A stretch of 64,000 nt of DNA from Oscillospiraceae bacterium (GCA_031269355.1 JAISZG010000074.1:1-64000), one strand, 5' to 3'; counted from the first letter of the stretch, positions 1-64,000 are shown. The notes: generated by a model not told the origin, from the letters alone. Numbers and translations are program-made.

Positions 1-14
1 TTGAACTCTCGCGG

Positions 15-43
15 TTGACGAACGCCTTTCCCCGTGATATAAT
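15..43 (+). promoter_or_regulatory. Sigma-A promoter of the aromatic operon
   Basis: A TTGACG -35 box (15-20) and a perfect TATAAT -10 box (38-43) are separated by 17 bases, close to the vegetative consensus. Transcription would start near base 50, so the RNA includes the leader peptide and terminator hairpin before aroF. Confidence 0.85.
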
Positions 44-83
44 GCTACAATCGAATCGTTGGCGAAATATGGAGGGTGCCACG

Positions 84-167
84 TTGGATGACGCGCGTTT
101 ATTATTAATCGATAATCAAGCGGCTGCGGCGGCGTTCGCGTTCGTGTTTACGAGCGCGACATATTAA
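84..167 (+). CDS. Aromatic leader peptide (attenuator)
   Basis: This short frame of 27 codons starts at TTG 84, seven bases after a GGAGGG ribosome site (71-76). An in-frame ATG at 69 is an alternative start with a poorer site. It ends in FAFVFTSATY followed by TAA, so three Phe codons and one Tyr codon lie in the last ten positions, as in known pheA leader peptides. It sits between a strong promoter and a terminator hairpin ahead of a phenylalanine pathway operon. I infer that ribosome stalling at Phe/Tyr codons when charged tRNA is scarce favours read-through. Translation is inferred only from the ribosome site, codon content and position. Confidence 0.6.
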   Translation: MDDARLLLIDNQAAAAAFAFVFTSATY

Positions 168-196
168 CGACGCTTGCCGCAAACGGACGAGGATAT

Positions 197-231
197 AAAG
201 GGCTTTGCGCAAACGTCACGCAAAGCCCTTT
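197..231 (+). terminator. Attenuator terminator before aroF
   Basis: A perfect 13-bp stem (197-209 with 219-231) closes a 9-base loop and runs into TTTTAATATT. It starts 30 bases after the leader stop codon. The upstream stretch 175-183 (TTG, then CGCAAA) can instead pair with 204-212 (TTTGCG, CAA) around one bulged base. This gives a plausible antiterminator that would break the terminator's 5' arm. Folding was done by eye. Confidence 0.75.
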
Positions 232-289
232 TAATATTCCGATTTAATATTTTTAAATAACAGGGTTCTATCGGAGAGGAGCGGTTACA

Positions 290-1300
290 ATGGTGCTGGT
301 GCTAAGGGATCGCGCGGACGCGGATCAGGTGGATTATCTTAAAGCGTGGCTTAAAACAATGGGCGTAGAAACCCGCGCGGTCGTAGGGAACGAGCAAACT
401 ATCATGGGGCTTATCGGCGATACCTCTCGCATCGATATGGAATTGCTGCAGTCGCTAGATATAGTGGAATCCGTCCGCAGAATTCAGGAACCGTACAAGA
501 GCGCGAACAGGAAATTTCATCCGGACGACACCGTGGTCAGAGTGGGGGACGCGTCGATAGGCGGCGGCGGGTTCGCGATTATAGCGGGGCCGTGCTCGGT
601 AGAAACGGAAGCGCAGGTTGTGGCTATCGCGCGCGCGGTGAAGGACGCGGGAGCCGCCATGCTGCGCGGAGGAGCGTTCAAGCCGCGCACGTCTCCATAC
701 GCGTTTCAGGGGCTGCGCGCGGAGGGCATCGAGCTGCTGCTTAAGGCTAAGGAGGAAACGGGGCTGCCGGTAGTATCCGAGGTTATGGATATCAGCCAGC
801 TTCCGCTGTTCGAGCATGTGGACGTAATCCAGGTGGGCGCGCGCAACATGCAAAACTTTGAATTGCTAAAGGAGCTGGGGCAGCTGCGCAAGCCGGTGCT
901 GATAAAGCGCGGGCTGGCGAACACGCTGCAGGAGCTGCTTATGAGCGCGGAATATGTGATGGCGGGCGGCAACCCCAACATAATCCTGTGCGAGCGCGGC
1001 ATTCGCACGTTTGAAACGGAAACGCGAAACACGCTCGATTTATCCGCCGTTCCAGTGCTGCGGGAGAAAACGCATCTGCCGGTGATAGTCGACCCCAGCC
1101 ACGCGACGGGCGTCGCGCGATGGGTGCCCGCGCTGTCTCTCGCGGCCGCCGCAGTCGGCGCGGACGGCTTGATCGTGGAGGTGCACAACGATCCCAAGCA
1201 CGCGCTGTGCGACGGCGCGCAATCGCTCACTCCGGAGATGTTCTCCAAATTGGCGGAGCGGCTGCGCGGCGTGCACGCGGTCGGCGCAAGATCATTCTAA
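290..1300 (+). CDS. aroF: 3-deoxy-7-phosphoheptulonate synthase (DAHP synthase)
   Basis: The enzyme condenses phosphoenolpyruvate and erythrose 4-phosphate, the first step of the shikimate pathway, in the cytosol. The protein (336 aa) has an N-terminal ferredoxin-like regulatory domain (about residues 1-70) and then a barrel with GPCSVE, KPRTSPYAFQG, ERGIRTFETETRNTLD and VDPSHATG. This is the type I-beta form; in Thermotoga-like relatives the N-terminal domain binds Phe or Tyr for feedback inhibition. The ATG at 290 follows a GGAGAGGAG site. It is the first gene of a run of aro genes and lies behind the attenuator, so enzyme inhibition and attenuation may both act on it. Confidence 0.96.
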   Translation: MVLVLRDRADADQVDYLKAWLKTMGVETRAVVGNEQTIMGLIGDTSRIDMELLQSLDIVESVRRIQEPYKSANRKFHPDDTVVRVGDASIGGGGFAIIAGPCSVETEAQVVAIARAVKDAGAAMLRGGAFKPRTSPYAFQGLRAEGIELLLKAKEETGLPVVSEVMDISQLPLFEHVDVIQVGARNMQNFELLKELGQLRKPVLIKRGLANTLQELLMSAEYVMAGGNPNIILCERGIRTFETETRNTLDLSAVPVLREKTHLPVIVDPSHATGVARWVPALSLAAAAVGADGLIVEVHNDPKHALCDGAQSLTPEMFSKLAERLRGVHAVGARSF

Positions 1301-1327
1301 ATATATAAATATGGAGATGAACGATCA

Positions 1328-2389
1328 ATGCGCGCCGTAAGCGTAAACGCATCCGTAAAATATAATGTTTATATATCATCTGGTTTAATCGGACGATCGG
1401 GCGAGCTTAGCGCGCTCGTCGCGCAGCCGTGCCGCGCGATGCTGGTTTCAGACGAGCGCGTGTACTCGCTGTACGGGCGAGCGGTGGAGGAATCGTACGC
1501 TGCCGCTGGGTATTCGGTGGACAGGTTCACGTTTCCGCCGGGCGAGGCCAGCAAGAATCTTGGCGTATTCGGTAGCTTGATGAACGCGCTCGCGGACGCG
1601 CGATACATTCGAAGCGATATAATCGTCGCGCTTGGCGGCGGCGTTACCGGCGATCTGGCGGGATTCGCGGCGTCCGCGTATACGCGGGGCATTCGTTATA
1701 TACAAATACCGACCACGCTGCTCGCGGCGGTAGATTCTTCCGTAGGGGGCAAGACTGCCGTTAACCTGAATGCGGGGAAGAACCTTGCCGGCGCGTTTTG
1801 GCAGCCGTCGCTAGTGCTGTGCGACACGGATATACTGCGCGATTTGCCGGGGGATCTTCTGTCCGACGGCGCGGCCGAGGCGGTAAAGTACGGCGTGCTG
1901 CGGGACGAGGCGCTGTTTGATACGCTGGCCGCCGGGCGGCTGATCGACGCGCTCGACTACGTTGTGGAAACCAGCGTCTGCATAAAGCGCGATCTGGTGA
2001 ACGAGGACGAGTTCGACACTGGCGCGCGGCAGCTGCTCAACCTTGGCCATACGATTGGCCACGCGATAGAATCGTGTTCGAAATATGAAATATCGCACGG
2101 GCGGGCGGTGGCGATAGGTTTATATCGAATCGCGCGGGCGGCGGAAGTTCTCGGGATAAACCCGCCCGGCCTGTCCGCGCGGATACGAACCGCGCTCGCC
2201 GCGTGCGGCCTATCGACCGAGTGCGGGTATACGGCGGACGAGCTTGCGAACGCGGCGCTGTCCGACAAAAAGAGGCGCGGCGGAATGCTTACGCTGATAG
2301 TGCCGCGCGAGATCGGGAGATGCGAATTGATGGAAGCGCCAATTGAGAATCTGCGCGATTGGATAACGGCGGGGGAGGGTGCGCTGTGA
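1328..2389 (+). CDS. aroB: 3-dehydroquinate synthase
   Basis: This NAD- and divalent-metal-dependent enzyme turns DAHP into 3-dehydroquinate. The 353-residue product has the expected length and carries GGGVTGDLAGFAAS (nucleotide binding), IPTTLLAAVDSSVGGKT and the metal site LNLGHTIGHAIE. It starts 27 bases after aroF, behind a GGAGATGA site. Its last codons overlap the likely GTG start of aroA, which suggests translational coupling. Nothing looks broken. Confidence 0.96.
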   Translation: MRAVSVNASVKYNVYISSGLIGRSGELSALVAQPCRAMLVSDERVYSLYGRAVEESYAAAGYSVDRFTFPPGEASKNLGVFGSLMNALADARYIRSDIIVALGGGVTGDLAGFAASAYTRGIRYIQIPTTLLAAVDSSVGGKTAVNLNAGKNLAGAFWQPSLVLCDTDILRDLPGDLLSDGAAEAVKYGVLRDEALFDTLAAGRLIDALDYVVETSVCIKRDLVNEDEFDTGARQLLNLGHTIGHAIESCSKYEISHGRAVAIGLYRIARAAEVLGINPPGLSARIRTALAACGLSTECGYTADELANAALSDKKRRGGMLTLIVPREIGRCELMEAPIENLRDWITAGEGAL

Positions 2390-3618
2390 ACGCGGTCGTA
2401 TATAAAAGCGCGCTGGCCGGAAGAGTTAGCGCGCCGCCGTCGAAATCCTGCGCGCATAGGCTGCTGATAGCGGCGGCGCTGGCGGATGGGCGGACGGTGC
2501 TGACGGGCGTCGATCCGACGGAAGCGGGCGAGGACGTGAAGGCGACGCTTAGCGGGCTGGCCGCGCTGGGTGCGTCGTTCGATATTGAAGGAGAGACGGT
2601 GCGCGTAACGCCGATAAAGCCGCCGAACGCGAACGCCGATATCGATTGCGGAGAGAGCGGTTCGACGCTGCGATTCCTGCTGCCGCTGGCCGCGTCGCTC
2701 CCTATATCCGCTCGATTTACCGGCGGCGGACGGCTGCCCGACAGGCCTATCGCGGAGCTTTCGTCGCAGCTGGAGCGGCATGGCGCGAAGTTCGACCGCC
2801 TGCAGCCGCTGCCGTTTACAGTGCGCGGCGGTATGACGGGCGGCGAATGGACGCTGCCGGGGAACGTTACAAGCCAATATGTATCGGGGCTGCTGTTCGC
2901 GCTGCCAAGGCTTGCCGAAACAAGTCGAATCGCGCTGACGTCGCCGCTGGAGTCCGGCGCGTACGCGTCGCTTACGATCGAGCAGATAGCCAAATTCGCA
3001 GTACGCGTGAACGAGGACGAACGTGGCTGCGACATACCCGGCGGCCAAATATACCGCGCGCCGCTTGATCCGCTGGCGGTCGAGGGCGATTGGTCGGGCG
3101 CGGCGTATTGGATAGCGGCGAACGCTTTGGGGGCGTCGATCGATATCGACGGGCTGTCGAGCGATTCGGTTCAGCCGGATCGCGGAATTGTGGAGGCGCT
3201 GAACGCACTGCGCGGTGGCGCTTCGGAGATAGACCTTTCCGGCATGCCGGATATCGCGCCGATACTCGCGGTAGCCGCAGCGGGTATGCAAGGCGCGCGC
3301 GATACTATCCGCCTGACAGGATTGTCGCGCCTGCGGCTGAAGGAAAGCGACCGCGTTCTAGCGATCGCCTGCGGATTAAACGCGCTGGGCGTACGCGCGA
3401 TTGAGGAAGCGGACGCGCTGACTATTCCGACCGGGCGAACGTTCGCGGGAGGGGCGGTCGACGGATTCGCGGATCACCGAATCGTGATGGCGTTCGCGAT
3501 AGCCGCGCTGTTCGCGGAAGCGCCGGTTACGATAACGGGGGCGGAGTACGTGCATAAATCGTACGTTCGGTTCTGGCGGGACGTCGAGCGGCTTGGCGGC
3601 AAGGCGATATTTATATAG
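2386..3618 (+). CDS. aroA: 3-phosphoshikimate 1-carboxyvinyltransferase (EPSP synthase)
   Basis: EPSP synthase joins phosphoenolpyruvate to shikimate 3-phosphate. The GTG at 2386 is preferred over the upstream ATG at 2359: it overlaps the aroB stop as GTGA and follows GGGGGAGGG at a good distance. The product is then 410 aa. Visible motifs are PPSKSCAHRLLIAAALADG (N-terminal Lys and Ser for substrate), GESGSTLRFLLPLAA (PEP region), LKESDRVLA and the C-terminal DHRIVMAFA. The GESGSTLRF form of the PEP loop differs from the NAGTAMR class I pattern of enteric bacteria. Confidence 0.95.
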   Translation: MNAVVYKSALAGRVSAPPSKSCAHRLLIAAALADGRTVLTGVDPTEAGEDVKATLSGLAALGASFDIEGETVRVTPIKPPNANADIDCGESGSTLRFLLPLAASLPISARFTGGGRLPDRPIAELSSQLERHGAKFDRLQPLPFTVRGGMTGGEWTLPGNVTSQYVSGLLFALPRLAETSRIALTSPLESGAYASLTIEQIAKFAVRVNEDERGCDIPGGQIYRAPLDPLAVEGDWSGAAYWIAANALGASIDIDGLSSDSVQPDRGIVEALNALRGGASEIDLSGMPDIAPILAVAAAGMQGARDTIRLTGLSRLRLKESDRVLAIACGLNALGVRAIEEADALTIPTGRTFAGGAVDGFADHRIVMAFAIAALFAEAPVTITGAEYVHKSYVRFWRDVERLGGKAIFI

Positions 3619-3632
3619 AAAGGCGGCGTAGT

Positions 3633-4814
3633 ATGTCTAACGCGTTCGGCGAAAATATTCGATTGACGATATTCGGACAATCGCACGCGCCGTCGATAGG
3701 CGCGGTTATCGAAGGGCTGCCTCCCGGCTTCGCGATAGATTGGGAGGCGGTGCAGGCGTGGCTCGATCGCCGCGCGCCGGGGCGCGACGCGCTGTCGACC
3801 GCGCGGCGCGAGCAGGATATACCGCGCGTTATCTCGGGATTAAACGCGCGAGGCGAAACGTGCGGCGCGCCGCTGTGCGCGGTGATAGACAATAAGGACG
3901 CGCGATCCTGCGATTATGACGAGCTTCTATATAAACCGCGTCCCGGGCACGCGGATTATCCCGCGTATATAAAGACGGGCGGGGCGAACGATCCGCGCGG
4001 CGGCGGCGCGTTCTCCGGAAGAATGACGGCGCCGCTGTGCCTGGCGGGCGCGATATGCGCGCAGATTCTCGCGCGCTCGGGAATAAGAACGGGCGCGCGA
4101 ATCGCGGCCTGCGCGGGCGTGGAGGATATTCCGCGCAAGCCGGATATAATAGACGAGCAAACGATCGCCGCGCTTTCCGGCAAGCGGTTTCCAACGCTGG
4201 ACGATGGAGCGGGCGAGCGGATGCGCGGCGCGATACTTCGCGCGGCGGCCGAGCGCGATTCAGTCGGCGGAGTGATCGAGGCGTTCGCGCTTAACGTGCC
4301 GCCAGGCTGGGGCGATCCTATGTTCGGCGGGCTGGAGAACCGCATATCGCAGGCGGTATTCGCTATTCCGGCGGTGCGCGGCGTGGCGTTTGGGGCGGGC
4401 GCCGGCTCCGGATTCGGCGCGGCAAATTTAAAAGGCAGCGAGCATAACGATGAATACATAATAGATACAAGCAATGAAACATCAGCAGCGGTGCGGACGA
4501 GGACGAATCGGCACGGCGGCATACTGGGCGGAATTAGCACGGGAATGCCCATAGTATTTGAGGTGGCGATAAAGCCCACGCCGTCTATCGGGCTGCCGCA
4601 GCAGACGGTCGATTTGAAATATATGGCGAGCGTGGGGCACAGCCCCGCCTCATTCGTGGCGGAGGGGCAAAGCCCCGCATTAAAGCAAACGACGCTTTTA
4701 ATATCCGGAAGGCATGATCCCTGCATAGTCCCGCGAGCGGTGCCTTGCGTGGAAGCCGCGCTGGCGCTGGCGCTGGCGGACGCGGCGTGCGCGTCGGATA
4801 AAATAAAATGGTAA
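3633..4814 (+). CDS. aroC: Chorismate synthase
   Basis: Chorismate synthase removes phosphate from EPSP to give chorismate, using reduced FMN that is not consumed. The 393-residue protein begins with the family's FGQSHAPSIGAVIEGLPPG and carries RPGHADY, RHGGILGGISTGMP and the C-terminal GRHDPCIVPRAVPCVEA. It lies 14 bases after aroA. Near the 3' end, 4625-4685, two near-identical GC-rich stretches (GGGGCACAGCCCCGC and GGGGCAAAGCCCCGC) each form a small hairpin and encode GHSPAS and GQSPAL; this looks like a local duplication and may be neutral. Confidence 0.96.
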   Translation: MSNAFGENIRLTIFGQSHAPSIGAVIEGLPPGFAIDWEAVQAWLDRRAPGRDALSTARREQDIPRVISGLNARGETCGAPLCAVIDNKDARSCDYDELLYKPRPGHADYPAYIKTGGANDPRGGGAFSGRMTAPLCLAGAICAQILARSGIRTGARIAACAGVEDIPRKPDIIDEQTIAALSGKRFPTLDDGAGERMRGAILRAAAERDSVGGVIEAFALNVPPGWGDPMFGGLENRISQAVFAIPAVRGVAFGAGAGSGFGAANLKGSEHNDEYIIDTSNETSAAVRTRTNRHGGILGGISTGMPIVFEVAIKPTPSIGLPQQTVDLKYMASVGHSPASFVAEGQSPALKQTTLLISGRHDPCIVPRAVPCVEAALALALADAACASDKIKW

Positions 4815-4848
4815 ATATATAACGATAATGAAAGACGGAGGTGTTGAT

Positions 4849-5985
4849 ATGGAAATCTCGGATGTGCGCGCGCGTATCGACGCGCTGGATAATCAAATTG
4901 CCGACCTGTTTGCGGAGCGAATGAAAACCGTCGGCGAGATGGCTACGTATAAAGCGGCGCTTGGCATGCCGGTGTTTGACAGCGCGCGGGAGAGGGATAT
5001 ACTGGCGCGCGTGGCGGAGAGAGTCGGACCCGATCTTGAGATGGCGTCGCGGCGGGTGTTCGAATCGCTGATGGAGGTAAGCCGCGCGCAGCAGCGGCGT
5101 ATGCTGGGCGTTGAAAGCCCGCTGACGGAGCGCATCCGCGCCGCTCTGGAATCGTCGCGGCCGTTCCCTACGAAGGCGTCCGTCGCGTGCCAGGGTACGG
5201 AAGGATCGTACGCGCAGCAGGCGTGCGACTCGCTGTTCCCGTTCGCGCGGATATTATATTTCCAGGATTTCGCGGGAGTGGTAGGCGCGGTAGAGCAAGG
5301 GCTTTGCGAATACGGCGTGCTGCCGATAGAAAACAGCTGGGCGGGATCGGTCGCGCAGGTGTACGATCTGGTGACGAATCGTATGTTCTCCATCGCCCGC
5401 GCGACCAGGCGCGCGGTAGATCACGTGCTGCTCGCGCCAAAGGGCGTTAAGCTTTCCGACGTGCGGCGAGTATACTCGCATCAGCAGGCGCTTTCGCAGT
5501 GCTCGGAATTCCTGCGCGCGCACCCGGCGATGGAACCCGTTCCGTTTGAGAACACTGCGGCGGCTGCGAAGCGCGTATCTAAGGAAGGCGCCGGCGACGA
5601 GGCGGCAATCGCGTCGGGTATATGCGCGTCGCTGTACTCGCTGGAGCCGCTCGCGTACGATATCGCGAACAGCCCCTCCAACACTACCCGCTTTCTATGC
5701 ATACAGCGAGAGATGCGCATCACCCCCGACGCGAACCGCGTCAGCCTTATATTAACTCTGCCGCACAAGCCAGGCGCTCTTTACGCTATGATGGCTCGCT
5801 TCGCCGCGCTCAATATAAACCTTACTAAACTGGAGAGCCGCCCTATTCCCGGAAGCGATTTCCAGTTCCGGTTTCATATCGACCTGGAAGCGGATGTGCG
5901 TGATCCGCGAGTGCTGGGCCTGATGGGCGACCTTGAGCGCAGCGCGGAGCGGATGCAGTTCCTAGGCGCGTATCGCGAATTATGA
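4849..5985 (+). CDS. pheA: Bifunctional chorismate mutase/prephenate dehydratase
   Basis: The protein converts chorismate to prephenate and then phenylpyruvate. From the chosen ATG (4849, five bases after GGAGGTG) it has 378 residues: an AroQ-type chorismate mutase helix bundle (about 1-85), a prephenate dehydratase domain (about 105-285, ending with the catalytic NTTRF) and an ACT domain (about 295-375) with KLESRP and HKPGALY, the Phe-binding motifs. It is a complete P-protein, so feedback inhibition by Phe is expected. The upstream ATG at 4828 has no ribosome site of its own. Its stop overlaps the next start (ATGA). Confidence 0.95.
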   Translation: MEISDVRARIDALDNQIADLFAERMKTVGEMATYKAALGMPVFDSARERDILARVAERVGPDLEMASRRVFESLMEVSRAQQRRMLGVESPLTERIRAALESSRPFPTKASVACQGTEGSYAQQACDSLFPFARILYFQDFAGVVGAVEQGLCEYGVLPIENSWAGSVAQVYDLVTNRMFSIARATRRAVDHVLLAPKGVKLSDVRRVYSHQQALSQCSEFLRAHPAMEPVPFENTAAAAKRVSKEGAGDEAAIASGICASLYSLEPLAYDIANSPSNTTRFLCIQREMRITPDANRVSLILTLPHKPGALYAMMARFAALNINLTKLESRPIPGSDFQFRFHIDLEADVRDPRVLGLMGDLERSAERMQFLGAYREL

Positions 5986-7232
5986 AACGGATTGAGTTTG
6001 GGCTGGTAGGCGAGAAGCTGTCGCATAGCCATTCGCCGCGCATACACCGTATGTTATCAGATTATAAATATGAGCTGATAGAGGTGGATGGAGCTGGCCT
6101 GCGCAAGCTGCTTTCCGCGCGCGAGTTTCGCGGGCTGAACGTTACGATTCCATATAAGGTGGACGCGCTGGAATACTGCGACGTTCTGACGGACGACGCG
6201 CGCGCGGTCGGCAGCGTAAACACGCTCGTAGTGGATCAAGGCGGGCGGCTTATAGGCGATAACACCGATTTATACGGATTCGAGGAACTGGCGCTGCACG
6301 CGGGCATATCGATGGAAAACCGCAAAGCGCTGATACTTGGCAGCGGCGGATCGAGCAGGATGGCTCAGGCGGCGGCTCGGAGGGCGGGCGCGAGGGAGAT
6401 AGTGGTAGTGTCGCGCGGCGGACCCGTCGATTATCAAATAGCCGCAGCTGAACACGATGATGCAGATATAATTATTAATACGACTCCCGTGGGCATGTAT
6501 CCCAATAACGGCGCCGCGCCGGTTCACCTTGCGGATTATCCGCGATGCGCCGGAGTTATCGATTTGATATATAATCCGCTGCGAACCGCGCTGCTGCTTT
6601 CCGCGCGCTCGCGCGGGATACCTTGCGCGGACGGGCTGCCGATGCTGATCGCGCAGGCGCGCCGCGCGGCGCAGCGGTTTACGGGGAATGAAATAGAGCG
6701 GGAGCGCGACGCTGTTATAGACCGCGCGCTGCGCCTGGAGCAGACGAACGTCGTATTAATCGGAATGCCCGGCAGCGGCAAGAGCGCGATAGGGCGAAGG
6801 CTTGCCGACCGTATGCGCCGCCCGTTCGTCGACATTGACGAACGGATCGCGGAGACGGCTGGCGTCGATATCCCCACTATATTCAGCGAACAGGGCGAGG
6901 CCGCGTTCCGCGCGCTGGAGCGCGAAGCGACAGCGGAAGCGGGCAAGCGGCAGGGGCTGGTTATCGCGGTGGGCGGAGGATGCCCGATCGATCCGCGCAA
7001 CGCCGACGCGCTGCGGCAGAACGGCGTATTGATATGGGTGCGCCGTTCGCTTGAACAGTTGGCTACGAGCGGGCGTCCGCTTTCCACCGGACTGGACGCG
7101 CTGCGCGCGATCGAGAAGGCGCGCGAGCCGATCTACCAAAGGACAGGAGACGTTCAGATAGCTAACGACGGCGGCGTAGAGGAAGCCGTAGAGGCTGCTT
7201 TTCAAGCGATAAGCGAGCGGCAGTTTATTTGA
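5982..7232 (+). CDS. aroE-aroK: Fused shikimate dehydrogenase-shikimate kinase
   Basis: One 416-residue chain carries two shikimate-pathway enzymes. Residues 1-250 are AroE: SHSHS (substrate serines), NVTIPYK with catalytic K59, GDNTD with D96, the NADPH loop LGSGGSSR at 119-126 and the INTTPVGM segment. Residues 255-416 are AroK: P-loop GMPGSGKS at 261-268, FVDIDERI, VGGGCP and SGRPLS. No stop or frameshift separates them. The two steps are consecutive, so the fusion may help channel shikimate; that is inference. The ATG overlaps the pheA stop. Separate genes are the rule in most bacteria; other aro fusions such as AroKB are known. Confidence 0.94.
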   Translation: MKRIEFGLVGEKLSHSHSPRIHRMLSDYKYELIEVDGAGLRKLLSAREFRGLNVTIPYKVDALEYCDVLTDDARAVGSVNTLVVDQGGRLIGDNTDLYGFEELALHAGISMENRKALILGSGGSSRMAQAAARRAGAREIVVVSRGGPVDYQIAAAEHDDADIIINTTPVGMYPNNGAAPVHLADYPRCAGVIDLIYNPLRTALLLSARSRGIPCADGLPMLIAQARRAAQRFTGNEIERERDAVIDRALRLEQTNVVLIGMPGSGKSAIGRRLADRMRRPFVDIDERIAETAGVDIPTIFSEQGEAAFRALEREATAEAGKRQGLVIAVGGGCPIDPRNADALRQNGVLIWVRRSLEQLATSGRPLSTGLDALRAIEKAREPIYQRTGDVQIANDGGVEEAVEAAFQAISERQFI

Positions 7233-7269
7233 CAATATTGATAAAACATTGATACAATATCGATATATA
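7229..7269 (+). promoter_or_regulatory. aroQ promoter with phased repeats
   Basis: TTGACA (7229-7234) and TACAAT (7253-7258) are 18 bases apart. The -35 box contains the TGA stop codon of the preceding gene. Three repeats with an 11-base period (ATTGATA at 7237 and 7248, ATCGATA at 7259) lie on the same DNA face across the spacer and start region and could be a repressor or activator site. Confidence 0.7.
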
Positions 7270-7280
7270 AGGAGAACATA

Positions 7281-7724
7281 ATGCGCGTACTCGTTATAAA
7301 CGGCCCGAACCTAAATATGCTGGGGATACGCGAACCAGGCGTATACGGGCGGCGCACATATGAGGAATTGACCGCGTTTATCGAAAGCGCGGCGGCGCGT
7401 ATCGGCGTATCGGCGGAGATATTCCAATCGAATCACGAAGGCGCGATTGTCGATAAGATTCAATCCGCGCTTGGCCGGGCGGACGCTATTGTGATCAATC
7501 CCGCCGCGTATACGCATACCAGCGTTGCGATACTTGACGCGCTGAAAGCGGTAGCACTGCCGTCGGCGGAGGTGCACCTGTCGGATGTGCGCGAGCGCGA
7601 ATCGTTCCGGCAGCTGTCGTACGCGGGCATGGCTTGCGCGCGCTCGTTCATCGGGCTTGGCTTTGACGGATATGCGCGCGCGATCGAATACCTGAAAGAG
7701 TCAATAGAAAATCATAACACATAG
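7281..7724 (+). CDS. aroQ: 3-dehydroquinate dehydratase, type II
   Basis: This small dodecameric enzyme (147 aa, normal length) dehydrates 3-dehydroquinate to 3-dehydroshikimate. Visible are the N-terminal INGPNLNMLGIREPGVYG with catalytic Y22, INPAAYTHTS with N73 and H79, and the AEVHLS segment with H99 and R110. After H99 the usual SN(I/V)H segment reads SDVRERE, so Asn and His are Asp and Arg here, a departure near the lid and substrate site. It completes the shikimate set of the operon but has its own promoter. The ATG follows AAGGAG. Confidence 0.94.
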   Translation: MRVLVINGPNLNMLGIREPGVYGRRTYEELTAFIESAAARIGVSAEIFQSNHEGAIVDKIQSALGRADAIVINPAAYTHTSVAILDALKAVALPSAEVHLSDVRERESFRQLSYAGMACARSFIGLGFDGYARAIEYLKESIENHNT

Positions 7725-7782
7725 ATTATAAAATCAAAAAAATTATGCAGCATCGTCATATGTATTTGGAGGGATTGCGAGC

Positions 7783-8949
7783 ATGTTTTATTTTTCGGAG
7801 CGTTCGGGGGAGTTTACAGAAACCAACATATTTACTATACTTGAGCGCAAGCGCCAGGAACGATTGGCTAAGGGACTGCCGGTATATAACCTGTCCGTCG
7901 GCACGCCGGATTTTCCGCCGGCGCCGCACATAATGAAAGCCGTTCAGGAAGCCGCCGCAGATCCGGAGCAATATAAATACGCGCTGAGCGACGCTCCCGC
8001 GATGACGGAGGCGGTCGCGCGATGGTATTCAAGGCGCTACCAGGTGGAACTGTCGCCGAACGAGATAATGAGCGTGGCGGGTTCTCAGGAGGGAATCGCG
8101 CATTTCTCGTTGGCTGTGCTCAACCCTGGAGACGTGCTGCTGGCGCCTAATCCCGGCTATCCCATATTCGAGATCGGGCCGCGCCTGATGGGCGCGCGCA
8201 CAGCGCTTTACGATTTGCTTCCGGAGAAAGATTATCTGCCGGATCTGGATGAAATCGCGCGGACGATGCCCCCGAACGCGCGCGCGATAATCGTATCGTA
8301 TCCGGCAAACCCGCTTGGCGCGACCGCCCCCGCTTCGTTTTATAAACGCCTTGTCGAGTTCGCCCGCGAACATAAGCTATGGGTTATACATGATAACGCT
8401 TATTCTGAAATCACGTTCGGCGGCGAGGTTGGAGGTTCGTTTCTATCGACGCCCGGCGCGAAGGAAGTAGGGGTGGAATTTAATTCGCTTTCCAAAACAT
8501 ATAATCTTACGGGTACGCGAATTTCGTATCTGATGGGGAATTCGCAATTTATCCGGAGATTTTGCGCCATTCGATCCCAATTCGATTACGGGTTATGCCG
8601 CATATTCCAGGCGGCCGCGATAGCCGCGCTGAATGGGCCGCAGGATGCAGTGATCGAGCAGCGCGCGGAATATGAGCGCCGCCGCGATGCGCTGTGCGGC
8701 GGTTTTCGATCGATCGGCTGGGACATGCCCGACGCGAAGGGGACTATGTTCGCGTGGGGTAAACTGCCCGGCGGGCGTATGGACGACGCGGAGTTTGTGA
8801 TGGAGCTGATAGAAAGATCTGGCGTTATCGTAACGCCGGGCAATATCTTTGGTTCGCGGGGCAGGGGGTATGTACGGTTCGCATTGACGCTGCCGGTTTC
8901 AAAAATAGAACAGGCGGTCGCGGCGGTCTCTCGCAGCGGGCTGGTTTAG
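7783..8949 (+). CDS. Class I PLP aminotransferase (DapL/aspartate aminotransferase-like)
   Basis: A fold-type I aminotransferase of 388 residues. It shows NLSVGTPDFPPAPHI, the NPLG turn, HDNAYSEI and the PLP lysine in NSLSKTYNLTG, followed by the Arg that binds the phosphate. Close families are LL-diaminopimelate, aspartate and aromatic aminotransferases. In relatives the loop after the lysine usually reads TGWRIG; here it is TGTRIS. Its place after the aro genes makes transamination of phenylpyruvate or prephenate attractive, but dapF further on would equally fit a DapL role. Substrate is not settled. The ATG follows GGAGGG; no terminator separates it from aroQ. Confidence 0.85.
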   Translation: MFYFSERSGEFTETNIFTILERKRQERLAKGLPVYNLSVGTPDFPPAPHIMKAVQEAAADPEQYKYALSDAPAMTEAVARWYSRRYQVELSPNEIMSVAGSQEGIAHFSLAVLNPGDVLLAPNPGYPIFEIGPRLMGARTALYDLLPEKDYLPDLDEIARTMPPNARAIIVSYPANPLGATAPASFYKRLVEFAREHKLWVIHDNAYSEITFGGEVGGSFLSTPGAKEVGVEFNSLSKTYNLTGTRISYLMGNSQFIRRFCAIRSQFDYGLCRIFQAAAIAALNGPQDAVIEQRAEYERRRDALCGGFRSIGWDMPDAKGTMFAWGKLPGGRMDDAEFVMELIERSGVIVTPGNIFGSRGRGYVRFALTLPVSKIEQAVAAVSRSGLV

Positions 8950-9034
8950 AGCCTGCCAAGATTCGGCAAATAAAAATGGCTAATAGGAAAATAGACGCTC
9001 GATCATCCGAGCGCGGCAATAGGAGGTTTCATTA

Positions 9035-10075
9035 ATGAAAATGTCATTTCGCTGGTATGGAGAGCGAGATCCGATATCGCTGGAGAAAATCTCGCAAATT
9101 CCCGGAATGCACGGTATAGTAAGCGCGGTGTACGAAGTGCCCGTAGGCCAGGAGTGGCCCGAGGAGCGGATCGACGCGCTGAAATCGCAGGCCGCAGCGC
9201 ATGGCCTTGCGTTTGAGGTGGTCGAAAGCGTGCCCGTGCATGAGCGAATTAAAATGGGCGCGCCGGACGCGGACGCGCTGATCGGCGTATTCGCGGAGAA
9301 TCTGCGCCGCTTGGCGAAGGCTGGCGTAAAGGTAGTGTGCTATAACTTTATGCCCGTGTTCGATTGGCTGCGAAGCGAATTGGCGCGCACGCTGCCGGAT
9401 GGATCGAACGCGCTTGCGTACGACGAGGAAGCTGTGCTCAAGCTGGATCCGTCGAAGGGCGACCTATCGCTGCCGGGCTGGGACGAGAGCTACACGAAGG
9501 AAGAGCTGCGCGCGCTGCTCGATCAATATAAAAATATAAATGATGAAAAGCTCTGGGAAAATATGGAACGGTTCTTAAAGAAAGTTATTCCCGTATGCGA
9601 CGAGGCGGGGATCAAGCTGGCGATACACCCGGACGATCCGCCGTGGAGCCTTTTCGGCTTGCCGCGCATAATAACGGGCGCGAATAGCTACGAGCGGCTG
9701 TTCTCAATCGAGCCGTCGGATTCCAACGGCGTCACGCTGTGCACCGGTTCGCTGGGCGCGGATCCGGCGAACGATCTGCCCGCGATAATCCGCAAGTATG
9801 CGCGGAAGATTCACTTCGTACACGCTCGCAATATACTTATCACGGGCGGCAGGCAATTTCAGGAGAGCGCGCATCCGACGGAATGCGGATCGCTGGATAT
9901 GTACGCGATAATAAAAGCGCTTGTCGAAAGCGGATTCGACGGATATATAAGGCCGGATCACGGGCGGATGATATGGGGTGAAACCGGCAAGCCCGGATAC
10001 GGTTTGTACGATCGCGCGCTTGGCGCGTGCTACTTATCGGGGTTATGGGAAGGTATAAGCAAAACAATATTATAA
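9035..10075 (+). CDS. uxuA: Mannonate dehydratase
   Basis: UxuA removes water from D-mannonate to give 2-keto-3-deoxygluconate in glucuronate breakdown. The 346-residue TIM-barrel protein shows CYNFMPVFDW, HPDDPPW, CTGSLGA, HFVHARN and IRPDHGRMIWGE, which include the metal ligands. Start ATG follows AGGAGG. The sugar kinase for its product is the next gene, 27 bases on. A second, clearly diverged copy lies at 28027. The 85-base gap before it holds only small hairpins (one at 8996-9013). Confidence 0.95.
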   Translation: MKMSFRWYGERDPISLEKISQIPGMHGIVSAVYEVPVGQEWPEERIDALKSQAAAHGLAFEVVESVPVHERIKMGAPDADALIGVFAENLRRLAKAGVKVVCYNFMPVFDWLRSELARTLPDGSNALAYDEEAVLKLDPSKGDLSLPGWDESYTKEELRALLDQYKNINDEKLWENMERFLKKVIPVCDEAGIKLAIHPDDPPWSLFGLPRIITGANSYERLFSIEPSDSNGVTLCTGSLGADPANDLPAIIRKYARKIHFVHARNILITGGRQFQESAHPTECGSLDMYAIIKALVESGFDGYIRPDHGRMIWGETGKPGYGLYDRALGACYLSGLWEGISKTIL

Positions 10076-10102
10076 TAATAAATATAACGGAGGATGATTG
10101 CA

Positions 10103-11128
10103 ATGAAGGCCGTATGCTTTGGAGAATTGATGATGCGGTTGGTGCCGCCGGGTTATTTGCGGATGAATCAAACAGATAAGCTGGAGATGACGTTTGGGGG
10201 AGCGGAGGCGAACGTAGCGGTATCGCTGGCGAACTACGGCGCGGACGCGGTGTACGTGTCGAGGTTTCCAAGTAATCCTATAGGCGAAGTCGCGCTTCAA
10301 TCACTGCGAGCGATGCACGTTGATACGCGGTATATCGCGCGCGGCGGCGATCGGCTGGGCATATATTTCGTGGAGAAAGGCGCGTCGATGCGCCCGTCGA
10401 AGGTAATATACGATCGTAAGTTCTCCAGCATATCTACGATTCAGCCGGGGATGATCGATTGGGACGGCGCGTTCGGCGGCGCCGAATGGTTCCACTGGAC
10501 GGGCATTACGCCCGCGCTTTCCGCAAGCGCAGCCGCAGTTACGCTGGAAGCGTGCAAGGCCGCGAAGGCGAAGGGGATTACGATAAGCTGCGACTTAAAC
10601 TATCGCAAGAACCTGTGGACTCGCGAGCAGGCGAAAAAGATAATGACGGAACTGGTTCAATATGTGGATGTAATGATAGCCAACGAAGAGGACAGCCAGG
10701 ACGTGTTCGGCATATCCGCAGAAGGAACGGATATAGAGGGCGGCAAGCTGAGCGAGGCGGGTTACCGTTCGCTGGCGAGGAAGCTGGCGGATTCGTTTGG
10801 ATGCAAGAAGGTTGCGTTCACGCTTCGCGAAAGTTTTTCGGCGAACGATAACGATTGGTCGGGTTTGCTGTATGACGCGGCCAGCGGCGAAGCTATCCGC
10901 TCGCGCAAGTACAGCATTCGCATAGTCGATAGGGTCGGCGGCGGGGACGCGTTCGGAGGCGGGTTGATATACGCGCTGGCGAGCGGCATGCCGGACGCGG
11001 ACGCGATCAACTTTGCGGCGGCCGCAAGCGCGCTGAAGCACACGATTGAGGGCGATTTCAACCGCGTTACGCTGGACGAGGTTAAGGCGCTGGCGGGCGG
11101 AAGCGTATCCGGCAGGGTGCAGAGATAA
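10103..11128 (+). CDS. kdgK: PfkB-family sugar kinase, probable 2-keto-3-deoxygluconate kinase
   Basis: A ribokinase-family kinase of 341 residues. It begins with CFGELMMRLVPPG and has the family's GGAEANVAVSLANYG sugar-binding loop and the catalytic RVGGGDAFGGGLIYAL near the C-terminus, where GGGD replaces the more common GAGD. The gene follows uxuA, so phosphorylation of 2-keto-3-deoxygluconate is the likely role; an aldolase for the product is not in the window. ATG 10103 is chosen because the upstream ATG at 10094 abuts GGAGG with no spacing. Confidence 0.87.
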   Translation: MKAVCFGELMMRLVPPGYLRMNQTDKLEMTFGGAEANVAVSLANYGADAVYVSRFPSNPIGEVALQSLRAMHVDTRYIARGGDRLGIYFVEKGASMRPSKVIYDRKFSSISTIQPGMIDWDGAFGGAEWFHWTGITPALSASAAAVTLEACKAAKAKGITISCDLNYRKNLWTREQAKKIMTELVQYVDVMIANEEDSQDVFGISAEGTDIEGGKLSEAGYRSLARKLADSFGCKKVAFTLRESFSANDNDWSGLLYDAASGEAIRSRKYSIRIVDRVGGGDAFGGGLIYALASGMPDADAINFAAAASALKHTIEGDFNRVTLDEVKALAGGSVSGRVQR

Positions 11129-11152
11129 CGCTATATATATCAAAGGAGAATT

Positions 11153-12775
11153 ATGCTCCGACTATCTAATTTATCTGTTCCGTTGGACGCGACCGACCAG
11201 GATTTCCGCAGGGCGGCGGCGAAGGCGCTGAGCGTACAGGAAGCTCGAATTATACAATGCCGCCTGGCGCGGCAAGCCGTAGACGCGCGGGATAAGCGCG
11301 CGGTGCATTGGGTGGTTTCATTAGACGTAACCGGACGCTGGACAAGCGAGGAAGAAGAAGCGCTGATAAAGCGCGGCGGCCAGGTGCAGCGCGCGACGCA
11401 GTACAGCGCGCCGACTGTGGCTCGCGTAAAGCGTCCGGCGCACGCTCCCCTTGTGGTGGGAATGGGGCCGGCCGGTCTGTTCGCGGCGCTGCGCCTTGCG
11501 CAGGCGGGATGGAATCCTATCATATGGGAGCGGGGAAAACCTGTCGATCAACGCGAGCGGGACGTGGCGGCGTTTCAATCGGGAGGCGCTCTCGACGTTG
11601 AATCGAACGTGCAATTCGGGGAGGGCGGCGCGGGCGCATTTTCCGACGGTAAGCTTACGACCGGCATACGCGATCCGCGAAGGGAAGAGGTGCTGCGAGT
11701 ATTCGCCGAGTGCGGCGCGCCGAGGGAGATACTAACCAGCGCGAAACCGCATATTGGAACGGATCGCCTGCCCGAGGCGGTGCGCGCGCTCCGGGAGAAA
11801 ATATTATCGCTGGGCGCGGAGATTCATTACGGCACGCGCCTGACCGGCCTTGCGGCGCGCTCTGGCTGCATACGCGGAGCGCGCGCGCTGCGCTATAGCG
11901 GTCAAGGCGGAACGCGAGAATTTGATAATGTGGAGCTTAACACCGAACATGTGATTCTCGCGGTGGGGCACAGCGCGAGGGATACGCTGCGCATGCTCGC
12001 GGATATGGGGGTGCTGCTTCAAGCCAAGCCGTTCGCGGTGGGCGTGCGAATCGAACACTCGCAGGCCTGGCTGAACGGCGCTCAGTACGGGTCGTACGGC
12101 GCGCATCCGGCATTGGGCGCGGCGGAATACAAGCTGGCCGCGCATATGCCAAACGGATCGGATATATATACGTTTTGTATGTGCCCCGGCGGAACGGTGG
12201 TAGCGGCGGCGTCGGAGCATGGCGGCGTAGTCGTGAACGGTATGAGCCGCTGGGCGCGCGACGGGGTGAACGCAAACAGCGCGCTGCTCGTCGGAGTATC
12301 GGAGGACAGGTTCGCGGATCGTCCGCTGTCGGGCATCGATTTCCAGCGCGGGCTGGAGGAAGCCGCGTTTCGGGAGGGCGGCGGGGGATTCCGCGCGCCC
12401 GCGCAGCGAGTGCAGGATTTTCTTGCCAGGCGCGCGTCCAAGGGGCCTGGAGAAATAGAGGCGACCTATCCGCGCGGCGTGGAGTGGTGCGACCTCGATG
12501 CGTGCCTGCCGCGCTTTATCGCGGATTCGCTTCGCCAGGGATTGATTCGGCTGAATCAAATGCTGCCGGGCTTCGCCTCTCCGGACGCGGTGCTCACGGC
12601 CGTGGAAAGCCGTTCGTCCAGCCCTGCGCGCGTGGCGAGGGATGGGTCGTATCAGACTAGCGTCGCGGGCCTATACGCCGCAGGGGAGGGCGCGGGTTGG
12701 GCGGGAGGCATAGTATCGTCGGCGGTCGACGGACTTCGCGCCGCAGAAGCGATACTAATACTAAACTCCGTTTAA
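11153..12775 (+). CDS. FAD-dependent dehydrogenase of the COG2509 type
   Basis: A 540-residue flavoprotein. An N-terminal domain of about 95 residues precedes the FAD-binding VVGMGPAGLFAALRLAQAGW (about 101-120). QFGEGGAGAFSDGKL, VGHSARDT and a C-terminal YAAGEGAGWAGGIVSSAVDG follow, the last typical of FAD closure in this family. It resembles uncharacterised FAD-dependent dehydrogenases (COG2509) widespread in Bacillota; no substrate is known to me. It begins 24 bases after the sugar kinase with a good GGAG site, so it may be co-transcribed. Its final codons and stop are supplied by the left arm of the palindromic element at 12759-12914. Confidence 0.85.
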   Translation: MLRLSNLSVPLDATDQDFRRAAAKALSVQEARIIQCRLARQAVDARDKRAVHWVVSLDVTGRWTSEEEEALIKRGGQVQRATQYSAPTVARVKRPAHAPLVVGMGPAGLFAALRLAQAGWNPIIWERGKPVDQRERDVAAFQSGGALDVESNVQFGEGGAGAFSDGKLTTGIRDPRREEVLRVFAECGAPREILTSAKPHIGTDRLPEAVRALREKILSLGAEIHYGTRLTGLAARSGCIRGARALRYSGQGGTREFDNVELNTEHVILAVGHSARDTLRMLADMGVLLQAKPFAVGVRIEHSQAWLNGAQYGSYGAHPALGAAEYKLAAHMPNGSDIYTFCMCPGGTVVAAASEHGGVVVNGMSRWARDGVNANSALLVGVSEDRFADRPLSGIDFQRGLEEAAFREGGGGFRAPAQRVQDFLARRASKGPGEIEATYPRGVEWCDLDACLPRFIADSLRQGLIRLNQMLPGFASPDAVLTAVESRSSSPARVARDGSYQTSVAGLYAAGEGAGWAGGIVSSAVDGLRAAEAILILNSV

Positions 12776-12914
12776 ACGGCGGCATCTTCGCGAGTCTTTT
12801 TGTCGCTCGCTGCGTCTCGTCCGCGGGGCGGGCCTCCAGCCCGCCTCGCTCCCTCGACTTTGCGACCGGCAAAAATCCTTCGCGAATCTGCTACCGTTTA
12901 AACGGAGTTTAGTA
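12759..12914. repeat. 156-bp palindromic (MITE-like) element
   Basis: Perfect 21-bp inverted arms (12759-12779 and 12894-12914), each containing CCGTTTAAACGG, enclose a partly complementary interior. Aligned against its own reverse complement, the interior shares GCA, TTCGCGA and TTTTTG blocks and has a central hairpin (GGCGGGCCTCCAGCCCGCC). The left arm provides the TAA stop of the flavoprotein gene. No transposase is present. It could be a non-autonomous mobile element or a very large terminator. I saw no second copy in this window. Confidence 0.7.
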
Positions 12915-12942
12915 TAAGCAGCGCAGGGGAGAATCATAGTAA

Positions 12943-13806
12943 ATGAATATAAAACGAGTCGCCGCTATTCACGATTTATCGGGCGTGGGCAAATGTTCTC
13001 TTACGGTTGCGCTGCCCGTGCTGTGCGCGATGGGCGCAGAGGTTTGCGCGCTTCCAACCGCCGTGCTCTCCACCCATACCGGAGGAATTTCCGGCTTTAC
13101 ATATAGGGATTTGACGGACGATCTGCCCCGTGTAGTCAGGCATTGGGCTTCGCTGGGATTGAAGTTCGACGCGGTATATACCGGCTTCGCGTCCTCCGCC
13201 GAGCAGCTTAAGGCGATGAGGGACGCGCTGCCAAGCCTCCGCTCGACGGATACTCTTATGTTTATAGATCCGGTAATGGGCGACGCCGGTAAATTATATA
13301 AAACATATACGCCGGAAATGGCGGACGCCACGCGCGAACTATGCGCGGTCGCGGATGTGATCACTCCAAACAGAACGGAAGCCGCGCTGCTGACGCGCAC
13401 GGATTTGACTACCGGCGTTCGCCCGGAGGCGGAAATTCGCGCGCTTTGCCGAAAATTGTCTGATTTGGGGCCGAGGCGCGTGGCGCTTACCGGGGTTGAA
13501 ACAAGCGGCGGGCGGGTAGGCGCGGCGGCATGGGACGCCGGTACGGAGGAATTTGTAATACACAGCGCGCCTATCGTGGAGGGCGCGTGGCATGGAACGG
13601 GCGATCTGTTCGCTAGCGTTACGCTTGGCGCGCTGATGCTTGGGCGCGCGCTTCCCGAAGCGGTCGGCATCGCGACGGCATTCACACACGGCTGCATCGC
13701 GCGGACAAAACTAAACGGAACAGATCCTAGGTTTGGCGTAGCGTTCGAATGCGCGCTGGGTGAGCTGACCGCACTGGCCGCGTCCGCGAAAAATCATTCC
13801 GCATAA
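12943..13806 (+). CDS. pdxY: Pyridoxal/pyridoxamine kinase
   Basis: A ribokinase-fold B6-vitamer kinase (287 aa). The N-terminal AAIHDLSGVGKCSLTVALPV, the segment PTAVLSTHTGG, MFIDPVMGD, TPNRTEA and the catalytic WHGTGDLFASV match the PdxY/PdxK group. It phosphorylates pyridoxal or pyridoxamine to form PLP, the cofactor used by the aminotransferase and cysteine desulfurase in this window. The ATG follows GGGGAG at 11 bases. It is isolated from its upstream neighbour by the palindromic element, so it probably has its own promoter, which I could not place. Confidence 0.88.
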   Translation: MNIKRVAAIHDLSGVGKCSLTVALPVLCAMGAEVCALPTAVLSTHTGGISGFTYRDLTDDLPRVVRHWASLGLKFDAVYTGFASSAEQLKAMRDALPSLRSTDTLMFIDPVMGDAGKLYKTYTPEMADATRELCAVADVITPNRTEAALLTRTDLTTGVRPEAEIRALCRKLSDLGPRRVALTGVETSGGRVGAAAWDAGTEEFVIHSAPIVEGAWHGTGDLFASVTLGALMLGRALPEAVGIATAFTHGCIARTKLNGTDPRFGVAFECALGELTALAASAKNHSA

Positions 13807-13940
13807 ATTTCCAAATATATCCATTAACTTACAACCTTCAGCAAAACATGGAACATATAGCGCCTACAGCCCGTTTATTGTTTATGGAAAGCGCGCTCCG
13901 CGCCAATGGAACGCGTACTGCGCATTTGTGGGGTGAATGA

Positions 13941-15710
13941 ATGAAACGCTCGATCGCGGGATTGCTGGCTCTATTGACGGCGCTGATTATGACGACCGCA
14001 TTCGCATTTGCGGAAACCGACGTAGTGCTTGTCGACGAGAATGGGATCGTATCCTCCGAGGGAACGGGGCAAGAGGAAGAACTGCGGGAAATACTGGAGG
14101 ATTTGCAAAAAGCCATTGAGGAAGCCGAGGACAATCAGTACGGCGCCGAGTCTGACGAGCCGCCGACAATATTGTTTTTCGCGCCCCAATCAGAATCGAC
14201 GCCTGCGGCGCGCGAATGGCCGACGCCCACCGCCACTCTAAGATACGGCTCCACCGGCGCGAACGTCGTCGCGCTTCAGGAACGCCTGGCGGAACTTGGG
14301 TACTACACATTCCGCATAACCGGCAACTATCAGGAGAACACGCGCGCGGCGGTCAATGCGTTTCAGAAGGCGCATGGCTATTCGCAGACGGGAACCGCCA
14401 CCGCGCAGCTGCAGATGCTCATATATTCAGACGCCGCTAAACCAAACGCAACGCCTACGCCCAAACCGACCGCTACGCCAAAGCCGACTGCCACGCCGAT
14501 AGACGTGTCCAATCCGCCCATGTTTACAAGCAACGTCTCCTCCGGGATGTCAGGCACGGCGGTGCGGCTGATTCAGCAGAGGCTGAAGGATTTGGGTTAT
14601 TATACATTAAACGTATCCGGCACGTTCGCGAGCAATACAAGAGCCTCCGTCGTCGCGTTCCAGAACAACAACGGGCTGTCCGCAGACGGCGTGGTAGGGA
14701 AGCTTACATGGAATAAATTATTTTTCGATCCGTATGTTCGAGATGTAACCGCAGCCCCAACGCCAAAACCGACGCCCGCGCCGCCAAGCTATCGAATCAC
14801 CGTGGATACGCAGAATCAGATTGTGACGATCTACGGGCGCGACGCGAAGGGCGAATATACGAAAGTGGTGCGCCGTATGATATGCTCGACGGGCACCGCG
14901 TCCAACCCAACCCCTGAGAGAACATATATATTAAACGGTAAAACCGCGCGCTGGTGCTATTTCCCTGAATGGGGTTCGCACGCGCAGTACTGGACGCGCA
15001 TTAGCTCGTCCATCGCGTTCCACTCGGTTATATATACCGAACCAAATACAATGGCGCTCAGCACGGCCTCGTATTATAATTTAGGCTCTCCCGCTTCGCA
15101 CGGATGCATCAGGCTGCTCGTATCAGAAGCGAAATGGATATACGATAACTGCGGCGAGGGCACGGAGGTTGAAATATTCAGAGGCAAGCCCGATCCGGAA
15201 GGAACGAATGCGCTTAAGCCGCCCGCGCTGAACAAAACGAATATGCTGCCCGTAACGACGCCGCAGCCCACGCCCGCGCCCATATATGATCCAAACGCGC
15301 TGCCTCCCCAACCGTACCGCACGCTGCAGGTAGGCTCCGAAGGGGTGGACGTGTTCTGGCTGCAAAGCAGATTGGCATCGCTTGGTTATTACGGAGGAAC
15401 CATTACGGGTTCATACTATAATGGAACCCGCGATGCGGTAAAGGCCTATCAGTCCGCGAACAAGCTCGGCGCGGATGGCAAAGCGGGTAAGATAACCCAG
15501 ACCGCCCTGTATGAATATCTGTTCGCGACGCCGACCCCAGCTCCCACCGCGACGCCATCGCCAAAACCGACGAACTCGCCTACGCCGCTGCCTATCGTGC
15601 GGTTGATGCCCTCGCCGACGATTGCACCTTCTGCGGAGCCGACCGCGACGGCATCGCCATTGGCTGCCGTGACGCCCGCAATCACCGCGACCGCTGTTCC
15701 GGTTATCTAG
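13941..15710 (+). CDS. Secreted L,D-transpeptidase with three peptidoglycan-binding domains
   Basis: A cell-wall enzyme of 589 residues. A signal peptide (1-24, cut after AFA) is followed by an acidic stretch, peptidoglycan-binding repeat 1 (about 95-150), a PTP/KPTATP linker, repeat 2 (about 190-245), a second linker, and a YkuD catalytic domain (about 284-410) with SHGCIRL (H387, C389). Repeat 3 (about 455-515) and a long Pro/Thr/Ala tail end the protein. Each repeat has the LQERLAELGYY-type motif. It should form 3-3 crosslinks or attach proteins in peptidoglycan. Start ATG 13941 is preferred to 13937 because only it gives the signal peptide. It is a single gene with a terminator after it. 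Confidence 0.9.
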   Translation: MKRSIAGLLALLTALIMTTAFAFAETDVVLVDENGIVSSEGTGQEEELREILEDLQKAIEEAEDNQYGAESDEPPTILFFAPQSESTPAAREWPTPTATLRYGSTGANVVALQERLAELGYYTFRITGNYQENTRAAVNAFQKAHGYSQTGTATAQLQMLIYSDAAKPNATPTPKPTATPKPTATPIDVSNPPMFTSNVSSGMSGTAVRLIQQRLKDLGYYTLNVSGTFASNTRASVVAFQNNNGLSADGVVGKLTWNKLFFDPYVRDVTAAPTPKPTPAPPSYRITVDTQNQIVTIYGRDAKGEYTKVVRRMICSTGTASNPTPERTYILNGKTARWCYFPEWGSHAQYWTRISSSIAFHSVIYTEPNTMALSTASYYNLGSPASHGCIRLLVSEAKWIYDNCGEGTEVEIFRGKPDPEGTNALKPPALNKTNMLPVTTPQPTPAPIYDPNALPPQPYRTLQVGSEGVDVFWLQSRLASLGYYGGTITGSYYNGTRDAVKAYQSANKLGADGKAGKITQTALYEYLFATPTPAPTATPSPKPTNSPTPLPIVRLMPSPTIAPSAEPTATASPLAAVTPAITATAVPVI

Positions 15711-15743
15711 CGGCGCAATAGTATATAAATGTGCGGCAATACA

Positions 15744-15784
15744 TAACGAACGGCTCGTCCGAAATTCCGGAGAGCCGTTCGTTA
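15744..15784. terminator. Bidirectional terminator
   Basis: A 13-bp stem (15744-15756 with 15772-15784) around a 15-base loop lies between the convergent transpeptidase and thioesterase genes. AT-rich flanks on both sides suit termination in both directions. Confidence 0.8.
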
Positions 15785-15816
15785 TTATATTTATATCTAT
15801 TATATTCTATTGTGGT

Positions 15817-16221
15817 TCATGCGCCGCGCTGAGTAACATATCCCGTCACAAGCATCGTAGCGAGCAGCGAGCCGTCCGCTTCCGCCACTTGCACCGTGCA
15901 GGATAGGATAGTTTTCCCGCGCCATTCAACTTGCGCGAACGCGCTCATTCGCTGCCCTCTGGGCTGGCGGTGAAAGTTAATAGTGCTCGACAATGATACT
16001 ACGCGAGTGTGCTCGTCGTTGGTTGCAACCGCGAACGCGAAATCAGCCAGCGTGAAGTATACGCCGCCCATAACAGCAGAGCCCACACGCTTATGAATAG
16101 GAAGAATGTCAAGAGACACTTTCGACGATCCGATTCCTACGGCGTCGATCTGCGCGCCAAGCGCTTCGGATGCGAATCGATCCGTCGATAAAAAGAATGC
16201 GCGCGCTTCTTCTAATGTCAT
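15817..16221 (-). CDS. PaaI-family hotdog thioesterase
   Basis: A small hotdog-fold acyl-CoA thioesterase (134 aa from the chosen ATG at 16221; the frame is open further upstream to 16281, but the extra residues are not family-like). The core GSAVMGGVYFTLADFAFAVATN is the PaaI helix, and VVSLSSTINFHRQP follows. The usual HGG turn reads MGG. The substrate cannot be told from sequence. It lies 56 bases after the BofC-like gene on the same strand and ends at a shared terminator, so it may be the last gene of that unit. Confidence 0.8.
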   Translation of the reverse strand: MTLEEARAFFLSTDRFASEALGAQIDAVGIGSSKVSLDILPIHKRVGSAVMGGVYFTLADFAFAVATNDEHTRVVSLSSTINFHRQPRGQRMSAFAQVEWRGKTILSCTVQVAEADGSLLATMLVTGYVTQRGA

Positions 16222-16277
16222 AATATTTATATATCTCCATACATTTGTTATATTGAGGATGGACGGCGGTAATCCGT

Positions 16278-16823
16278 TCAATCGATTAATCCGTCGAGAT
16301 ACGCCTCCGCCTCTTCCAGCAGATCGAACGCTTTGCCGATGCGCACAGTCTCTCGCGCGGATTCAGGCAGATGCGACTGTGTCCAGCTAGTTTCGTACAC
16401 GCGCTCCAACCCTTCGCCGTATCGGTTGACCCATACACATATTTGCCCTGTTTCATCAGGCATCAGCACCCAGTGCTGTGGACAGAATAACATGAGATTC
16501 TCTCTCATCGAAATTTCGCTTGGTGAGAAATCCGTGACGCGCCACGCCATGTCCAGCTTTGGCTGCAGCTCTTCATACGTCAGCCCGATCCACTCCTGCG
16601 GCGTATCTACAGTGCGCGCCACTTGATGCCCGCACCGCTGATAAACAAGGGTTTGACGCAATACGCTTCCCGCCTGAATTCTGGCGGCCGGCGGAACGGC
16701 TGTAAGCGCTCCGTTTTCCGATTGCGTCGAGCGCATCGATACGGCTATGCCTACCGATACCAGAAGCAGTCCGATAAGAACCAACGCGACCGACAAACGT
16801 TTGGATGAATGACGCGTTTCCAT
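16278..16823 (-). CDS. Membrane-anchored BofC-like protein
   Basis: The 181-residue product has one N-terminal membrane helix (about 10-30) and an outside domain with YQRCGHQVART, WIGLTYEELQ, WRVTDFSPSEI and a C-terminal GEGLERVYET...RIGKAFDLLEEAEAYLDGLID. This pattern resembles the BofC C-terminal domain proteins of Clostridia. In Bacillus, BofC acts between forespore and mother cell to control SpoIVB and pro-sigma-K processing. The match is to pattern only, so function is tentative. A 6-bp hairpin (16837-16852) sits right against its GGAGGG ribosome site and could limit translation. Confidence 0.6.
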   Translation of the reverse strand: METRHSSKRLSVALVLIGLLLVSVGIAVSMRSTQSENGALTAVPPAARIQAGSVLRQTLVYQRCGHQVARTVDTPQEWIGLTYEELQPKLDMAWRVTDFSPSEISMRENLMLFCPQHWVLMPDETGQICVWVNRYGEGLERVYETSWTQSHLPESARETVRIGKAFDLLEEAEAYLDGLID

Positions 16824-16913
16824 ATATGCCCTCCATATAGGCCAAAGCCTATGATGTGCATAGTATGTCCGCGCGCCCTGCGCCGCTATGCGCGAAAGAT
16901 AGCAACATAAACT

Positions 16914-19900
16914 TTAATTACCATAATCAATATTGCACGACCATACTGCGACTCCGCTATCCTGGAACGATTCGGCCAACCGCGCTTCAAGCCGCGCTTC
17001 GGAAACGCCCTCCTTTCGCAGCATAATCAGGAACCCGCCGCCGCCCGCACCGCTAATCATAATGCCGTCTATCAGATCGTCGCAGAGCCTGGCGATTAAA
17101 TCGATGCAGCGGTTGGTGGAACCCGGATCGAGCGCCTTGGACAGTTCCCAATGCAGCGAGAGCAACCGCCCAAACTTTATCAACTCGCCGCGCTCCAGCT
17201 CGTATGCCATAAGCGCGGCTACGCGCTGAATTTCCGAAAGCACGCGCAGCGCGTCGTTTTCCTCGTCGATCACCTTTCCGACAATCTCGCGCAATATATT
17301 TCGCGCCAGCCGCCGCTGACCCGTGTACACCAACGACAGGCGTTCGTCAAGCGCCGTTCGCACCGGTTCGGAAAGCTCGATCGATCGCGCCGTCAGCAGC
17401 TGCGGCACGCCGGGCTTCGACGTAATCAACTTAATGCCCGGAAACAGCGCTCCCGCCTGATCCTGCCAACCGCCGCCGGTCGACATAAGCTGTTCGGCGA
17501 TCAGCGTTCGCTCAAGCACCGTGGCGTCGTCATGCGGCAAACCAAAAAGCTGAGAGAGCGCGCGAATCGCCGCTGCCGCCAGTATGCTCGATCCGCCCAA
17601 TCCCGAGCCTTTTGGCAGCCCGGAATATACGCCAAGCGCGAATCCGCCTCCCCACTGCGCGGCGGGAATGTTTATAGAGACAGAAGTTTTTACGCGATCG
17701 TCGACCGCTCTTTGCAGCAGTCCAATCGAAAGCATGGCGGCCTTGCCGAGCGCGAACGGATCGCCAGGGTCGCCCGTCAAGCGAAGGCTCTCCAGATTAT
17801 CATATTCGCAAAAGCGCGTCTGTTCCGTAGGTTCCGCAGCGTCAGTCACGGCAAGCTCCAGTCGGACAATCGGTTCCGCCAGCCGCCGCGCCCAGGCGCG
17901 TATAGGATGCTTGCCCCGTGGAAGCACGGCGGCGTTCAGCACCGTTCCGCCATATTCGACGCAATACGGGGGCGTATCCGACCAGCCGCCGCCAAAGTTC
18001 ACGCGGGCGGGCAGCGATACTTCCGCATGGCTGCGAACCATTCGCAGGCCGTCCGCGCGTGGAAGCGACGGGATGGCGGCTTGATACAGGTAATCATTAA
18101 TAGTATTATAACATTTATTCTCATATGAATTCGCCGCGTACGCGTCGGACAGCCTGTACAGCAATCGATTAAGCTTGGTGCCGAGCGGATACGGTTCATC
18201 CCTGGCGATTGCGGCGAGCAGCTCGAGCTGCCTAGCGCGGGCGGTGGATTTTTTGGAAAGACAGGACTCCGCCGCGTCGAATCCGCGATGCTCATTGAGC
18301 GCGGCTATCGTTTGATCGACGCGCAGTTCGTCCTCGACGCGCTCCTGTTCCGATAATATTCGCCGCGCGTCCGCTTTCATGAAGCTCTCCGCTAAGCTCA
18401 ATCGCTCCGCCGCGCGCCATATAGCAAGCTCTTCCGCGCTTTGGCGGTCAGCTTTGCTAGCGGACAATCGGATCAGCGAGAGAGCGGAGCGGGCGGCGTC
18501 CTCCATCGTATCGCATACCGCATATAGCGGCGCGTCCCACAGCGCCGCGCCGTCGGGTATATCCTCTGCCGGGAAGCACGCGAACATGGAGGATCGCCAC
18601 GAATCCTTGGGGTTGTCGTTTACGCCGTATACGCGCGCCACATGCCGCCCGTCAAGCAGCGGCAGAACGTGAATTACAGTGTCGGGAGGTATCTCGCACT
18701 CTCCAACCGTAACGCAGGAAAGCACGCACCCGTCGCCTACCGACGCGTCGGCGAGTATACGCGCGCCTTCAAAATAACAGCCTTTCCCGATTGCAGCTCC
18801 GGCATCCGCGCGGGAGCGAATGGCCGCGCAATTATCGGGTATGCCCACGCACTGCACATGCCGCCGCCAGCCAAGGTGTGAATATTCGTATTGCGATCCC
18901 AACGCGAGCGCGCGCAACTCGCGCGTAGTGCCAAAGTGGATGAACCGCGCGGGCGACAAACGAATCATGCGCATTGAAACCGGATGGAATATTTCCCACA
19001 GTGCGCGGCGGCACTCGTCCAGCATCGCGCATTGTGCGCCTTCCGGCTTTTCTTTCAAATAAGTTTCGAGAGTAGCGTCGCGCGACATCGGGTATAAAAA
19101 ATCCCCGTAAAAGCTCAGCCGTACGGTTTCGTTTACGAACGCCGCGTATGCGTCGTCAGATTCAACCAGCTTCGCCAAATCATCCAGCAATCCCGCTTCC
19201 AGCCAAACCGCGCCGGTATCCAGGCATACTCTGCCCCGCCCGTTCACCGCCCCGAGCTCGCGCAGCGTTTCGGCGGTTTGCTTATGCAGGAAGCGACGAA
19301 CGACGCCGCGCTCATCCCCAAGGAATACGCCGTGATCGACGCCTTGCTCAGCCGGCGCCTGCACGGTAAGGCATGCAGCGCGCGTCCATTCCAAATCTAT
19401 CTGAAGCGCGTTGAATAACAGCAGCACGTCTCCGCATAGCGTCAGCATACCGGGCGGCATACGCAAGGGCACGGACGCCAGCGCAATAAGCAGCTCGTCG
19501 AACAGCGAGGATACCCGCCCGTCCGGCAGTTCGCGGGGCACCGGCGCGAACAGCTTCCCGCACGCGGAATATTGAGGCGCACGCTTGCTGTCACCTCCCG
19601 AATGTATAACCAGTATCCGCGAACCGCCGAGCGTGCGGTCAGCCTCCTCGCGCCGCAGTTCGCGAAGCAGATGAAGCGTCGCGCCGCCGCTGCCCACCCG
19701 CATGCCGTTGGGGTCGGGTATCACGTGGAATCTGGTTTGCGTCGGCAGCGAGCCGTGGGCGGCGCGCTGATCGATTTGCGCGCGCACGGCGTCCGCCTGC
19801 GCTTCGTTTGACGCAGTGATTACAATATCGCTCCAGGTGATTTGATTTGGGTGCGTGCAAACGCGCAGCCAATCGCTCCAGCAATCTTCCATGCTTTGGC

Positions 19901-19973
19901 AAAGGAACGCCGCGCCAACCTCTTCGGCGGCGCGGGAGCTCGCGGCGTCGCCGTACGTAAAATCATCAATCAT
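16914..19973 (-). CDS. fkp: Bifunctional L-fucokinase/GDP-fucose pyrophosphorylase
   Basis: This 1019-residue protein matches the two-part architecture of Bacteroides Fkp. The N-terminal half is a fucose-1-phosphate guanylyltransferase with MRVGSGGATLHLL (about 91-103) and a left-handed-helix-like middle region. The C-terminal third is a GHMP kinase with FGGGWSDTPPYCVEYGG, LPKGSGLGGSSILAAAA and GAGGGGFLIML. It would convert free L-fucose to fucose 1-phosphate and then GDP-fucose. The neighbours are glycosyltransferases, so the product probably enters a surface glycan. A related heptose kinase/guanylyltransferase activity is a less likely alternative. The ATG follows GGGGAG at a long 13 bases. 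Confidence 0.85.
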   Translation of the reverse strand: MIDDFTYGDAASSRAAEEVGAAFLCQSMEDCWSDWLRVCTHPNQITWSDIVITASNEAQADAVRAQIDQRAAHGSLPTQTRFHVIPDPNGMRVGSGGATLHLLRELRREEADRTLGGSRILVIHSGGDSKRAPQYSACGKLFAPVPRELPDGRVSSLFDELLIALASVPLRMPPGMLTLCGDVLLLFNALQIDLEWTRAACLTVQAPAEQGVDHGVFLGDERGVVRRFLHKQTAETLRELGAVNGRGRVCLDTGAVWLEAGLLDDLAKLVESDDAYAAFVNETVRLSFYGDFLYPMSRDATLETYLKEKPEGAQCAMLDECRRALWEIFHPVSMRMIRLSPARFIHFGTTRELRALALGSQYEYSHLGWRRHVQCVGIPDNCAAIRSRADAGAAIGKGCYFEGARILADASVGDGCVLSCVTVGECEIPPDTVIHVLPLLDGRHVARVYGVNDNPKDSWRSSMFACFPAEDIPDGAALWDAPLYAVCDTMEDAARSALSLIRLSASKADRQSAEELAIWRAAERLSLAESFMKADARRILSEQERVEDELRVDQTIAALNEHRGFDAAESCLSKKSTARARQLELLAAIARDEPYPLGTKLNRLLYRLSDAYAANSYENKCYNTINDYLYQAAIPSLPRADGLRMVRSHAEVSLPARVNFGGGWSDTPPYCVEYGGTVLNAAVLPRGKHPIRAWARRLAEPIVRLELAVTDAAEPTEQTRFCEYDNLESLRLTGDPGDPFALGKAAMLSIGLLQRAVDDRVKTSVSINIPAAQWGGGFALGVYSGLPKGSGLGGSSILAAAAIRALSQLFGLPHDDATVLERTLIAEQLMSTGGGWQDQAGALFPGIKLITSKPGVPQLLTARSIELSEPVRTALDERLSLVYTGQRRLARNILREIVGKVIDEENDALRVLSEIQRVAALMAYELERGELIKFGRLLSLHWELSKALDPGSTNRCIDLIARLCDDLIDGIMISGAGGGGFLIMLRKEGVSEARLEARLAESFQDSGVAVWSCNIDYGN

Positions 19974-19981
19974 AAATATTA

Positions 19982-21187
19982 TTATACTCCCCGCAATAAG
20001 CGTTGGTAGGATGTAAATATGCTATCGTTTAGATATGATCGCTCGTACAGCGCGCGCGCTTTTGCGCCCATCGAATGAACGCGCGAGGGATGATCGGCCA
20101 GCTCGACCAGCGCGTTCGCTATCGCGTCCGATTCGCCATGGTCGAAATGCAGCCCGGCGCCTTCGCGCCGCAGGTCGCGCGATATATCGCTGACCGCCCC
20201 TGATATCAGCAGCACCGGCCTGCCCGACGCCAGAATGCCGACGTATTTGCTGGGGAGAAGCACGTCCCTGAACGCCGCGTCGAATATTACTAGGGATATA
20301 TCGGCTGCGGAAAGGCGGCGGTCAAGCGCGGATAATTCGGCGTAACCTTCGAACACCACGTTTGGCAGGCCGTCATTCCCTTCGAGGGATTCCTTTTTCA
20401 GAAGCTCGTAATGCGCGCCGCCGCCCGCTATATGAAATAATATTCCGGGATGATCGCGGAGCTTTCGCATTACGCTTAACAGCGTTTTATACTCGTGCGC
20501 TTCGCCGAAATTGCCGCTGTACTGCACTACGAACTTATCGACCCAGCCGCGCTCCGCCTTCGCCATTCCAAACGGAATCGAGCGAATCGAGTTTACCGAC
20601 GGGTTTGGTATCATGCTAACGCCGGAAAGCCCATAGAACAGTCGCAGATGCCGCGCCATATCCGTGCTGATGGCGGCGACGCCGCGGCATGTTTGCATGC
20701 CCCACGCCATAGCGCGCCTCAGCAGGCGATATATAACGCTGTTCGGACGCAGCCTTCCCGCCGCCGCAAGAATGTCGGGATATAGATCTTGAACGGATAG
20801 AACCAGATCAAACCCGCGCAGGCGCCGCGCTATCGCCAGGCAGACGACGCAAAGCGGCGGCGCCGTGGTCACGAGCGCCGTTTGGTTTTTCTTTATAGAC
20901 GAGAGCGCGAATATCAATACGCTCAGCATAAAAGTTAATTGATTGAATAATTTTCCCTTAACGGAACTTTTTGGATATGTAGTGTTCCACAGCCGCCGCA
21001 CGGATACGCCGCCTATTACCTCGCGTTCCGCGACGCGCGCGGTTCCTCCCGGGTAAAACGGGCGACCGCATATCACGCTAACCGTTTCTCCCCGCGCCGC
21101 AAGCTCTTCCGCCAGCGCCTGGAATACTTGTCCGGTTGCGGCTGTTTCGGGCGCATATTGTTGATTTATTATCAATATTTCATTCAT
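19982..21187 (-). CDS. Family 4 glycosyltransferase (WcaI-like)
   Basis: A GT-B fold transferase of 401 residues. The N-terminal IINQQYAPETAATGQVFQALAEELAARG acceptor region, VQDLYPDI and a C-terminal nucleotide-sugar domain (QYSGNFGEAHEYKTLL, LLPSKYVGILASGRPVL) resemble WcaI of colanic acid synthesis. It should add a sugar to a lipid-linked glycan on the inner face of the membrane. It lies between the phosphoglycosyl transferase and the fucose-activating enzyme, 8 bases from the latter, which suggests it may use GDP-fucose; this is inference. Confidence 0.82.
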   Translation of the reverse strand: MNEILIINQQYAPETAATGQVFQALAEELAARGETVSVICGRPFYPGGTARVAEREVIGGVSVRRLWNTTYPKSSVKGKLFNQLTFMLSVLIFALSSIKKNQTALVTTAPPLCVVCLAIARRLRGFDLVLSVQDLYPDILAAAGRLRPNSVIYRLLRRAMAWGMQTCRGVAAISTDMARHLRLFYGLSGVSMIPNPSVNSIRSIPFGMAKAERGWVDKFVVQYSGNFGEAHEYKTLLSVMRKLRDHPGILFHIAGGGAHYELLKKESLEGNDGLPNVVFEGYAELSALDRRLSAADISLVIFDAAFRDVLLPSKYVGILASGRPVLLISGAVSDISRDLRREGAGLHFDHGESDAIANALVELADHPSRVHSMGAKARALYERSYLNDSIFTSYQRLLRGV

Positions 21188-21213
21188 ATATAATTATGGA
21201 ATATCCGATCTGC

Positions 21214-21867
21214 TCACGCGCGCTGCCTAGGTTGGGAATCGCCCTCGTTCTCCGCGGACGCGTCCTCAAGCCTATCCTCCAGGCTTTCTCCGCCTTCCTG
21301 TATGCCTCGCGCGGTTATAACGCAAAGCAGTGAGAACAACACGATTTTCAAATCCAATCCGAGGGAAACGCGCTGGGCGTAATATGCGTCCAGCTCCGCC
21401 TTTGTTTTGGCGTTCACGCAGTCGCGTCCGTTTACCTGCGCCCACCCGGTAATGCCTGGGCGAACGCGATAAGCGCCAAGCTTCGCGCGCTGCTCATGTA
21501 TTTCCGCCTCCTCCGGCACGAGGGGGCGGGGGCCGATTAAGCTCATTTCGCCGCGCAGCACGTTTATCAGCTGAGGCAATTCATCTATGCTGGATTTGCG
21601 CAAAGTTCGCCCTACGCGGGTGATGCAGCGATCCGCGTTGAGAAGCATGCGCGTCGCGACAGAGCTGGGAGCGTGCGCATACATCGTGCGAAATTTTAAT
21701 ATGCGAAATATCTTTCCGTCACGACCGACGCGGTTTTGACGGAATAAAATCGAACCGGGGCTATCCGTTTTAATCAAGCACGCCACCAGAACGAGCAGCG
21801 GAGAGAGCAATATCAATAGCGCGAGCGACATCAGCACGTCGAGCGCGCGCTTTATTATTCGATACAA
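21214..21867 (-). CDS. Undecaprenyl-phosphate sugar phosphotransferase
   Basis: A short bacterial sugar transferase (217 aa) of the monotopic phosphoglycosyl transferase class. It has one N-terminal membrane segment (about 10-32), KFRTMYAHA, RKSSIDELPQLINVLRGEMSLIGPRPLVPEE (catalytic Asp-Glu) and RPGITGWAQVNGRD. It starts a lipid-linked glycan by moving a sugar phosphate onto undecaprenyl phosphate. The start is TTG at 21867, after AAGGCGGTG. The tail after residue 190 is acidic. It lies 19 bases after proA and leads the glycan genes. Confidence 0.88.
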   Translation of the reverse strand: MYRIIKRALDVLMSLALLILLSPLLVLVACLIKTDSPGSILFRQNRVGRDGKIFRILKFRTMYAHAPSSVATRMLLNADRCITRVGRTLRKSSIDELPQLINVLRGEMSLIGPRPLVPEEAEIHEQRAKLGAYRVRPGITGWAQVNGRDCVNAKTKAELDAYYAQRVSLGLDLKIVLFSLLCVITARGIQEGGESLEDRLEDASAENEGDSQPRQRA

Positions 21868-21886
21868 ATTATCACCGCCTTCCGGC

Positions 21887-23197
21887 TTATAGCGGACATT
21901 CCTCGTCCAACGGCTTGTGCAGATACGCGACGGTTCCGTCCTGCGTATCGGCTACGGTATGGCCTGCGCCAAGAAGTTTATATTTATATATCGTAAGACC
22001 CTCAAGCCCGACGGGGCCGCGCGCGTGAATTTTGCCAGTGGCGATTCCAAGCTCCGCGCCGAAACCGTAGCGATATCCGTCCGCGAAGCGTGTCGAGCAA
22101 TTATGAAATACGTTTGCGCTGTCCGCTTCCGCGAGAAAGCGCGCCGCGCGCAATGGGGAATCCGTGACTATGGCGTCCGTGTGACCCGATCCGTGGCGGT
22201 TAATGTGCTCGATCGCCTCGTCGAGCGAATCCACCACTCGAACGGATAAAATATAATCCAGATATTCCGCGTCCCAATCCGCGTCGGACGCGCTTTTGCA
22301 ATTGATTATGCGTTGAGCAGCGGGGCAGCCGCGCAGCTCGACCTCCGGCATATTTTTCGCTAGCTCCGGCAGAAACGCCTCTGCGGCATCCTTATGCACC
22401 AGCAGCGTTTCTACCGCGTTGCATACCGCCGCATATTGGGTTTTGCTGTCGCGAACCACTCGCAGCGCGCAGTCCGCATACGGCGCGCGCCTATCGTTTT
22501 CGCCTCTTTCCGATACGTCGACATACACATGGCAAACGCCGTCCGCGTGTCCAAGCACCGGGATGCGGCTGTTTTCCTTTATATATCGAACAAACGCGTT
22601 GCCGCCTCGCGGGATTATAAGGTCGATAAGATCGTCCAGCGCCAACATTTCCGCGACGTCTTCGCGGGAGCCGAACAGCGACGCCCAGCCTTCCGGAATG
22701 CCGCAGCTTATCGCGGCGGCGTTCAGCGCCTCAAACAGCGCGCGGTTCGTATAGCTCGCTTCGCTGCCGCCCTTCAGCAGCGCCGCGTTACCGCTCTTCA
22801 GACAAAGCGCTGCGATCTGAACAAGCGCGTCGGGGCGCGACTCGAATATCACCCCAACCACGCCTATCGGGCAGGAGACGCGATACAGCTTCAATCCGTC
22901 GGCGAGCATCCTGGCGAGGGTGGTTCGCCCCAGCGGATCAGGCGCGGCGGCAAGCGCGCGCAGCTCGTCGACGGACTCGCGCAACTTCTTCTCGTTATAT
23001 ATCAATCTCTTGCGAACTGGCTCCGGCAAACCATGGGCGTTCGCCAGGTCGCGGTTGTTCGCGTCGAACAATCGATCGCGCGCGTTAAGCAGCGCGTCCG
23101 CCATAGCGATAAGCGCCTGGTCGCGCGACGCGATGGTCAGCGACGCCATACTCCTCGACGCGGCGCGCGCCTGCTTAGCCGTTTCCGCAACCGTCAT
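21887..23197 (-). CDS. proA: Gamma-glutamyl phosphate reductase
   Basis: ProA reduces glutamyl 5-phosphate to the semialdehyde in proline synthesis. The 436-residue protein has the family's VIFESRPDALVQIAALCLKSGNA, LLKGGSEA, LIIPRGGNAFVRYI, the catalytic cysteine region AVCNAVETLL and the C-terminal FGAELGIATGKIHARGPVGLEGLTIYKY. proB is not adjacent. A near-perfect promoter lies upstream. The next genes downstream are for glycan synthesis with short gaps, an unusual pairing that may only reflect shared transcription. Confidence 0.95.
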   Translation of the reverse strand: MTVAETAKQARAASRSMASLTIASRDQALIAMADALLNARDRLFDANNRDLANAHGLPEPVRKRLIYNEKKLRESVDELRALAAAPDPLGRTTLARMLADGLKLYRVSCPIGVVGVIFESRPDALVQIAALCLKSGNAALLKGGSEASYTNRALFEALNAAAISCGIPEGWASLFGSREDVAEMLALDDLIDLIIPRGGNAFVRYIKENSRIPVLGHADGVCHVYVDVSERGENDRRAPYADCALRVVRDSKTQYAAVCNAVETLLVHKDAAEAFLPELAKNMPEVELRGCPAAQRIINCKSASDADWDAEYLDYILSVRVVDSLDEAIEHINRHGSGHTDAIVTDSPLRAARFLAEADSANVFHNCSTRFADGYRYGFGAELGIATGKIHARGPVGLEGLTIYKYKLLGAGHTVADTQDGTVAYLHKPLDEECPL

Positions 23198-23219
23198 TCT
23201 TCCACCGCCTTACAGTTGG

Positions 23220-23248
23220 ATTATATACGTTTTCAGCTTAATTGTCAA
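23220..23248 (-). promoter_or_regulatory. Consensus promoter of proA and glycan genes
   Basis: On the minus strand TTGACA (23243-23248) and TATAAT (23220-23225) are 17 bases apart, both perfect consensus. It lies just before the proA ribosome site and probably drives the whole run down to the thioesterase gene. Confidence 0.85.
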
Positions 23249-23277
23249 AACAGAGGAAGCCGCGAAATAATCTCGCA

Positions 23278-23349
23278 GGGCGATGGTAAGGCGAGGGCAA
23301 AGGTGGGCAATGGAGGGTTGAGCTAGGGCAAGGGAGGGCAGATCGAGGG
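23278..23349 (+). other. G-tract-rich stretch (possible G-quadruplex)
   Basis: In the 273-base gap between proA and the desulfurase gene, the plus strand has eight GGG tracts within 72 bases (23278, 23295, 23304, 23315, 23326, 23332, 23336, 23347). Four are spaced to allow a G-quadruplex (23326-23349). No gene is seen here; the sequence looks degenerate and repeat-like. Confidence 0.4.
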
Positions 23350-23379
23350 CGCAGCCCCGAACAATGCGGGACTGCGCCC
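23347..23379 (-). terminator. Hairpin downstream of the desulfurase gene
   Basis: A 13-bp stem with one G-U type pair (23347-23359 with 23367-23379) closes a 7-base loop, about 95 bases after the minus-strand stop at 23472. There is no U-tract, so it may be a weak terminator or RNA-stabilising stem. Confidence 0.45.
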
Positions 23380-23471
23380 CCGCGCCTGCTTTCGAGAAAC
23401 TGACCGCAAGGCACGCCATCGATTTTTACGCTGAATATTGTTCGCAATATTATAAATATATTATATTTATG

Positions 23472-24608
23472 TCACATGGATTCGCGCGCGATGCGTTTGA
23501 CTTCGCTTATCAGCGCGTCGACATCCGCGTCCGTACTCGCATGCCCGACGCTCGCCCGCGCGGCGCCGCGATCCAGCGTGCCCAAATGGGTATGAATCGC
23601 GGGCGCGCAGTGCAACCCGCCGCGCACCGCGATATTTGCGCGGTCAAGCTTGGTCGCCACCTCGCCGGACGAATATCCCGTCACATTAAACGATACCACG
23701 CCGACATCCGGCGCGCGCGTCGTAAGCGTGCATATGCCGTTTATATCCTGCAGCTCGTTCCAAAGCCTGTCGGATAGCTCCTTCTCGCGCGCCTGTATTT
23801 CCTCGCGCCTGGCGCGCACTATGCGCGTTCCGACCATCAGGCCCGCTATGCCTACTAGATTAAGCGTGCCGCTCTCGTACGCCTCCGGCAGCTCGCTGGG
23901 CTGCAGCATAGATTCGGAACTGGAACCGGTGCCTCCCTCCCGGAACGGAACCAGTTCCAGGCCGGGGCGAATATACAGCCCCCCTGTGCCAAACGGCCCC
24001 AGCAGCCCTTTATGCCCCGGAAACGCGACCATGTCCGCGCCGATATCAAGCGGATGCACAGGCAGCACACCAAGCGACTGCGCGGCGTCGAGCAGGAATA
24101 TTATTCCGTGCTTTCGCGCTACCGCGCCTATTTCCTTTACCGGCTGCGCCAGGCCTATCACGTTTGACGCGTGATTGATTACGATCAGCCGCGTTTCCGG
24201 CCGTATCGCCCGCTCGACCTGCTCCGCCGTTACCACTCCGCCCTCGCCTGGAGCGAGCAGCGACCATGTTATAAGCCCGCGATTCACCATCCCGTTTATC
24301 GGTCGGAGAACCGAATTATGCTCAAGCATAGTCGTTATAACATGATCACCGGGGCGGACGCACCCGCGAATCGCTAAATTGAGCGAATCAGTGCAATTGA
24401 ATCCGAATACGATGTCTTCGGGATTGGGGACATCCAGCAGCTGCGCGATTTCCTCGCGGCAATGCCAAACCACGCGCCCCGCCGCAAGCGACATTCTATG
24501 GCCGGCGCGTCCGGGATTTGCGCCGATTTTCTCCATCGCTCCGGCGACGGCACGGATGACCTGAGGGGGTTTCGGGAAACTGGTAGCGGCGTTATCTAAA
24601 TAAATCAT
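23472..24608 (-). CDS. Cysteine desulfurase-family aminotransferase class V
   Basis: A PLP enzyme of 378 residues from the ATG at 24608, which follows GGAGGAA; an open frame continues upstream but lacks a start signal. IYLDNAATSFPKP, HNSVLRPI, LLDAAQSLGV, PLP lysine in FPGHKGLLGPFGTGGLY and catalytic cysteine in GGLHCAPAIHTHLGT are present. It belongs to the branch found beside DUF3343 genes in Clostridia, rather than classical IscS or SufS. It likely mobilises sulfur or selenium from (seleno)cysteine. The divergent neighbour is a DUF3343 gene, a candidate carrier. Confidence 0.85.
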   Translation of the reverse strand: MIYLDNAATSFPKPPQVIRAVAGAMEKIGANPGRAGHRMSLAAGRVVWHCREEIAQLLDVPNPEDIVFGFNCTDSLNLAIRGCVRPGDHVITTMLEHNSVLRPINGMVNRGLITWSLLAPGEGGVVTAEQVERAIRPETRLIVINHASNVIGLAQPVKEIGAVARKHGIIFLLDAAQSLGVLPVHPLDIGADMVAFPGHKGLLGPFGTGGLYIRPGLELVPFREGGTGSSSESMLQPSELPEAYESGTLNLVGIAGLMVGTRIVRARREEIQAREKELSDRLWNELQDINGICTLTTRAPDVGVVSFNVTGYSSGEVATKLDRANIAVRGGLHCAPAIHTHLGTLDRGAARASVGHASTDADVDALISEVKRIARESM

Positions 24609-24624
24609 CCAGTGATTCCTCCTT

Positions 24625-24640
24625 TGACGGAATTCCGTCA
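24625..24640. promoter_or_regulatory. Perfect 16-bp palindrome, candidate operator
   Basis: TGACGGAATTCCGTCA is fully self-complementary and sits two bases upstream of the desulfurase ribosome site, in the divergent intergenic gap. A repressor dimer bound here would cover the 5' end of the desulfurase transcript. Confidence 0.55.
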
Positions 24641-24661
24641 CATACCCAGAGGGCAAAAAGT

Positions 24662-24675
24662 ATACTATGTAGTAT
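24662..24675. promoter_or_regulatory. Second palindrome in the divergent gap
   Basis: ATACTA and TAGTAT face each other across two bases. It overlaps TATACT (24661-24666), a possible -10 box for the DUF3343 gene, although no good -35 is visible and the box is close to the start. Confidence 0.4.
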
Positions 24676-24694
24676 GAGGGGAGGTAAGGATTCC

Positions 24695-24976
24695 ATGACC
24701 GAAAGCTTCGGTATAGCGGCATTTCGTTCCAGACAGCAGGTACTCAGGCTCCAATCAGCCCTCCGCCGGGCGGGTCTCAAGGCTGAAATCGTCGCCACGC
24801 CAAAGGACGTCGCCATAGGCTGCGGACTTTCCGTTCAATTTGATCTGGCGCAAACAGAGCAGGTAATGCAAACTTATTACCGGCTTAACACGAGCAACCT
24901 AATCGGATTCTATCAGTTGGATCGCGTCGACAACCACACCAACCGGCTTACTCCTTTGATGATGCCAACGCGCTGA
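24695..24976 (+). CDS. DUF3343 protein, putative sulfur/selenium carrier
   Basis: A 93-residue protein. The ATG at 24695 is preferred to 24674 because GGGGAGG lies ten bases before it. It carries the family's small ferredoxin-like outline with LRLQSALRRAG, ATPKDVAIGCGLSVQF (single conserved Cys) and a short tail. Pfam describes the family as putative Se/S carrier-like. The divergent cysteine desulfurase would be its natural donor. The acceptor is unknown. A terminator follows. Confidence 0.75.
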   Translation: MTESFGIAAFRSRQQVLRLQSALRRAGLKAEIVATPKDVAIGCGLSVQFDLAQTEQVMQTYYRLNTSNLIGFYQLDRVDNHTNRLTPLMMPTR

Positions 24977-25003
24977 TTTCTATGCGTATAATTCTATTAG
25001 AGT

Positions 25004-25052
25004 AACAAAAAAAAGGCCGCGCGTTCTTAATATAACGCGCGACCCTTTTGTT
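25004..25052. terminator. Bidirectional terminator
   Basis: An 8-bp core (CGCGCGTT, 25018-25025, with 25034-25041) is extended by GG-CC and by A-T pairs around a mismatch and a bulge. A-run before and T-run after suit both directions. It ends the DUF3343 transcript and may also serve the minus-strand gene at 25293. Confidence 0.75.
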
Positions 25053-25292
25053 AACTATGCTATGCAAATAATAAACATTATATAAACATATGGTGTGTTC
25101 GAAACATTCTTCGATCAGAATGCGCTGTCTTTTTATCCATAGCGGCGTCGCGCGCGTAAACCCGCCATCATCCGCCACAGTCGGACGCGGGGTTACGCGA
25201 AGCGTACGCGGCGGAGCCACGCAGCTCGCATGGCTCCTTGCGCCTCATCGATATCCAGCACATTCAGCACTCAGATATTTTTTTAACAAGCC
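25053..25292. other. Non-coding stretch with two strong hairpins
   Basis: No gene is supported here. Two stems stand side by side: 25153-25165 with 25187-25199 (13 bp, one mismatch) and 25213-25222 with 25228-25237 (10 bp, one G-U, loop of 5). The rest is AT-rich. It could be the 3' region of the minus-strand gene, a small RNA or a decayed repeat. Confidence 0.45.
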
Positions 25293-25805
25293 TTAATCCG
25301 CAGCCGGATCAGGTTTTTTTTCCGCGCCGACGGGTGCGGGGCGCAGTTCAGGTTTGCTCGGTGGCGTAGGGGGCTGTGCGCCCGTATAATCTGAAACGTC
25401 AAAAATAGCTTTTCCGCAGTTGGGGCATTTATTTTCCTCTTCCAGATCAAACGTTTCCGCGTCGAAATAAACGGTGTGCGCACAGTGCGGGCACTCGTAT
25501 TCAATCAGCCCGTCGTAGGCGTCGGAATCGTCGTCGTCGTCGTCGTCATCGTCTAAATCATCGGAAGCGCCGCCGTCCTCGTCGTCGAGAAGAGCTTCTT
25601 CCAGTTCCGCAAGATCCTCGTCGATGCTCTCTACATACTCGTCAAGCTCGGTATGTTTATCCTTCAGATCGGATATCACCTTCACCACGTCGCCCAGAAC
25701 GTCGATGATCGCGCCGATGAGGCGTCCCTCTTTGGATTGGGCGTCGATGCTCAATCCTTCCGCCAAACCTTTCAAATATGCAACCCGGTCGGACAACACC
25801 TGCAT
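25293..25805 (-). CDS. CD1247-like acidic protein with zinc ribbon
   Basis: The 170-residue product has an N-terminal helical part (VAYLKGLAEGL...EGRLIGAIIDVLGDVVKVISDLKD), a highly acidic middle with a run of Asp, a zinc ribbon (CPHC and CPNC, about 107-134) and a Pro-rich tail. Proteins like this, with the CD1247-type N-terminal domain, are common in Clostridia and have no assigned function. It follows efp after 111 bases and a small terminator-like hairpin. The start ATG has a strong GCGGAGGGGG site. Confidence 0.7.
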   Translation of the reverse strand: MQVLSDRVAYLKGLAEGLSIDAQSKEGRLIGAIIDVLGDVVKVISDLKDKHTELDEYVESIDEDLAELEEALLDDEDGGASDDLDDDDDDDDDSDAYDGLIEYECPHCAHTVYFDAETFDLEEENKCPNCGKAIFDVSDYTGAQPPTPPSKPELRPAPVGAEKKPDPAAD

Positions 25806-25824
25806 AAAAATACCCCCTCCGCTT

Positions 25825-25855
25825 AAAAGGTAAAAACTCCCGCGGAGTTCCTTTT
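25825..25855 (-). terminator. Small terminator-like hairpin after efp
   Basis: On the minus strand AACTCC-GCG-GGAGTT is followed by TTTTTA and nested inside AAAAGG/CCTTTT. It lies between efp and the CD1247-like gene, just upstream of the latter's ribosome site, and may attenuate read-through. Confidence 0.5.
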
Positions 25856-25916
25856 AATCCGCTGCAGCTAGGCGGTGATGCGCCTTGGCTTCGCCTGCCG
25901 CGCTAACCAGACGATA

Positions 25917-26474
25917 TTAGGCGCGCTCCATATATTCGCCGGAGCGCGTGTCAACCCGTATCTTTTCGCCCTGGTTGATGAACAGCGGCACGCTAAGCTG
26001 ATAGCCTGTTTCGAGCGTAGCGGGCTTCGTTGTGTTCGACGCGGTATCGCCCTTGAACCCCGGTTCGGTTTGGGTAACTTCAAGTTCGACGAAATTCGGC
26101 GCTTCAACGGAGAACGCCTTCCCTTTGAAGTAGCGAACCGACACCACGGTGTTCTCCTTTATAAACGGAATCGCGTCCTCAACCTGAGCCTGGCTGAGCG
26201 GCTCCTGCTCGAATGTTTCGGTATCCATAAAGTAGTATAACTCGCCATCGTTATATAAATACTGCATCGATTTATTTTCTATGATCGCGCGCGGCATTTT
26301 GTCGGTGGGATTAAACGAGCGCTCGACCACCGCTCCGGTGACGACATTTTTTATTTTAGTGCGCACGAACGCCGCGCCTTTGCCCGGCTTGACATGCTGA
26401 AAATCAACGATGTTCCACACGCCGTTATCGTATTCGACCGTGATGCCTTTGCGGAATTCGCTTGCGGTGATCAT
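25917..26474 (-). CDS. efp: Elongation factor P
   Basis: EF-P rescues ribosomes stalled at polyproline by contacting the P-site tRNA. The 185-residue protein is full length, with the KOW-like N-terminal domain and two OB domains. The tip loop reads [14 protein letters not shown] with K32 at the modifiable position; the enzyme that would modify it is not in the window. It lies 15 bases after the Xaa-Pro peptidase gene, a common pairing in Bacillota. The proline-rich transpeptidase linkers in this window would be natural clients; that is inference. Confidence 0.96.
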
Positions 26475-26489
26475 ATTTGATGAATCCTC

Positions 26490-27563
26490 CTAAAGTATGA
26501 TAAGCTCCTTGGAGATAGGGGTTAATCTTTTATATCCGTCCTCGGTTATAAGAACGGTATCCTCTATTCGCACGCCGTCCTGACCCGGCCGATATATGCC
26601 GGGTTCGACCGTCATAACGTGCCCCGGCGACAGCGTTTGCTCGTCGGCCGCCGGTGAAAATCGCGGATTTTCGTGTATCATCAACCCGAGAGAATGCCCA
26701 AGTCCGTGGCCGAAGCGCCCCTCGAATCCGTTTGCGTTGATATAATCGCGCGCAATCGCGTCTACCTCTTTGCACGCCGCGCCCGGGCGCAGCGCGTCCA
26801 GCGCGAGAAGCTGCGCGGCAAGCGTAGTTTCGTATACGCGGCGTTTATCCAAACCCACCTCGCCAAGCGCGACAGTGCGGGTGATATCCGAGCAATAGCC
26901 GTCGACCATCGCGCCAAAGTCGAGAGTCAGAAATTCTCCGGTCTGAAGCTTGCGGGCGCCGGGCACGGCGTGCGGAAGCGAGCCGTTTGGGCCGGATGCC
27001 GCGATGGTGTCAAACGCAGGCTTATCCGCGCCAAGGCGTATCATCGCGCTTTCCAGCGTCCAGGCGATTTCGCGCTCGGTGCGACCGGGCTTTATCTCCG
27101 GCAGTATCGATTCGAACGCCTCGCACGCTATCGAGCACGCGCGCTCAATCGCGCTGATTTCCGCGTCCGTTTTTATTTCGCGCAGCTTCTCCGGTTTTTG
27201 ATTGATCGGCACGAATAAAATATCCGGCCTGGCGCGCTCCATATTGCGCATCTGAGACACCGTCGCCGCGTCGTCCTCGAACGCCACGGAGGTTTCCGTG
27301 CTCTCGAACAGTCCGCACGCGAGCGCGTCGTAGCTCTGTTTGGGCTGGATTGAATATACCGCCCAACCGGGAGCCTGGCGCGCCGCTTGCTCGACATAGC
27401 GGAAATCGGTGACTATCGCGCGCGCACCCTTTATAAGCGCGATAACGCCCTCGCCCGTAAACCCGCTCAAGTAGCGAATATTCTCAGGCTTATGGATTAT
27501 CGCGCCTGAAATCGATTCCGCGTCCAGCAGTTCATGCAGAAGTTCGACCGGAGTTTTCGACAA
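26490..27563 (-). CDS. M24 Xaa-Pro aminopeptidase-like protein
   Basis: A metallopeptidase of about 357 residues in the creatinase/aminopeptidase P fold. The N-terminal domain contains HKPENIRYLSGFTGEG; the catalytic half has metal ligands in TLDFGAMVDGYCSDITRTV (two Asp), GHGLGHSLGLMIHENP (His), TVEPGIY and GVRIEDTVLI (Glu). I chose TTG at 27563, eight bases after AAGGAAG, since the sequence before it is not family-like; the frame is open to 27665. It would trim X-Pro peptides in the cytosol. Confidence 0.88.
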   Translation of the reverse strand: MSKTPVELLHELLDAESISGAIIHKPENIRYLSGFTGEGVIALIKGARAIVTDFRYVEQAARQAPGWAVYSIQPKQSYDALACGLFESTETSVAFEDDAATVSQMRNMERARPDILFVPINQKPEKLREIKTDAEISAIERACSIACEAFESILPEIKPGRTEREIAWTLESAMIRLGADKPAFDTIAASGPNGSLPHAVPGARKLQTGEFLTLDFGAMVDGYCSDITRTVALGEVGLDKRRVYETTLAAQLLALDALRPGAACKEVDAIARDYINANGFEGRFGHGLGHSLGLMIHENPRFSPAADEQTLSPGHVMTVEPGIYRPGQDGVRIEDTVLITEDGYKRLTPISKELIIL

Positions 27564-28026
27564 TACGCGCACTTCCTTATTAGCGCGGGGTTCCGCTCCG
27601 CCACCCCGAATCGATTGGGCGGCGCCCAATACCCGCATATGAATATAGTTAATAGGTTCTATCACTAAAGTTCCGCAGCCATCCGATAAAAACCCATTGA
27701 TATTCTATCACAGTTCACCGGGGATTACCAGTGATTTCGAAAATCGCGGTCGAAATGATTTATGAATGGCGCAATATTCAATCGCATGCGTTTTCGCTAA
27801 TGCCCCCTCGCGTTGTGTCCGCTAGCTCGCCGGGCAGCTTCTTCAGCCCCGCCTATTTCCCCGCTATCGCCCGTTCTTTCATACTGTTAAATTCTTCGTC
27901 GCTTATATTTATATAATATAATTATAAGTGCCTCCGCCCTGCGCGTCACGCTTTGCCGCAGCGGATTGATGTGCTATAATTTACGCGGCGAGTAAACGAA
28001 TCCATGGAGCTGCGGAGGAATCCTTT
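27564..28026. other. Intergenic region between divergent peptidase and uxuA2 genes
   Basis: No complete gene is visible in these 463 bases. On the minus strand, near 27861-27914, a short stretch reads ISDEEFNSMKERAIAGK then stop. This resembles the end of a SHOCT domain, but a stop lies eight codons upstream and there is no start, so it could be a gene remnant or chance. An AT-rich block lies at 27903-27928. Confidence 0.4.
27952..27980 (+). promoter_or_regulatory. Extended -10 promoter before uxuA2
   Basis: TATAAT (27975-27980) is preceded by TGC, an extended -10. The -35 position (27952-27957, TTTGCC) is weak, which fits an activated or extended -10 promoter. The start codon is about 46 bases downstream. 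Confidence 0.55.
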
Positions 28027-29106
28027 ATGAAAATGATATTGAGATGGTTTCCGTATGGAGACGACAGCGTAACCCTATCTCAAATACGCCAAATCCCCGG
28101 CGTTACAGGCGTAGCCGCATGTCTTCCCAAAATCCCTGTCGGGGAAACCTGGCCGGTGGAGGAGCTGCGCGCGCTGACTCAAACGGTTCGGCGTGCCGGG
28201 CTGGAAATGGAAGTGATCGAGAGCGTAAACATACACGAGGATATAAAAAAAGGGCTGCCAACCCGCGATCGCTACATACAAAATTATATCGATACGCTTG
28301 GCAATCTGCACGCGGTAGGCGTAAAGTGCCTGTGTTATAACTTTATGCCCGTTATGGATTGGGCGCGCAGCGATCTCGCGGCGCCCCTGCCGGATGGCAG
28401 CGCCGCTATGTCATACCGGCATGAAGTCGTCGAACAAATGCACCCGGAATCCATCGGACGCGCAATGGCAGGCAAGGCGCGCGGATACTCTCTTCCCGGC
28501 TGGGAACCGGAGCGGCTGAGCGCGATGGCCGAAGACATATCGTTTTACCAAAACTTTACGCAGGAACAGTATTGGGCAAATATGAAATATTTTTTGGACG
28601 CCGTTATTCCGGCCGCGGAAAAAGCGGACGTGCGCATGGCGATCCATCCGGACGATCCGCCGTGGCCGCTGTTCGGCCTGCCCAAGGTAATCACGGACGC
28701 GGAGCGCATCCGTACGTTCCTGCGCCTGAACGATTCCCCGTATAACGGATTGACGTTCTGCACAGGCAGCCTCGGCGCGCGCCGGGATAACGACCTTCCC
28801 GCGATGATCCGCGAGTTCGCGGGTCGGGGTCGGATACACTTCGCGCACCTGCGCAATATACGCTTTTCCGGCGAGCGGGATTTTGACGAGTGCGCCCATC
28901 CCAGCGCATGCGGAAATCTGGATATGTACGAAATTATACGCGCGCTTCAGGCGTCGGAATTCGATGGATATATAAGGCCGGATCACGGACGCATGATTTG
29001 GGGCGAAATCGCGCGTCCAGGCTACGGATTATATGATCGCGCGCTTGGCGCGACCTATTTGCTGGGGCTGTGGGAAGCGGTCGAGAAGACGGTTAGTCGT
29101 GGCTGA
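28027..29106 (+). CDS. uxuA: Mannonate dehydratase, second copy
   Basis: A 359-residue UxuA with the same core as the gene at 9035 (CYNFMPVMDWARSDL, HPDDPPWPLFGLPK, CTGSLGA, HFAHLRN, IRPDHGRMIWGE). By eye only about half the residues match between the two, so they are old paralogues, not a recent duplication. This copy is paired with a fructuronate reductase gene 36 bases on, giving the consecutive steps fructuronate to mannonate to ketodeoxygluconate. The ATG follows GCGGAGGAA. Confidence 0.94.
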   Translation: MKMILRWFPYGDDSVTLSQIRQIPGVTGVAACLPKIPVGETWPVEELRALTQTVRRAGLEMEVIESVNIHEDIKKGLPTRDRYIQNYIDTLGNLHAVGVKCLCYNFMPVMDWARSDLAAPLPDGSAAMSYRHEVVEQMHPESIGRAMAGKARGYSLPGWEPERLSAMAEDISFYQNFTQEQYWANMKYFLDAVIPAAEKADVRMAIHPDDPPWPLFGLPKVITDAERIRTFLRLNDSPYNGLTFCTGSLGARRDNDLPAMIREFAGRGRIHFAHLRNIRFSGERDFDECAHPSACGNLDMYEIIRALQASEFDGYIRPDHGRMIWGEIARPGYGLYDRALGATYLLGLWEAVEKTVSRG

Positions 29107-29142
29107 CCATACCGGCGGAGCGAAAAAACGGGAGGAATATTT

Positions 29143-30762
29143 ATGGAATTAACACTTCGCGGCATAGGCGATAAAGCGGGTTGGGCTGCGGCCGGCGTTA
29201 GGCTGCCGCAGTATGATGTCGAGGCTGCGGCGAGGCGCACTCGTGAAAACCCGCGCTGGCTTCACTTTGGAGCGGGCAACCTGTTGCGCGGATATGTCGC
29301 CGCGCTGCAGGAAGAATTGCTTAACGCGGGCGCGTCCGACCACGGGATCGTAGCGGTAGAGTCGTTTGATGTTGAATTGATCGACGCCATATATAACGCG
29401 CACGACTCGCTGATTTTGCAGGCGCTACTTGGAGGAGGCGGCGTCGGCGGCGACGATCGATACGCTGTGCTGGGCAGCGTAGCGGGATGCCTGTCCGCCG
29501 CGTCGGATTGGGAAGAGCTAAGGCGTATATTCGCCAGCCCCGCGCTTCAGATGGTAAGCTTCACCATTACGGAGAAGGGATATGCTACGCGAGACATATC
29601 CGGTCGTTTGCTGCCGTCGCTGGAAGCGGATGGCGAACGCGGCCCGGCGTCGCCAAAGCATACGCTAGCCATGATCGCATCGCTGCTGATAGCGCGGTTT
29701 GAAGCGGGCGGCGCGCCGGTAGCACTGGTGAGCATGGATAACTGCAGCGCGAACGGAGATAAACTTAAAGCGGGCGTGACGCAGGCGGCGGAGCTATGGC
29801 GGTCGCGAGGATATGTCGGCGAGGATTTTCTACGCTATTTGAACGATCCGGCGCGCGTGTCGTTTCCATGGACAATGATAGATAAAATTACCCCAAGCCC
29901 CGCGCCGGACGTGTACCGGCGGCTGACCTCGCTGGGGATTCGGGGTATCGACCCCATCCAAACCGCCAGGGGCACGCGCATAGCGCCGTATGTCAATACG
30001 GAAACCGCTCAATATCTTGTAATAGAGGACGCGTTTCCGGCTGGCAGACCTCCGCTGGAGCAGGCGGGCGTTTACTTCGCGAACCGCGATACCGTGCGCA
30101 GCGCGGAACGCATGAAGGTGTCGGCGTGCCTGAATCCGCTTCATACGGCGCTTGCCGTGTTTGGCTGCCTGCTTGGATACGGCTCAATCTCCCAGGAAAT
30201 GAACGATCCGGAACTTGCCGCGCTGGTACGCAGGATCGGATACGCGGAAGGTCTTCCGGCGGCGGCCAACCCCGGCATAATTGATCCGCGCGCGTTCCTG
30301 GATGAGGTGATCGAGCGGCGGCTGCCCAATCCCGCCATCCCGGACACGCCGCAGCGAATCGCTGCGGATACCAGCCAAAAGGTCGCGATCCGATTCGGCG
30401 AGACCATTCGCTCATATGGCGCCGACGCAGCGCGCAAACTTATAGGCATTCCGCTGGCACTGGCCGGGTGGCTGCGATATCTGCTGGGCGTAGATGATCA
30501 GCTGCGCGCGATGACGCTTAGCGGCGACCCAATGCTGCATGAATTGCGGGAGCGCCTAAGCGTGATACGCATAGGAACGGCGGACGGCGCGCGCGCCGCG
30601 CTGCTTCCCATATTGAGCAACGAGGCGCTGTGGGGCGTAGATTTGCAGGCGGTCGGCTTGGCGGACGTAGTATTGAATCTATTTGAACGCATGATCAAAG
30701 GGAAGGACGCCGTGCGCGAAACTCTGCGCGAGGCCTTGCGAAGCGCCGCTTCAAAGGATTGA
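29143..30762 (+). CDS. uxuB: Fructuronate reductase (mannitol dehydrogenase family)
   Basis: A long-chain polyol dehydrogenase-type protein of 539 residues that should reduce D-fructuronate to D-mannonate with NADH. It has WLHFGAGNLLRGY near the N-terminus (nucleotide fold), FTITEKGYA, SMDNCSANGDKL and the catalytic KVSACLNPLHTALAVFG (Lys, Asn, His pattern). The pairing with uxuA points to fructuronate rather than tagaturonate or mannitol. Its TGA stop is part of the -35 box of the metK promoter. The ATG follows GGGAGGAAT. Confidence 0.9.
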   Translation: MELTLRGIGDKAGWAAAGVRLPQYDVEAAARRTRENPRWLHFGAGNLLRGYVAALQEELLNAGASDHGIVAVESFDVELIDAIYNAHDSLILQALLGGGGVGGDDRYAVLGSVAGCLSAASDWEELRRIFASPALQMVSFTITEKGYATRDISGRLLPSLEADGERGPASPKHTLAMIASLLIARFEAGGAPVALVSMDNCSANGDKLKAGVTQAAELWRSRGYVGEDFLRYLNDPARVSFPWTMIDKITPSPAPDVYRRLTSLGIRGIDPIQTARGTRIAPYVNTETAQYLVIEDAFPAGRPPLEQAGVYFANRDTVRSAERMKVSACLNPLHTALAVFGCLLGYGSISQEMNDPELAALVRRIGYAEGLPAAANPGIIDPRAFLDEVIERRLPNPAIPDTPQRIAADTSQKVAIRFGETIRSYGADAARKLIGIPLALAGWLRYLLGVDDQLRAMTLSGDPMLHELRERLSVIRIGTADGARAALLPILSNEALWGVDLQAVGLADVVLNLFERMIKGKDAVRETLREALRSAASKD

Positions 30763-30788
30763 CAGATGTCGAAATATGGCTGTATAAT
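30759..30788 (+). promoter_or_regulatory. metK promoter
   Basis: TTGACA (30759-30764) and TATAAT (30783-30788), 18 bases apart, are both consensus. The -35 overlaps the uxuB stop. Transcription would begin near 30795, just before the riboswitch aptamer. Confidence 0.85.
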
Positions 30789-30813
30789 GATTTTCGTGAG
30801 AAAACTGCATATG

Positions 30814-30922
30814 CCTTATCCAGAGTGGTGGAGGGATTGGGCCCGATGAAACCCGGCAACCGACTTATATGGTTTGGTGCTAAATCCCACGGCGAACTGT
30901 TTTTGTTTGCCGAAAGATGAGG
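30814..30922 (+). promoter_or_regulatory. SAM-I riboswitch (S box) aptamer
   Basis: The conserved elements are in order: CCTTATC (P1 5' side), GAGTGGTGGAGGGATTGGGCC, CGATGAAACCCGGCAACC, a GGTGCTAAATCC stretch, and CGAAAGATGAGG closing P1. Bound S-adenosylmethionine stabilises P1 and frees the terminator downstream, so metK is turned off when SAM is plentiful. Confidence 0.95.
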
Positions 30923-30980
30923 TGGAATTGCGTACGACGCGCGTCCGTTCCACTTTGAATGAGGGAACGGACGCGTTTTT
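30922..30980 (+). terminator. SAM-I riboswitch expression platform
   Basis: A 12-bp terminator stem (30940-30951 with 30964-30975) is followed by TTTTTG. The alternative antiterminator pairs GTGGAA (30922-30927) with TTCCAC (30948-30953), overlapping the P1 3' strand and the terminator's 5' arm, as the mechanism requires. Confidence 0.9.
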
Positions 30981-31042
30981 GTTCATACGATTTAAACTCT
31001 GATAGGCGCATGCGCTCACATCACAAATAGGAGGGAAGGCAT

Positions 31043-32206
31043 ATGCGCACATTTTTTACCAGCGAATCGGTTACGGAAGGGCATCCCGACAAACTTTGCG
31101 ACCAGATTTCAGACGCGGTTCTGGATGAGCTGCTAACGCTAGACCCAACCGCGCGCGTGGCATGCGAAACATGCGCGACGACTGGGTTAATATTGGTTAT
31201 GGGCGAGGTGACTACGAACGCGTACGCGGACATAGAAGGCGTCGCGAGGCGAGTCGTTAGAAATGTAGGATATACCGACGCGCGCTGCGGCTTCGACGCC
31301 GACACCTGCGGCGTGATAACCGCGCTGCACGGACAATCGCCGGACATCGCGATAGGCGTTAACAAAGCGCTTGAAATCCGCGCCGAGGACGCCCGCAAGG
31401 AAGCGGAGATCGGCGCGGGCGATCAAGGCTCGGTATTTGGATACGCGTGCGACGAAACGCCCGAGCTTATGCCGACGCCTATCACTCTCGCGCATAAAAC
31501 GGCGCGGAAGCTGGCGTCCGCGCGCAAGGATGGAACGCTAGGCTGGCTGCGCCCGGACGGCAAAACGCAGATCACCGTAGAATATGAGGACGGCACGCCG
31601 GTGCGGGTAGATACGGTGGTGATTTCCGCGCAGCATGATCCGTACGCCGATCCCAATGAAATCGAGCGCGCGCTGATTGAACACGTCGCGAAGGCCGCGA
31701 TTCCGGCGGAATTGCTCGACGAGCGCACTCGCTTTATAATCAACCCGACCGGGCGTTTTGTGATAGGCGGCCCTATGGGAGATTCCGGCCTTACCGGGCG
31801 CAAGATAATAGTGGACACATACGGCGGCTTCTCTCGCCATGGCGGCGGAGCGTTTTCCGGGAAGGATCCCACGAAGGTGGATCGCAGCGCGGCGTACGCG
31901 GCGCGCTATCTGGCAAAGAACGTGATAGCCGCAGGGCTGGCGCGGCGCTGTGAAATTCAAATATCATATGCGATAGGCGTAGCTCGCCCTGTATCCGTGT
32001 ATATTGATACGTTCGGAACGGGCAAGATAGGGGATGAGAAGCTGTCGCGAAAACTATCGGATAATTTTGATCTGCGCCCGCGCGCGATAATAGAATCGTT
32101 CAATCTTCGCCGCCCAATATATTTGCCCACGGCCGCCTATGGGCATTTCGGGAGAGAGGATATCGACGCGCCCTGGGAGAAACTTACATTAGCGAACAAG
32201 CTATAA
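31043..32206 (+). CDS. metK: S-adenosylmethionine synthetase
   Basis: MetK makes S-adenosylmethionine from methionine and ATP. The 387-residue protein is full length, with [22 protein letters not shown] (ATP and metal), [18 protein letters not shown], and [23 protein letters not shown] in the C-terminal domain. The ATG follows GGAGGGAAGG. Its own product controls it through the riboswitch upstream. recD2 follows after 19 bases. Confidence 0.97.
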
Positions 32207-32225
32207 ACTATAAAAGGACGACGCG

Positions 32226-34415
32226 ATGGAAACAATCGAGGCGCAGGTCGACGAAGTGGTGTTCCATAATAATGAGAACGGCTTTACCGTTCTGTCGATC
32301 CGCTGCGGCGATAAGCGCGTCTCGGCGGTCGGGACGCTGCCCGTATTGACTATGGGCGAAAGCGTTACGCTGACCGGAGAATGGCAGGAACACTCGCAGT
32401 ACGGCAAGCAGTTTCGCATCAGCTCATGCGAATGGACGCGCCCGGATTCCCCTGCGGGTATGGAGCGCATGCTTGCCGCAGGTTGGATAAAAGGCATCGG
32501 CCCGTCCACTGCGAAGCGGCTCGTCGCAAAGTTCGGAATGGACACGCTCGACATACTGCAGTTCGCACCCGACAAGCTCGCGGGCGTCTCCGGCATAGGT
32601 CGCAAGCGCGCGAAGATGATCGCGGAATCGTACGGCGCGCAGCAGGGCATGCGCGAGGCTATGATATTCCTGCAAGGGTTTGGAATACTTCCTAACCTCG
32701 CGCTGCGCATATACAAGGAATACGCGGATAAGGCTGCGGACGTGCTCAGGCGCAATCCATATCAGATGATAGAGGATATACGCGGCGTCGGTTTTAAAAC
32801 GGCGGACGACGTCGCGCGGTCTATGGGCGTCGCGCCGGACTCCTCGTTCCGAATTCAAGCGGGAATACTGCATACGCTCCAATTGGCGTCGGTTACGGAT
32901 GGTCACTGCTACTTACCAAGGGATATTCTGTTCGCGCGCGCCGGTCAGCTGCTAGGAGCGCCCGCCGATCTAATCGAACGCGAACTTACTGGCATGATAT
33001 TAACGCGCAAACTGGTGGCAAAAGAATTGGAGCAAATCCCCGTTATATTCCTGAGCGGACATTACGAGGCGGAGGGAGAGGTAGCTCGGCGGCTGCTTGC
33101 GCTTAGAGATTCCGCGCCGCGCCTAAACGCGGACCACATCCCAGCCCAAATCGGCAGGTTCGAGCGAGAGACGAATACGCGACTGGACGAGCTTCAGCGG
33201 GAAGCTGTGCTCAGCGCGCTTCGCGACGGCATATGCGCGATTACCGGCGGACCGGGCACCGGAAAGACCACGATAATACGCTGCCTGCTGAGCCTTATCG
33301 GAGAATCCGCCGACACCGCGCTTGCGGCGCCGACGGGACGCGCGGCGAAGCGAATGTCCGAGGCGACCGGCAAGGAAGCGAAGACGATCCATCGCCTGCT
33401 TGAATATGGCGGAGATGAGGACGTATTCCAGCGGAACGAAGAGAACCCGCTCGAATGCGTTACGCTTATCGTAGATGAAATGTCGATGGTAGATATATTC
33501 CTGATGCGCGCGCTCCTTAGAGCATTGCGACCGGGCGTTAGGCTCGTGCTGGTGGGAGACGCGGACCAGCTGCCGTCGGTAGGCCCGGGCAGCGTGCTGG
33601 GCGATATAATAGCCAGCGGCTCGATAACCAATACCCATCTTAAAAAAGTTTATCGGCAGAGCGAGCATAGCATGATCGCGGTTAACGCGCACAGCATCAA
33701 CGCCGGAACCATGCCGTCGCTGAACGATAAGCAGGCGGATTTTTTCCTGGAACGCCAGCCGACCGCAGAAGCCGCCGCCAAAACTTTAGTAGAGCTTTAC
33801 GCAAAGCGGCTGCCCGCGTTTTTAAATATCGAGGGCAATCCGTGTCAGACTATCCAGGCGCTCAGCCCGATGAAAAAAGGCGATTGCGGAGTTTGGGCGA
33901 TCAACAGAATGCTGCAGGACAGGCTGAATCCGAAGGCGGACGATAAGCCGGAATTATCGCGCGGAGACACGCTGTTTCGGCTGGGCGACAAGGTAATGCA
34001 GATTCGCAATAATTATAAATTGGAATGGACTCGCGGCGACGAGGAAGGGCAAGGGGCGTTCAATGGAGATATAGGTTATGTCGGAACAATCGATCCTGAG
34101 GAGAGGATGTTAATCGTTAAATTTGACGACGATAGAGTCGCGTCGTACGAATCCGCGCAGCTTGAAGATTTGGAGCTTGCATATTGCATATCCGTTCATA
34201 AGAGCCAGGGCAGCGAGTTTCCGGTGGTGTTGATGCCGGTCGTCGGCGGCCCTCCTATGCTGCTAACAAGGAACTTGCTGTATACGGCAGTAACGCGCGC
34301 CAAGCGGCTGCTTGTGATGGTAGGACGCGAAGACGCGCTGCGCAAGATGGTGGAGAACCACAGGATAGAGAAGAGGTTCAGCGCGCTTGAAACGCGCTTG
34401 AGGGAAAAATGGTAG
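32226..34415 (+). CDS. recD2: RecD2-type ATP-dependent DNA helicase
   Basis: A 5'-3' superfamily 1B helicase not tied to RecBC. The 729-residue protein has an OB-like N-terminal domain, helix-hairpin-helix repeats (KGIGPSTAKRLVAKFG, SGIGRKRAKMI, RGVGFKTADDVARS), the Walker A loop GGPGTGKTTI (about 340-349), DEMSMVD (motif II), GDADQLPSVGPGSVL and the C-terminal SVHKSQGSEFPVV. In Bacillus and Deinococcus RecD2 acts in DNA repair and at stalled forks. It overlaps comF by 7 bases. Confidence 0.95.
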   Translation: METIEAQVDEVVFHNNENGFTVLSIRCGDKRVSAVGTLPVLTMGESVTLTGEWQEHSQYGKQFRISSCEWTRPDSPAGMERMLAAGWIKGIGPSTAKRLVAKFGMDTLDILQFAPDKLAGVSGIGRKRAKMIAESYGAQQGMREAMIFLQGFGILPNLALRIYKEYADKAADVLRRNPYQMIEDIRGVGFKTADDVARSMGVAPDSSFRIQAGILHTLQLASVTDGHCYLPRDILFARAGQLLGAPADLIERELTGMILTRKLVAKELEQIPVIFLSGHYEAEGEVARRLLALRDSAPRLNADHIPAQIGRFERETNTRLDELQREAVLSALRDGICAITGGPGTGKTTIIRCLLSLIGESADTALAAPTGRAAKRMSEATGKEAKTIHRLLEYGGDEDVFQRNEENPLECVTLIVDEMSMVDIFLMRALLRALRPGVRLVLVGDADQLPSVGPGSVLGDIIASGSITNTHLKKVYRQSEHSMIAVNAHSINAGTMPSLNDKQADFFLERQPTAEAAAKTLVELYAKRLPAFLNIEGNPCQTIQALSPMKKGDCGVWAINRMLQDRLNPKADDKPELSRGDTLFRLGDKVMQIRNNYKLEWTRGDEEGQGAFNGDIGYVGTIDPEERMLIVKFDDDRVASYESAQLEDLELAYCISVHKSQGSEFPVVLMPVVGGPPMLLTRNLLYTAVTRAKRLLVMVGREDALRKMVENHRIEKRFSALETRLREKW

Positions 34416-35158
34416 CGCGATCTAGACTGGCCGAGGTGCTTCGATTTTGGGGCGGGCGCGCGCTCGATTTTCTGTATCCCAATGATGCTGTGTGCGCCGC
34501 GTGTTCCAGGCCGCTTGCCGACGGCGCCGGTGGATTGTGCGCCGAATGCGCGGACGAGCTTCGGCCAATCGAGGGCGCGCGCTGCCGGGTATGCGGCAGG
34601 CCGCTTCGGGAAACGGTTGAAGAACGCCGCAGCTTTATATGCTCAGGATGCGCGCGCCGCCATATCGAGGAGCGCATCGAGGGCGCCGCGCCGTTTTCCC
34701 ACGAGGGCACGGCCGCGCGGCTTGTGTACGCGCTTAAATACGGCGGTGTGCGCGCGGCTGCGGAGCCGCTCGCCAGGGAAATGGCGCGCATGATTCCCGA
34801 ACGGTTCGAAGCGCTGACGCCGGTGCCGCTTCATCGAGCGCGTCAAAGGGAGAGGGGATTCAATCAGGCGGCGGCGCTGTGCGATGATCTAGCTAGGGCG
34901 ACGGATATTCCGGTGATATACGCGCTGCGCCGAACTGCCGCCACGCGCCAGCAGATGAAGCTTGGCGCGGCGGAACGCGTTCGCAACGTGCAGGGCGCGT
35001 TCGAAGTAGTAGAGCCGGTGGAGGGTATGCGTATCGCGCTGGTGGACGATGTGCGCACGACTGGCATGACCGCCCTGTCATGCGCGAAGGCGCTATACGA
35101 AGCCGGTGCGGCGGACGTGTGGCTGCTCACCGCAACCGTATCGGTTTTGAATGCCTAA
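34409..35158 (+). CDS. comF: ComF-family phosphoribosyltransferase-like protein
   Basis: The 249-residue protein has an N-terminal zinc finger with four CxxC-type pairs (CAAC, CAEC, CRVC, CSGC between about 24 and 85), then a PRTase fold with TPVPLHRARQRERGFNQA and the PRPP-binding MRIALVDDVRTTGMTAL. ComF proteins help single-stranded DNA uptake or handling in competence. Its link with recD2 and the presence of dprA and yifB nearby fit DNA uptake or repair. The start overlaps the recD2 stop, behind GAGGG. It converges on hslU with only 13 bases between. Confidence 0.9.
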   Translation: MVARSRLAEVLRFWGGRALDFLYPNDAVCAACSRPLADGAGGLCAECADELRPIEGARCRVCGRPLRETVEERRSFICSGCARRHIEERIEGAAPFSHEGTAARLVYALKYGGVRAAAEPLAREMARMIPERFEALTPVPLHRARQRERGFNQAAALCDDLARATDIPVIYALRRTAATRQQMKLGAAERVRNVQGAFEVVEPVEGMRIALVDDVRTTGMTALSCAKALYEAGAADVWLLTATVSVLNA

Positions 35159-35171
35159 TTAATATATATAA

Positions 35172-36545
35172 TTATATAATAAACTGCCTCAAATCGCGCT
35201 CTTTCGCATCATCGCTCAAGTGCTGCCGCACATATTCGCCCGTTATGCGAAGCTCGACGTCCGGCATATCGTCGCCGGCGTTGAACGCGATATCCTCAAG
35301 CAGCGTCTCGAATATCGTAACCAATCGCCGCGCGCCTATATCCTCGCCGTTTTCGTTGGCGACGTACGCGGCCTCCGCCAGCGCGTCCAGCGAGCTGTCC
35401 TCAAACGCGAGATTCACATGATCAACCCCCAGCAGCGCGGCGTACTGGCGAGTGAGCGCGTTTTCCGGCTGGAACAATATATTCCTGAAATCTTCCTTCG
35501 TAAGCGATTTAAGCGTAACCCTCACGGGGAAACGCCCCTGAAGCTCCGGAATCAAATCCTTCACCTTCGCGACGTGAAACGCTCCGGCAGCTATGAACAG
35601 CATATAATCCGTACGGACGGGTCCATATTTAGTCATAACGGTGCTGCCTTCCACAATGGGAAGTATATCCCTTTGAACGCCCTCGCGCGATACGTCGGGT
35701 CCATGCCCGGCTGCGGAACGCCCCGCCACCTTGTCTATCTCGTCTATAAATACTATGCCGTCTTGCTCCGCGCGCTGAATCGCCTCCGCAGTTACCGCGT
35801 CCATATCGATCAGCTTGCTTTCTTCCTCCTGGCCTAATAGCCTGCGCGCCTCGGATATCTTGACGCGGCGCTGCTTCATCCGCTTCGGAAGTATTCCGCC
35901 CATCATATCGCCCAGATTTACCGCCATCCCCTGTATCTCCATCTGCGGCGAGGTTTCTTCCACCTCTATCTCTATCTCGTGATCCTCCAATTCGCGCTGC
36001 GCAAGCTTCTCGCGCACCTCCTCGCGCCGCCCCTGCATATATTGGCGCTCTTCCGGCGACACTTCCTGCTCCTTGGGTTTATTGCCCAATATAAGGTCGA
36101 TGGGGTTTGGCGTGCGATGGGCTTTCTTCGTCGTTTGCGTTAGCAGTTCAACTATGCGCTCCTCCGCCAGATCTTGCGCACGGATGCGCACCCGCTCGCC
36201 GTGCTCTTCTTTTACCATGCGGATGGCGGCTTCCACGAGATCGCGGACGATCGAATCAACATCTCGTCCCACATAGCCCACCTCCGTAAACTTCGTCGCC
36301 TCCACCTTCAGAAACGGCGCGTCTACTATCCGCGCTAAACGGCGCGCTATCTCCGTTTTACCAACTCCCGTAGGCCCTATCATAAGTATGTTCTTGGGGC
36401 TGATTTCCCGGCGCATAGCTTCGTCGAGCATCGCGCGGCGATAGCGGTTGCGCAGCGCGACGGCGACCGCCCTCTTCGCGTCCTCCTGGCCTATTATATA
36501 GCGATCCAATTCCTTAACTATCTGCCGCGGCGTTAATTGTGACAT
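35172..36545 (-). CDS. hslU: HslU, ATPase subunit of the HslUV protease
   Basis: HslU (ClpY) is a hexameric AAA+ unfoldase that feeds proteins into HslV. The 457-residue protein is full length: LDRYIIGQEDAKRAVAVALRNR, Walker A GPTGVGKTEIARRLA, VGYVGRDVDSIVRDL, an I-domain insertion (about 110-240), Walker B GIVFIDEIDKV, GRFPVRVTL, and the C-terminal FII tail that inserts into HslV. ATG follows AGGAGG. It is the last gene of the long minus-strand unit. Confidence 0.97.
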   Translation of the reverse strand: MSQLTPRQIVKELDRYIIGQEDAKRAVAVALRNRYRRAMLDEAMRREISPKNILMIGPTGVGKTEIARRLARIVDAPFLKVEATKFTEVGYVGRDVDSIVRDLVEAAIRMVKEEHGERVRIRAQDLAEERIVELLTQTTKKAHRTPNPIDLILGNKPKEQEVSPEERQYMQGRREEVREKLAQRELEDHEIEIEVEETSPQMEIQGMAVNLGDMMGGILPKRMKQRRVKISEARRLLGQEEESKLIDMDAVTAEAIQRAEQDGIVFIDEIDKVAGRSAAGHGPDVSREGVQRDILPIVEGSTVMTKYGPVRTDYMLFIAAGAFHVAKVKDLIPELQGRFPVRVTLKSLTKEDFRNILFQPENALTRQYAALLGVDHVNLAFEDSSLDALAEAAYVANENGEDIGARRLVTIFETLLEDIAFNAGDDMPDVELRITGEYVRQHLSDDAKERDLRQFII

Positions 36546-36587
36546 TCAAACCTCCTGTCGACTTTGCGATATATTTTACGCTTTATT

Positions 36588-37121
36588 TTATACTTCAAGC
36601 ACATTTATATTATTATTTGTATATACGCATATCGAAGCTGCTATATGAAGCGCTTCTTCCGCGATTTGGTTCGCCGGCATATCCGTATGGAGCGCCAGCG
36701 CGCGCGCGGCCGCCAGAGCGAAATTTCCGCCGCTGCCTATCGCGCAAACTCCGTCGTCCGGCGCAAGCACCTCGCCAGTGCCGGAGAGTATAAGCATCTC
36801 GTCCGCGTTCGCGGCAATCATCATAGCTTCCAGCTTGCGCAGCGCCTTGTCGTCGCGCCAGTCCTGCGTCAGCTCGACCGCGGCGCGTTCAAGGTTTCCG
36901 CCATATTGCTTCAGTTTTTCCTCGAAGCGGTCGCAAAGGGTGAACGCGTCCGCCACAGAGCCTGCGAATCCGACGGCGACCTTGCCGCCAAACAGCCGGC
37001 GCACCTTTACTGCGCCCGCCTTGAATATCGTCGTCTCGCCCAGCGTAACCTGTCCGTCGCCCGCTATCGCGCACCGACCGTTCTTTCGAACCCCCACAAT
37101 CGTCGTACCCATTAATTTCAC
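36588..37121 (-). CDS. hslV: HslV, peptidase subunit of the HslUV protease
   Basis: HslV (ClpQ) is a proteasome-beta-like Thr peptidase. The 177-residue precursor begins [15 protein letters not shown]; after removal of the first five residues a Thr becomes the nucleophile. [27 protein letters not shown] and [16 protein letters not shown] are all as expected. GTG at 37121, seven bases after GGAGGAGG, overlaps the trmFO stop as GTGA; an ATG at 37112 is an alternative. Confidence 0.96.
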
Positions 37122-38431
37122 GTGATTTCCTCCTCCAACGCGCGCCGGATATTTTCTATGGTTTCCAGCGAACGCTCCGCCACGCGCTCGGCGCGCAGCC
37201 GCTTATTCCTGATTCGCGGCTCAGGCGTGTCTATCAATCCATACTGTATGCCCATCGGCTGGTAATCTTTGTTTGGGGAGGAGACATATCTCCCCAGCGC
37301 GCCAAGCGCGGTACATCCCGGGAAAACGACTTGCGCAAGCGCGAGCATATCCCGCGCCAGCGATATCCCGGCGATCAATCCCGATGCTGCGGACGGCAGA
37401 TACCCTTCTACGCCCGTAATTTGTCCGGCGAAATATAATCCCCGGTAGCCGCGAGCTTCGAACCGCTCGTTCAATATGGAGGGCGAATGCAAATATGTAT
37501 TGCGATGCATCACGCCGTATCGCGCGAACTCCGCGCGCTCAAGGCCGGGGATCATCCCGAACACCCTTTTTTGCTCTCCGAAGCGCAGCCGCGTTTGGAA
37601 GCCCACCAGATTCCACAGCGTGCCTTCCGCGTTCTCGCGCCTTAGCTGAACGACGGCGAACGGCCTGCGCCCGGCGCGCGGATCGATCAGGCCGACAGGG
37701 CGCATCGGCCCGTACGCAAGCGCCAGCCGTCCCCGCCTCGCGATGCTCTCAACCGGCATGCAGCCCTCGTACAGCCTGTCCTCCTCGAATCCGTGAACGG
37801 GCGCGGTTTCGGCGCACAGCAGTTCGCCGATAAACGCGTCGTATTCGGCTTCAGTCATAGGGCAGTTAAGGTAATCGCCGTCGCCCTTATCATATCGCGC
37901 GGCCTCAAACGCGCGCGTACGATCGATCGATTCCCCGGTTACGATAGGCGCGGCCGCGTCGAAGAAATACAATCTCTCCAAGCCGGGAAGCGCGGCTATC
38001 GCGTCGGACAGAGCGGGCGAAGTCAGCGGCCCCGTCGCGATAATAGCCGGAGCGTCCGGCAGCGAACAAACTTCTTCCGACACTATGCGAACGGACGGGC
38101 AGCCTGCCAGCGCGTCCGTAACATATCTCGCGAACAAGCCGCGATCGACGGCCAGCGCACCGCCAGCCGGGACGCGCGTCGCGTCCGCCGCTTGCATTAT
38201 AAGGCTTCCGACCCGCCGCATTTCCTCCTTAAGAAGGCCGGACGCGTTCGTAAGCGCGTTCGACTTCAGCGAGTTTGAGCAGACCAGCTCCGCGAACAGC
38301 GGGCTTTCATGCGCGGGCGTTCTCAGCCGGGGTTTCATCTCGATCAGATCGACGGGAACGCCTCGCCTCGCAAGCTGCCACGCGGCTTCGCAGCCGGCCA
38401 GCCCCGCACCTACCACGGCGGCTCGTTTCAT
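37118..38431 (-). CDS. trmFO: TrmFO, folate-dependent tRNA (U54-C5) methyltransferase
   Basis: TrmFO makes ribothymidine at position 54 of tRNA using methylenetetrahydrofolate and FAD. The 437-residue protein has the FAD loop [19 protein letters not shown] at the N-terminus, [26 protein letters not shown] with the conserved Cys, and [23 protein letters not shown]. It overlaps topA (ATGA) and hslV (GTGA), so the three are translationally coupled. Gene order is typical of Bacillota, though xerC, often found next, is missing here. Confidence 0.96.
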
Positions 38432-40605
38432 TCAGACACACCGCCCGACGCCTCGCTCAGCGCCGCGTCCGCAGCTCCGCCAGGCGCGTCGTCCGCGTCT
38501 GTTTCGCTCCCGTTTACAAGCACGCGATTGCGGCAGGTCTCGCTCGCGCATATATGCCATCTCTCGCCCTTGCGATTCTGTTTGAGCGTCATATGGCAGC
38601 CGCAGACGGGGCACTTATCCGGCACCGGATAATCCCACGATATAAAATCGCATTCCGGATAGCGTTCGCAGCTGAAGAACTTTCTGCCCTTCCTGGAAGT
38701 TTTCTCAGCCAGCCGCGCGCCGCACTTTGGGCAGGGCGTATCGATATACGCAAACACAGGCTTCGTATTGCGGCAGTCCGGAAAATTAGGGCATGCGAGA
38801 AACTTCCCGAATCGCCCCGTTTTATATACCATCATCGCGCCGCATTTCTCGCACGGTATATCGGATACTTCGTCCTTTATCTCCATCTTTTCGATCGAAG
38901 CTTCCGCTACCTCAAGCACCTTGCTGAAGTTCTCATAAAACACGCGGATTACGTCGCGCCAGGGAAGCTGCTCGTCTTCCACGCGATCCAGCTGCGATTC
39001 CATTTCCGATGTGAATTCCACATCCACGATATCCTTGAAATATTCGCGCATCATATCGGTAACCGTGCGCCCAAGTTCGGTGGGGATCAGCCTGCTTTTC
39101 TCGCGCATTACATAGCCTCGCGCGATTATCGTTGAGATTGTTGGCGCGTATGTGCTGGGGCGGCCGATGCCCTTTTCCTCCAGCGCGCGCACGAGAGACG
39201 CTTCCGTATATCGCGGCGGCGGCTGGGTAAAGTGCTGCTCGCTGGTTACATCCTCTACCGCCGCCGGTTCTCCCGCCTCCAAGCGCGGCATTTTTCCGCT
39301 CTCAACAGACGGCGCTTCGTCGTCTACGCCCTCCTCGTATACGGTCGTAAATCCCGGAAACCGCTTATGCTCGCTGTAGAACCTGAACGACGCGTTATCG
39401 CTTGCGATATCGGCGGTCATCGTGTCAAACAGCGCGGGAGTCATCTGGCTCGATATAAAACGTAGATATATTAATTTATAAAGATTATACTGATCGCGAG
39501 TAAGCGACGCCTTCACGTCGTCTGGCCGCAGCGATACGTCGGTGGGGCGGATCGCTTCGTGCGCGTCCTGCGCGCGTCCGCGCCCTTTATACGCGTTCGG
39601 CTTTTCCGGAAGATACGCGTCCCCGTAACGCGCGGCTATCTCCTCTCGAACCGCCGCCAGCGCCTCTTCCGAAACGCGCACGGAATCCGTGCGCATATAC
39701 GTGATCAAGCCCTGCGTGCCCTCGCCCTCCAGATCGACGCCTTCGTACAGCGTTTGCGCAATCTGCATAGTTTTGGCGGTTGTAAAGCGCAGCTTGCGCG
39801 CGGCTTCCTGCTGAAGGTTCGACGTGGTGAACGGCGCGGCGGGCATCTTGCGCTTTTCACCCGTCTTTACTCCGCGCACCTTATATTCCCCGCTTTGTAT
39901 CGCCTCAAGCGCGTCCTTTGCCATTTGCGCGTTATTAATTTGCGCCTTCTTGTCGGCCAGGGTATCCAGGCGCGCGTTGAACCTCTGTCCGCCGCATGCT
40001 ATTTTCGCCGCTATATCCCAGTATTCCGCCGGGATAAACGATTCTATCTCCTCTTCGCGATCGACTATAATCCGCGTGGCGACGGACTGCACGCGCCCGC
40101 CGCTAAGCCCCTTGCGCACCTTCGCCCAAAGAAGCGGACTTATGCTGTAGCCGACCAGCCTATCGAGAACCCGCCTCGCCTGCTGCGCGTTTACCAGCGA
40201 CATATCGATGGAGCGCGGCGAGGTGATCGCGTTCTTTACGGCCTTCTTCGTTATCTCCTGGAACGTGACGCGGCACTGATCCCCCGGCTCCACGCCCAGC
40301 ATTTTCGCCAGGTGCCAGGATATGGCCTCGCCCTCTCTATCAGGGTCGGTAGCCAGCAGTATCTGCGCGGCGTTCTTCGCTTCCTTGCGGATGCGTTCCA
40401 GCACGTCGCCGCGTCCGCGGATTGTGATATACTTGGGCTCGAAGTTATTGTTAACATCAACGCCCATCTGACTTTTGGGCAGGTCGCGCACATGTCCGTT
40501 CGAAGCCTCGACATGATACGAACGCCCCAGATATTTTCCTATCGTTTTAGCCTTGGCCGGCGATTCGACGATTACGAGTTTATATTTAGCGGCTGCCAAT
40601 TTCAT
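38428..40605 (-). CDS. topA: DNA topoisomerase I
   Basis: A type IA topoisomerase (725 aa) that relaxes negative supercoils. The Toprim domain (KLVIVESPAKAKTIGKYLG, ATDPDREGEAISWHL), the active tyrosine in GLITYMRTDSVRVS and the GIGRPSTYAPTI region are present. Three C-terminal zinc ribbons follow (CEKC...CPNFPDC, CPKC...CERYPEC, CPVC...CASETC), ending in a short acidic Ala/Gly tail. It lies 33 bases after dprA and overlaps trmFO. Confidence 0.97.
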   Translation of the reverse strand: MKLAAAKYKLVIVESPAKAKTIGKYLGRSYHVEASNGHVRDLPKSQMGVDVNNNFEPKYITIRGRGDVLERIRKEAKNAAQILLATDPDREGEAISWHLAKMLGVEPGDQCRVTFQEITKKAVKNAITSPRSIDMSLVNAQQARRVLDRLVGYSISPLLWAKVRKGLSGGRVQSVATRIIVDREEEIESFIPAEYWDIAAKIACGGQRFNARLDTLADKKAQINNAQMAKDALEAIQSGEYKVRGVKTGEKRKMPAAPFTTSNLQQEAARKLRFTTAKTMQIAQTLYEGVDLEGEGTQGLITYMRTDSVRVSEEALAAVREEIAARYGDAYLPEKPNAYKGRGRAQDAHEAIRPTDVSLRPDDVKASLTRDQYNLYKLIYLRFISSQMTPALFDTMTADIASDNASFRFYSEHKRFPGFTTVYEEGVDDEAPSVESGKMPRLEAGEPAAVEDVTSEQHFTQPPPRYTEASLVRALEEKGIGRPSTYAPTISTIIARGYVMREKSRLIPTELGRTVTDMMREYFKDIVDVEFTSEMESQLDRVEDEQLPWRDVIRVFYENFSKVLEVAEASIEKMEIKDEVSDIPCEKCGAMMVYKTGRFGKFLACPNFPDCRNTKPVFAYIDTPCPKCGARLAEKTSRKGRKFFSCERYPECDFISWDYPVPDKCPVCGCHMTLKQNRKGERWHICASETCRNRVLVNGSETDADDAPGGAADAALSEASGGVSE

Positions 40606-40638
40606 TGAACCTCGATTCGATGGATTGTGTTTGGAAAT

Positions 40639-41889
40639 TCACTGTATTATTCCCTCAAGATTGAGCATTGTCAATACCGTGTTCACGGACGCCGCGTCCA
40701 TTCCGGTTCTTTCTACCAAATCATCCACGTCCGTATATCCCGACATATAGGCTTTGTATACCAGAGCCTGCTCCGCGTCCAGCTGCCGCGCCAACCCCGG
40801 CAATTCCTGAATTTGCGCGGCTTTTTCCTCTGTTTTTTCTTCTGCGGCCGGCGCGCTGCGCTTCTTTTTTATGGTTTTGTTTACTGGATTATTACCCTCC
40901 GGCTCCGCCTTTTTGTCGGCGCTCGACTGAACGGGCTTATCGCCGGCCTGCGCATATTTCACATTTGCTCCCGATTCGACTTTCTTTTTATTCGCGCGCT
41001 TATTGGAATTTAAAACCATCAAATTCAAATCGTCCAGTATATCAAGCGCGCAGGTGATAACGCGAGCGCCTTCCCGCGCAAGGCGATTTGGAAGTTCGCT
41101 GCCCGGCGCATCCACCGCGCCTGGCAATATGAATACGTCCCGCCCCTGATCGACCGCGCATCCGGCGGTAATCTTCGCGCCGGAACGCCAGCGGCCTTCG
41201 ACGACCAGCGTGCCGCGCGATATGCCGCTTATCAAACGATTGCGCGCCGGAAACCGTCCGCTCATGGGCGAGGTGCCGGGCGGATATTCCGATACGATGC
41301 TGCCGCCGGACGTCAGCAGACGCTCGAACAGCGCGCCGTTTTCAGGAGGATATACCACGTCCACGCCGCATGCGAACACGGCGATGGTTCTGCCGCCCGC
41401 GTCCAGCGCCGCGTGATGCGCCGCGCTGTCGATTCCCCGCGCGAATCCCGATACGATGGCCGCGCCGCTCCTGGCAAGATCGCCCGCTATCTCGCGAGTA
41501 ATTCGAACGCCGTAATCGCTTGGCAGACGCGTGCCTACTATGGATACGCATACTTCGTCGGAAAGATCCGCGCGGCCCTTAACGTACAGCAGCGGCGGCG
41601 AATCGTCCAGATCGCGCAGCATCTTTGGGTATCCGGGATCATCGCGGAATATCACGTCCGCGTTGGCTTTGGCTATGCTCTCCACCATCGACGCGGCCTT
41701 GTCCCGATTGCGGGCGGCGGAAAGCGCCAGCCACTGCGACTCGCCAATCCACTTCATCGATTCTCCGAAGTCTTCCCAGACCGCCTCCGCGCTTCCATAT
41801 TTCTCCAGCAGCGCTGCGAAACGGCGCGCGCCTATTCCCTCGACGCCAGCGAGCCATATACGGAAATATTGCTCCCGTGTAAATTTCAT
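40639..41889 (-). CDS. dprA: DprA, DNA processing protein
   Basis: DprA loads RecA on incoming single-stranded DNA during transformation. The ATG at 41889 gives 416 residues. An N-terminal SAM/HhH-like part (WLAGVEGIGARRFAALLEKYG), the Rossmann fold (SIVGTRLPSDYGVR, SGFARGIDSAAHHAAL, GGSIVSEYPPGT) and a C-terminal winged helix (about 365-416) are present. An unusual Lys/Glu-rich low-complexity linker of about 80 residues joins the fold to the winged helix, making it longer than most DprA. The frame is open to 41922, overlapping yifB, but without a ribosome site. Confidence 0.94.
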   Translation of the reverse strand: MKFTREQYFRIWLAGVEGIGARRFAALLEKYGSAEAVWEDFGESMKWIGESQWLALSAARNRDKAASMVESIAKANADVIFRDDPGYPKMLRDLDDSPPLLYVKGRADLSDEVCVSIVGTRLPSDYGVRITREIAGDLARSGAAIVSGFARGIDSAAHHAALDAGGRTIAVFACGVDVVYPPENGALFERLLTSGGSIVSEYPPGTSPMSGRFPARNRLISGISRGTLVVEGRWRSGAKITAGCAVDQGRDVFILPGAVDAPGSELPNRLAREGARVITCALDILDDLNLMVLNSNKRANKKKVESGANVKYAQAGDKPVQSSADKKAEPEGNNPVNKTIKKKRSAPAAEEKTEEKAAQIQELPGLARQLDAEQALVYKAYMSGYTDVDDLVERTGMDAASVNTVLTMLNLEGIIQ

Positions 41890-41918
41890 GCGTCCCTTCC
41901 GACACGCAGCCGCGCGCG

Positions 41919-43454
41919 TCACGCCATGCCCGACGAATCCGCCAGCCTATACGCGAGCGCCTCCGATATATGCCGCGTGCCTATTCTATCCTCGTCCGCG
42001 AGATCCGCTATCGTGCGCGCTACGCGCAGCACTCGGTAGTGGGAACGGGCGGATAGCTGATATCGTTCCGTAGCCAAAGAAAGCACGCGCTGCGGCTCGT
42101 CGTCCAGCGCGCAGATTTCGCGAAGCATTCTGCTATCCAGTTGCGCGTTTGAATATACGCCCACCGACGCGCCTCTGGCTATCTGCCGCGACCGCGCCGC
42201 GTTTACCCGCGCGCGCACCGTCTGCGAATCCTCCGCCTTTGGATCCGGTTCCGACAGCGCTTCTACCGGAACGGATCGTACGGCGACCCGTATATCTATT
42301 CGATCCAGCAGCGGACCGGATACGCGCCCCTGATACTGAGCCACCGACTGCGGAGAGCATCTGCACCGACCGCCTCCCTGCCCGTAATAGCCGCACTTGC
42401 ACGGGTTCATCGCCGCGACGAGCATCACCCGCGCGGGATACGCGTGCTGCGCGCGAACGCGCGATACGAATACCGCGCCGTTTTCCAGAGGCTGACGCAG
42501 CGCTTCCAGCACGCGCGTATCGTACTCCGGAAGTTCGTCCAGAAAAAGAATGCCGTGATGGGCGTATGATATCTCGCCTGGCGACGCGTCTTTGCCGCCG
42601 CCCACCAGCGACGCGGCGGACGCCGTGTGATGCGGGTTGCGGAACGGGCGCTCGGTAAGCATCGAATCCCCGGAAGCAAGGCGCCCCGCAACGCTGTATA
42701 TCCGCGTTACCTCGAGCGCTTCCTCGAACGTCATATCCGGCAGTATGCCGGGCATGCATTCCGCAAGCATTGTTTTTCCGGAACCCGGCGGCCCCACCAT
42801 AAGAAGATTGTGCGCGCCTGCAGCGGCTATCTCAAGCGCGCGCTTGGCCTGCTGCTGGCCGCGCACGTAGCGCAGATCTTTCTCAGGCTTTTTTGAGGAG
42901 CGCAGCGATTCATATGAAACCGCCTCGAGCGGCTCTATCCGCTCCTCGCCGTTCAGGTGCCTTACAACCTGATCGAGCGAGCGCGCCGGAAGCAGTTCCA
43001 CGCGGTTTACGCACTGCACCTCCCGCGTATTCTCCTCCGGAAGTATCATGGCGCGGTACCCTTTTTCGCGCGCGAACAGCGCGCCTGACAGCGCGCCGGG
43101 CGTTTGACGCGTCGAGCCGTCCAACGCCAGCTCGCCGACGAACAATATCCCCCGCGCGGCTTCCGGTTCGATGAAGCCGGACGCAATTAGTATTCCCACG
43201 GCTATCGGAAGATCGTACATCGCGCCTATCTTCTTTATGTTCGCCGGCGCGAGATTCACTACCACGCTCGCGACAGGATATCTCATGCCGCTGTTGCGTA
43301 TCGCCGCGCGCACTCGCTCGTTCGATTCCTTCACCGCCGCGTCCGGCAGCCCGACAAGGGAAAAACGCGGTACTCCGCCGGAACAGTTTACGTCCACGGT
43401 AACAGGATAGCCGTCCATTCCCTCCAGCCCATAGCTCATCACTTGAGCGAACAC
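41919..43454 (-). CDS. comM: YifB/ComM-family AAA+ ATPase (Mg-chelatase-like)
   Basis: The 511-residue protein has an N-terminal Lon-like domain (VDVNCSGGVPRFSLVGLPDAAVKESNERVRAAI), Walker A VGPPGSGKTMLAECMPG, RPFRNPHHTASAASLVGGG, GILFLDELPEY and a C-terminal Mg-chelatase helical domain. ComM in Vibrio and Acinetobacter is a hexameric helicase that helps branch migration during transformation. It lies next to dprA, as in many Bacillota. The start is GTG at 43454 after GGGAGGG. Confidence 0.92.
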   Translation of the reverse strand: MFAQVMSYGLEGMDGYPVTVDVNCSGGVPRFSLVGLPDAAVKESNERVRAAIRNSGMRYPVASVVVNLAPANIKKIGAMYDLPIAVGILIASGFIEPEAARGILFVGELALDGSTRQTPGALSGALFAREKGYRAMILPEENTREVQCVNRVELLPARSLDQVVRHLNGEERIEPLEAVSYESLRSSKKPEKDLRYVRGQQQAKRALEIAAAGAHNLLMVGPPGSGKTMLAECMPGILPDMTFEEALEVTRIYSVAGRLASGDSMLTERPFRNPHHTASAASLVGGGKDASPGEISYAHHGILFLDELPEYDTRVLEALRQPLENGAVFVSRVRAQHAYPARVMLVAAMNPCKCGYYGQGGGRCRCSPQSVAQYQGRVSGPLLDRIDIRVAVRSVPVEALSEPDPKAEDSQTVRARVNAARSRQIARGASVGVYSNAQLDSRMLREICALDDEPQRVLSLATERYQLSARSHYRVLRVARTIADLADEDRIGTRHISEALAYRLADSSGMA

Positions 43455-43496
43455 GCGCCGCAGCCCTCCCTTCGTCGTTTTAATATGCGCAAGTTA

Positions 43497-43916
43497 TCAT
43501 AAATCGGAACGCGCGTCCCCCGCATAATGTCGAAACACGAACAGCTTGCTCCCAGTAAAGTTAACCACCGCAGAGAAAGCCGCCGCGATCAGCCCGGCGG
43601 CCGCTTTGCTTATCGCAAGCGTTCCGGTAAGCCAGCCGATCAGCGCGGTGGACAGCGCGAGCGTAACCAGGTTCATCAATATAAATCTAACCGTTTGACC
43701 GATCGACGGCCTGGCCTTCTGCCGGAATGTCCAGCGCGTATTGATAATCAGCCCGGACGCCATCCCTGCCGCGTATCCTATAGCCCACGCGGCAGGCTCG
43801 TTCAGCCTGTTCAATGCGAAGTATACCAGATATGTTATTCCCGTATTCAGCAAGCCGACTATCCCAAATCGAAACATTTGCCCGATCAGAGCGGCAATAC
43901 TCTCACGCGTCGGCAT
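43497..43916 (-). CDS. GtrA-family membrane protein
   Basis: A small protein (139 aa) with four predicted membrane helices and GtrA signatures (FGIVGLLNTGITYLVYFALNRL near the N-terminus, NTRWTF in the middle, NFTGSKLFVFRH at the end). GtrA proteins are thought to flip or carry undecaprenyl-phosphate-linked sugars across the membrane. It lies 45 bases after the giant glycosyltransferase, which would need such a lipid-linked donor on the outer face, so the two probably work together. Confidence 0.85.
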   Translation of the reverse strand: MPTRESIAALIGQMFRFGIVGLLNTGITYLVYFALNRLNEPAAWAIGYAAGMASGLIINTRWTFRQKARPSIGQTVRFILMNLVTLALSTALIGWLTGTLAISKAAAGLIAAAFSAVVNFTGSKLFVFRHYAGDARSDL

Positions 43917-43961
43917 AACAAACCTCTCATCTCTTTCGATATATATTATTAAATATTATAA

Positions 43962-46900
43962 TTAAAACCACATCCATCCCGCATACGCCCATCCCGGCAG
44001 ATACAATCCGGAGAACCAGTTCATCGCCTGCGCCCACGCGCGCGGCATTAGAGCGCCCGTGGCAAACGGATAGAACCCCACGAACAGCAGCGCGGCTGCG
44101 GCTGCCAGCGCGGCTGCCGCCAGCGACACAAGCTTCTTCCGACGCGGCGTGCGCAGCGCACGGTCGACGGCGGACGCGCGTTCATACATGCGAACGAAAC
44201 CCCATACGATGCACAGCATTACAAACGGCGTGCTTGCGAAATAGTGATATATGAACGTAGAGCGCGGAACAAGCACCCATGGCATGAACTGCGCTAGGAA
44301 TCCCACCAGCAAAAGCCCGGGCGTCGAATCGCCGTCCGCGCGGTCCAACCGTATCCCGCGCGATACATGCCCTTTAAACCAGCGGATTATAACGGCGATC
44401 AGCGCGATAAAGCCCGTCCACCACACCGCCGGGTTGCCGAACGCGAGTATCGTCGACACCATTCCGTCGGGTTCATAGTGCCCCTGATAATACCACATGG
44501 GCTTGAGTATCAGCGGCCATTCCCACCACTTCGACTTGAACGGGTGGGTATCCACCAAATGGCTGTGATAGTTGTACATCGACGCTTGCAGGTCTATTAC
44601 GCGCTTGATCGTATACGGCCCGGTGGCGGTAAGCTCGGGTATATAGCTGAGCAGATACACCGCTGCGGGCACTATAATAAACCACAGCACGCACCACAAT
44701 ATGGTGATAATCATGCGGCGCGGATACGCGGCGACCGCCTGGCTTTCCTCCGCGCCCGCGCTGATTCCATAAATATATTCCCTCAGCCGCATGCCGAACG
44801 ACCAGAAAAGCACTACCGCCAAACCTGCAGCCGCGTATATGCCTATCCATTTGCTCGCGATGGCCCCCGCCATAAACAGCCCGGACAGAGCCAGCGGAAC
44901 GAGCGTTCTGCCAAGCCCGTCGCGGAAGAAGCTCATCTTCCAGTAGCGGTACATGCACGCGTACATCAGCATAATGAACAGCACCGGATAGCTGTCGATC
45001 GTCGCGATGCGCGTCTGCGCCAGATGCATGCAATCCGCCGCGAGCAGGAACGCCGCAAGCAGCGCCCAGCGAGTTTTTTTGAAAAGCTGCTTGCCAAGGA
45101 AATACATGGCCGGTATCATGAGCACTCCCGCCAGCGTTCCGGGGAATCTCCACGCGAACGGCGTCATGCCCATAAGCGATATGGACAGCATTATGAACAC
45201 CTTGCCAAGCGGCGGATGGCTCCACTCCAGCACGGACATTTTGTGCAGATATTCGTAGCCGGTGCGCGCGTGGTATATCTCGTCGAAGTATGTGCCGTTC
45301 ATGTAGCCGGGCTGATCGGGAACGGTATTCGGCTCGTCGATCAGTTTGGTCACATCGTTGGCTCCGACCTCGCGAGGGTTCTCGTCTATCACCTCGTTCA
45401 CGCTGAGTATGTTCCCATCGAGATCGCGCAGCGCGACCTCGAACAGCATCACGCCCGGCGCGTCGGGTATTATTCGAACATAGCGCGCGGTGAACAATTG
45501 GGGTATATCATCGTTATACGAAACCGCCCCGTCGGCGCTTTGCGTAGAATAGACCACGTACTTCCAGCGGAAGCATTCCGATTCGACGGACGCGGGCATA
45601 GGCGTCGTCCAGGTTTCGCCATCCTCGCTCGCGGTTATCTTTATGTCCGACGACGATATTCCATTATAATATAATATCTGAAACGACTTCGTTTCCCCAA
45701 GATCGAACAGTACGGACTCGCTGGTTCCGGACGAGCGCCACCAGGTTTGCGGCGCGATGTGCGATCCAAGCCCCGTAAACGCGACGACCGCGTATACTCC
45801 GGTTAGCGCGAGCATCAGCGCCCAATCGAGCGGGCGAAAATTCAGCCGCGCGTCGGATTTCCCCAATATGCGCTCGCTGATACCGGCTGAAACCGCCGAT
45901 CGCTCCGCATTACTACTATCAATATAATAATTATTTGCGTCCTCCGTCGACGCGAAGCCCCACTCGCGAGTTCTGCCGACGACGCAAATCTCCCAGCCCG
46001 TCCAGAACGCGAGCGCGCCGAGCAGCAGATTAATCGCGGACAGTACGCAGCCTATCGCGTGAAGCGCGCCGTACATCAAGTGCTCGTTGCGCAGCACCAG
46101 CCACACGTTAAAGAACATAGTCACGCTAAGCCCGATAGATAGCCACAGCAGCCGCCCGTCCCGTTTGGCCGAATAAGCGGCCAGGAAGAACACGATAGCG
46201 GGTAACAGATACCTTTCGTGCATCCGATATCCAAACAGGAAAAATCCAAGGAACGTAAGCCCTGCCGCCAGGAATAGAGAATTCAAGCTGCGCGACTTGA
46301 TATACAGCGCGAACGTTGCCGCAAGCGTCAGCGCCATAAGTATAATGGCTATAGAGGCGTATGATATCGAGCCTATTGCGGCGGCTCCACTCGCAACCCA
46401 GTTACCGCCCATTAAATAATATAGATTAACAGCGTTTATAGTGGCATAGTCGTATGATGCCATCGTGCCCAGGTATTTGCCCGGCAGCCACGCCCAGCCC
46501 GAGCGGATAGTAAACGGGAGAATCAGCAGGAAACACGCGGCAAGCCCAATACCGGCTCCAAGCAGCGCGCGCCTTATCGCTCCGGCATCCCACTTTAGCT
46601 CGCGTAAATGCAATATAACGGCGAGCAGCCCCAGCGGCCCCAGCATCAGCGCCTGCGGCTTTATTAATACCGTCAGCATATATATCGGGATAGCGGCGCG
46701 CATATCGGATTTGCTGGCGCGCCAAACGGTAAGCGCGAGGCCGAGCGCCAGCAGGCAGTCGATCTGCCCCCACGCCGCGCCTGTCGCGACTATCGCGGGG
46801 CTGAACGCGTACAGCGCCGCAAGCGCGAACCCGACGCGGTTATCATTTTTATTATTCCCGATATGCCACAGCGCGGCTATCGCGGCCAAATCGAATATAA

Positions 46901-47936
46901 TGGGAGGCAGCTTTACGAGCAGCTCCATCTCCGACGTTTCCGCCGACACGCCCACCGCGCGTATAAGCCAGCCTATCGGCCAAAGGAAGTACATATATCC
47001 GGGAGGATAATCGCAGAAATAATCGCCCTGGTAAAAATCCGCCGGGCCTACCTGCGCGATGCGCAGCGCCCACGCGTGGAAGCAGCCTATATCAACGCCG
47101 TATCCCGCAACGAAATACGCGACCGCAATGCGCAGCACGGCGGCGGCGCCAAGTATTATCATAAGCGCGGCCAACGATCCCCCGCGCGGACGCGCCTTCA
47201 TCACAATGAAAACAACCGCCGCGAACAGCGGGATGATAAGCCACAGCAGCGAACCGTTTGTTGGAGCGCCGGAATTCTGCGCGGGAGAGGACGGCGCGGA
47301 CAGCTCGACCGCCAATTCTCCGGGCAACGGCGCGTCGGCTTGTTCAAGCGACAGATCGTCAAACCACGCGACGCCCGTCGTTTCGTTGGAATAGCCGCCC
47401 AGCCGCGCGGCTATATTCGCGCTTCGCTGCCCGGCATATGTTTTAAAATATATAGTCCACTCTTCCCAAGCGCCTGCGGTATCGTAAAGCGAAGGCACTA
47501 CGGAATATGAACCCAGAACGGACAGGTTGGCGCCGGTGCCCTCGGTATCGCACCCTTCCGCGCGGATTAATCCCGAGAGTTTGTACCATTGATTAGGCTC
47601 GACGGACACGGTTTGCGTAAACCGCGCGTCGTTGGAACTAACGTTCTCAATCCGCGCGACGCTGCTGCCCGATTGTTCGTCCCGCACTATTTCAAGGTAG
47701 CTGGCGCCGTAGTCCGTAACCCACATATCCCTGTACCAATACGCGGGCTGCCCGTCGTCTGCGCTCTCGAATCCGCCGTTCTTCAGCAGATTTACCGCCT
47801 GCGACTGTTCGGCGCATCCTGTAGATAATACAATAATAGATAATATTATATATCCGAAAAAAATCGCCGCGAACTTCTTTGCCGTTTGGTTGACTTTCCA
47901 TATCCGCAGATTGCGCGGCGCATTCTTTCGACTCAT
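43962..47936 (-). CDS. Giant membrane glycosyltransferase: two GT-C modules with CBM- and discoidin-like domains
   Basis: The chosen ATG (47936, after GGAGGG) gives 1324 residues. An N-terminal lipoprotein-like signal ends in VLSTGC (Cys41). A carbohydrate-binding-like domain (NLLKNGGFESADDGQPAYW, about 48-205) follows, then a first multi-helix GT-C module (about 230-640, with FYQGDYFCDYPPGYMYF). Next is a discoidin/F5-8-like outside domain (about 715-830), then a second module like protein O-mannosyltransferases (about 870-1324, YFDEIYHARTGYEYL and WSHPPLGKVF). It probably moves sugars from a lipid carrier to surface proteins or glycans. It interrupts an otherwise conserved order between yraN and yifB. 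Domain borders are approximate. Confidence 0.82.
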   Translation of the reverse strand: MSRKNAPRNLRIWKVNQTAKKFAAIFFGYIILSIIVLSTGCAEQSQAVNLLKNGGFESADDGQPAYWYRDMWVTDYGASYLEIVRDEQSGSSVARIENVSSNDARFTQTVSVEPNQWYKLSGLIRAEGCDTEGTGANLSVLGSYSVVPSLYDTAGAWEEWTIYFKTYAGQRSANIAARLGGYSNETTGVAWFDDLSLEQADAPLPGELAVELSAPSSPAQNSGAPTNGSLLWLIIPLFAAVVFIVMKARPRGGSLAALMIILGAAAVLRIAVAYFVAGYGVDIGCFHAWALRIAQVGPADFYQGDYFCDYPPGYMYFLWPIGWLIRAVGVSAETSEMELLVKLPPIIFDLAAIAALWHIGNNKNDNRVGFALAALYAFSPAIVATGAAWGQIDCLLALGLALTVWRASKSDMRAAIPIYMLTVLIKPQALMLGPLGLLAVILHLRELKWDAGAIRRALLGAGIGLAACFLLILPFTIRSGWAWLPGKYLGTMASYDYATINAVNLYYLMGGNWVASGAAAIGSISYASIAIILMALTLAATFALYIKSRSLNSLFLAAGLTFLGFFLFGYRMHERYLLPAIVFFLAAYSAKRDGRLLWLSIGLSVTMFFNVWLVLRNEHLMYGALHAIGCVLSAINLLLGALAFWTGWEICVVGRTREWGFASTEDANNYYIDSSNAERSAVSAGISERILGKSDARLNFRPLDWALMLALTGVYAVVAFTGLGSHIAPQTWWRSSGTSESVLFDLGETKSFQILYYNGISSSDIKITASEDGETWTTPMPASVESECFRWKYVVYSTQSADGAVSYNDDIPQLFTARYVRIIPDAPGVMLFEVALRDLDGNILSVNEVIDENPREVGANDVTKLIDEPNTVPDQPGYMNGTYFDEIYHARTGYEYLHKMSVLEWSHPPLGKVFIMLSISLMGMTPFAWRFPGTLAGVLMIPAMYFLGKQLFKKTRWALLAAFLLAADCMHLAQTRIATIDSYPVLFIMLMYACMYRYWKMSFFRDGLGRTLVPLALSGLFMAGAIASKWIGIYAAAGLAVVLFWSFGMRLREYIYGISAGAEESQAVAAYPRRMIITILWCVLWFIIVPAAVYLLSYIPELTATGPYTIKRVIDLQASMYNYHSHLVDTHPFKSKWWEWPLILKPMWYYQGHYEPDGMVSTILAFGNPAVWWTGFIALIAVIIRWFKGHVSRGIRLDRADGDSTPGLLLVGFLAQFMPWVLVPRSTFIYHYFASTPFVMLCIVWGFVRMYERASAVDRALRTPRRKKLVSLAAAALAAAAALLFVGFYPFATGALMPRAWAQAMNWFSGLYLPGWAYAGWMWF

Positions 47937-47983
47937 AAACCCTCCGCTATTGCGCTGAGACCCGCGCCGTCCCGCGCGGCGCG

Positions 47984-48340
47984 TCAAATGTCGACCGCTT
48001 CGAACGCGTTTCGCCAATGAACTATTCTGCCGCCATAAACTTCGATCACGTCGAACCGCGACGGCGCGTCCGACAAATCGCGCTCCTCCAGAAAGGCGCA
48101 GGCCGCGCGGGCGACGCGCGCCTGCTTGAGCGGCGTCACCGCCTCGCGCGGGTATCCGTGCGCTATGTCCGAGCGCGCCTTCACCTCGACGAACACCACG
48201 CGATAACCGCTCAGAGCCACAATGTCTATCTCCCCCGCGCGTACCCTATAGTTGCGCGCGAGTATTTTGTATCCTTTTGCCTCAAGAAACGCGACCGCTT
48301 GATCCTCCGCGTATTGTCCAAACGCGCCGCGCCTGGTCAC
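47984..48340 (-). CDS. yraN: YraN/UPF0102 family nuclease-like protein
   Basis: A small protein with the restriction-endonuclease-like fold: GQYAEDQAVAFLEAKGYKILARNYR, GEIDIVAL and VVFVEVKAR supply the acidic and Lys residues. Function is unproven; it always sits near rnhB. I chose GTG at 48340, overlapping the rnhB stop as GTGA, giving 118 residues; a TTG at 48364 in the same frame is an alternative. Neither has a clear ribosome site, which fits coupling to rnhB translation. Confidence 0.88.
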   Translation of the reverse strand: MTRRGAFGQYAEDQAVAFLEAKGYKILARNYRVRAGEIDIVALSGYRVVFVEVKARSDIAHGYPREAVTPLKQARVARAACAFLEERDLSDAPSRFDVIEVYGGRIVHWRNAFEAVDI

Positions 48341-48987
48341 GGCGAAACGGCGTTCTGGTTCCAAGCCGGATATCTGGCGTCCATAGAACGCAGGAACAGC
48401 GCCCGATGTTCCTCGCTCGCGCCGTTTAACAGTATCGCCTTGTAGTGCGCGTCGGTGCCATATCCCTTATGCTGAGCGAATCCGTAGCCCGGCAGGCGTC
48501 CGTCCAGCGCCTCCATAAAGCGATCCCGCGTCACCTTCGCTACGATAGACGCGGCGGCTATGCTGTACGAGCGCTCGTCGCCGTGCGCCACCGCCTCGCA
48601 CGGCGGCTGAACATCCGGTTTATCCAATCCGTCCGTCAGCAAAAGATCGCACTCCAGCCCTTCGGCAGCGCGTTTCATCGCGAGAAGCGCCGCGCTGCGG
48701 ATATTAAGCTCCGCTATCTCTCGCACGTTCGAGGAACCCACGCCTATAAACAGAGCCGTTTCCAATATTTTGTTATAAAGCTCGGCGCGTTGCCCGGGGG
48801 TTAATTTTTTCGAATCGTCCACGCCTTTTAGTATAGGCGCGTCGGGCATAATCACGCATGCCGCGACTACGGGACCGGCCAGCGCGCCGCGCCCGGCTTC
48901 ATCCATCCCGGCTATGCGCAGCCCCCGCGCCCAGTATGCCGCGTCAAAATCGCGCAGCGCCTCCTGGCGTTCCGTTCGGCGGGTCAT
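48337..48987 (-). CDS. rnhB: Ribonuclease HII
   Basis: RNase HII cuts RNA, including single ribonucleotides, in RNA-DNA hybrids. The 216-residue protein has the N-terminal IAGMDEAGRGALAGPVVAACVIM (Asp-Glu of the DEDD site), LLTDGLDKPD and AAASIVAKVTRDRFM. It begins 3 bases after rbgA ends. Full length. Confidence 0.96.
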   Translation of the reverse strand: MTRRTERQEALRDFDAAYWARGLRIAGMDEAGRGALAGPVVAACVIMPDAPILKGVDDSKKLTPGQRAELYNKILETALFIGVGSSNVREIAELNIRSAALLAMKRAAEGLECDLLLTDGLDKPDVQPPCEAVAHGDERSYSIAAASIVAKVTRDRFMEALDGRLPGYGFAQHKGYGTDAHYKAILLNGASEEHRALFLRSMDARYPAWNQNAVSP

Positions 48988-48990
48988 ACG

Positions 48991-49902
48991 TCAGTCCGCC
49001 CGTTTGCCGATTTTTGTCGATTTATCATATTGCGCGTCTCCCGGAGTTTCCAGCGTTATTCTGCCGAGCTTGCCAGCTCGAAATTCGTCCAGCACAATAG
49101 CGGCCGCGCGGGTTGTATCCATACGGCCTCCTGATAACCTAAATCCACGCCCAGCGCAAACCGCGTCTAGCAGCGACGCTTTGTCGGATTCCTCGCCAAG
49201 CTCATTGCCAGCGAGCGCGCCGTCGGGCAGTTTAAACCGCGCCCGCGCCGCGTCCGGCGCAGCGATCAGCAGTTCCTCAAGAAGTGATTCGGCCAGCGTT
49301 TCTTGATCGAGTATCGTATCCCGTATCGTTCCAAGATACGCAAGCCTTCGCGCGGCGTTTGGATCGTCGATGCGCGGCCATAGAAGCCCGGGAGTGTCCA
49401 GCAGTTCCAGATCGTCCGTTACGCGCACCCACTGAGGCGCGCGCGTGACGCCGGGGCGGTCGGAGGTATGCGCCGCCGCGCGCCCGCTCAAGCGATTGAT
49501 AAACGCGGATTTGCCCACGTTCGGCACGCCGACGACAAGCGCGCGCACCGTTTTGCGAACGCCGCGCGACGCGTATCGCGCCACCATCTCGCGCACGATT
49601 TCTTCGATTATGTTAAGCGCGTCCTGCGCGCGCCCCCGCAGCGCGTCAAATGGAGACGCGCACACGCCGACGCGCGTGAACGCGCCGACCCACGCCTGTG
49701 TCGCGCGCGCGTCGGCAAGATCCGATTTATTCAGGAACAGCGCGTGACGCTTCCCGGAGCACATACCCGCCAGATCCGGATTCCGCGACGAGCCCGGCAA
49801 TCGCGCGTCGCATAATTCTAATACGACGTCAACCTGACGCAATTGTTCCCGCAATTGCCGCCGGGCTTTCGCCATATGCCCGGGATACCATTGAATCTGC
49901 AA
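48991..49902 (-). CDS. rbgA: RbgA (YlqF), ribosome assembly GTPase
   Basis: A circularly permuted GTPase (303 aa) needed for late assembly of the large ribosomal subunit in Bacillus. The motif order is permuted: FLNKSDLAD (G4) precedes VGVPNVGKSAFINRL (G1) and LLDTPGLLWPR (G3). The N-terminal QIQWYPGHMAKARRQLRE is typical. The start is TTG at 49902, six bases after AAGGAG. An 8-bp hairpin (49930-49951) lies in the 60-base gap after gltX. Confidence 0.96.
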   Translation of the reverse strand: MQIQWYPGHMAKARRQLREQLRQVDVVLELCDARLPGSSRNPDLAGMCSGKRHALFLNKSDLADARATQAWVGAFTRVGVCASPFDALRGRAQDALNIIEEIVREMVARYASRGVRKTVRALVVGVPNVGKSAFINRLSGRAAAHTSDRPGVTRAPQWVRVTDDLELLDTPGLLWPRIDDPNAARRLAYLGTIRDTILDQETLAESLLEELLIAAPDAARARFKLPDGALAGNELGEESDKASLLDAVCAGRGFRLSGGRMDTTRAAAIVLDEFRAGKLGRITLETPGDAQYDKSTKIGKRAD

Positions 49903-49929
49903 TAAAAACTCCTTGATAATTCGATCGGG

Positions 49930-49951
49930 AGCCGATCAATATCGATCGGCT
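49930..49951 (-). other. Intercistronic hairpin between gltX and rbgA
   Basis: AGCCGATC pairs with GATCGGCT around a 6-base loop. No U-tract follows on the minus strand, so it is more likely a processing or stability stem than a terminator. Confidence 0.4.
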
Positions 49952-49962
49952 GCGCGTCGATT

Positions 49963-51417
49963 CTATCTCGACAAAAGGCGCGCGCGCGCGGCTTCTATCC
50001 GCCGAAGCGTTTCGCCCTTGCCAAGAATATACGCGATCTCCGTGGCTCCGCCGGGCGTTGACATAAGCCCCGTCAGCGCTATACGCATCGGCCATAGAAC
50101 CTGCCCGTTCTTGCGCCCGTCCGCCGCTATCGCGCCAAGCAGCGCGTCGTGTATCGCCGCTTCAGTCCAAATTTCGATTCCGTTTAGCACGGGATAAATA
50201 AACGCGAGCGCGTCCGCCGCTGTCGCGATATCCGATTTCATTTTTTTATGTATATATAACGCGTCGTCGTATTCCGGCATATTCGCCAGGAACGCGACCA
50301 TATCCGGGATGGCGGCAAACGTATCCGTGCGCCCGTGAAGCAATTCCGCAAGCCTTTGCATATCAAACCCCGCAGGCAGCGCAAGTTCCAGCCACGGCTT
50401 TGATAATTCATAATATTTATCTTCAGATAATTTGCGTGTGTATTCCGAGTTCATCCACTTCAATTTATTCTTATCGAATATAGAAGGAGATTTACTAAGA
50501 CCGCTCAGCGAAAACGTTCGCTCCAGCTCGCTTAGCGTGAAGAACTCGCGGTCGTCTCCCGGGCTCCAGCCTAGCAGCGCAATGTAATTGACGATAGCCT
50601 CCGGCAGAAATCCTTCCGCCAGCAGATCCTCAAACGATGGATCGCCCTTCCGCTTGGACAGTTTGCGCGTAGCGTCCGCCATCACCGGCTGCAGATGAAT
50701 ATACACCGGCTTCTCCCAGCCGAACGCGTCGTACAGCAAATTATACTTAGGCGTGGAAGACAGATATTCCGTGCCCCGCATAACATGTGTTATCTTCATA
50801 AGATGATCATCTATAACATTTGCAAAATTATAAGTGGGCAGGCCGTCCGCCTTCAGCAGCACCTGATCGTCCAGCTGCGAGCACTCCACCTCTATGCGGC
50901 CGTAAAGCGCGTCGTCGAACGAGGCGAAGCCCGTTTCCGGAATATTCTGGCGGATTACATATGGTTCCCCCGAGTCGGCGCGCCGACGCGCCTCGTCGGC
51001 GGGAATGGCGATGCAGTGCTTATCATACTTAAACGTTCTGCCCTCCGCTTCAGCCTCCGCGCGCGCCTGTTCCAGCCGCTCTTTAGTGCAGAAGCACGGA
51101 TACGCCGCGCCTTTATCGACCAGCTCCCACGCGAGAGGCGCGTACAGCGCGCGGCGCTCGGACTGCACGTACGGCCCGAACGAACCGCCGACATCCGGCC
51201 CCTCGTCGCACGTCAGCCCGGCCAGGCTCAGCGACGACTTTAGCGCCTCCACCGCGCCGGGAACCTCGCGCTCCTGGTCGGTATCCTCAATGCGCAGCAC
51301 GAACGCGCCGCCCGACATTCGCGCGAATAAATACGTATATAAAGCGGTTCGCAAATTGCCAAGGTGCATATAGCCGGTAGGGCTTGGCGCGAATCTTGTG
51401 CGAACAGAGTCAGCCAT
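49963..51417 (-). CDS. gltX: Glutamyl-tRNA synthetase
   Basis: A class I synthetase of 484 residues. HIGH appears in FAPSPTGYMHLGNLRTALY, and KMSKS as RKLSKRKGDPSFE. ATG 51417 is preferred since it follows GGAG at eight bases and starts right before the catalytic fold. It lies 13 bases after glnS. If this genome also has GatCAB, this enzyme could be discriminating; the specificity residues cannot be judged by eye. Confidence 0.96.
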   Translation of the reverse strand: MADSVRTRFAPSPTGYMHLGNLRTALYTYLFARMSGGAFVLRIEDTDQEREVPGAVEALKSSLSLAGLTCDEGPDVGGSFGPYVQSERRALYAPLAWELVDKGAAYPCFCTKERLEQARAEAEAEGRTFKYDKHCIAIPADEARRRADSGEPYVIRQNIPETGFASFDDALYGRIEVECSQLDDQVLLKADGLPTYNFANVIDDHLMKITHVMRGTEYLSSTPKYNLLYDAFGWEKPVYIHLQPVMADATRKLSKRKGDPSFEDLLAEGFLPEAIVNYIALLGWSPGDDREFFTLSELERTFSLSGLSKSPSIFDKNKLKWMNSEYTRKLSEDKYYELSKPWLELALPAGFDMQRLAELLHGRTDTFAAIPDMVAFLANMPEYDDALYIHKKMKSDIATAADALAFIYPVLNGIEIWTEAAIHDALLGAIAADGRKNGQVLWPMRIALTGLMSTPGGATEIAYILGKGETLRRIEAARARLLSR

Positions 51418-51430
51418 AAACGTTTCTCCG

Positions 51431-53179
51431 TCAGTCATTTTTTATTTTAACCCAGCTGTCCTTCAGGCCAACTGTTCTGTTGTATATAGGCGCGCCGGGT
51501 CTGCTATCCGGATCGAGCGCGAAATATCCCTGGCGCATCCACTGAAACCGCGCTCCAACGGCGGCGGCGCCAAGCGCCGGTTCGCCGACGCAGCCGGTCA
51601 ATTCCTTTAGCGAATCGGGGTTCATGCGCCGCTCGAAATCCGCCTTCGCGCCTTTATCCTCGATAGCTTCCGCATCCTCGGTTTCCGCGTCGGATTCGAT
51701 CGCCGCCTCGTCGTTCAGCAGCGGTTCGTACAATCGAACCGTCAGATCGACCGCGTCCTCCGCGCTTACCCAATGGAGAGTGCCCTTGACCTTGCGCTCC
51801 GAACCTGGCATTCCTGATTTGCTATCCATATCCACCAGGCAGCGCAGCTCTGTCGGCTTGCCGTTCTCATCTTTGATTATGTCTTCGCAACGAATTATGT
51901 ACGCGCCTTTAAGCCGCACTTCGCCTCCGGGCTTCAGTCGGAAAAATTTCTTCGGCGGATTCTCCATAAAGTCGTCCCGCTCGATAAATATTTCCCGGGT
52001 GAAGTTCAGCTCGCGCCTTCCCATTTCAGGATGGTTTGGATGATTCTCAAGCGAGACCGGTTCCCTCCGCCCAGCGTCCCAATTCGTAAGCACAACCTTG
52101 AGCGGACGCAAAACCGCCATCGCGCGCGGCGCGGATTCCTCCAGCGCGGTGCGCACGCACGATTCCAGAAGCTCGAAATCCACCACTGAATCCGCCTTGC
52201 TTATCCCCGCGCGCTGTACAAAATCGAGTATCGCCTCCGGCGTATACCCGCGCCGCCGCATAGCCGCAAGCGTGGGCATGCGCGGATCGTCCCAGCCGCG
52301 AACCTTTCCCGTTTCAACCAGCCGCCGCAGATATCGCTTGCTCATTATAGTGCGCGTCAGGTTCAGCCGCGCAAACTCAATCTGCCGGGGAGGCTGTTCG
52401 AATCCGCATTTTTGCACGACCCAATCATACAGCGGGCGATGTATCTCATATTCAAGCGAGCACAGCGAATGGGTGACGCGCTCCAGCGCGTCGCCTATCG
52501 GATGCGCGTAATCATACATGGGGTATATACACCAGGCGCTGCCCGTGCGGTGGTGTTCCTTATATAAAATACGATATAGCACGGGATCGCGCATTACGAC
52601 GTTTGGCGAGGACATATCTATTCTGGCGCGAAGCGTGTAGCTGCCCTCCGGAAATTCTCCCGCGCGCATCCGCTTGAACAGCGCTTCGCTTTCTTCTGCA
52701 GGTCTGCCGCGCCAGGGGCTGTTCCTGCCCGGCTGCTCCAGCGTGCCGCGGTACGCGCGCATATCATCCTGCGACAACTCGTCCACGTACGCGTCGCCCT
52801 GGCGGATCAGCTTCAACGCAAGGTTATAGCATTCCTCATAATAATCCGACGCGAAGAATAATCCGCCGTTCCATTCGAAGCCCATCCAGCGGATATCGTC
52901 CATAATGCCGTTGACGTACTCCGTTTCCTCTTTCGCGGGATTCGTATCGTCAAAGCGCAGGTTGCACAATCCGCCGTATTTGCGGGCGGTTACAAAATCC
53001 ACATACAGCGCCTTGCAGTGCCCTATATGCAAATAGCCGTTTGGTTCGGGCGGAAAGCGCGTATGCACCCGCCCGTCGTTCTTGCCCTGCGCGAGATCGT
53101 CGTCGATGAATTTCCATATGAAGTTTGATTTATACTCTTCTTCCGGCGGATTGCCGGAAACGTTCGGTGCGTGATCCAT
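51431..53179 (-). CDS. glnS: Glutaminyl-tRNA synthetase
   Basis: A 582-residue GlnRS. HIGH is in RFPPEPNGYLHIGHCKALYVDF, KMSKS is MSKRYLR, and the C-terminal half is the beta-barrel anticodon-binding region, with an acidic insertion (AAIESDAETEDAEAIEDKGA). Most Bacillota lack GlnRS and make Gln-tRNA by amidation, so this gene was probably acquired by transfer in the lineage. ATG 53179 follows GGAGGAGG. It is followed at once by gltX. Confidence 0.95.
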   Translation of the reverse strand: MDHAPNVSGNPPEEEYKSNFIWKFIDDDLAQGKNDGRVHTRFPPEPNGYLHIGHCKALYVDFVTARKYGGLCNLRFDDTNPAKEETEYVNGIMDDIRWMGFEWNGGLFFASDYYEECYNLALKLIRQGDAYVDELSQDDMRAYRGTLEQPGRNSPWRGRPAEESEALFKRMRAGEFPEGSYTLRARIDMSSPNVVMRDPVLYRILYKEHHRTGSAWCIYPMYDYAHPIGDALERVTHSLCSLEYEIHRPLYDWVVQKCGFEQPPRQIEFARLNLTRTIMSKRYLRRLVETGKVRGWDDPRMPTLAAMRRRGYTPEAILDFVQRAGISKADSVVDFELLESCVRTALEESAPRAMAVLRPLKVVLTNWDAGRREPVSLENHPNHPEMGRRELNFTREIFIERDDFMENPPKKFFRLKPGGEVRLKGAYIIRCEDIIKDENGKPTELRCLVDMDSKSGMPGSERKVKGTLHWVSAEDAVDLTVRLYEPLLNDEAAIESDAETEDAEAIEDKGAKADFERRMNPDSLKELTGCVGEPALGAAAVGARFQWMRQGYFALDPDSRPGAPIYNRTVGLKDSWVKIKND

Positions 53180-53261
53180 AACGCGCCTCCTCCGTTTCTG
53201 ATGTGCGATCAACATATAATATATAATATTTATGAACTATCTTCTGATATAGTTCGCATCG

Positions 53262-54107
53262 TTATGAATCTATCCATACCCCGTCGAATACGAACGTAGC
53301 CGGGCCGGACATCATAACCGAGCTGTTCTCGCCATTCCAGGAAATGGATAACTCGCCCCCGCTAAGAGCGACGCGCGTTTCCTCGCCTCTAACGCGCCCC
53401 GTCAGCTTTGCCGCCACTACAGCCGCGCACGCGCCGGTGCCGCAAGCGAGCGTTTCGCCGCTGCCGCGCTCCCATACGCGCATGCGCAGGCGAGTATCCG
53501 ACAGCCGCTGCACAAACTCCACATTAACTCGCTCGGGGAAAAGCTGATCGTTTTCAAGCATCCGGCCGTAGGTTTCAAACGCCTTGAGCGCGAACGGATC
53601 CTCGTCGATAAACAGCACCGCGTGCGGGTTGCCCATGGATAGGCACGTCATCGGAAACGTGCGCCCGACTATCTGCGTAGCCCGCTCGACGACGCGCTCT
53701 CCGCCCAGCGCGACTGGAATCTTCGATGGCGTAAGTACCGGCACGCCCATATCCACCCGCACCGCGTTTACGCTGCCGCCGTTCTCAATAATTTCCAACT
53801 CGCGTATTCCGCCGCCCGTCTCCAGCGTGAACTTCGTTTTATTAATCAGCCCGCGTTCATACGCGTAGCGCGCGACGCATCTGGCGCCGTTGCCGCACAT
53901 TTGAGCCTCGCTGCCGTCGCTGTTGAACATGCGCATTCGAATATCGGCCTTATCTGACGGAAGGATCATTATCAATCCATCCGCGCCTACGCCAAAATGC
54001 TGCGCGCTCATCTTTATCGACAGCTCGGCGGGATCATCCACAGTTTCCTGGAAACCATTAATATAAATATAATCATTCCCCGCGCCATGCATCTTGGTGA
54101 ACTTCAT
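53262..54107 (-). CDS. dapF: Diaminopimelate epimerase
   Basis: DapF converts LL- to meso-diaminopimelate for peptidoglycan and lysine. From ATG 54107 (after GGGAGGG) the protein has 281 residues, with KMHGAGNDYIYING at the N-terminus and the two catalytic cysteines in MCGNGARC (C71) and ACGTGACA (C222). An open frame continues upstream to 54173 but is not family-like. It is the first gene of the long minus-strand unit. The DapL-like aminotransferase at 7783 would supply its substrate if that assignment is right. Confidence 0.96.
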   Translation of the reverse strand: MKFTKMHGAGNDYIYINGFQETVDDPAELSIKMSAQHFGVGADGLIMILPSDKADIRMRMFNSDGSEAQMCGNGARCVARYAYERGLINKTKFTLETGGGIRELEIIENGGSVNAVRVDMGVPVLTPSKIPVALGGERVVERATQIVGRTFPMTCLSMGNPHAVLFIDEDPFALKAFETYGRMLENDQLFPERVNVEFVQRLSDTRLRMRVWERGSGETLACGTGACAAVVAAKLTGRVRGEETRVALSGGELSISWNGENSSVMMSGPATFVFDGVWIDS

Positions 54108-54157
54108 ATTCCAATTCCCTCCCGATAGTGGGCAAAACATTTTTTTATCTTTATCAG

Positions 54158-54206
54158 TATGCTCATTAAGCATATTAAGTATAGCACGCTGGGTTGCGTT
54201 TTACCA
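54158..54206 (-). promoter_or_regulatory. Probable dapF operon promoter with palindrome
   Basis: On the minus strand TATACT (54178-54183) is preceded by TGC, an extended -10; the -35 (about 54201-54206, TGGTAA) is weak. Just downstream, TATGCT and AGCATA (54158-54163, 54169-54174) form a palindrome over the expected start site, which may be an operator or a 5' stem. Confidence 0.45.
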
Positions 54207-54369
54207 GAAGATCATGTAAAATCTGGAAAGCGCGCGGTCAATCCGCCGCCTGCGGCTTATATGGCTTTATCGAAATCATAACCCAACCGATAATCTGGCG
54301 ATGGCGTCGCCGTCCGCCAAAACTGTAACCATAGGTTTTCGCTTCGCAAATATTTATTTAAATCGCAGG

Positions 54370-54395
54370 AAGGGTGAACCTAAAGGGTGAACCTA
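54370..54395 (+). repeat. 13-bp tandem duplication at a ribosome site
   Basis: AAGGGTGAACCTA occurs twice in direct succession (54370-54382, 54383-54395), ending right before the ATG at 54396. Each copy holds an AAGGG ribosome-site core and a GTG, so the duplication may have created a second start signal. Confidence 0.85.
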
Positions 54396-54980
54396 ATGGA
54401 ATGTCCGCAGCTAAATCGACCGGATATCGAAACGCTGGAAACCCCGCGATTGATTCTGAGAAAATTCGAGATATCCGACGCCGAGGCTATGTACGCGAAC
54501 TGGGCGAGCGATCCAGACGTAACGCGGTTTATGACATGGCCGACGCATCAGTCTGTCGACGAGACGCGCGGGATTCTGCGCAGATGGATTAACGAATACA
54601 GCGATCATCTCGCGTACAACTGGGCGATCACACTGAAGCCCGCAGGAATTCCGATCGGTTCCATCGGAACTGATCTGCACGAACCGCTGACCTGCAACTT
54701 CGGCTACTGCATCTCCAAAGCCTATTGGGGCAACGGGTTTACCGCAGAGGCTTCGCGCGCGCTGATCGCGTTCATGTTCGACCGCATTGGCGCGAATCGC
54801 GTTGAAGCCACGCACGATCCCGAGAATCCAAACTCCGGGCGCGTAATGCAAAAATGCGGGATGAGCTGCGAAGGAACGCTTCGTCAGGCGATATTCACGC
54901 CCTATAATGGGATTCGGGACAAGGTTGTATACTCGCTGCTTAGGGAGGAATACGAGCGAATGCGTCGCTTAAACCCGTGA
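54396..54980 (+). CDS. GNAT-family N-acetyltransferase (RimJ/RimL-like)
   Basis: A 194-residue acetyltransferase with TPRLILRKFEISDAEAMYANWASD at the N-terminus, IGSIGTDL, NFGYCISKAYWGNGFTAEASRALIAF (acetyl-CoA loop) and the ATHDPENPNSGRVMQKCGM segment typical of the RimJ/RimL branch. It may acetylate the N-terminus of a ribosomal protein or a small amine; the substrate is unknown. The ATG at 54396 is preferred over GTG 54387. It is divergent from dapF and 102 bases from metG. Confidence 0.82.
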   Translation: MECPQLNRPDIETLETPRLILRKFEISDAEAMYANWASDPDVTRFMTWPTHQSVDETRGILRRWINEYSDHLAYNWAITLKPAGIPIGSIGTDLHEPLTCNFGYCISKAYWGNGFTAEASRALIAFMFDRIGANRVEATHDPENPNSGRVMQKCGMSCEGTLRQAIFTPYNGIRDKVVYSLLREEYERMRRLNP

Positions 54981-55082
54981 TGTCGAATGAATCAAACAAA
55001 ATTCGGATAGAATAATCATGAAATATATTCTTGTTCATACTTGATGTATATCTAATTTAGGCTGCGGAAGGCGGAGTAGCGC

Positions 55083-57014
55083 ATGGCAAAAACATACTAT
55101 ATAACCACCCCCATTTATTATGCGAATGATCATCTTCATATCGGGCATAGTTATACGTCCGTGGCGGCGGACACCATGGCGCGGTTCAAGCGGCTGACCG
55201 GCTGGGACGTTCGGTTTCTGACCGGAACAGACGAGCATGGCCAGAAGGTGGAGAATAAGGCCAAAGCCGCCGGGCTGACGCCGCAGGCGTATGTGGACGC
55301 GATAGTTCGAAATATCCAGGCGCTGTGGAAGCGTATGGATATCGAATACGACGACTTTATCCGCACCACGGAACAGCGCCACGAGCGCGTGGTGCAGCAG
55401 GTATACGAGCGCCTGCTCGCGCAGGGCGATATATATAAAAGCGAGTATGAAGGGCTGTACTGTACGCCGTGCGAATCGTTCTGGACAGAGACGCAGGCGA
55501 AGGGAGGCGTATGCCCGGACTGCGGCCGCCCTGTTCAACCGGCGCGCGAGGAGAGCTATTTCCTGCGCCTGTCGAAATATCAGGATTGGCTAATAGATTA
55601 TATCGAACGGAATCCCGCGTTTATACAGCCGCAGTCGCGCGTGAACGAAATGCTTAGCTTTCTGCGCGCGGGGCTTAACGATCTGTGCGTCAGCCGCACG
55701 TCGTTCTCGTGGGGAATACCGCTGCCGTTTGATCCGAAGCACGTCGCGTATGTATGGATAGACGCGCTTACCAACTATATATCCGCGCTGGGCTACGGCT
55801 CGGAAGACGACGGCCTATATCAAAAATATTGGCCCGCCGACGTGCATCTGGTCGGCAAGGAGATAGTGCGCTTCCATACTATCTATTGGCCGATAATGCT
55901 GAAGATGCTCGATCTGCCGCTGCCCAGGCAGGTGTTCGGGCACGGCTGGCTTATCATCGGCGGTGAAAAAATTGGCTCGTCTCGCGGCAACATGGTCGAT
56001 CCGACAAAGCTGTGCGATAGGTACGGCTCCGACGCGATACGCTATTTCCTGCTGCGCGAGCTGCCATTCGGCGCGGACGGCAATTTCACAAACGCTTCGC
56101 TGCTAACGCGAATAAACGCCGACCTCGCCAACGACCTGGGCAACCTCGTCAGCCGCACCGTCGCTATGATCGAGCGCTATTTCAACGGGAATATTCCCGC
56201 GCCCGAGCAGGACGGCGAGCTTGAACGAACGCTGGAGGAACACCTGCTGGCGCTTCCTGCGGAAGTTGAACGCTATATGAACGGCCTGCAGTTCTCCGGC
56301 GCGCTGAGCGCCATATGGCGGGTTATAGGAGAATGCAATAAATATATCGATTTGACGGCGCCCTGGATACTAGCCAAATCGGAAGAGGGACGGGGCAAGC
56401 TTGCGAGCGTACTGTTCCATTTGGCGGAAGCCGCGCGGTTTATCGCGACGCTGATAGGTCCGTATATGCCGCGCACTCCGGCGCGCGTACTCGGCCAGCT
56501 GGGTATCGCCGAGCCGGAGCTTATGTCGTGGGAATCTCTTGGCGCAATCCATAAGGAAACAGCCGGGCACTCCGTAAAGAAGGGCGACGCGCTTTTCCCG
56601 CGCATAGATATCGAAAAGGAATTGGCTTCGCTCGATCAGCCGCAGACCGCCGCGCAAAGCGAGTCCGCGCCGGAAACGGAGCGATCCGATGTTATTACGA
56701 TAGACTATTTCGATAAAATAAAATTGATAACCGCAGGCGTACTTGCGGCGGAGCGCGTGCCCAAATCCGACAAGCTTCTTAAGCTGACGCTTGACGCGGG
56801 CGATGGCGAGCGCACCGTTCTCAGCGGAATCGCAAAGTATTACACCCCCGAGCAGATGGTAGGCAAAACGGTGATACTGCTCGCGAACCTTGAGCCTCGC
56901 AAGATGCGCGGCATAATATCGGAGGGAATGATACTAGCCGCGTCGGACGATGCGGGCGGGCTGCGGCTGCTGACGCTCGACGGCGACATAAAGGAAGGCA
57001 GCTCCGTCGGATGA
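55083..57014 (+). CDS. metG: Methionyl-tRNA synthetase
   Basis: A 643-residue class I synthetase. The HIGH motif is in DHLHIGHSYTSVAADTMARF, a zinc-knuckle-type pair lies in CTPCESF and CPDCGRP, and the C-terminal 110 residues form a tRNA-binding OB domain (FDKIKLITAGVLAAERVPKSDKLLKL). The KMSKS loop reads KIGSSRG (about 295-301): the second Lys, which helps bind ATP in other MetRS, is Ser. The rest is well conserved, so the enzyme is probably active. No T-box was seen upstream. It overlaps tatD by 4 bases. Confidence 0.95.
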   Translation: MAKTYYITTPIYYANDHLHIGHSYTSVAADTMARFKRLTGWDVRFLTGTDEHGQKVENKAKAAGLTPQAYVDAIVRNIQALWKRMDIEYDDFIRTTEQRHERVVQQVYERLLAQGDIYKSEYEGLYCTPCESFWTETQAKGGVCPDCGRPVQPAREESYFLRLSKYQDWLIDYIERNPAFIQPQSRVNEMLSFLRAGLNDLCVSRTSFSWGIPLPFDPKHVAYVWIDALTNYISALGYGSEDDGLYQKYWPADVHLVGKEIVRFHTIYWPIMLKMLDLPLPRQVFGHGWLIIGGEKIGSSRGNMVDPTKLCDRYGSDAIRYFLLRELPFGADGNFTNASLLTRINADLANDLGNLVSRTVAMIERYFNGNIPAPEQDGELERTLEEHLLALPAEVERYMNGLQFSGALSAIWRVIGECNKYIDLTAPWILAKSEEGRGKLASVLFHLAEAARFIATLIGPYMPRTPARVLGQLGIAEPELMSWESLGAIHKETAGHSVKKGDALFPRIDIEKELASLDQPQTAAQSESAPETERSDVITIDYFDKIKLITAGVLAAERVPKSDKLLKLTLDAGDGERTVLSGIAKYYTPEQMVGKTVILLANLEPRKMRGIISEGMILAASDDAGGLRLLTLDGDIKEGSSVG

Positions 57015-57811
57015 CGCTGTTCGACACGCACGCGCATATTGACGACGAGCGGTTTCACAACGACCGCGACGCCGTGCTTCGGCGTATGGTTGAAGCGGGC
57101 GTTACGCGATGCGTTTGCATAGGCGCGGATGAGAAAACTTCCCGAGCGGCTGCGGCGCTGTCGACAGCATACGACGGACTTTACGCCGCTGTCGGCGTGC
57201 ATCCGGAATCGGCGGATCGGTTTCACCCGTCGGACGAAGCCTGGATAAAAGAACTCGCATCCTATCCGAAGACGGTAGCGGTAGGAGAAATCGGTCTGGA
57301 TTATTATTATGACGACGGGCCGCCGCGCGATAAGCAGCGCGAAGCGTTCACCGCTCAGCTGGAGTTGGCGGCGGCGCTGCGCCTGCCCGCGATACTGCAT
57401 GTGCGGGAATCTCACGGCGAAATAATGGAGCTGCTGCGCGAACGGCGCTCGCGGCTTCCTCAAATTATATTGCATTGCTACAGCGGAAGCTGGGAGAGCG
57501 CGAAAATATATTTATCGATTGGCTGCATGATATCGTTTTCCGGCTCGGTAACGTTCAAGAACGCGTCAAAATTGAGGGAAGTTGCGGCCAACGCGCCTCT
57601 TGACAGAATACTCGTCGAGACGGACTGCCCGTATCTAGCGCCCGCTCCTATGCGCGGCAAGCGCAACGAGCCCGCGTTTGTAGCGCACACCGCGCGGCGG
57701 ATCGCGGAAATTCGGGATATGGATGTGGAGGAGCTGGCGGAGGCGGCCGCGCGGAACGCGCTGCGCGTATTCAATATTCCGGCGGACGCGCCGGTTCTTA
57801 CCGCGCCGTGA
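57011..57811 (+). CDS. tatD: TatD-family metal-dependent DNase
   Basis: A TIM-barrel hydrolase (266 aa) with all metal ligands visible: FDTHAHIDD, VGEIGLDYYYD, LHVRESHGE, LHCYSGS and VETDCPYLAP. TatD proteins are 3'-5' exonucleases linked to DNA repair and decay. The metG-tatD-rsmA order is typical of Bacillota (there often with an RNase M5 gene, absent here). The start ATG overlaps the metG stop (ATGA) and the end overlaps rsmA. Confidence 0.95.
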   Translation: MTLFDTHAHIDDERFHNDRDAVLRRMVEAGVTRCVCIGADEKTSRAAAALSTAYDGLYAAVGVHPESADRFHPSDEAWIKELASYPKTVAVGEIGLDYYYDDGPPRDKQREAFTAQLELAAALRLPAILHVRESHGEIMELLRERRSRLPQIILHCYSGSWESAKIYLSIGCMISFSGSVTFKNASKLREVAANAPLDRILVETDCPYLAPAPMRGKRNEPAFVAHTARRIAEIRDMDVEELAEAAARNALRVFNIPADAPVLTAP

Positions 57812-58665
57812 CCGCACACTCGCGCGGCGGGTTCGCGCCAAAAAAGTCGCTCGGTCAAAACTTCATACGCGACGCGGCGCTGCTGGATCAAATCGCCGAG
57901 GCGTCCGGCATAACGGCGTGCGACGCGGCATTCGAGATCGGCGCCGGGCTTGGCGGGCTGACGGCGGCGCTGGCGAGGCGAGCGCGAAGCGTAATCGCGA
58001 TTGAGATAGATTCCGATTTGGAGCCTGCGCTCCGAAACGTTTGCTTACAATATAATAATATAAAATTGATAATAGGCGACGCGCTTCGCCTGAATTGGAA
58101 CGAGCTGCTCAGCGATCAAATACGCTGCGGTATTCCAATAAAGTTTATATCGAATCTTCCGTATTATATAACGACGCCGCTGCTGATGAAGGCGTTTCGG
58201 CAGTCGCCGCCGTTCGCGGGCGTCGCGTGCATGGCGCAAGCCGAGGTTGCGCAAAAGCTGATCGCCAAGCCCGGCGCGTCCGAATATGGGCCGCTATCGA
58301 TATGGGCGCAAGCCGTCGGCGTTCCGCGCGTACTGCTGAACGTGCCGGCGGACGCGTTTGATCCCGCGCCCAACGTGGAATCCGCGTTCGTAGCGTGCAG
58401 CCCAATGGCGCAGCCGACCGTCGCGCCGGGCGACTACGACGCGTACGGACGTTTATTAAACGCCGCGTTCCAAGCGCGGCGGAAGACGCTGCGAAATAAT
58501 CTGCGCGCCGCGTATAACCTGTCGGCGGATACGGCGGACGGATGGCTGGCGCTGGCGGGTATTAACCGCGACGAGCGCGCCGAGCGAATCTCGCCGGAGG
58601 GATTCGCTCGGCTGCTGACGGCGTATCGGGCGAATATATATAATCATCCGCAGCCATACGGATAA
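57808..58665 (+). CDS. rsmA: 16S rRNA (A1518/A1519) dimethyltransferase
   Basis: RsmA (KsgA) dimethylates two adjacent adenines in helix 45 of 16S rRNA during small-subunit assembly. The 285-residue protein has KSLGQNFIRDAALLDQIAE, the SAM loop FEIGAGLGGLTAALA, and the catalytic SNLPYYITTPLL. GTG 57808 overlaps the tatD stop as GTGA. Within it, 58048-58160 is strikingly AT-rich and 7 of 8 Ile codons there are ATA. Confidence 0.96.
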   Translation: MTAHSRGGFAPKKSLGQNFIRDAALLDQIAEASGITACDAAFEIGAGLGGLTAALARRARSVIAIEIDSDLEPALRNVCLQYNNIKLIIGDALRLNWNELLSDQIRCGIPIKFISNLPYYITTPLLMKAFRQSPPFAGVACMAQAEVAQKLIAKPGASEYGPLSIWAQAVGVPRVLLNVPADAFDPAPNVESAFVACSPMAQPTVAPGDYDAYGRLLNAAFQARRKTLRNNLRAAYNLSADTADGWLALAGINRDERAERISPEGFARLLTAYRANIYNHPQPYG

Positions 58666-58669
58666 TCCA

Positions 58670-58702
58670 AAGAAACAGCGCTATACTTGCGCGCTGCTTC
58701 TT
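58670..58702. terminator. Bidirectional hairpin between convergent genes
   Basis: A 12-bp stem with one mismatch (58670-58681 with 58691-58702) closes a 9-base loop. It lies between rsmA and the convergent glyoxalase-like gene, with A-rich and T-rich stem ends. Confidence 0.65.
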
Positions 58703-58739
58703 CGGACGACCGCTTATTTCCTGGCAATAGTTATGCTGC

Positions 58740-59126
58740 TTATTTCACTTGAAAAAATTCGATGGTCTCGCCGTCCGGCCCTTTGACGAACGCGTTGCAT
58801 ACCGCCATCGTGCCAAGCATTGCGTCGGTCGGCGCGCTTTGCGCTTTCGCTCCGGCGTCTATCGCGAGTTGATACGCCGCGCGCGCGTCGTCCGTCGCGA
58901 CCGCCACATGCACCCAGCGCGGGTTCGATTCCGCCTCTTCGCCGCCGCGCGGTATAATCTCCACGACAGCGCCGCCGCCCAGATCGACCAGATAGATCGT
59001 CTTGTCAGAGCCGCTCATGGGGAAGCTGAACGTTATCTTCCCGCCCAGGCCCTCTGTATAAAAGCGCAGGCTTTCCCCGCCGTCCTTCACGTATAAGCCG
59101 ATATGATGATAGCCGTTAAATGGCAT
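58740..59126 (-). CDS. Glyoxalase-like VOC protein
   Basis: A 128-residue vicinal oxygen chelate protein made of two beta-alpha-beta-beta-beta halves. Likely metal ligands are in NGYHHIGLYVKD, AVVEIIPRG, RWVHVAV and GETIEFFQV, the spacing expected for glyoxalase I. It is the third gene of an aldehyde-detoxification set, so a role on methylglyoxal adducts is likely. It starts 20 bases after the alcohol dehydrogenase gene. Confidence 0.82.
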   Translation of the reverse strand: MPFNGYHHIGLYVKDGGESLRFYTEGLGGKITFSFPMSGSDKTIYLVDLGGGAVVEIIPRGGEEAESNPRWVHVAVATDDARAAYQLAIDAGAKAQSAPTDAMLGTMAVCNAFVKGPDGETIEFFQVK

Positions 59127-59146
59127 ATTAAATAGCCTCCGTCCAG

Positions 59147-60325
59147 TTATTGAGCCAGCTTATATATCGCCAGCACATCCTGCCAGCCGAGCTTTTTCAG
59201 GCCGCCGATAGGATACTCTTCGCCGAACGCCGCGCCGGTAGCCTTCTTCGCCATTTCCTCCAGGCGGCTTCCGTCGATGCCCAGCCCGCTCAGCGTGGAC
59301 GGCAGTTCCATGCGGCGGAAGAACCTGCGCAGCCTGTCTATCCCTTCTCGAACAATCGCGTCCGGATCGCGAAAGCTTCCGTCCACGCCCATCACGTTAA
59401 CCGCGAATTGTACGAACATATTAATGTTATCACGATAAACATATTCCATCCATGCCGGGGTCAATACCGCGAGACCAGCGCCGTGCGCGACGTCGTATAT
59501 CGCGCTAAGCTCGTGCTCCATCATATGGCACGCCCAATCCTGCGCGCGCCCCATGCCCACCAAACCGTTATGCGCGACCGTGCCGCCGAACCCCACCTCG
59601 CTCCACGCGTCGTAATCCGCAGGATCGTTCAGCACGATAGGCGCGTTGCGCATGATTGTTCTAAGCACGGTTTCGCATAACCCGTCGGTCAGGTCGGTAT
59701 GCGTAGTGTTGGTGAAGTAGCGTTCGAACACGTGGCTCATCATATCCGCAACGCCGTTGGCTATCTGGTTTTTGGGAAGCGTATAAAAGAATTCGGGATT
59801 GATAACGCTAAGCAGCGGACGCAGCCTGGGGCTTCCGTATCCGAGCTTAAGCTGCTTCTCCTCGTTTGTTATTACAGTATCGCCGCTTGATTCGCTGCCA
59901 GCCGCCGGTATGGTAAGGATGGTAGCCACCGGCAGCGCCTTGTCTATCGACTTGTTTTGTTCATATATATCCCATACGTCGCCGTCGTAATACGCGCCCA
60001 TCGCGATCGCCTTCGCGGAATCTATCGCGCTGCCGCCGCCGACCGCAAGTATTAAATCCACGCCCTTTTCCCTGCACAGCGCTATACCTTCGTGAACGAG
60101 AGACAGCCTGGGATTTGGCACCACTCCGCCAAGCTCCACATACGATATACCGCTTGCCGCAAGCGATGCCGTAACCGCGTCGTAAATTCCATTCTTCTTG
60201 ATGCTGCCGCCGCCGTAGTGCAGCAGCGCCTTGCCCGTCAGCGGCTTCAGCAGCTCGCCGATTTGCTTATGCGAGTCCTTCCCAAACAGGATGCGCGCGG
60301 GCGCGTAGAAATCAAAGTTCAGCAT
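59147..60325 (-). CDS. Iron-containing alcohol dehydrogenase (YqhD/butanol dehydrogenase-like)
   Basis: A group III alcohol dehydrogenase of 392 residues. The NAD(P) site includes LAVGGGSAIDSAKAIA; metal ligands lie in NGVADMMSHVFERYF (Asp, His) and YDVAHGAGLAVL (His), with another His near AHNGLVGMGRAQDWACHMMEHE. The N-terminal FDFYAPARILFGKDSHKQIGELL matches YqhD/BdhA types, which reduce aldehydes with NADPH. Neighbours are an aldo/keto reductase and a glyoxalase, which points to electrophile removal. Confidence 0.92.
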   Translation of the reverse strand: MLNFDFYAPARILFGKDSHKQIGELLKPLTGKALLHYGGGSIKKNGIYDAVTASLAASGISYVELGGVVPNPRLSLVHEGIALCREKGVDLILAVGGGSAIDSAKAIAMGAYYDGDVWDIYEQNKSIDKALPVATILTIPAAGSESSGDTVITNEEKQLKLGYGSPRLRPLLSVINPEFFYTLPKNQIANGVADMMSHVFERYFTNTTHTDLTDGLCETVLRTIMRNAPIVLNDPADYDAWSEVGFGGTVAHNGLVGMGRAQDWACHMMEHELSAIYDVAHGAGLAVLTPAWMEYVYRDNINMFVQFAVNVMGVDGSFRDPDAIVREGIDRLRRFFRRMELPSTLSGLGIDGSRLEEMAKKATGAAFGEEYPIGGLKKLGWQDVLAIYKLAQ

Positions 60326-60370
60326 ATTATGTTTCCTTCCGTAATTCCGCTTGTGATAATATTTATATTT

Positions 60371-61231
60371 TTACCATGTAATCGTATCGGGATCGCTCGC
60401 CAAACCGCAGCAGCCCGTCAAGCCCGCTATCGTTTGGATATCCTGGGGAGACAGCTCAAAATCGAATACGTCGGCGTTTTCTTTTATCCTCGCCGGAGTT
60501 ACCGATTTTGGCAGCGGCAGATAGCCGCGCTCAATGCTCCAGCGCACGCAAATCTGCGCGACGGATTTGCCGTACTTCTTCGCGAACTCCCGCATTTCCG
60601 GCACCTCGAACACCTTGCCTATTCCCAGCGGGCTGTACGCTTCAACAAGTATGCCGTTCGACTTGCAGTAATCCACAACCGCATCCTGCGTACATCCGGG
60701 GCAAAGGCGTATTTGGTTTACCATAGGCGCGACGTCGGCGTTTTTCATAAGTTCATCAATATGATGAGGATGGAAATTACTTACGCCTATCGCGCGAATC
60801 CGTCCGGCTTTATAAAGTTCCTCGAACGCTTTCCACGAACCCGCGTTGGCTTCCCTCCAATTGCCGCGAAATTTGATAGGGTTTGGCCAATGTATTAGGA
60901 AAAGATCGAGATACCCGGTATCAAGATCGGCCATGGTTTTCTCGAAAGCTTCGAGCGTGTTCTCATAACCGTGCATATTGTTGGTCAGTTTGCTTGTTAT
61001 AAAAATTTTCTCGCGCGGCACGCCGCTTTCCTTAACGGCTCTGCCTACGCTCTCCTCGTTGCCATATCCTTCCGCAGTGTCGATATGGCGATAACCGCTT
61101 TGCAGCGCTGATTTCACGGCGGCTACCGCGCCGTCGCCGTTCTCTACCTGCCATGTGCCAAAACCGATGCAGGGAATGTTAACGCCGTTCGACAATACAT
61201 AGCAATCCGTTAACGATTTGAATGCGCTCAC
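60371..61231 (-). CDS. Aldo/keto reductase
   Basis: A TIM-barrel NADPH reductase (286 aa) with the catalytic tetrad in YRHIDTAEGYGNE (Asp, Tyr), IFITSKL (Lys) and LFLIHWPNP (His), and the cofactor region SYPLGIGK-like near AYSPLGIGKV and PKSVTPARI. It is the first gene after the MerR-type promoter, followed by iron alcohol dehydrogenase (45-base gap) and the VOC gene. It probably reduces methylglyoxal or other aldehydes. ATG follows GGGAGG. Confidence 0.92.
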   Translation of the reverse strand: MSAFKSLTDCYVLSNGVNIPCIGFGTWQVENGDGAVAAVKSALQSGYRHIDTAEGYGNEESVGRAVKESGVPREKIFITSKLTNNMHGYENTLEAFEKTMADLDTGYLDLFLIHWPNPIKFRGNWREANAGSWKAFEELYKAGRIRAIGVSNFHPHHIDELMKNADVAPMVNQIRLCPGCTQDAVVDYCKSNGILVEAYSPLGIGKVFEVPEMREFAKKYGKSVAQICVRWSIERGYLPLPKSVTPARIKENADVFDFELSPQDIQTIAGLTGCCGLASDPDTITW

Positions 61232-61298
61232 GATTTTTCCTCCCAGTTTGGTTTGATGGATTTTGCGGCCATAACAAATTAACTCGACGCCGATATGC

Positions 61299-61329
61299 AG
61301 TATAAACCTTAAAGTTCACGTTAAGTCAA
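61299..61329 (-). promoter_or_regulatory. MerR/AdhR-type promoter and operator
   Basis: On the minus strand TTGACT (61324-61329) and TATACT (61299-61304) are separated by 19 bases, two more than optimal. The spacer holds CTTAACG-TGAA-CTTTAAG (61308-61325), an inverted repeat with one mismatch. A long spacer with a dyad between the boxes is the hallmark of MerR activators, and the half-site matches the CTTTAAG reported for Bacillus AdhR. No merR gene is in the window. Confidence 0.8.
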
Positions 61330-61436
61330 TGCTTTTCGGCCGCGTTCCACCAGCGGAAAAAAATCGGTTCGCGAATATTATTTATAATCGTGTATCTAAA
61401 GAGAGCTTACCCCAGATTATACTAAGGAGTTTAATA

Positions 61437-63167
61437 TTAAAGCAGATTGCGCTGCGCTTCGTGCAGGCGGCGGTACAGGCCATCCTCCTGAATCAGCCGC
61501 GAATGATTGCCTTCCTGCACAACGCGGCCGTTTTCCATCACAAGTATATGATCCGCGCTCTGAATTGTGGAAAGCCTATGCGCTATGACGAGCAGTGTGC
61601 GATTGCCAGCGAGCTGATCTATCGCCTTTTGTATCTCCGCTTCCGTTTCGGTATCTACGGCGGAGGTCGCTTCATCCAGCACCAATATGGGAGTATCTCG
61701 AAGAACCGCGCGCGCTATCGCTATGCGCTGTTTCTGTCCGCCTGACAAGCGCATGCCGCGCTCGCCCACTATCGTTTGATACCCGTTTGGCATAGATCGG
61801 ATGAACCCGTCCGCGCGCGCGACGCTTGCGGCTTCGGTTATCTGCTCGATAGTCGCGTCCGGCGCGCCGTACGCGATATTCTCGGCGATAGTTCCATGAA
61901 ACAGGAACACATCCTGCAGTACGATCGATATTTGCTCGCGCAGCGAAGCCAGCGTAAGATCGCGTATATCGTGCCCGTCTATCATAATGCGCCCCGCCGT
62001 CGGATCGTAAAATCGTTCGAGGAGCGCGATCAGCGTAGTTTTGCCTACGCCCGTAGGGCCGACCAGCGCGACCATCTTTCCAGGCCGCACGTCGAGCGAC
62101 ACGTTCGTCAGCACCGGTTCGTCCTGATTATAAGCGAAGCTTACGTTTTCAAAACGAACTCCGCCCTTCGCCCTGCCCAGCGTGATCGCGCCGGGTCGTT
62201 CCTGTATTTCGCTGGTAGCGTCTATTATTTCAAATACGCGGACAGCTCCCGCGAACGTGGTCTGCACATCCTCCGCCAGGCGCGCCAGCGTGTTAAGCGG
62301 CTGATAGAATACTCCCAAATACATAAGGAATCCAACTACGTCCGCCGCGTTCATGCTGCCCCGCAGCGTCATCAGCCCGCCGATACCCACGACTATTACA
62401 GTGCCGAGTGATGTTAGGAATTCAACGCTCGGGTGGAATAGGCCGTTCGCGAAATTCGCGCGGATGTTCACGTCCGCGTACCTGGCGCGCAGAGAATCCA
62501 GCCGCTCCGCTTCGCGCGTTTCCTGCCCGAACGCCTGAATTTCCTTCATTCCGGACAGATGATCCTGCAAAGCGCCGTTCAGCTCGCCCAGCACTTCCTG
62601 ATTGACTCGGAACATCGGCGCGACCTTTCGAGAAAACAGCGAGCTGATATACAGCACGATAGGAACCGGAATCATCGTAAGCAGCGCGAGCAGCGGATGA
62701 ATTGTAAACAGCATCACGATAACGCCTATAAGTATCAGAACGCTGCTCGCAAGATCGGGCAGCGCGTGCGCGACGAGCTGCTCGATTTGCCTGCTGTCGT
62801 TCACCATACGGCTCATCAGCTGGCCGGTTTGCTTATCCTGAAAATAGCGCATGGATAAATGCTGCAGCTTATCATAAATATTAAGCGTAAGCTCCGCGAC
62901 GAAACTCCACGCGGCCACATGCGCGTAATACATCGACAGGAAACGTCCGCCCGCGCGCACGGCATATGAGCCGATAAGCATCATCGAATATATGCCAAGC
63001 AGCCGCCCTGTCATTAATTCGCCGCTAGTCATAGCCGCAGTCAGCGCGCGCACGACTCCCGGCGTAATCAGGTTCATCACTGCGGCGGTCAAAAGCCCGG
63101 CAATAGCGATTACCAGATACTTCCATTGACCGCGCGCCATGCGGATCAGTCGCAGCGCCATGCGCAT
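61437..63167 (-). CDS. ABC transporter, fused permease-ATPase
   Basis: A type IV exporter half-transporter of 576 residues. Six membrane helices span about 15-300, with RYFQDKQTGQLMSRMVNDSRQIEQL, then the ATPase with VALVGPTGVGKTTLIALLERFYDP (Walker A), RLSGGQKQRIAIARA (signature), ILVLDEATSAVDTETE (Walker B) and VIAHRLSTI (H loop). All are intact, so a homodimer is likely: multidrug or lipid-like export. ATG 63167 is preferred as it lies eight bases after AAGGAAG; GTG 63176 has no spacing. The gap to the aldo/keto reductase promoter holds nothing else. Confidence 0.92.
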   Translation of the reverse strand: MRMALRLIRMARGQWKYLVIAIAGLLTAAVMNLITPGVVRALTAAMTSGELMTGRLLGIYSMMLIGSYAVRAGGRFLSMYYAHVAAWSFVAELTLNIYDKLQHLSMRYFQDKQTGQLMSRMVNDSRQIEQLVAHALPDLASSVLILIGVIVMLFTIHPLLALLTMIPVPIVLYISSLFSRKVAPMFRVNQEVLGELNGALQDHLSGMKEIQAFGQETREAERLDSLRARYADVNIRANFANGLFHPSVEFLTSLGTVIVVGIGGLMTLRGSMNAADVVGFLMYLGVFYQPLNTLARLAEDVQTTFAGAVRVFEIIDATSEIQERPGAITLGRAKGGVRFENVSFAYNQDEPVLTNVSLDVRPGKMVALVGPTGVGKTTLIALLERFYDPTAGRIMIDGHDIRDLTLASLREQISIVLQDVFLFHGTIAENIAYGAPDATIEQITEAASVARADGFIRSMPNGYQTIVGERGMRLSGGQKQRIAIARAVLRDTPILVLDEATSAVDTETEAEIQKAIDQLAGNRTLLVIAHRLSTIQSADHILVMENGRVVQEGNHSRLIQEDGLYRRLHEAQRNLL

Positions 63168-63249
63168 CAGGCACACTTCCTTAATCTTAACGAATAATTA
63201 ATCGATAATATTATTTATCGATCATATTCTTATTTGGTAGAGCGGCGCG

Positions 63250-63975
63250 CTAATACGAAGGCAGCGCGTCCTCGCCCAATGGAACGGACGGCTGCGCGGA
63301 TTCCTGCTCGACAAGCCATTCGGGTTTATCCGCTTGATACGTATTTATAAGCCAGCCGATCATCTTCATAGCGTTCGGCGCGTTCTTGGAATAGGCGGTA
63401 ACGCCTATCCAAAGCTCGCGGTTATCTATTCCCAAATCCATCAGCCCATAAAGAGATGCGGCGGGTATGCCGAATATGCCCTCTCCGATCACCTCGCCGG
63501 TTTCGTCGTCGACCAGAGTCATTCGCGCCTTATCAATATCGACGCCGCTCGGATCGATCGTTCCGTCCGCGAGCGCCTCTTCCAGCGGAATGAACAGCCC
63601 GCCCTGCGCGTACGTGCGAAACCTTGACGCCGGCATCAGATAAACGTCGCCTTCCTGCGCGCCGATATATGTGGACATCTGCAGGTTCGCGTAATAATCG
63701 TTTTCGTCCGTAAGCGCAATATGCATGAAGTTCAGCTCTTCCATATCCTGAAACTCAGGCTGCGCTAGCGCGGCCAATTGATCCTCGGCGCCGTCGGCCA
63801 TCGAGTAGCTGACCAAATAGACGTCTACTTTTTTATCGGCCGGGGGACGGTACGCAGTTACGCTGTAGATCAAATTCCAGCCGAATATTGAAACGAGCGC
63901 CCATAACATATATTTCCAGAATGAATAAGCGAAGTGATTCTGCACGCGCTTCTTCGTAATTTTAGTGCGAACCAT
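63250..63975 (-). CDS. Membrane-anchored protein of unknown function
   Basis: The 241-residue product has one membrane helix near the N-terminus (about 20-42), and the rest lies outside. The middle (EGDVYLMPASRFRTYAQGGLFIPLEEAL, FGIPAASLYGLM, WIGVTAYSKNAPNAMKMIGWLI) recalls the lobe of extracellular solute-binding proteins, and the C-terminus is Ser/Pro-rich. No full family match is evident to me. It lies 82 bases upstream of the ABC exporter gene on the same strand and may be co-transcribed. The ATG at 63975 follows AAAGGTGGG. Confidence 0.65.
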   Translation of the reverse strand: MVRTKITKKRVQNHFAYSFWKYMLWALVSIFGWNLIYSVTAYRPPADKKVDVYLVSYSMADGAEDQLAALAQPEFQDMEELNFMHIALTDENDYYANLQMSTYIGAQEGDVYLMPASRFRTYAQGGLFIPLEEALADGTIDPSGVDIDKARMTLVDDETGEVIGEGIFGIPAASLYGLMDLGIDNRELWIGVTAYSKNAPNAMKMIGWLINTYQADKPEWLVEQESAQPSVPLGEDALPSY

Positions 63976-64000
63976 CGCGCCCACCTTTCCGATTGCATAC

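Follow-up and report, generated by a model that had tools for sequence, protein, structure and literature searches.

The window analysed is a 64,000-nucleotide stretch of the genome of an Oscillospiraceae bacterium (2.47 Mb in 102 contigs, 91% complete). A gene for a 1324-residue protein with two GT-C glycosyltransferase modules, followed by a GtrA family gene, lies there between yraN and yifB (Table 1); ORF coordinates and Pfam assignments agree with the sequence-only reading on this point. The genes are read head to tail from the minus strand in the order rnhB-yraN-PMT-GtrA-yifB-dprA-topA, where PMT denotes the double GT-C gene, present in a single copy in the host genome. Its ATG (47936) is immediately preceded by GGAGGG and its ORF ends at 43962. 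Spacing around the double GT-C and GtrA genes is ~45 nt, GtrA lying ~45 nt past the double GT-C stop. A terminator scan of the region performed no better than on shuffled sequences and the promoter scan was weak, so that the operon call rests on spacing and conservation. The GtrA product scores 76.8 bits against Pfam GtrA_DPMS_TM (cut-off 26.1), which places it in the GtrA family. Elsewhere in the window, an ordinary SAM riboswitch (30813-30923, plus strand) is found 5′ of metK (31043-32206).

Table 1. Genes and protein features of the double GT-C locus, and coordinates of split homologues in their own loci.
Feature	Position	Strand	Basis or remark
Double GT-C glycosyltransferase, 1324 aa	43962..47936	-	ORF; GGAGGG ribosome-binding site; full-length homologues at ~100 loci
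GtrA-family flippase candidate, 139 aa	43497..43916	-	Pfam GtrA_DPMS_TM 1.9e-21
yraN (UPF0102), upstream neighbour	47984..48340	-	Pfam UPF0102 1.6e-28
yifB (Mg-chelatase-like ATPase), downstream neighbour	41919..43454	-	NCBIfam TIGR00368 570 bits, above cut-off
CBM4/16-like jelly-roll, extracytoplasmic, residues 46-206, after hydrophobic signal segment	47319..47801	-	Structural alignment and profile
Module 1, GT-CB fold transferase, residues 255-653	45978..47174	-	Structural alignment, motifs
Linker between modules, predicted cytosolic, residues 654-701	45834..45977	-	Between last module 1 helix and module 2 TM1; topology inferred
Module 2, protein O-mannosyltransferase-like GT39 module, residues 702-1324	43965..45833	-	Pfam, fold, profile
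CBM32/discoidin-like beta-sandwich, residues 725-853, extracellular loop 1 of module 2	45378..45764	-	Model
PMT catalytic DE motif, D885-E886	45279..45284	-	Aligns with Pmt1 D77-E78
Split genes, L045 (order member)	7909-9354 + 5974-7899		One gene per module
Split genes, L149 (order member)	4871-6319 + 6335-8359		One gene per module
Split genes, L169 (Paenibacillus-like genome)	6156-8411 + 8356-10179		One gene per module

The structure of the chain was predicted in two halves, each from an 18-sequence alignment. The AlphaFold model of the N-terminal half (residues 22-665; pLDDT 85, pTM 0.71) begins with a carbohydrate-binding-like jelly-roll. Its closest structural match is the CBM of pneumococcal hyaluronate lyase (4d0q; Z 17.0, profile match 5.6e-7 in the PDB profile search), followed by CBM4/CBM16 domains (Z 13.4-13.8). 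The lipoprotein-type start proposed earlier did not survive comparison with homologues: the STGC motif (C41) is not conserved and a lipobox-like motif occurs within the first 70 residues of only 5 of 102 of them, which makes an ordinary signal peptide or anchor the likelier reading. No Pfam family matches the N-terminal half, nor does module 1 match any family in Pfam or NCBIfam. Its fold was recognized by structural alignment, with ALG6 (Z 27.0, 3.2 Å over 390 residues) and ALG3 (25.7) as best matches, followed by GPI mannosyltransferase 1 (PIG-M; 23.8) and PimE (19.7). The PDB profile search agrees (PIG-M type 2.9e-10, ALG6 0.0025). Module 1 features D282 in loop 1, WGQxD at 389-393 and MHERY at 572-576. 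In the model it thereby combines a GT-CB fold with a loop-1 aspartate, which, from the ALG6 motif and its position in the predicted loop, we take to be the probable equivalent of the ALG6 catalytic Asp.

The C-terminal half (686-1324) was modelled with a pLDDT of 86 and a pTM of 0.90. Module 2 is PMT-like, as had been suggested from the sequence. It scores above cut-off against Pfam PMT_4TMC (3e-28; 99.1 bits, cut-off 32.4), PMT (37.5 bits, cut-off 22.7) and PMT_2 (48.7 bits, cut-off 26.1), matches Pmt4 in the profile search (2.4e-23) and superposes on Pmt4/Pmt2 with Z 33.5-35.2 (rmsd 2.5-2.9 Å over 427-432 residues), the next-best fold being ArnT (Z 25.9). With 61.4 bits it stays below the 800 of the NCBIfam bacterial Pmt equivalog NF058602; judged by this score it is related to that group but not an orthologue of it. 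In the alignment to Pmt1, R930 corresponds to R138, D981 to D189 and R1225 to R649, numbers counted from the printed alignment. Mutagenesis of MtPMT identified D74, D176, R441 and Y444 as essential (PMC12331936). Module 2 has equivalents of the first three, while the Y444 position is occupied in its family by F (F1228 here) or Y, as in yeast Pmt1/Pmt2. The discoidin-like domain, previously placed between the two modules, is in fact nested in loop 1 of module 2: the segment bounded by TM1 (702-720) and the DE motif (885-886) contains its strands (742-851 in the model). The domain resembles the CBM32 of AlyQ (Z 9.1), with a Pfam F5_F8_type_C score of 21.9 bits that is below cut-off. The expected pair of carbohydrate-binding-like domains is thus present, in a different order. 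Compared to the eukaryotic PMT1/2/4 enzymes, with which it shares the fold, the DE motif and the R138/D189/R649 equivalents, module 2 lacks a MIR domain, has a CBM32 in loop 1 instead, and is fused to a second enzyme.

Pfam, the PDB profile searches and the structural alignment of the two modelled halves concur that two GT-C modules are present in one chain. Since the best matches of module 1 (ALG6 group) and module 2 (Pmt4/Pmt2) differ, the models assign to this chain both GT-C structural subclasses, GT-CB and GT-CA. An origin of the pair by duplication within the chain was rejected because the modules have different best folds and no significant profile similarity (8% probability), and a single catalytic module because both folds and both conserved catalytic residue sets are found. 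Among 102 aligned fused proteins, 100 have every catalytic site aligned, and in all 100 the positions D282, H573-E574-R575, D885-E886, D981 and R1225 are intact. Taken singly, D282 is invariant in 101/101 sequences and D885-E886 in 102/102; D981 and R1225 are invariant, and the module 1 motif residues are invariant or nearly so (n = 102). This conservation makes it probable that both modules are active. At the same yraN-yifB site, five other families of the order encode distantly related proteins of ~700-900 aa formed by the CBM and module 1 only (L065, L066, L067, L068 and L069, in genomes G043, G041, G037, G047 and G050, respectively). WGQxD and MHERY are lost in L065 and L067, the two that were aligned. 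These proteins may have changed function, and the loss of motifs indicates that module 1 need not stay conserved in the way it has in the fused proteins.

The search for the same architecture, proposed by the sequence-only reading, returned ~100 Firmicute loci coding the fused protein; such an identical organization in independent loci rules out an assembly artefact or chimera. Homologues were detected in 54 of 60 relatives. Outside Paenibacillaceae, where the named carriers are Christensenellales-type MAGs, 51 unique fused loci had enough flanking sequence: rnhB/yraN is upstream in 45, and 36 of the 51, from many families, have in addition yifB downstream. The yraN-(double GT-C)-yifB site is therefore ancestral, at least at the order level. 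Ancestry of this gene order, in the class, was one of the outcomes that the sequence-only reading had named as refuting it, and the view of a recent or unusual insertion into the rnhB-dprA region has to be abandoned. Paenibacillaceae carry the double GT-C gene at another, unrelated locus. In the phylum as a whole its distribution is patchy: 17 genomes of a 249-genome sample, host included, had any match at 1e-20, mostly to one module only. Quick trees of each module (SH-aLRT only) group the fused forms similarly and require 4-6 state changes, most of which could be explained by subsequent splitting or loss; the Caldicellulosiruptor-type sequences sit on long branches, and these trees do not settle whether the fusion had a single origin.

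Several variants of the architecture were found. The two modules are encoded by adjacent genes in L045, L149, L062 and L169. Paralogues with the CBM and discoidin-PMT parts but devoid of module 1 (L054 3925-6864, 979 aa; L056 6057-8768, 903 aa) occur in genomes that also encode the full double enzyme. Some Paenibacillus forms lack the N-terminal CBM, and a 1611-aa version (L061 6088-10923, minus strand) has two discoidin domains ahead of the PMT module. In other Bacillota (L161-L164, L166, L173) a lone module 1 is found near GT2, GtrA and a large membrane protein which, in the case inspected (L163), is a PMT_2 protein with a YkcB_C domain. The same components seem to be combined there in a different way. 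As module 1 occurs there without module 2, it can act outside a PMT context.

A GT2 enzyme, a flippase and a GT-C enzyme constitute a transmembrane glycosylation system (PMC8035078), and the host genome encodes all three components. No GT2 donor synthase gene is present within the window. It is found on contig 93 (L157 6118-7143, minus strand), between a mazG/spoVB pair and hup. Its product is 49% identical to the GT2 of the Paenibacillus operon and is PgfS/CsbB-like, PgfS being its best NCBIfam match, below cut-off. Contig 65 codes a second GtrA, fused to a GT2. The link to a carrier flippase proposed from the gene order is supported by the unrelated Paenibacillaceae locus, where among 25 loci with enough flank a GT2 gene is directly downstream of the double GT-C gene in 13 and GtrA in 12, and where consecutive double GT-C, GT2 and GtrA genes are seen.

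By analogy, the strongest functional anchor for the double GT-C protein is a Caldicellulosiruptor-type locus. Two loci (L159, L160) code GH5, GH9-CBM3-GH5, GT39, GT-CB, a WG-repeat protein, a PPIase and GH74-type-CBM3, a content that, together with the 1701-bp length of the GT39 gene, matches the Cbes_1861-1864 cluster of Caldicellulosiruptor bescii; the genus was assigned from this gene content and the published gene sizes. PMT and module-1 homologues are here neighbouring separate genes, and they are the only matches to the double protein in each of three Caldicellulosiruptor-type genomes. Cbes_1864 (GT39) is reported to carry a CBM-like domain in loop 1; once the gene was deleted, neither detectable protein glycosylation nor growth on crystalline cellulose remained (PMC6151902). 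The likeness to Cbes_1864/Cbes_1863 resides in the PMT with a loop-1 CBM-like domain and in the module-1 homologue that immediately follows it in the matching locus. Those are, however, two genes of a cellulase locus without N-terminal CBM, whereas the protein described here is one chain, encoded in a housekeeping operon and 27-30% identical to the Caldicellulosiruptor-type products. A galactose disaccharide on C. bescii CelA is cited, with doubt, in a 2025 review (PMC12757957). A pairing of initiator and elongator would fit a disaccharide on the Caldicellulosiruptor protein.

Other known systems share part of this organization. In Mycobacterium, PimE elongates the O-mannose after PMT (PMC12757957). 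The mycobacterial/actinobacterial PMT and PimE (GT87) likewise form a GT39 initiator with a second GT-C elongator, using polyprenyl-phosphate-mannose, but they are separate proteins without CBMs, and module 1, despite sharing the PimE fold, is closer to ALG6. The Streptococcus mutans Pgf system (PgfS-PgfM1-PgfE-PgfM2) resembles the present set in its CsbB-like GT2 and two GT-C-type membrane proteins, which were proposed to act sequentially on surface adhesins (PMC5856776). These are two mutually similar PMT_2-type proteins, in contrast to the fused GT-CB and GT39 modules, which have no detectable similarity. Systems of the CsbB-GtcA-YfhO type follow the same GT2, GtrA and GT-C logic with a single GT-C that modifies teichoic acids. 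No double GT-C is listed in the tables of PMC8035078, and no description of a fused PMT was found in the literature searched, which is not proof of novelty. The pairing of initiator and elongator was previously known only as separate genes.

We propose, with a probability of about 0.6, that the double GT-C protein serves in extracytoplasmic protein O-glycosylation as initiator and elongator fused into one. This reading is favoured by the Caldicellulosiruptor-type locus, by PimE elongation, by the S. mutans pair and by host proteins, exported or anchored in the membrane, whose TPTPTP linkers resemble those of CelA (nine pattern matches versus none in a reversed control). Its starting points are the computed folds, the conserved catalytic sets, the host GT2 and the conserved GtrA/GT2 neighbourhood, from which we infer a protein acceptor, the sugar, which step comes first and what the CBMs do. 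The GT2 of contig 93 would charge cytoplasmic polyprenyl phosphate with a hexose and GtrA would flip the polyprenyl-phosphate hexose. Initiation, the transfer of one sugar to Ser/Thr of an exported protein, would be carried out by the PMT module via D885/E886, D981 and R1225; extension by one or more sugars, taken from a lipid donor of the same type, would be the task of the N-terminal GT-CB module. Both the CBM at the N-terminus and the loop CBM32 might keep the growing glycan or glycoprotein near both active sites. Some observations weigh against the proposal: GtrA is not at the double GT-C locus in most relatives, the NF058602 score of module 2 is far below cut-off, module 1 is also found without module 2 in other Bacillota, the acceptor cannot be read off the GT-C fold and catalytic residues, and TP-rich linkers occur widely in Firmicutes irrespective of glycosylation.

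The acceptor could instead be a wall polymer to which the CBMs bind, an alternative that we consider unlikely, although it is the main rival. The GtrA/GT2 pairing is typical of such systems, the characterized GtrA-linked Firmicute GT-C enzymes acting mostly on teichoic acids or wall polysaccharides (PMC8035078); large CBM-bearing GT-C enzymes (AftD, EmbC, GT136) act on polysaccharides, and the nearest matches of the N-terminal CBM are modules that bind polysaccharides. Nonetheless, the PMT match of module 2 (Z 33-35) is far better than that to any other GT-C enzyme (next best ArnT, ~26), the characterized GT39 members in the literature consulted modify proteins, and protein glycosylation depends on the relative from Caldicellulosiruptor (PMC6151902).

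It is less probable still that two independent reactions are merely tethered, module 2 acting on proteins and module 1 on a lipid-linked glycan or wall polymer, so that the fusion shares only donor supply or localization. ALG6 and ALG3 do act on lipid-linked oligosaccharides, and the occurrence in other Bacillota of module 1 by itself, with GT2-GtrA and a YkcB-like GT-C as neighbours, speaks for this reading. The long-lasting fusion, and the adjacency of the two genes where they are separate (Caldicellulosiruptor-type) or split, suggest rather a single pathway. Of the earlier proposal of a "processive or two-sugar" surface glycosylation machine, the two-sugar part remains the best fit, while the processive part is not supported: modules alternating to polymerize a long repeating glycan would account for a chain with a pair of transferases and a pair of glycan-binding domains, but are highly improbable because no element for polymer translocation or chain length was seen, GT-C enzymes with monosaccharide lipid donors usually add single sugars, and short glycans are reported for the related Caldicellulosiruptor and mycobacterial systems (PMC12757957).

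Fused initiation and elongation may point to a general mode of Firmicute protein O-glycosylation by a two-step machine, an extension to which we give slightly less than even odds. O-glycans would be assembled by a single chain in Christensenellales-type Clostridia and Paenibacillaceae, with a GT-CB elongator and a GT-CA (PMT) initiator side by side, the glycan being passed between the two sites with the help of built-in CBMs. Bacterial protein O-mannosylation seemed restricted to Actinomycetota in a 2025 study (PMC12331936), and the extension of O-glycans is still an open question in most bacteria. A proposed initiator and elongator joined in one chain, with conserved catalytic sites, in Paenibacillus that can be cultured and in lineages common in the gut puts both questions within direct reach of experiment. 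The enzyme can be used to ask which proteins are glycosylated, with which glycan, and whether the two GT-C sites hand on their substrate. A good candidate acceptor for O-glycosylation is an exported-looking host protein (L185 around 1500-1600; contig 98:23274) that has a long repeat linker (TPTPKPTATPTPKPTA...).
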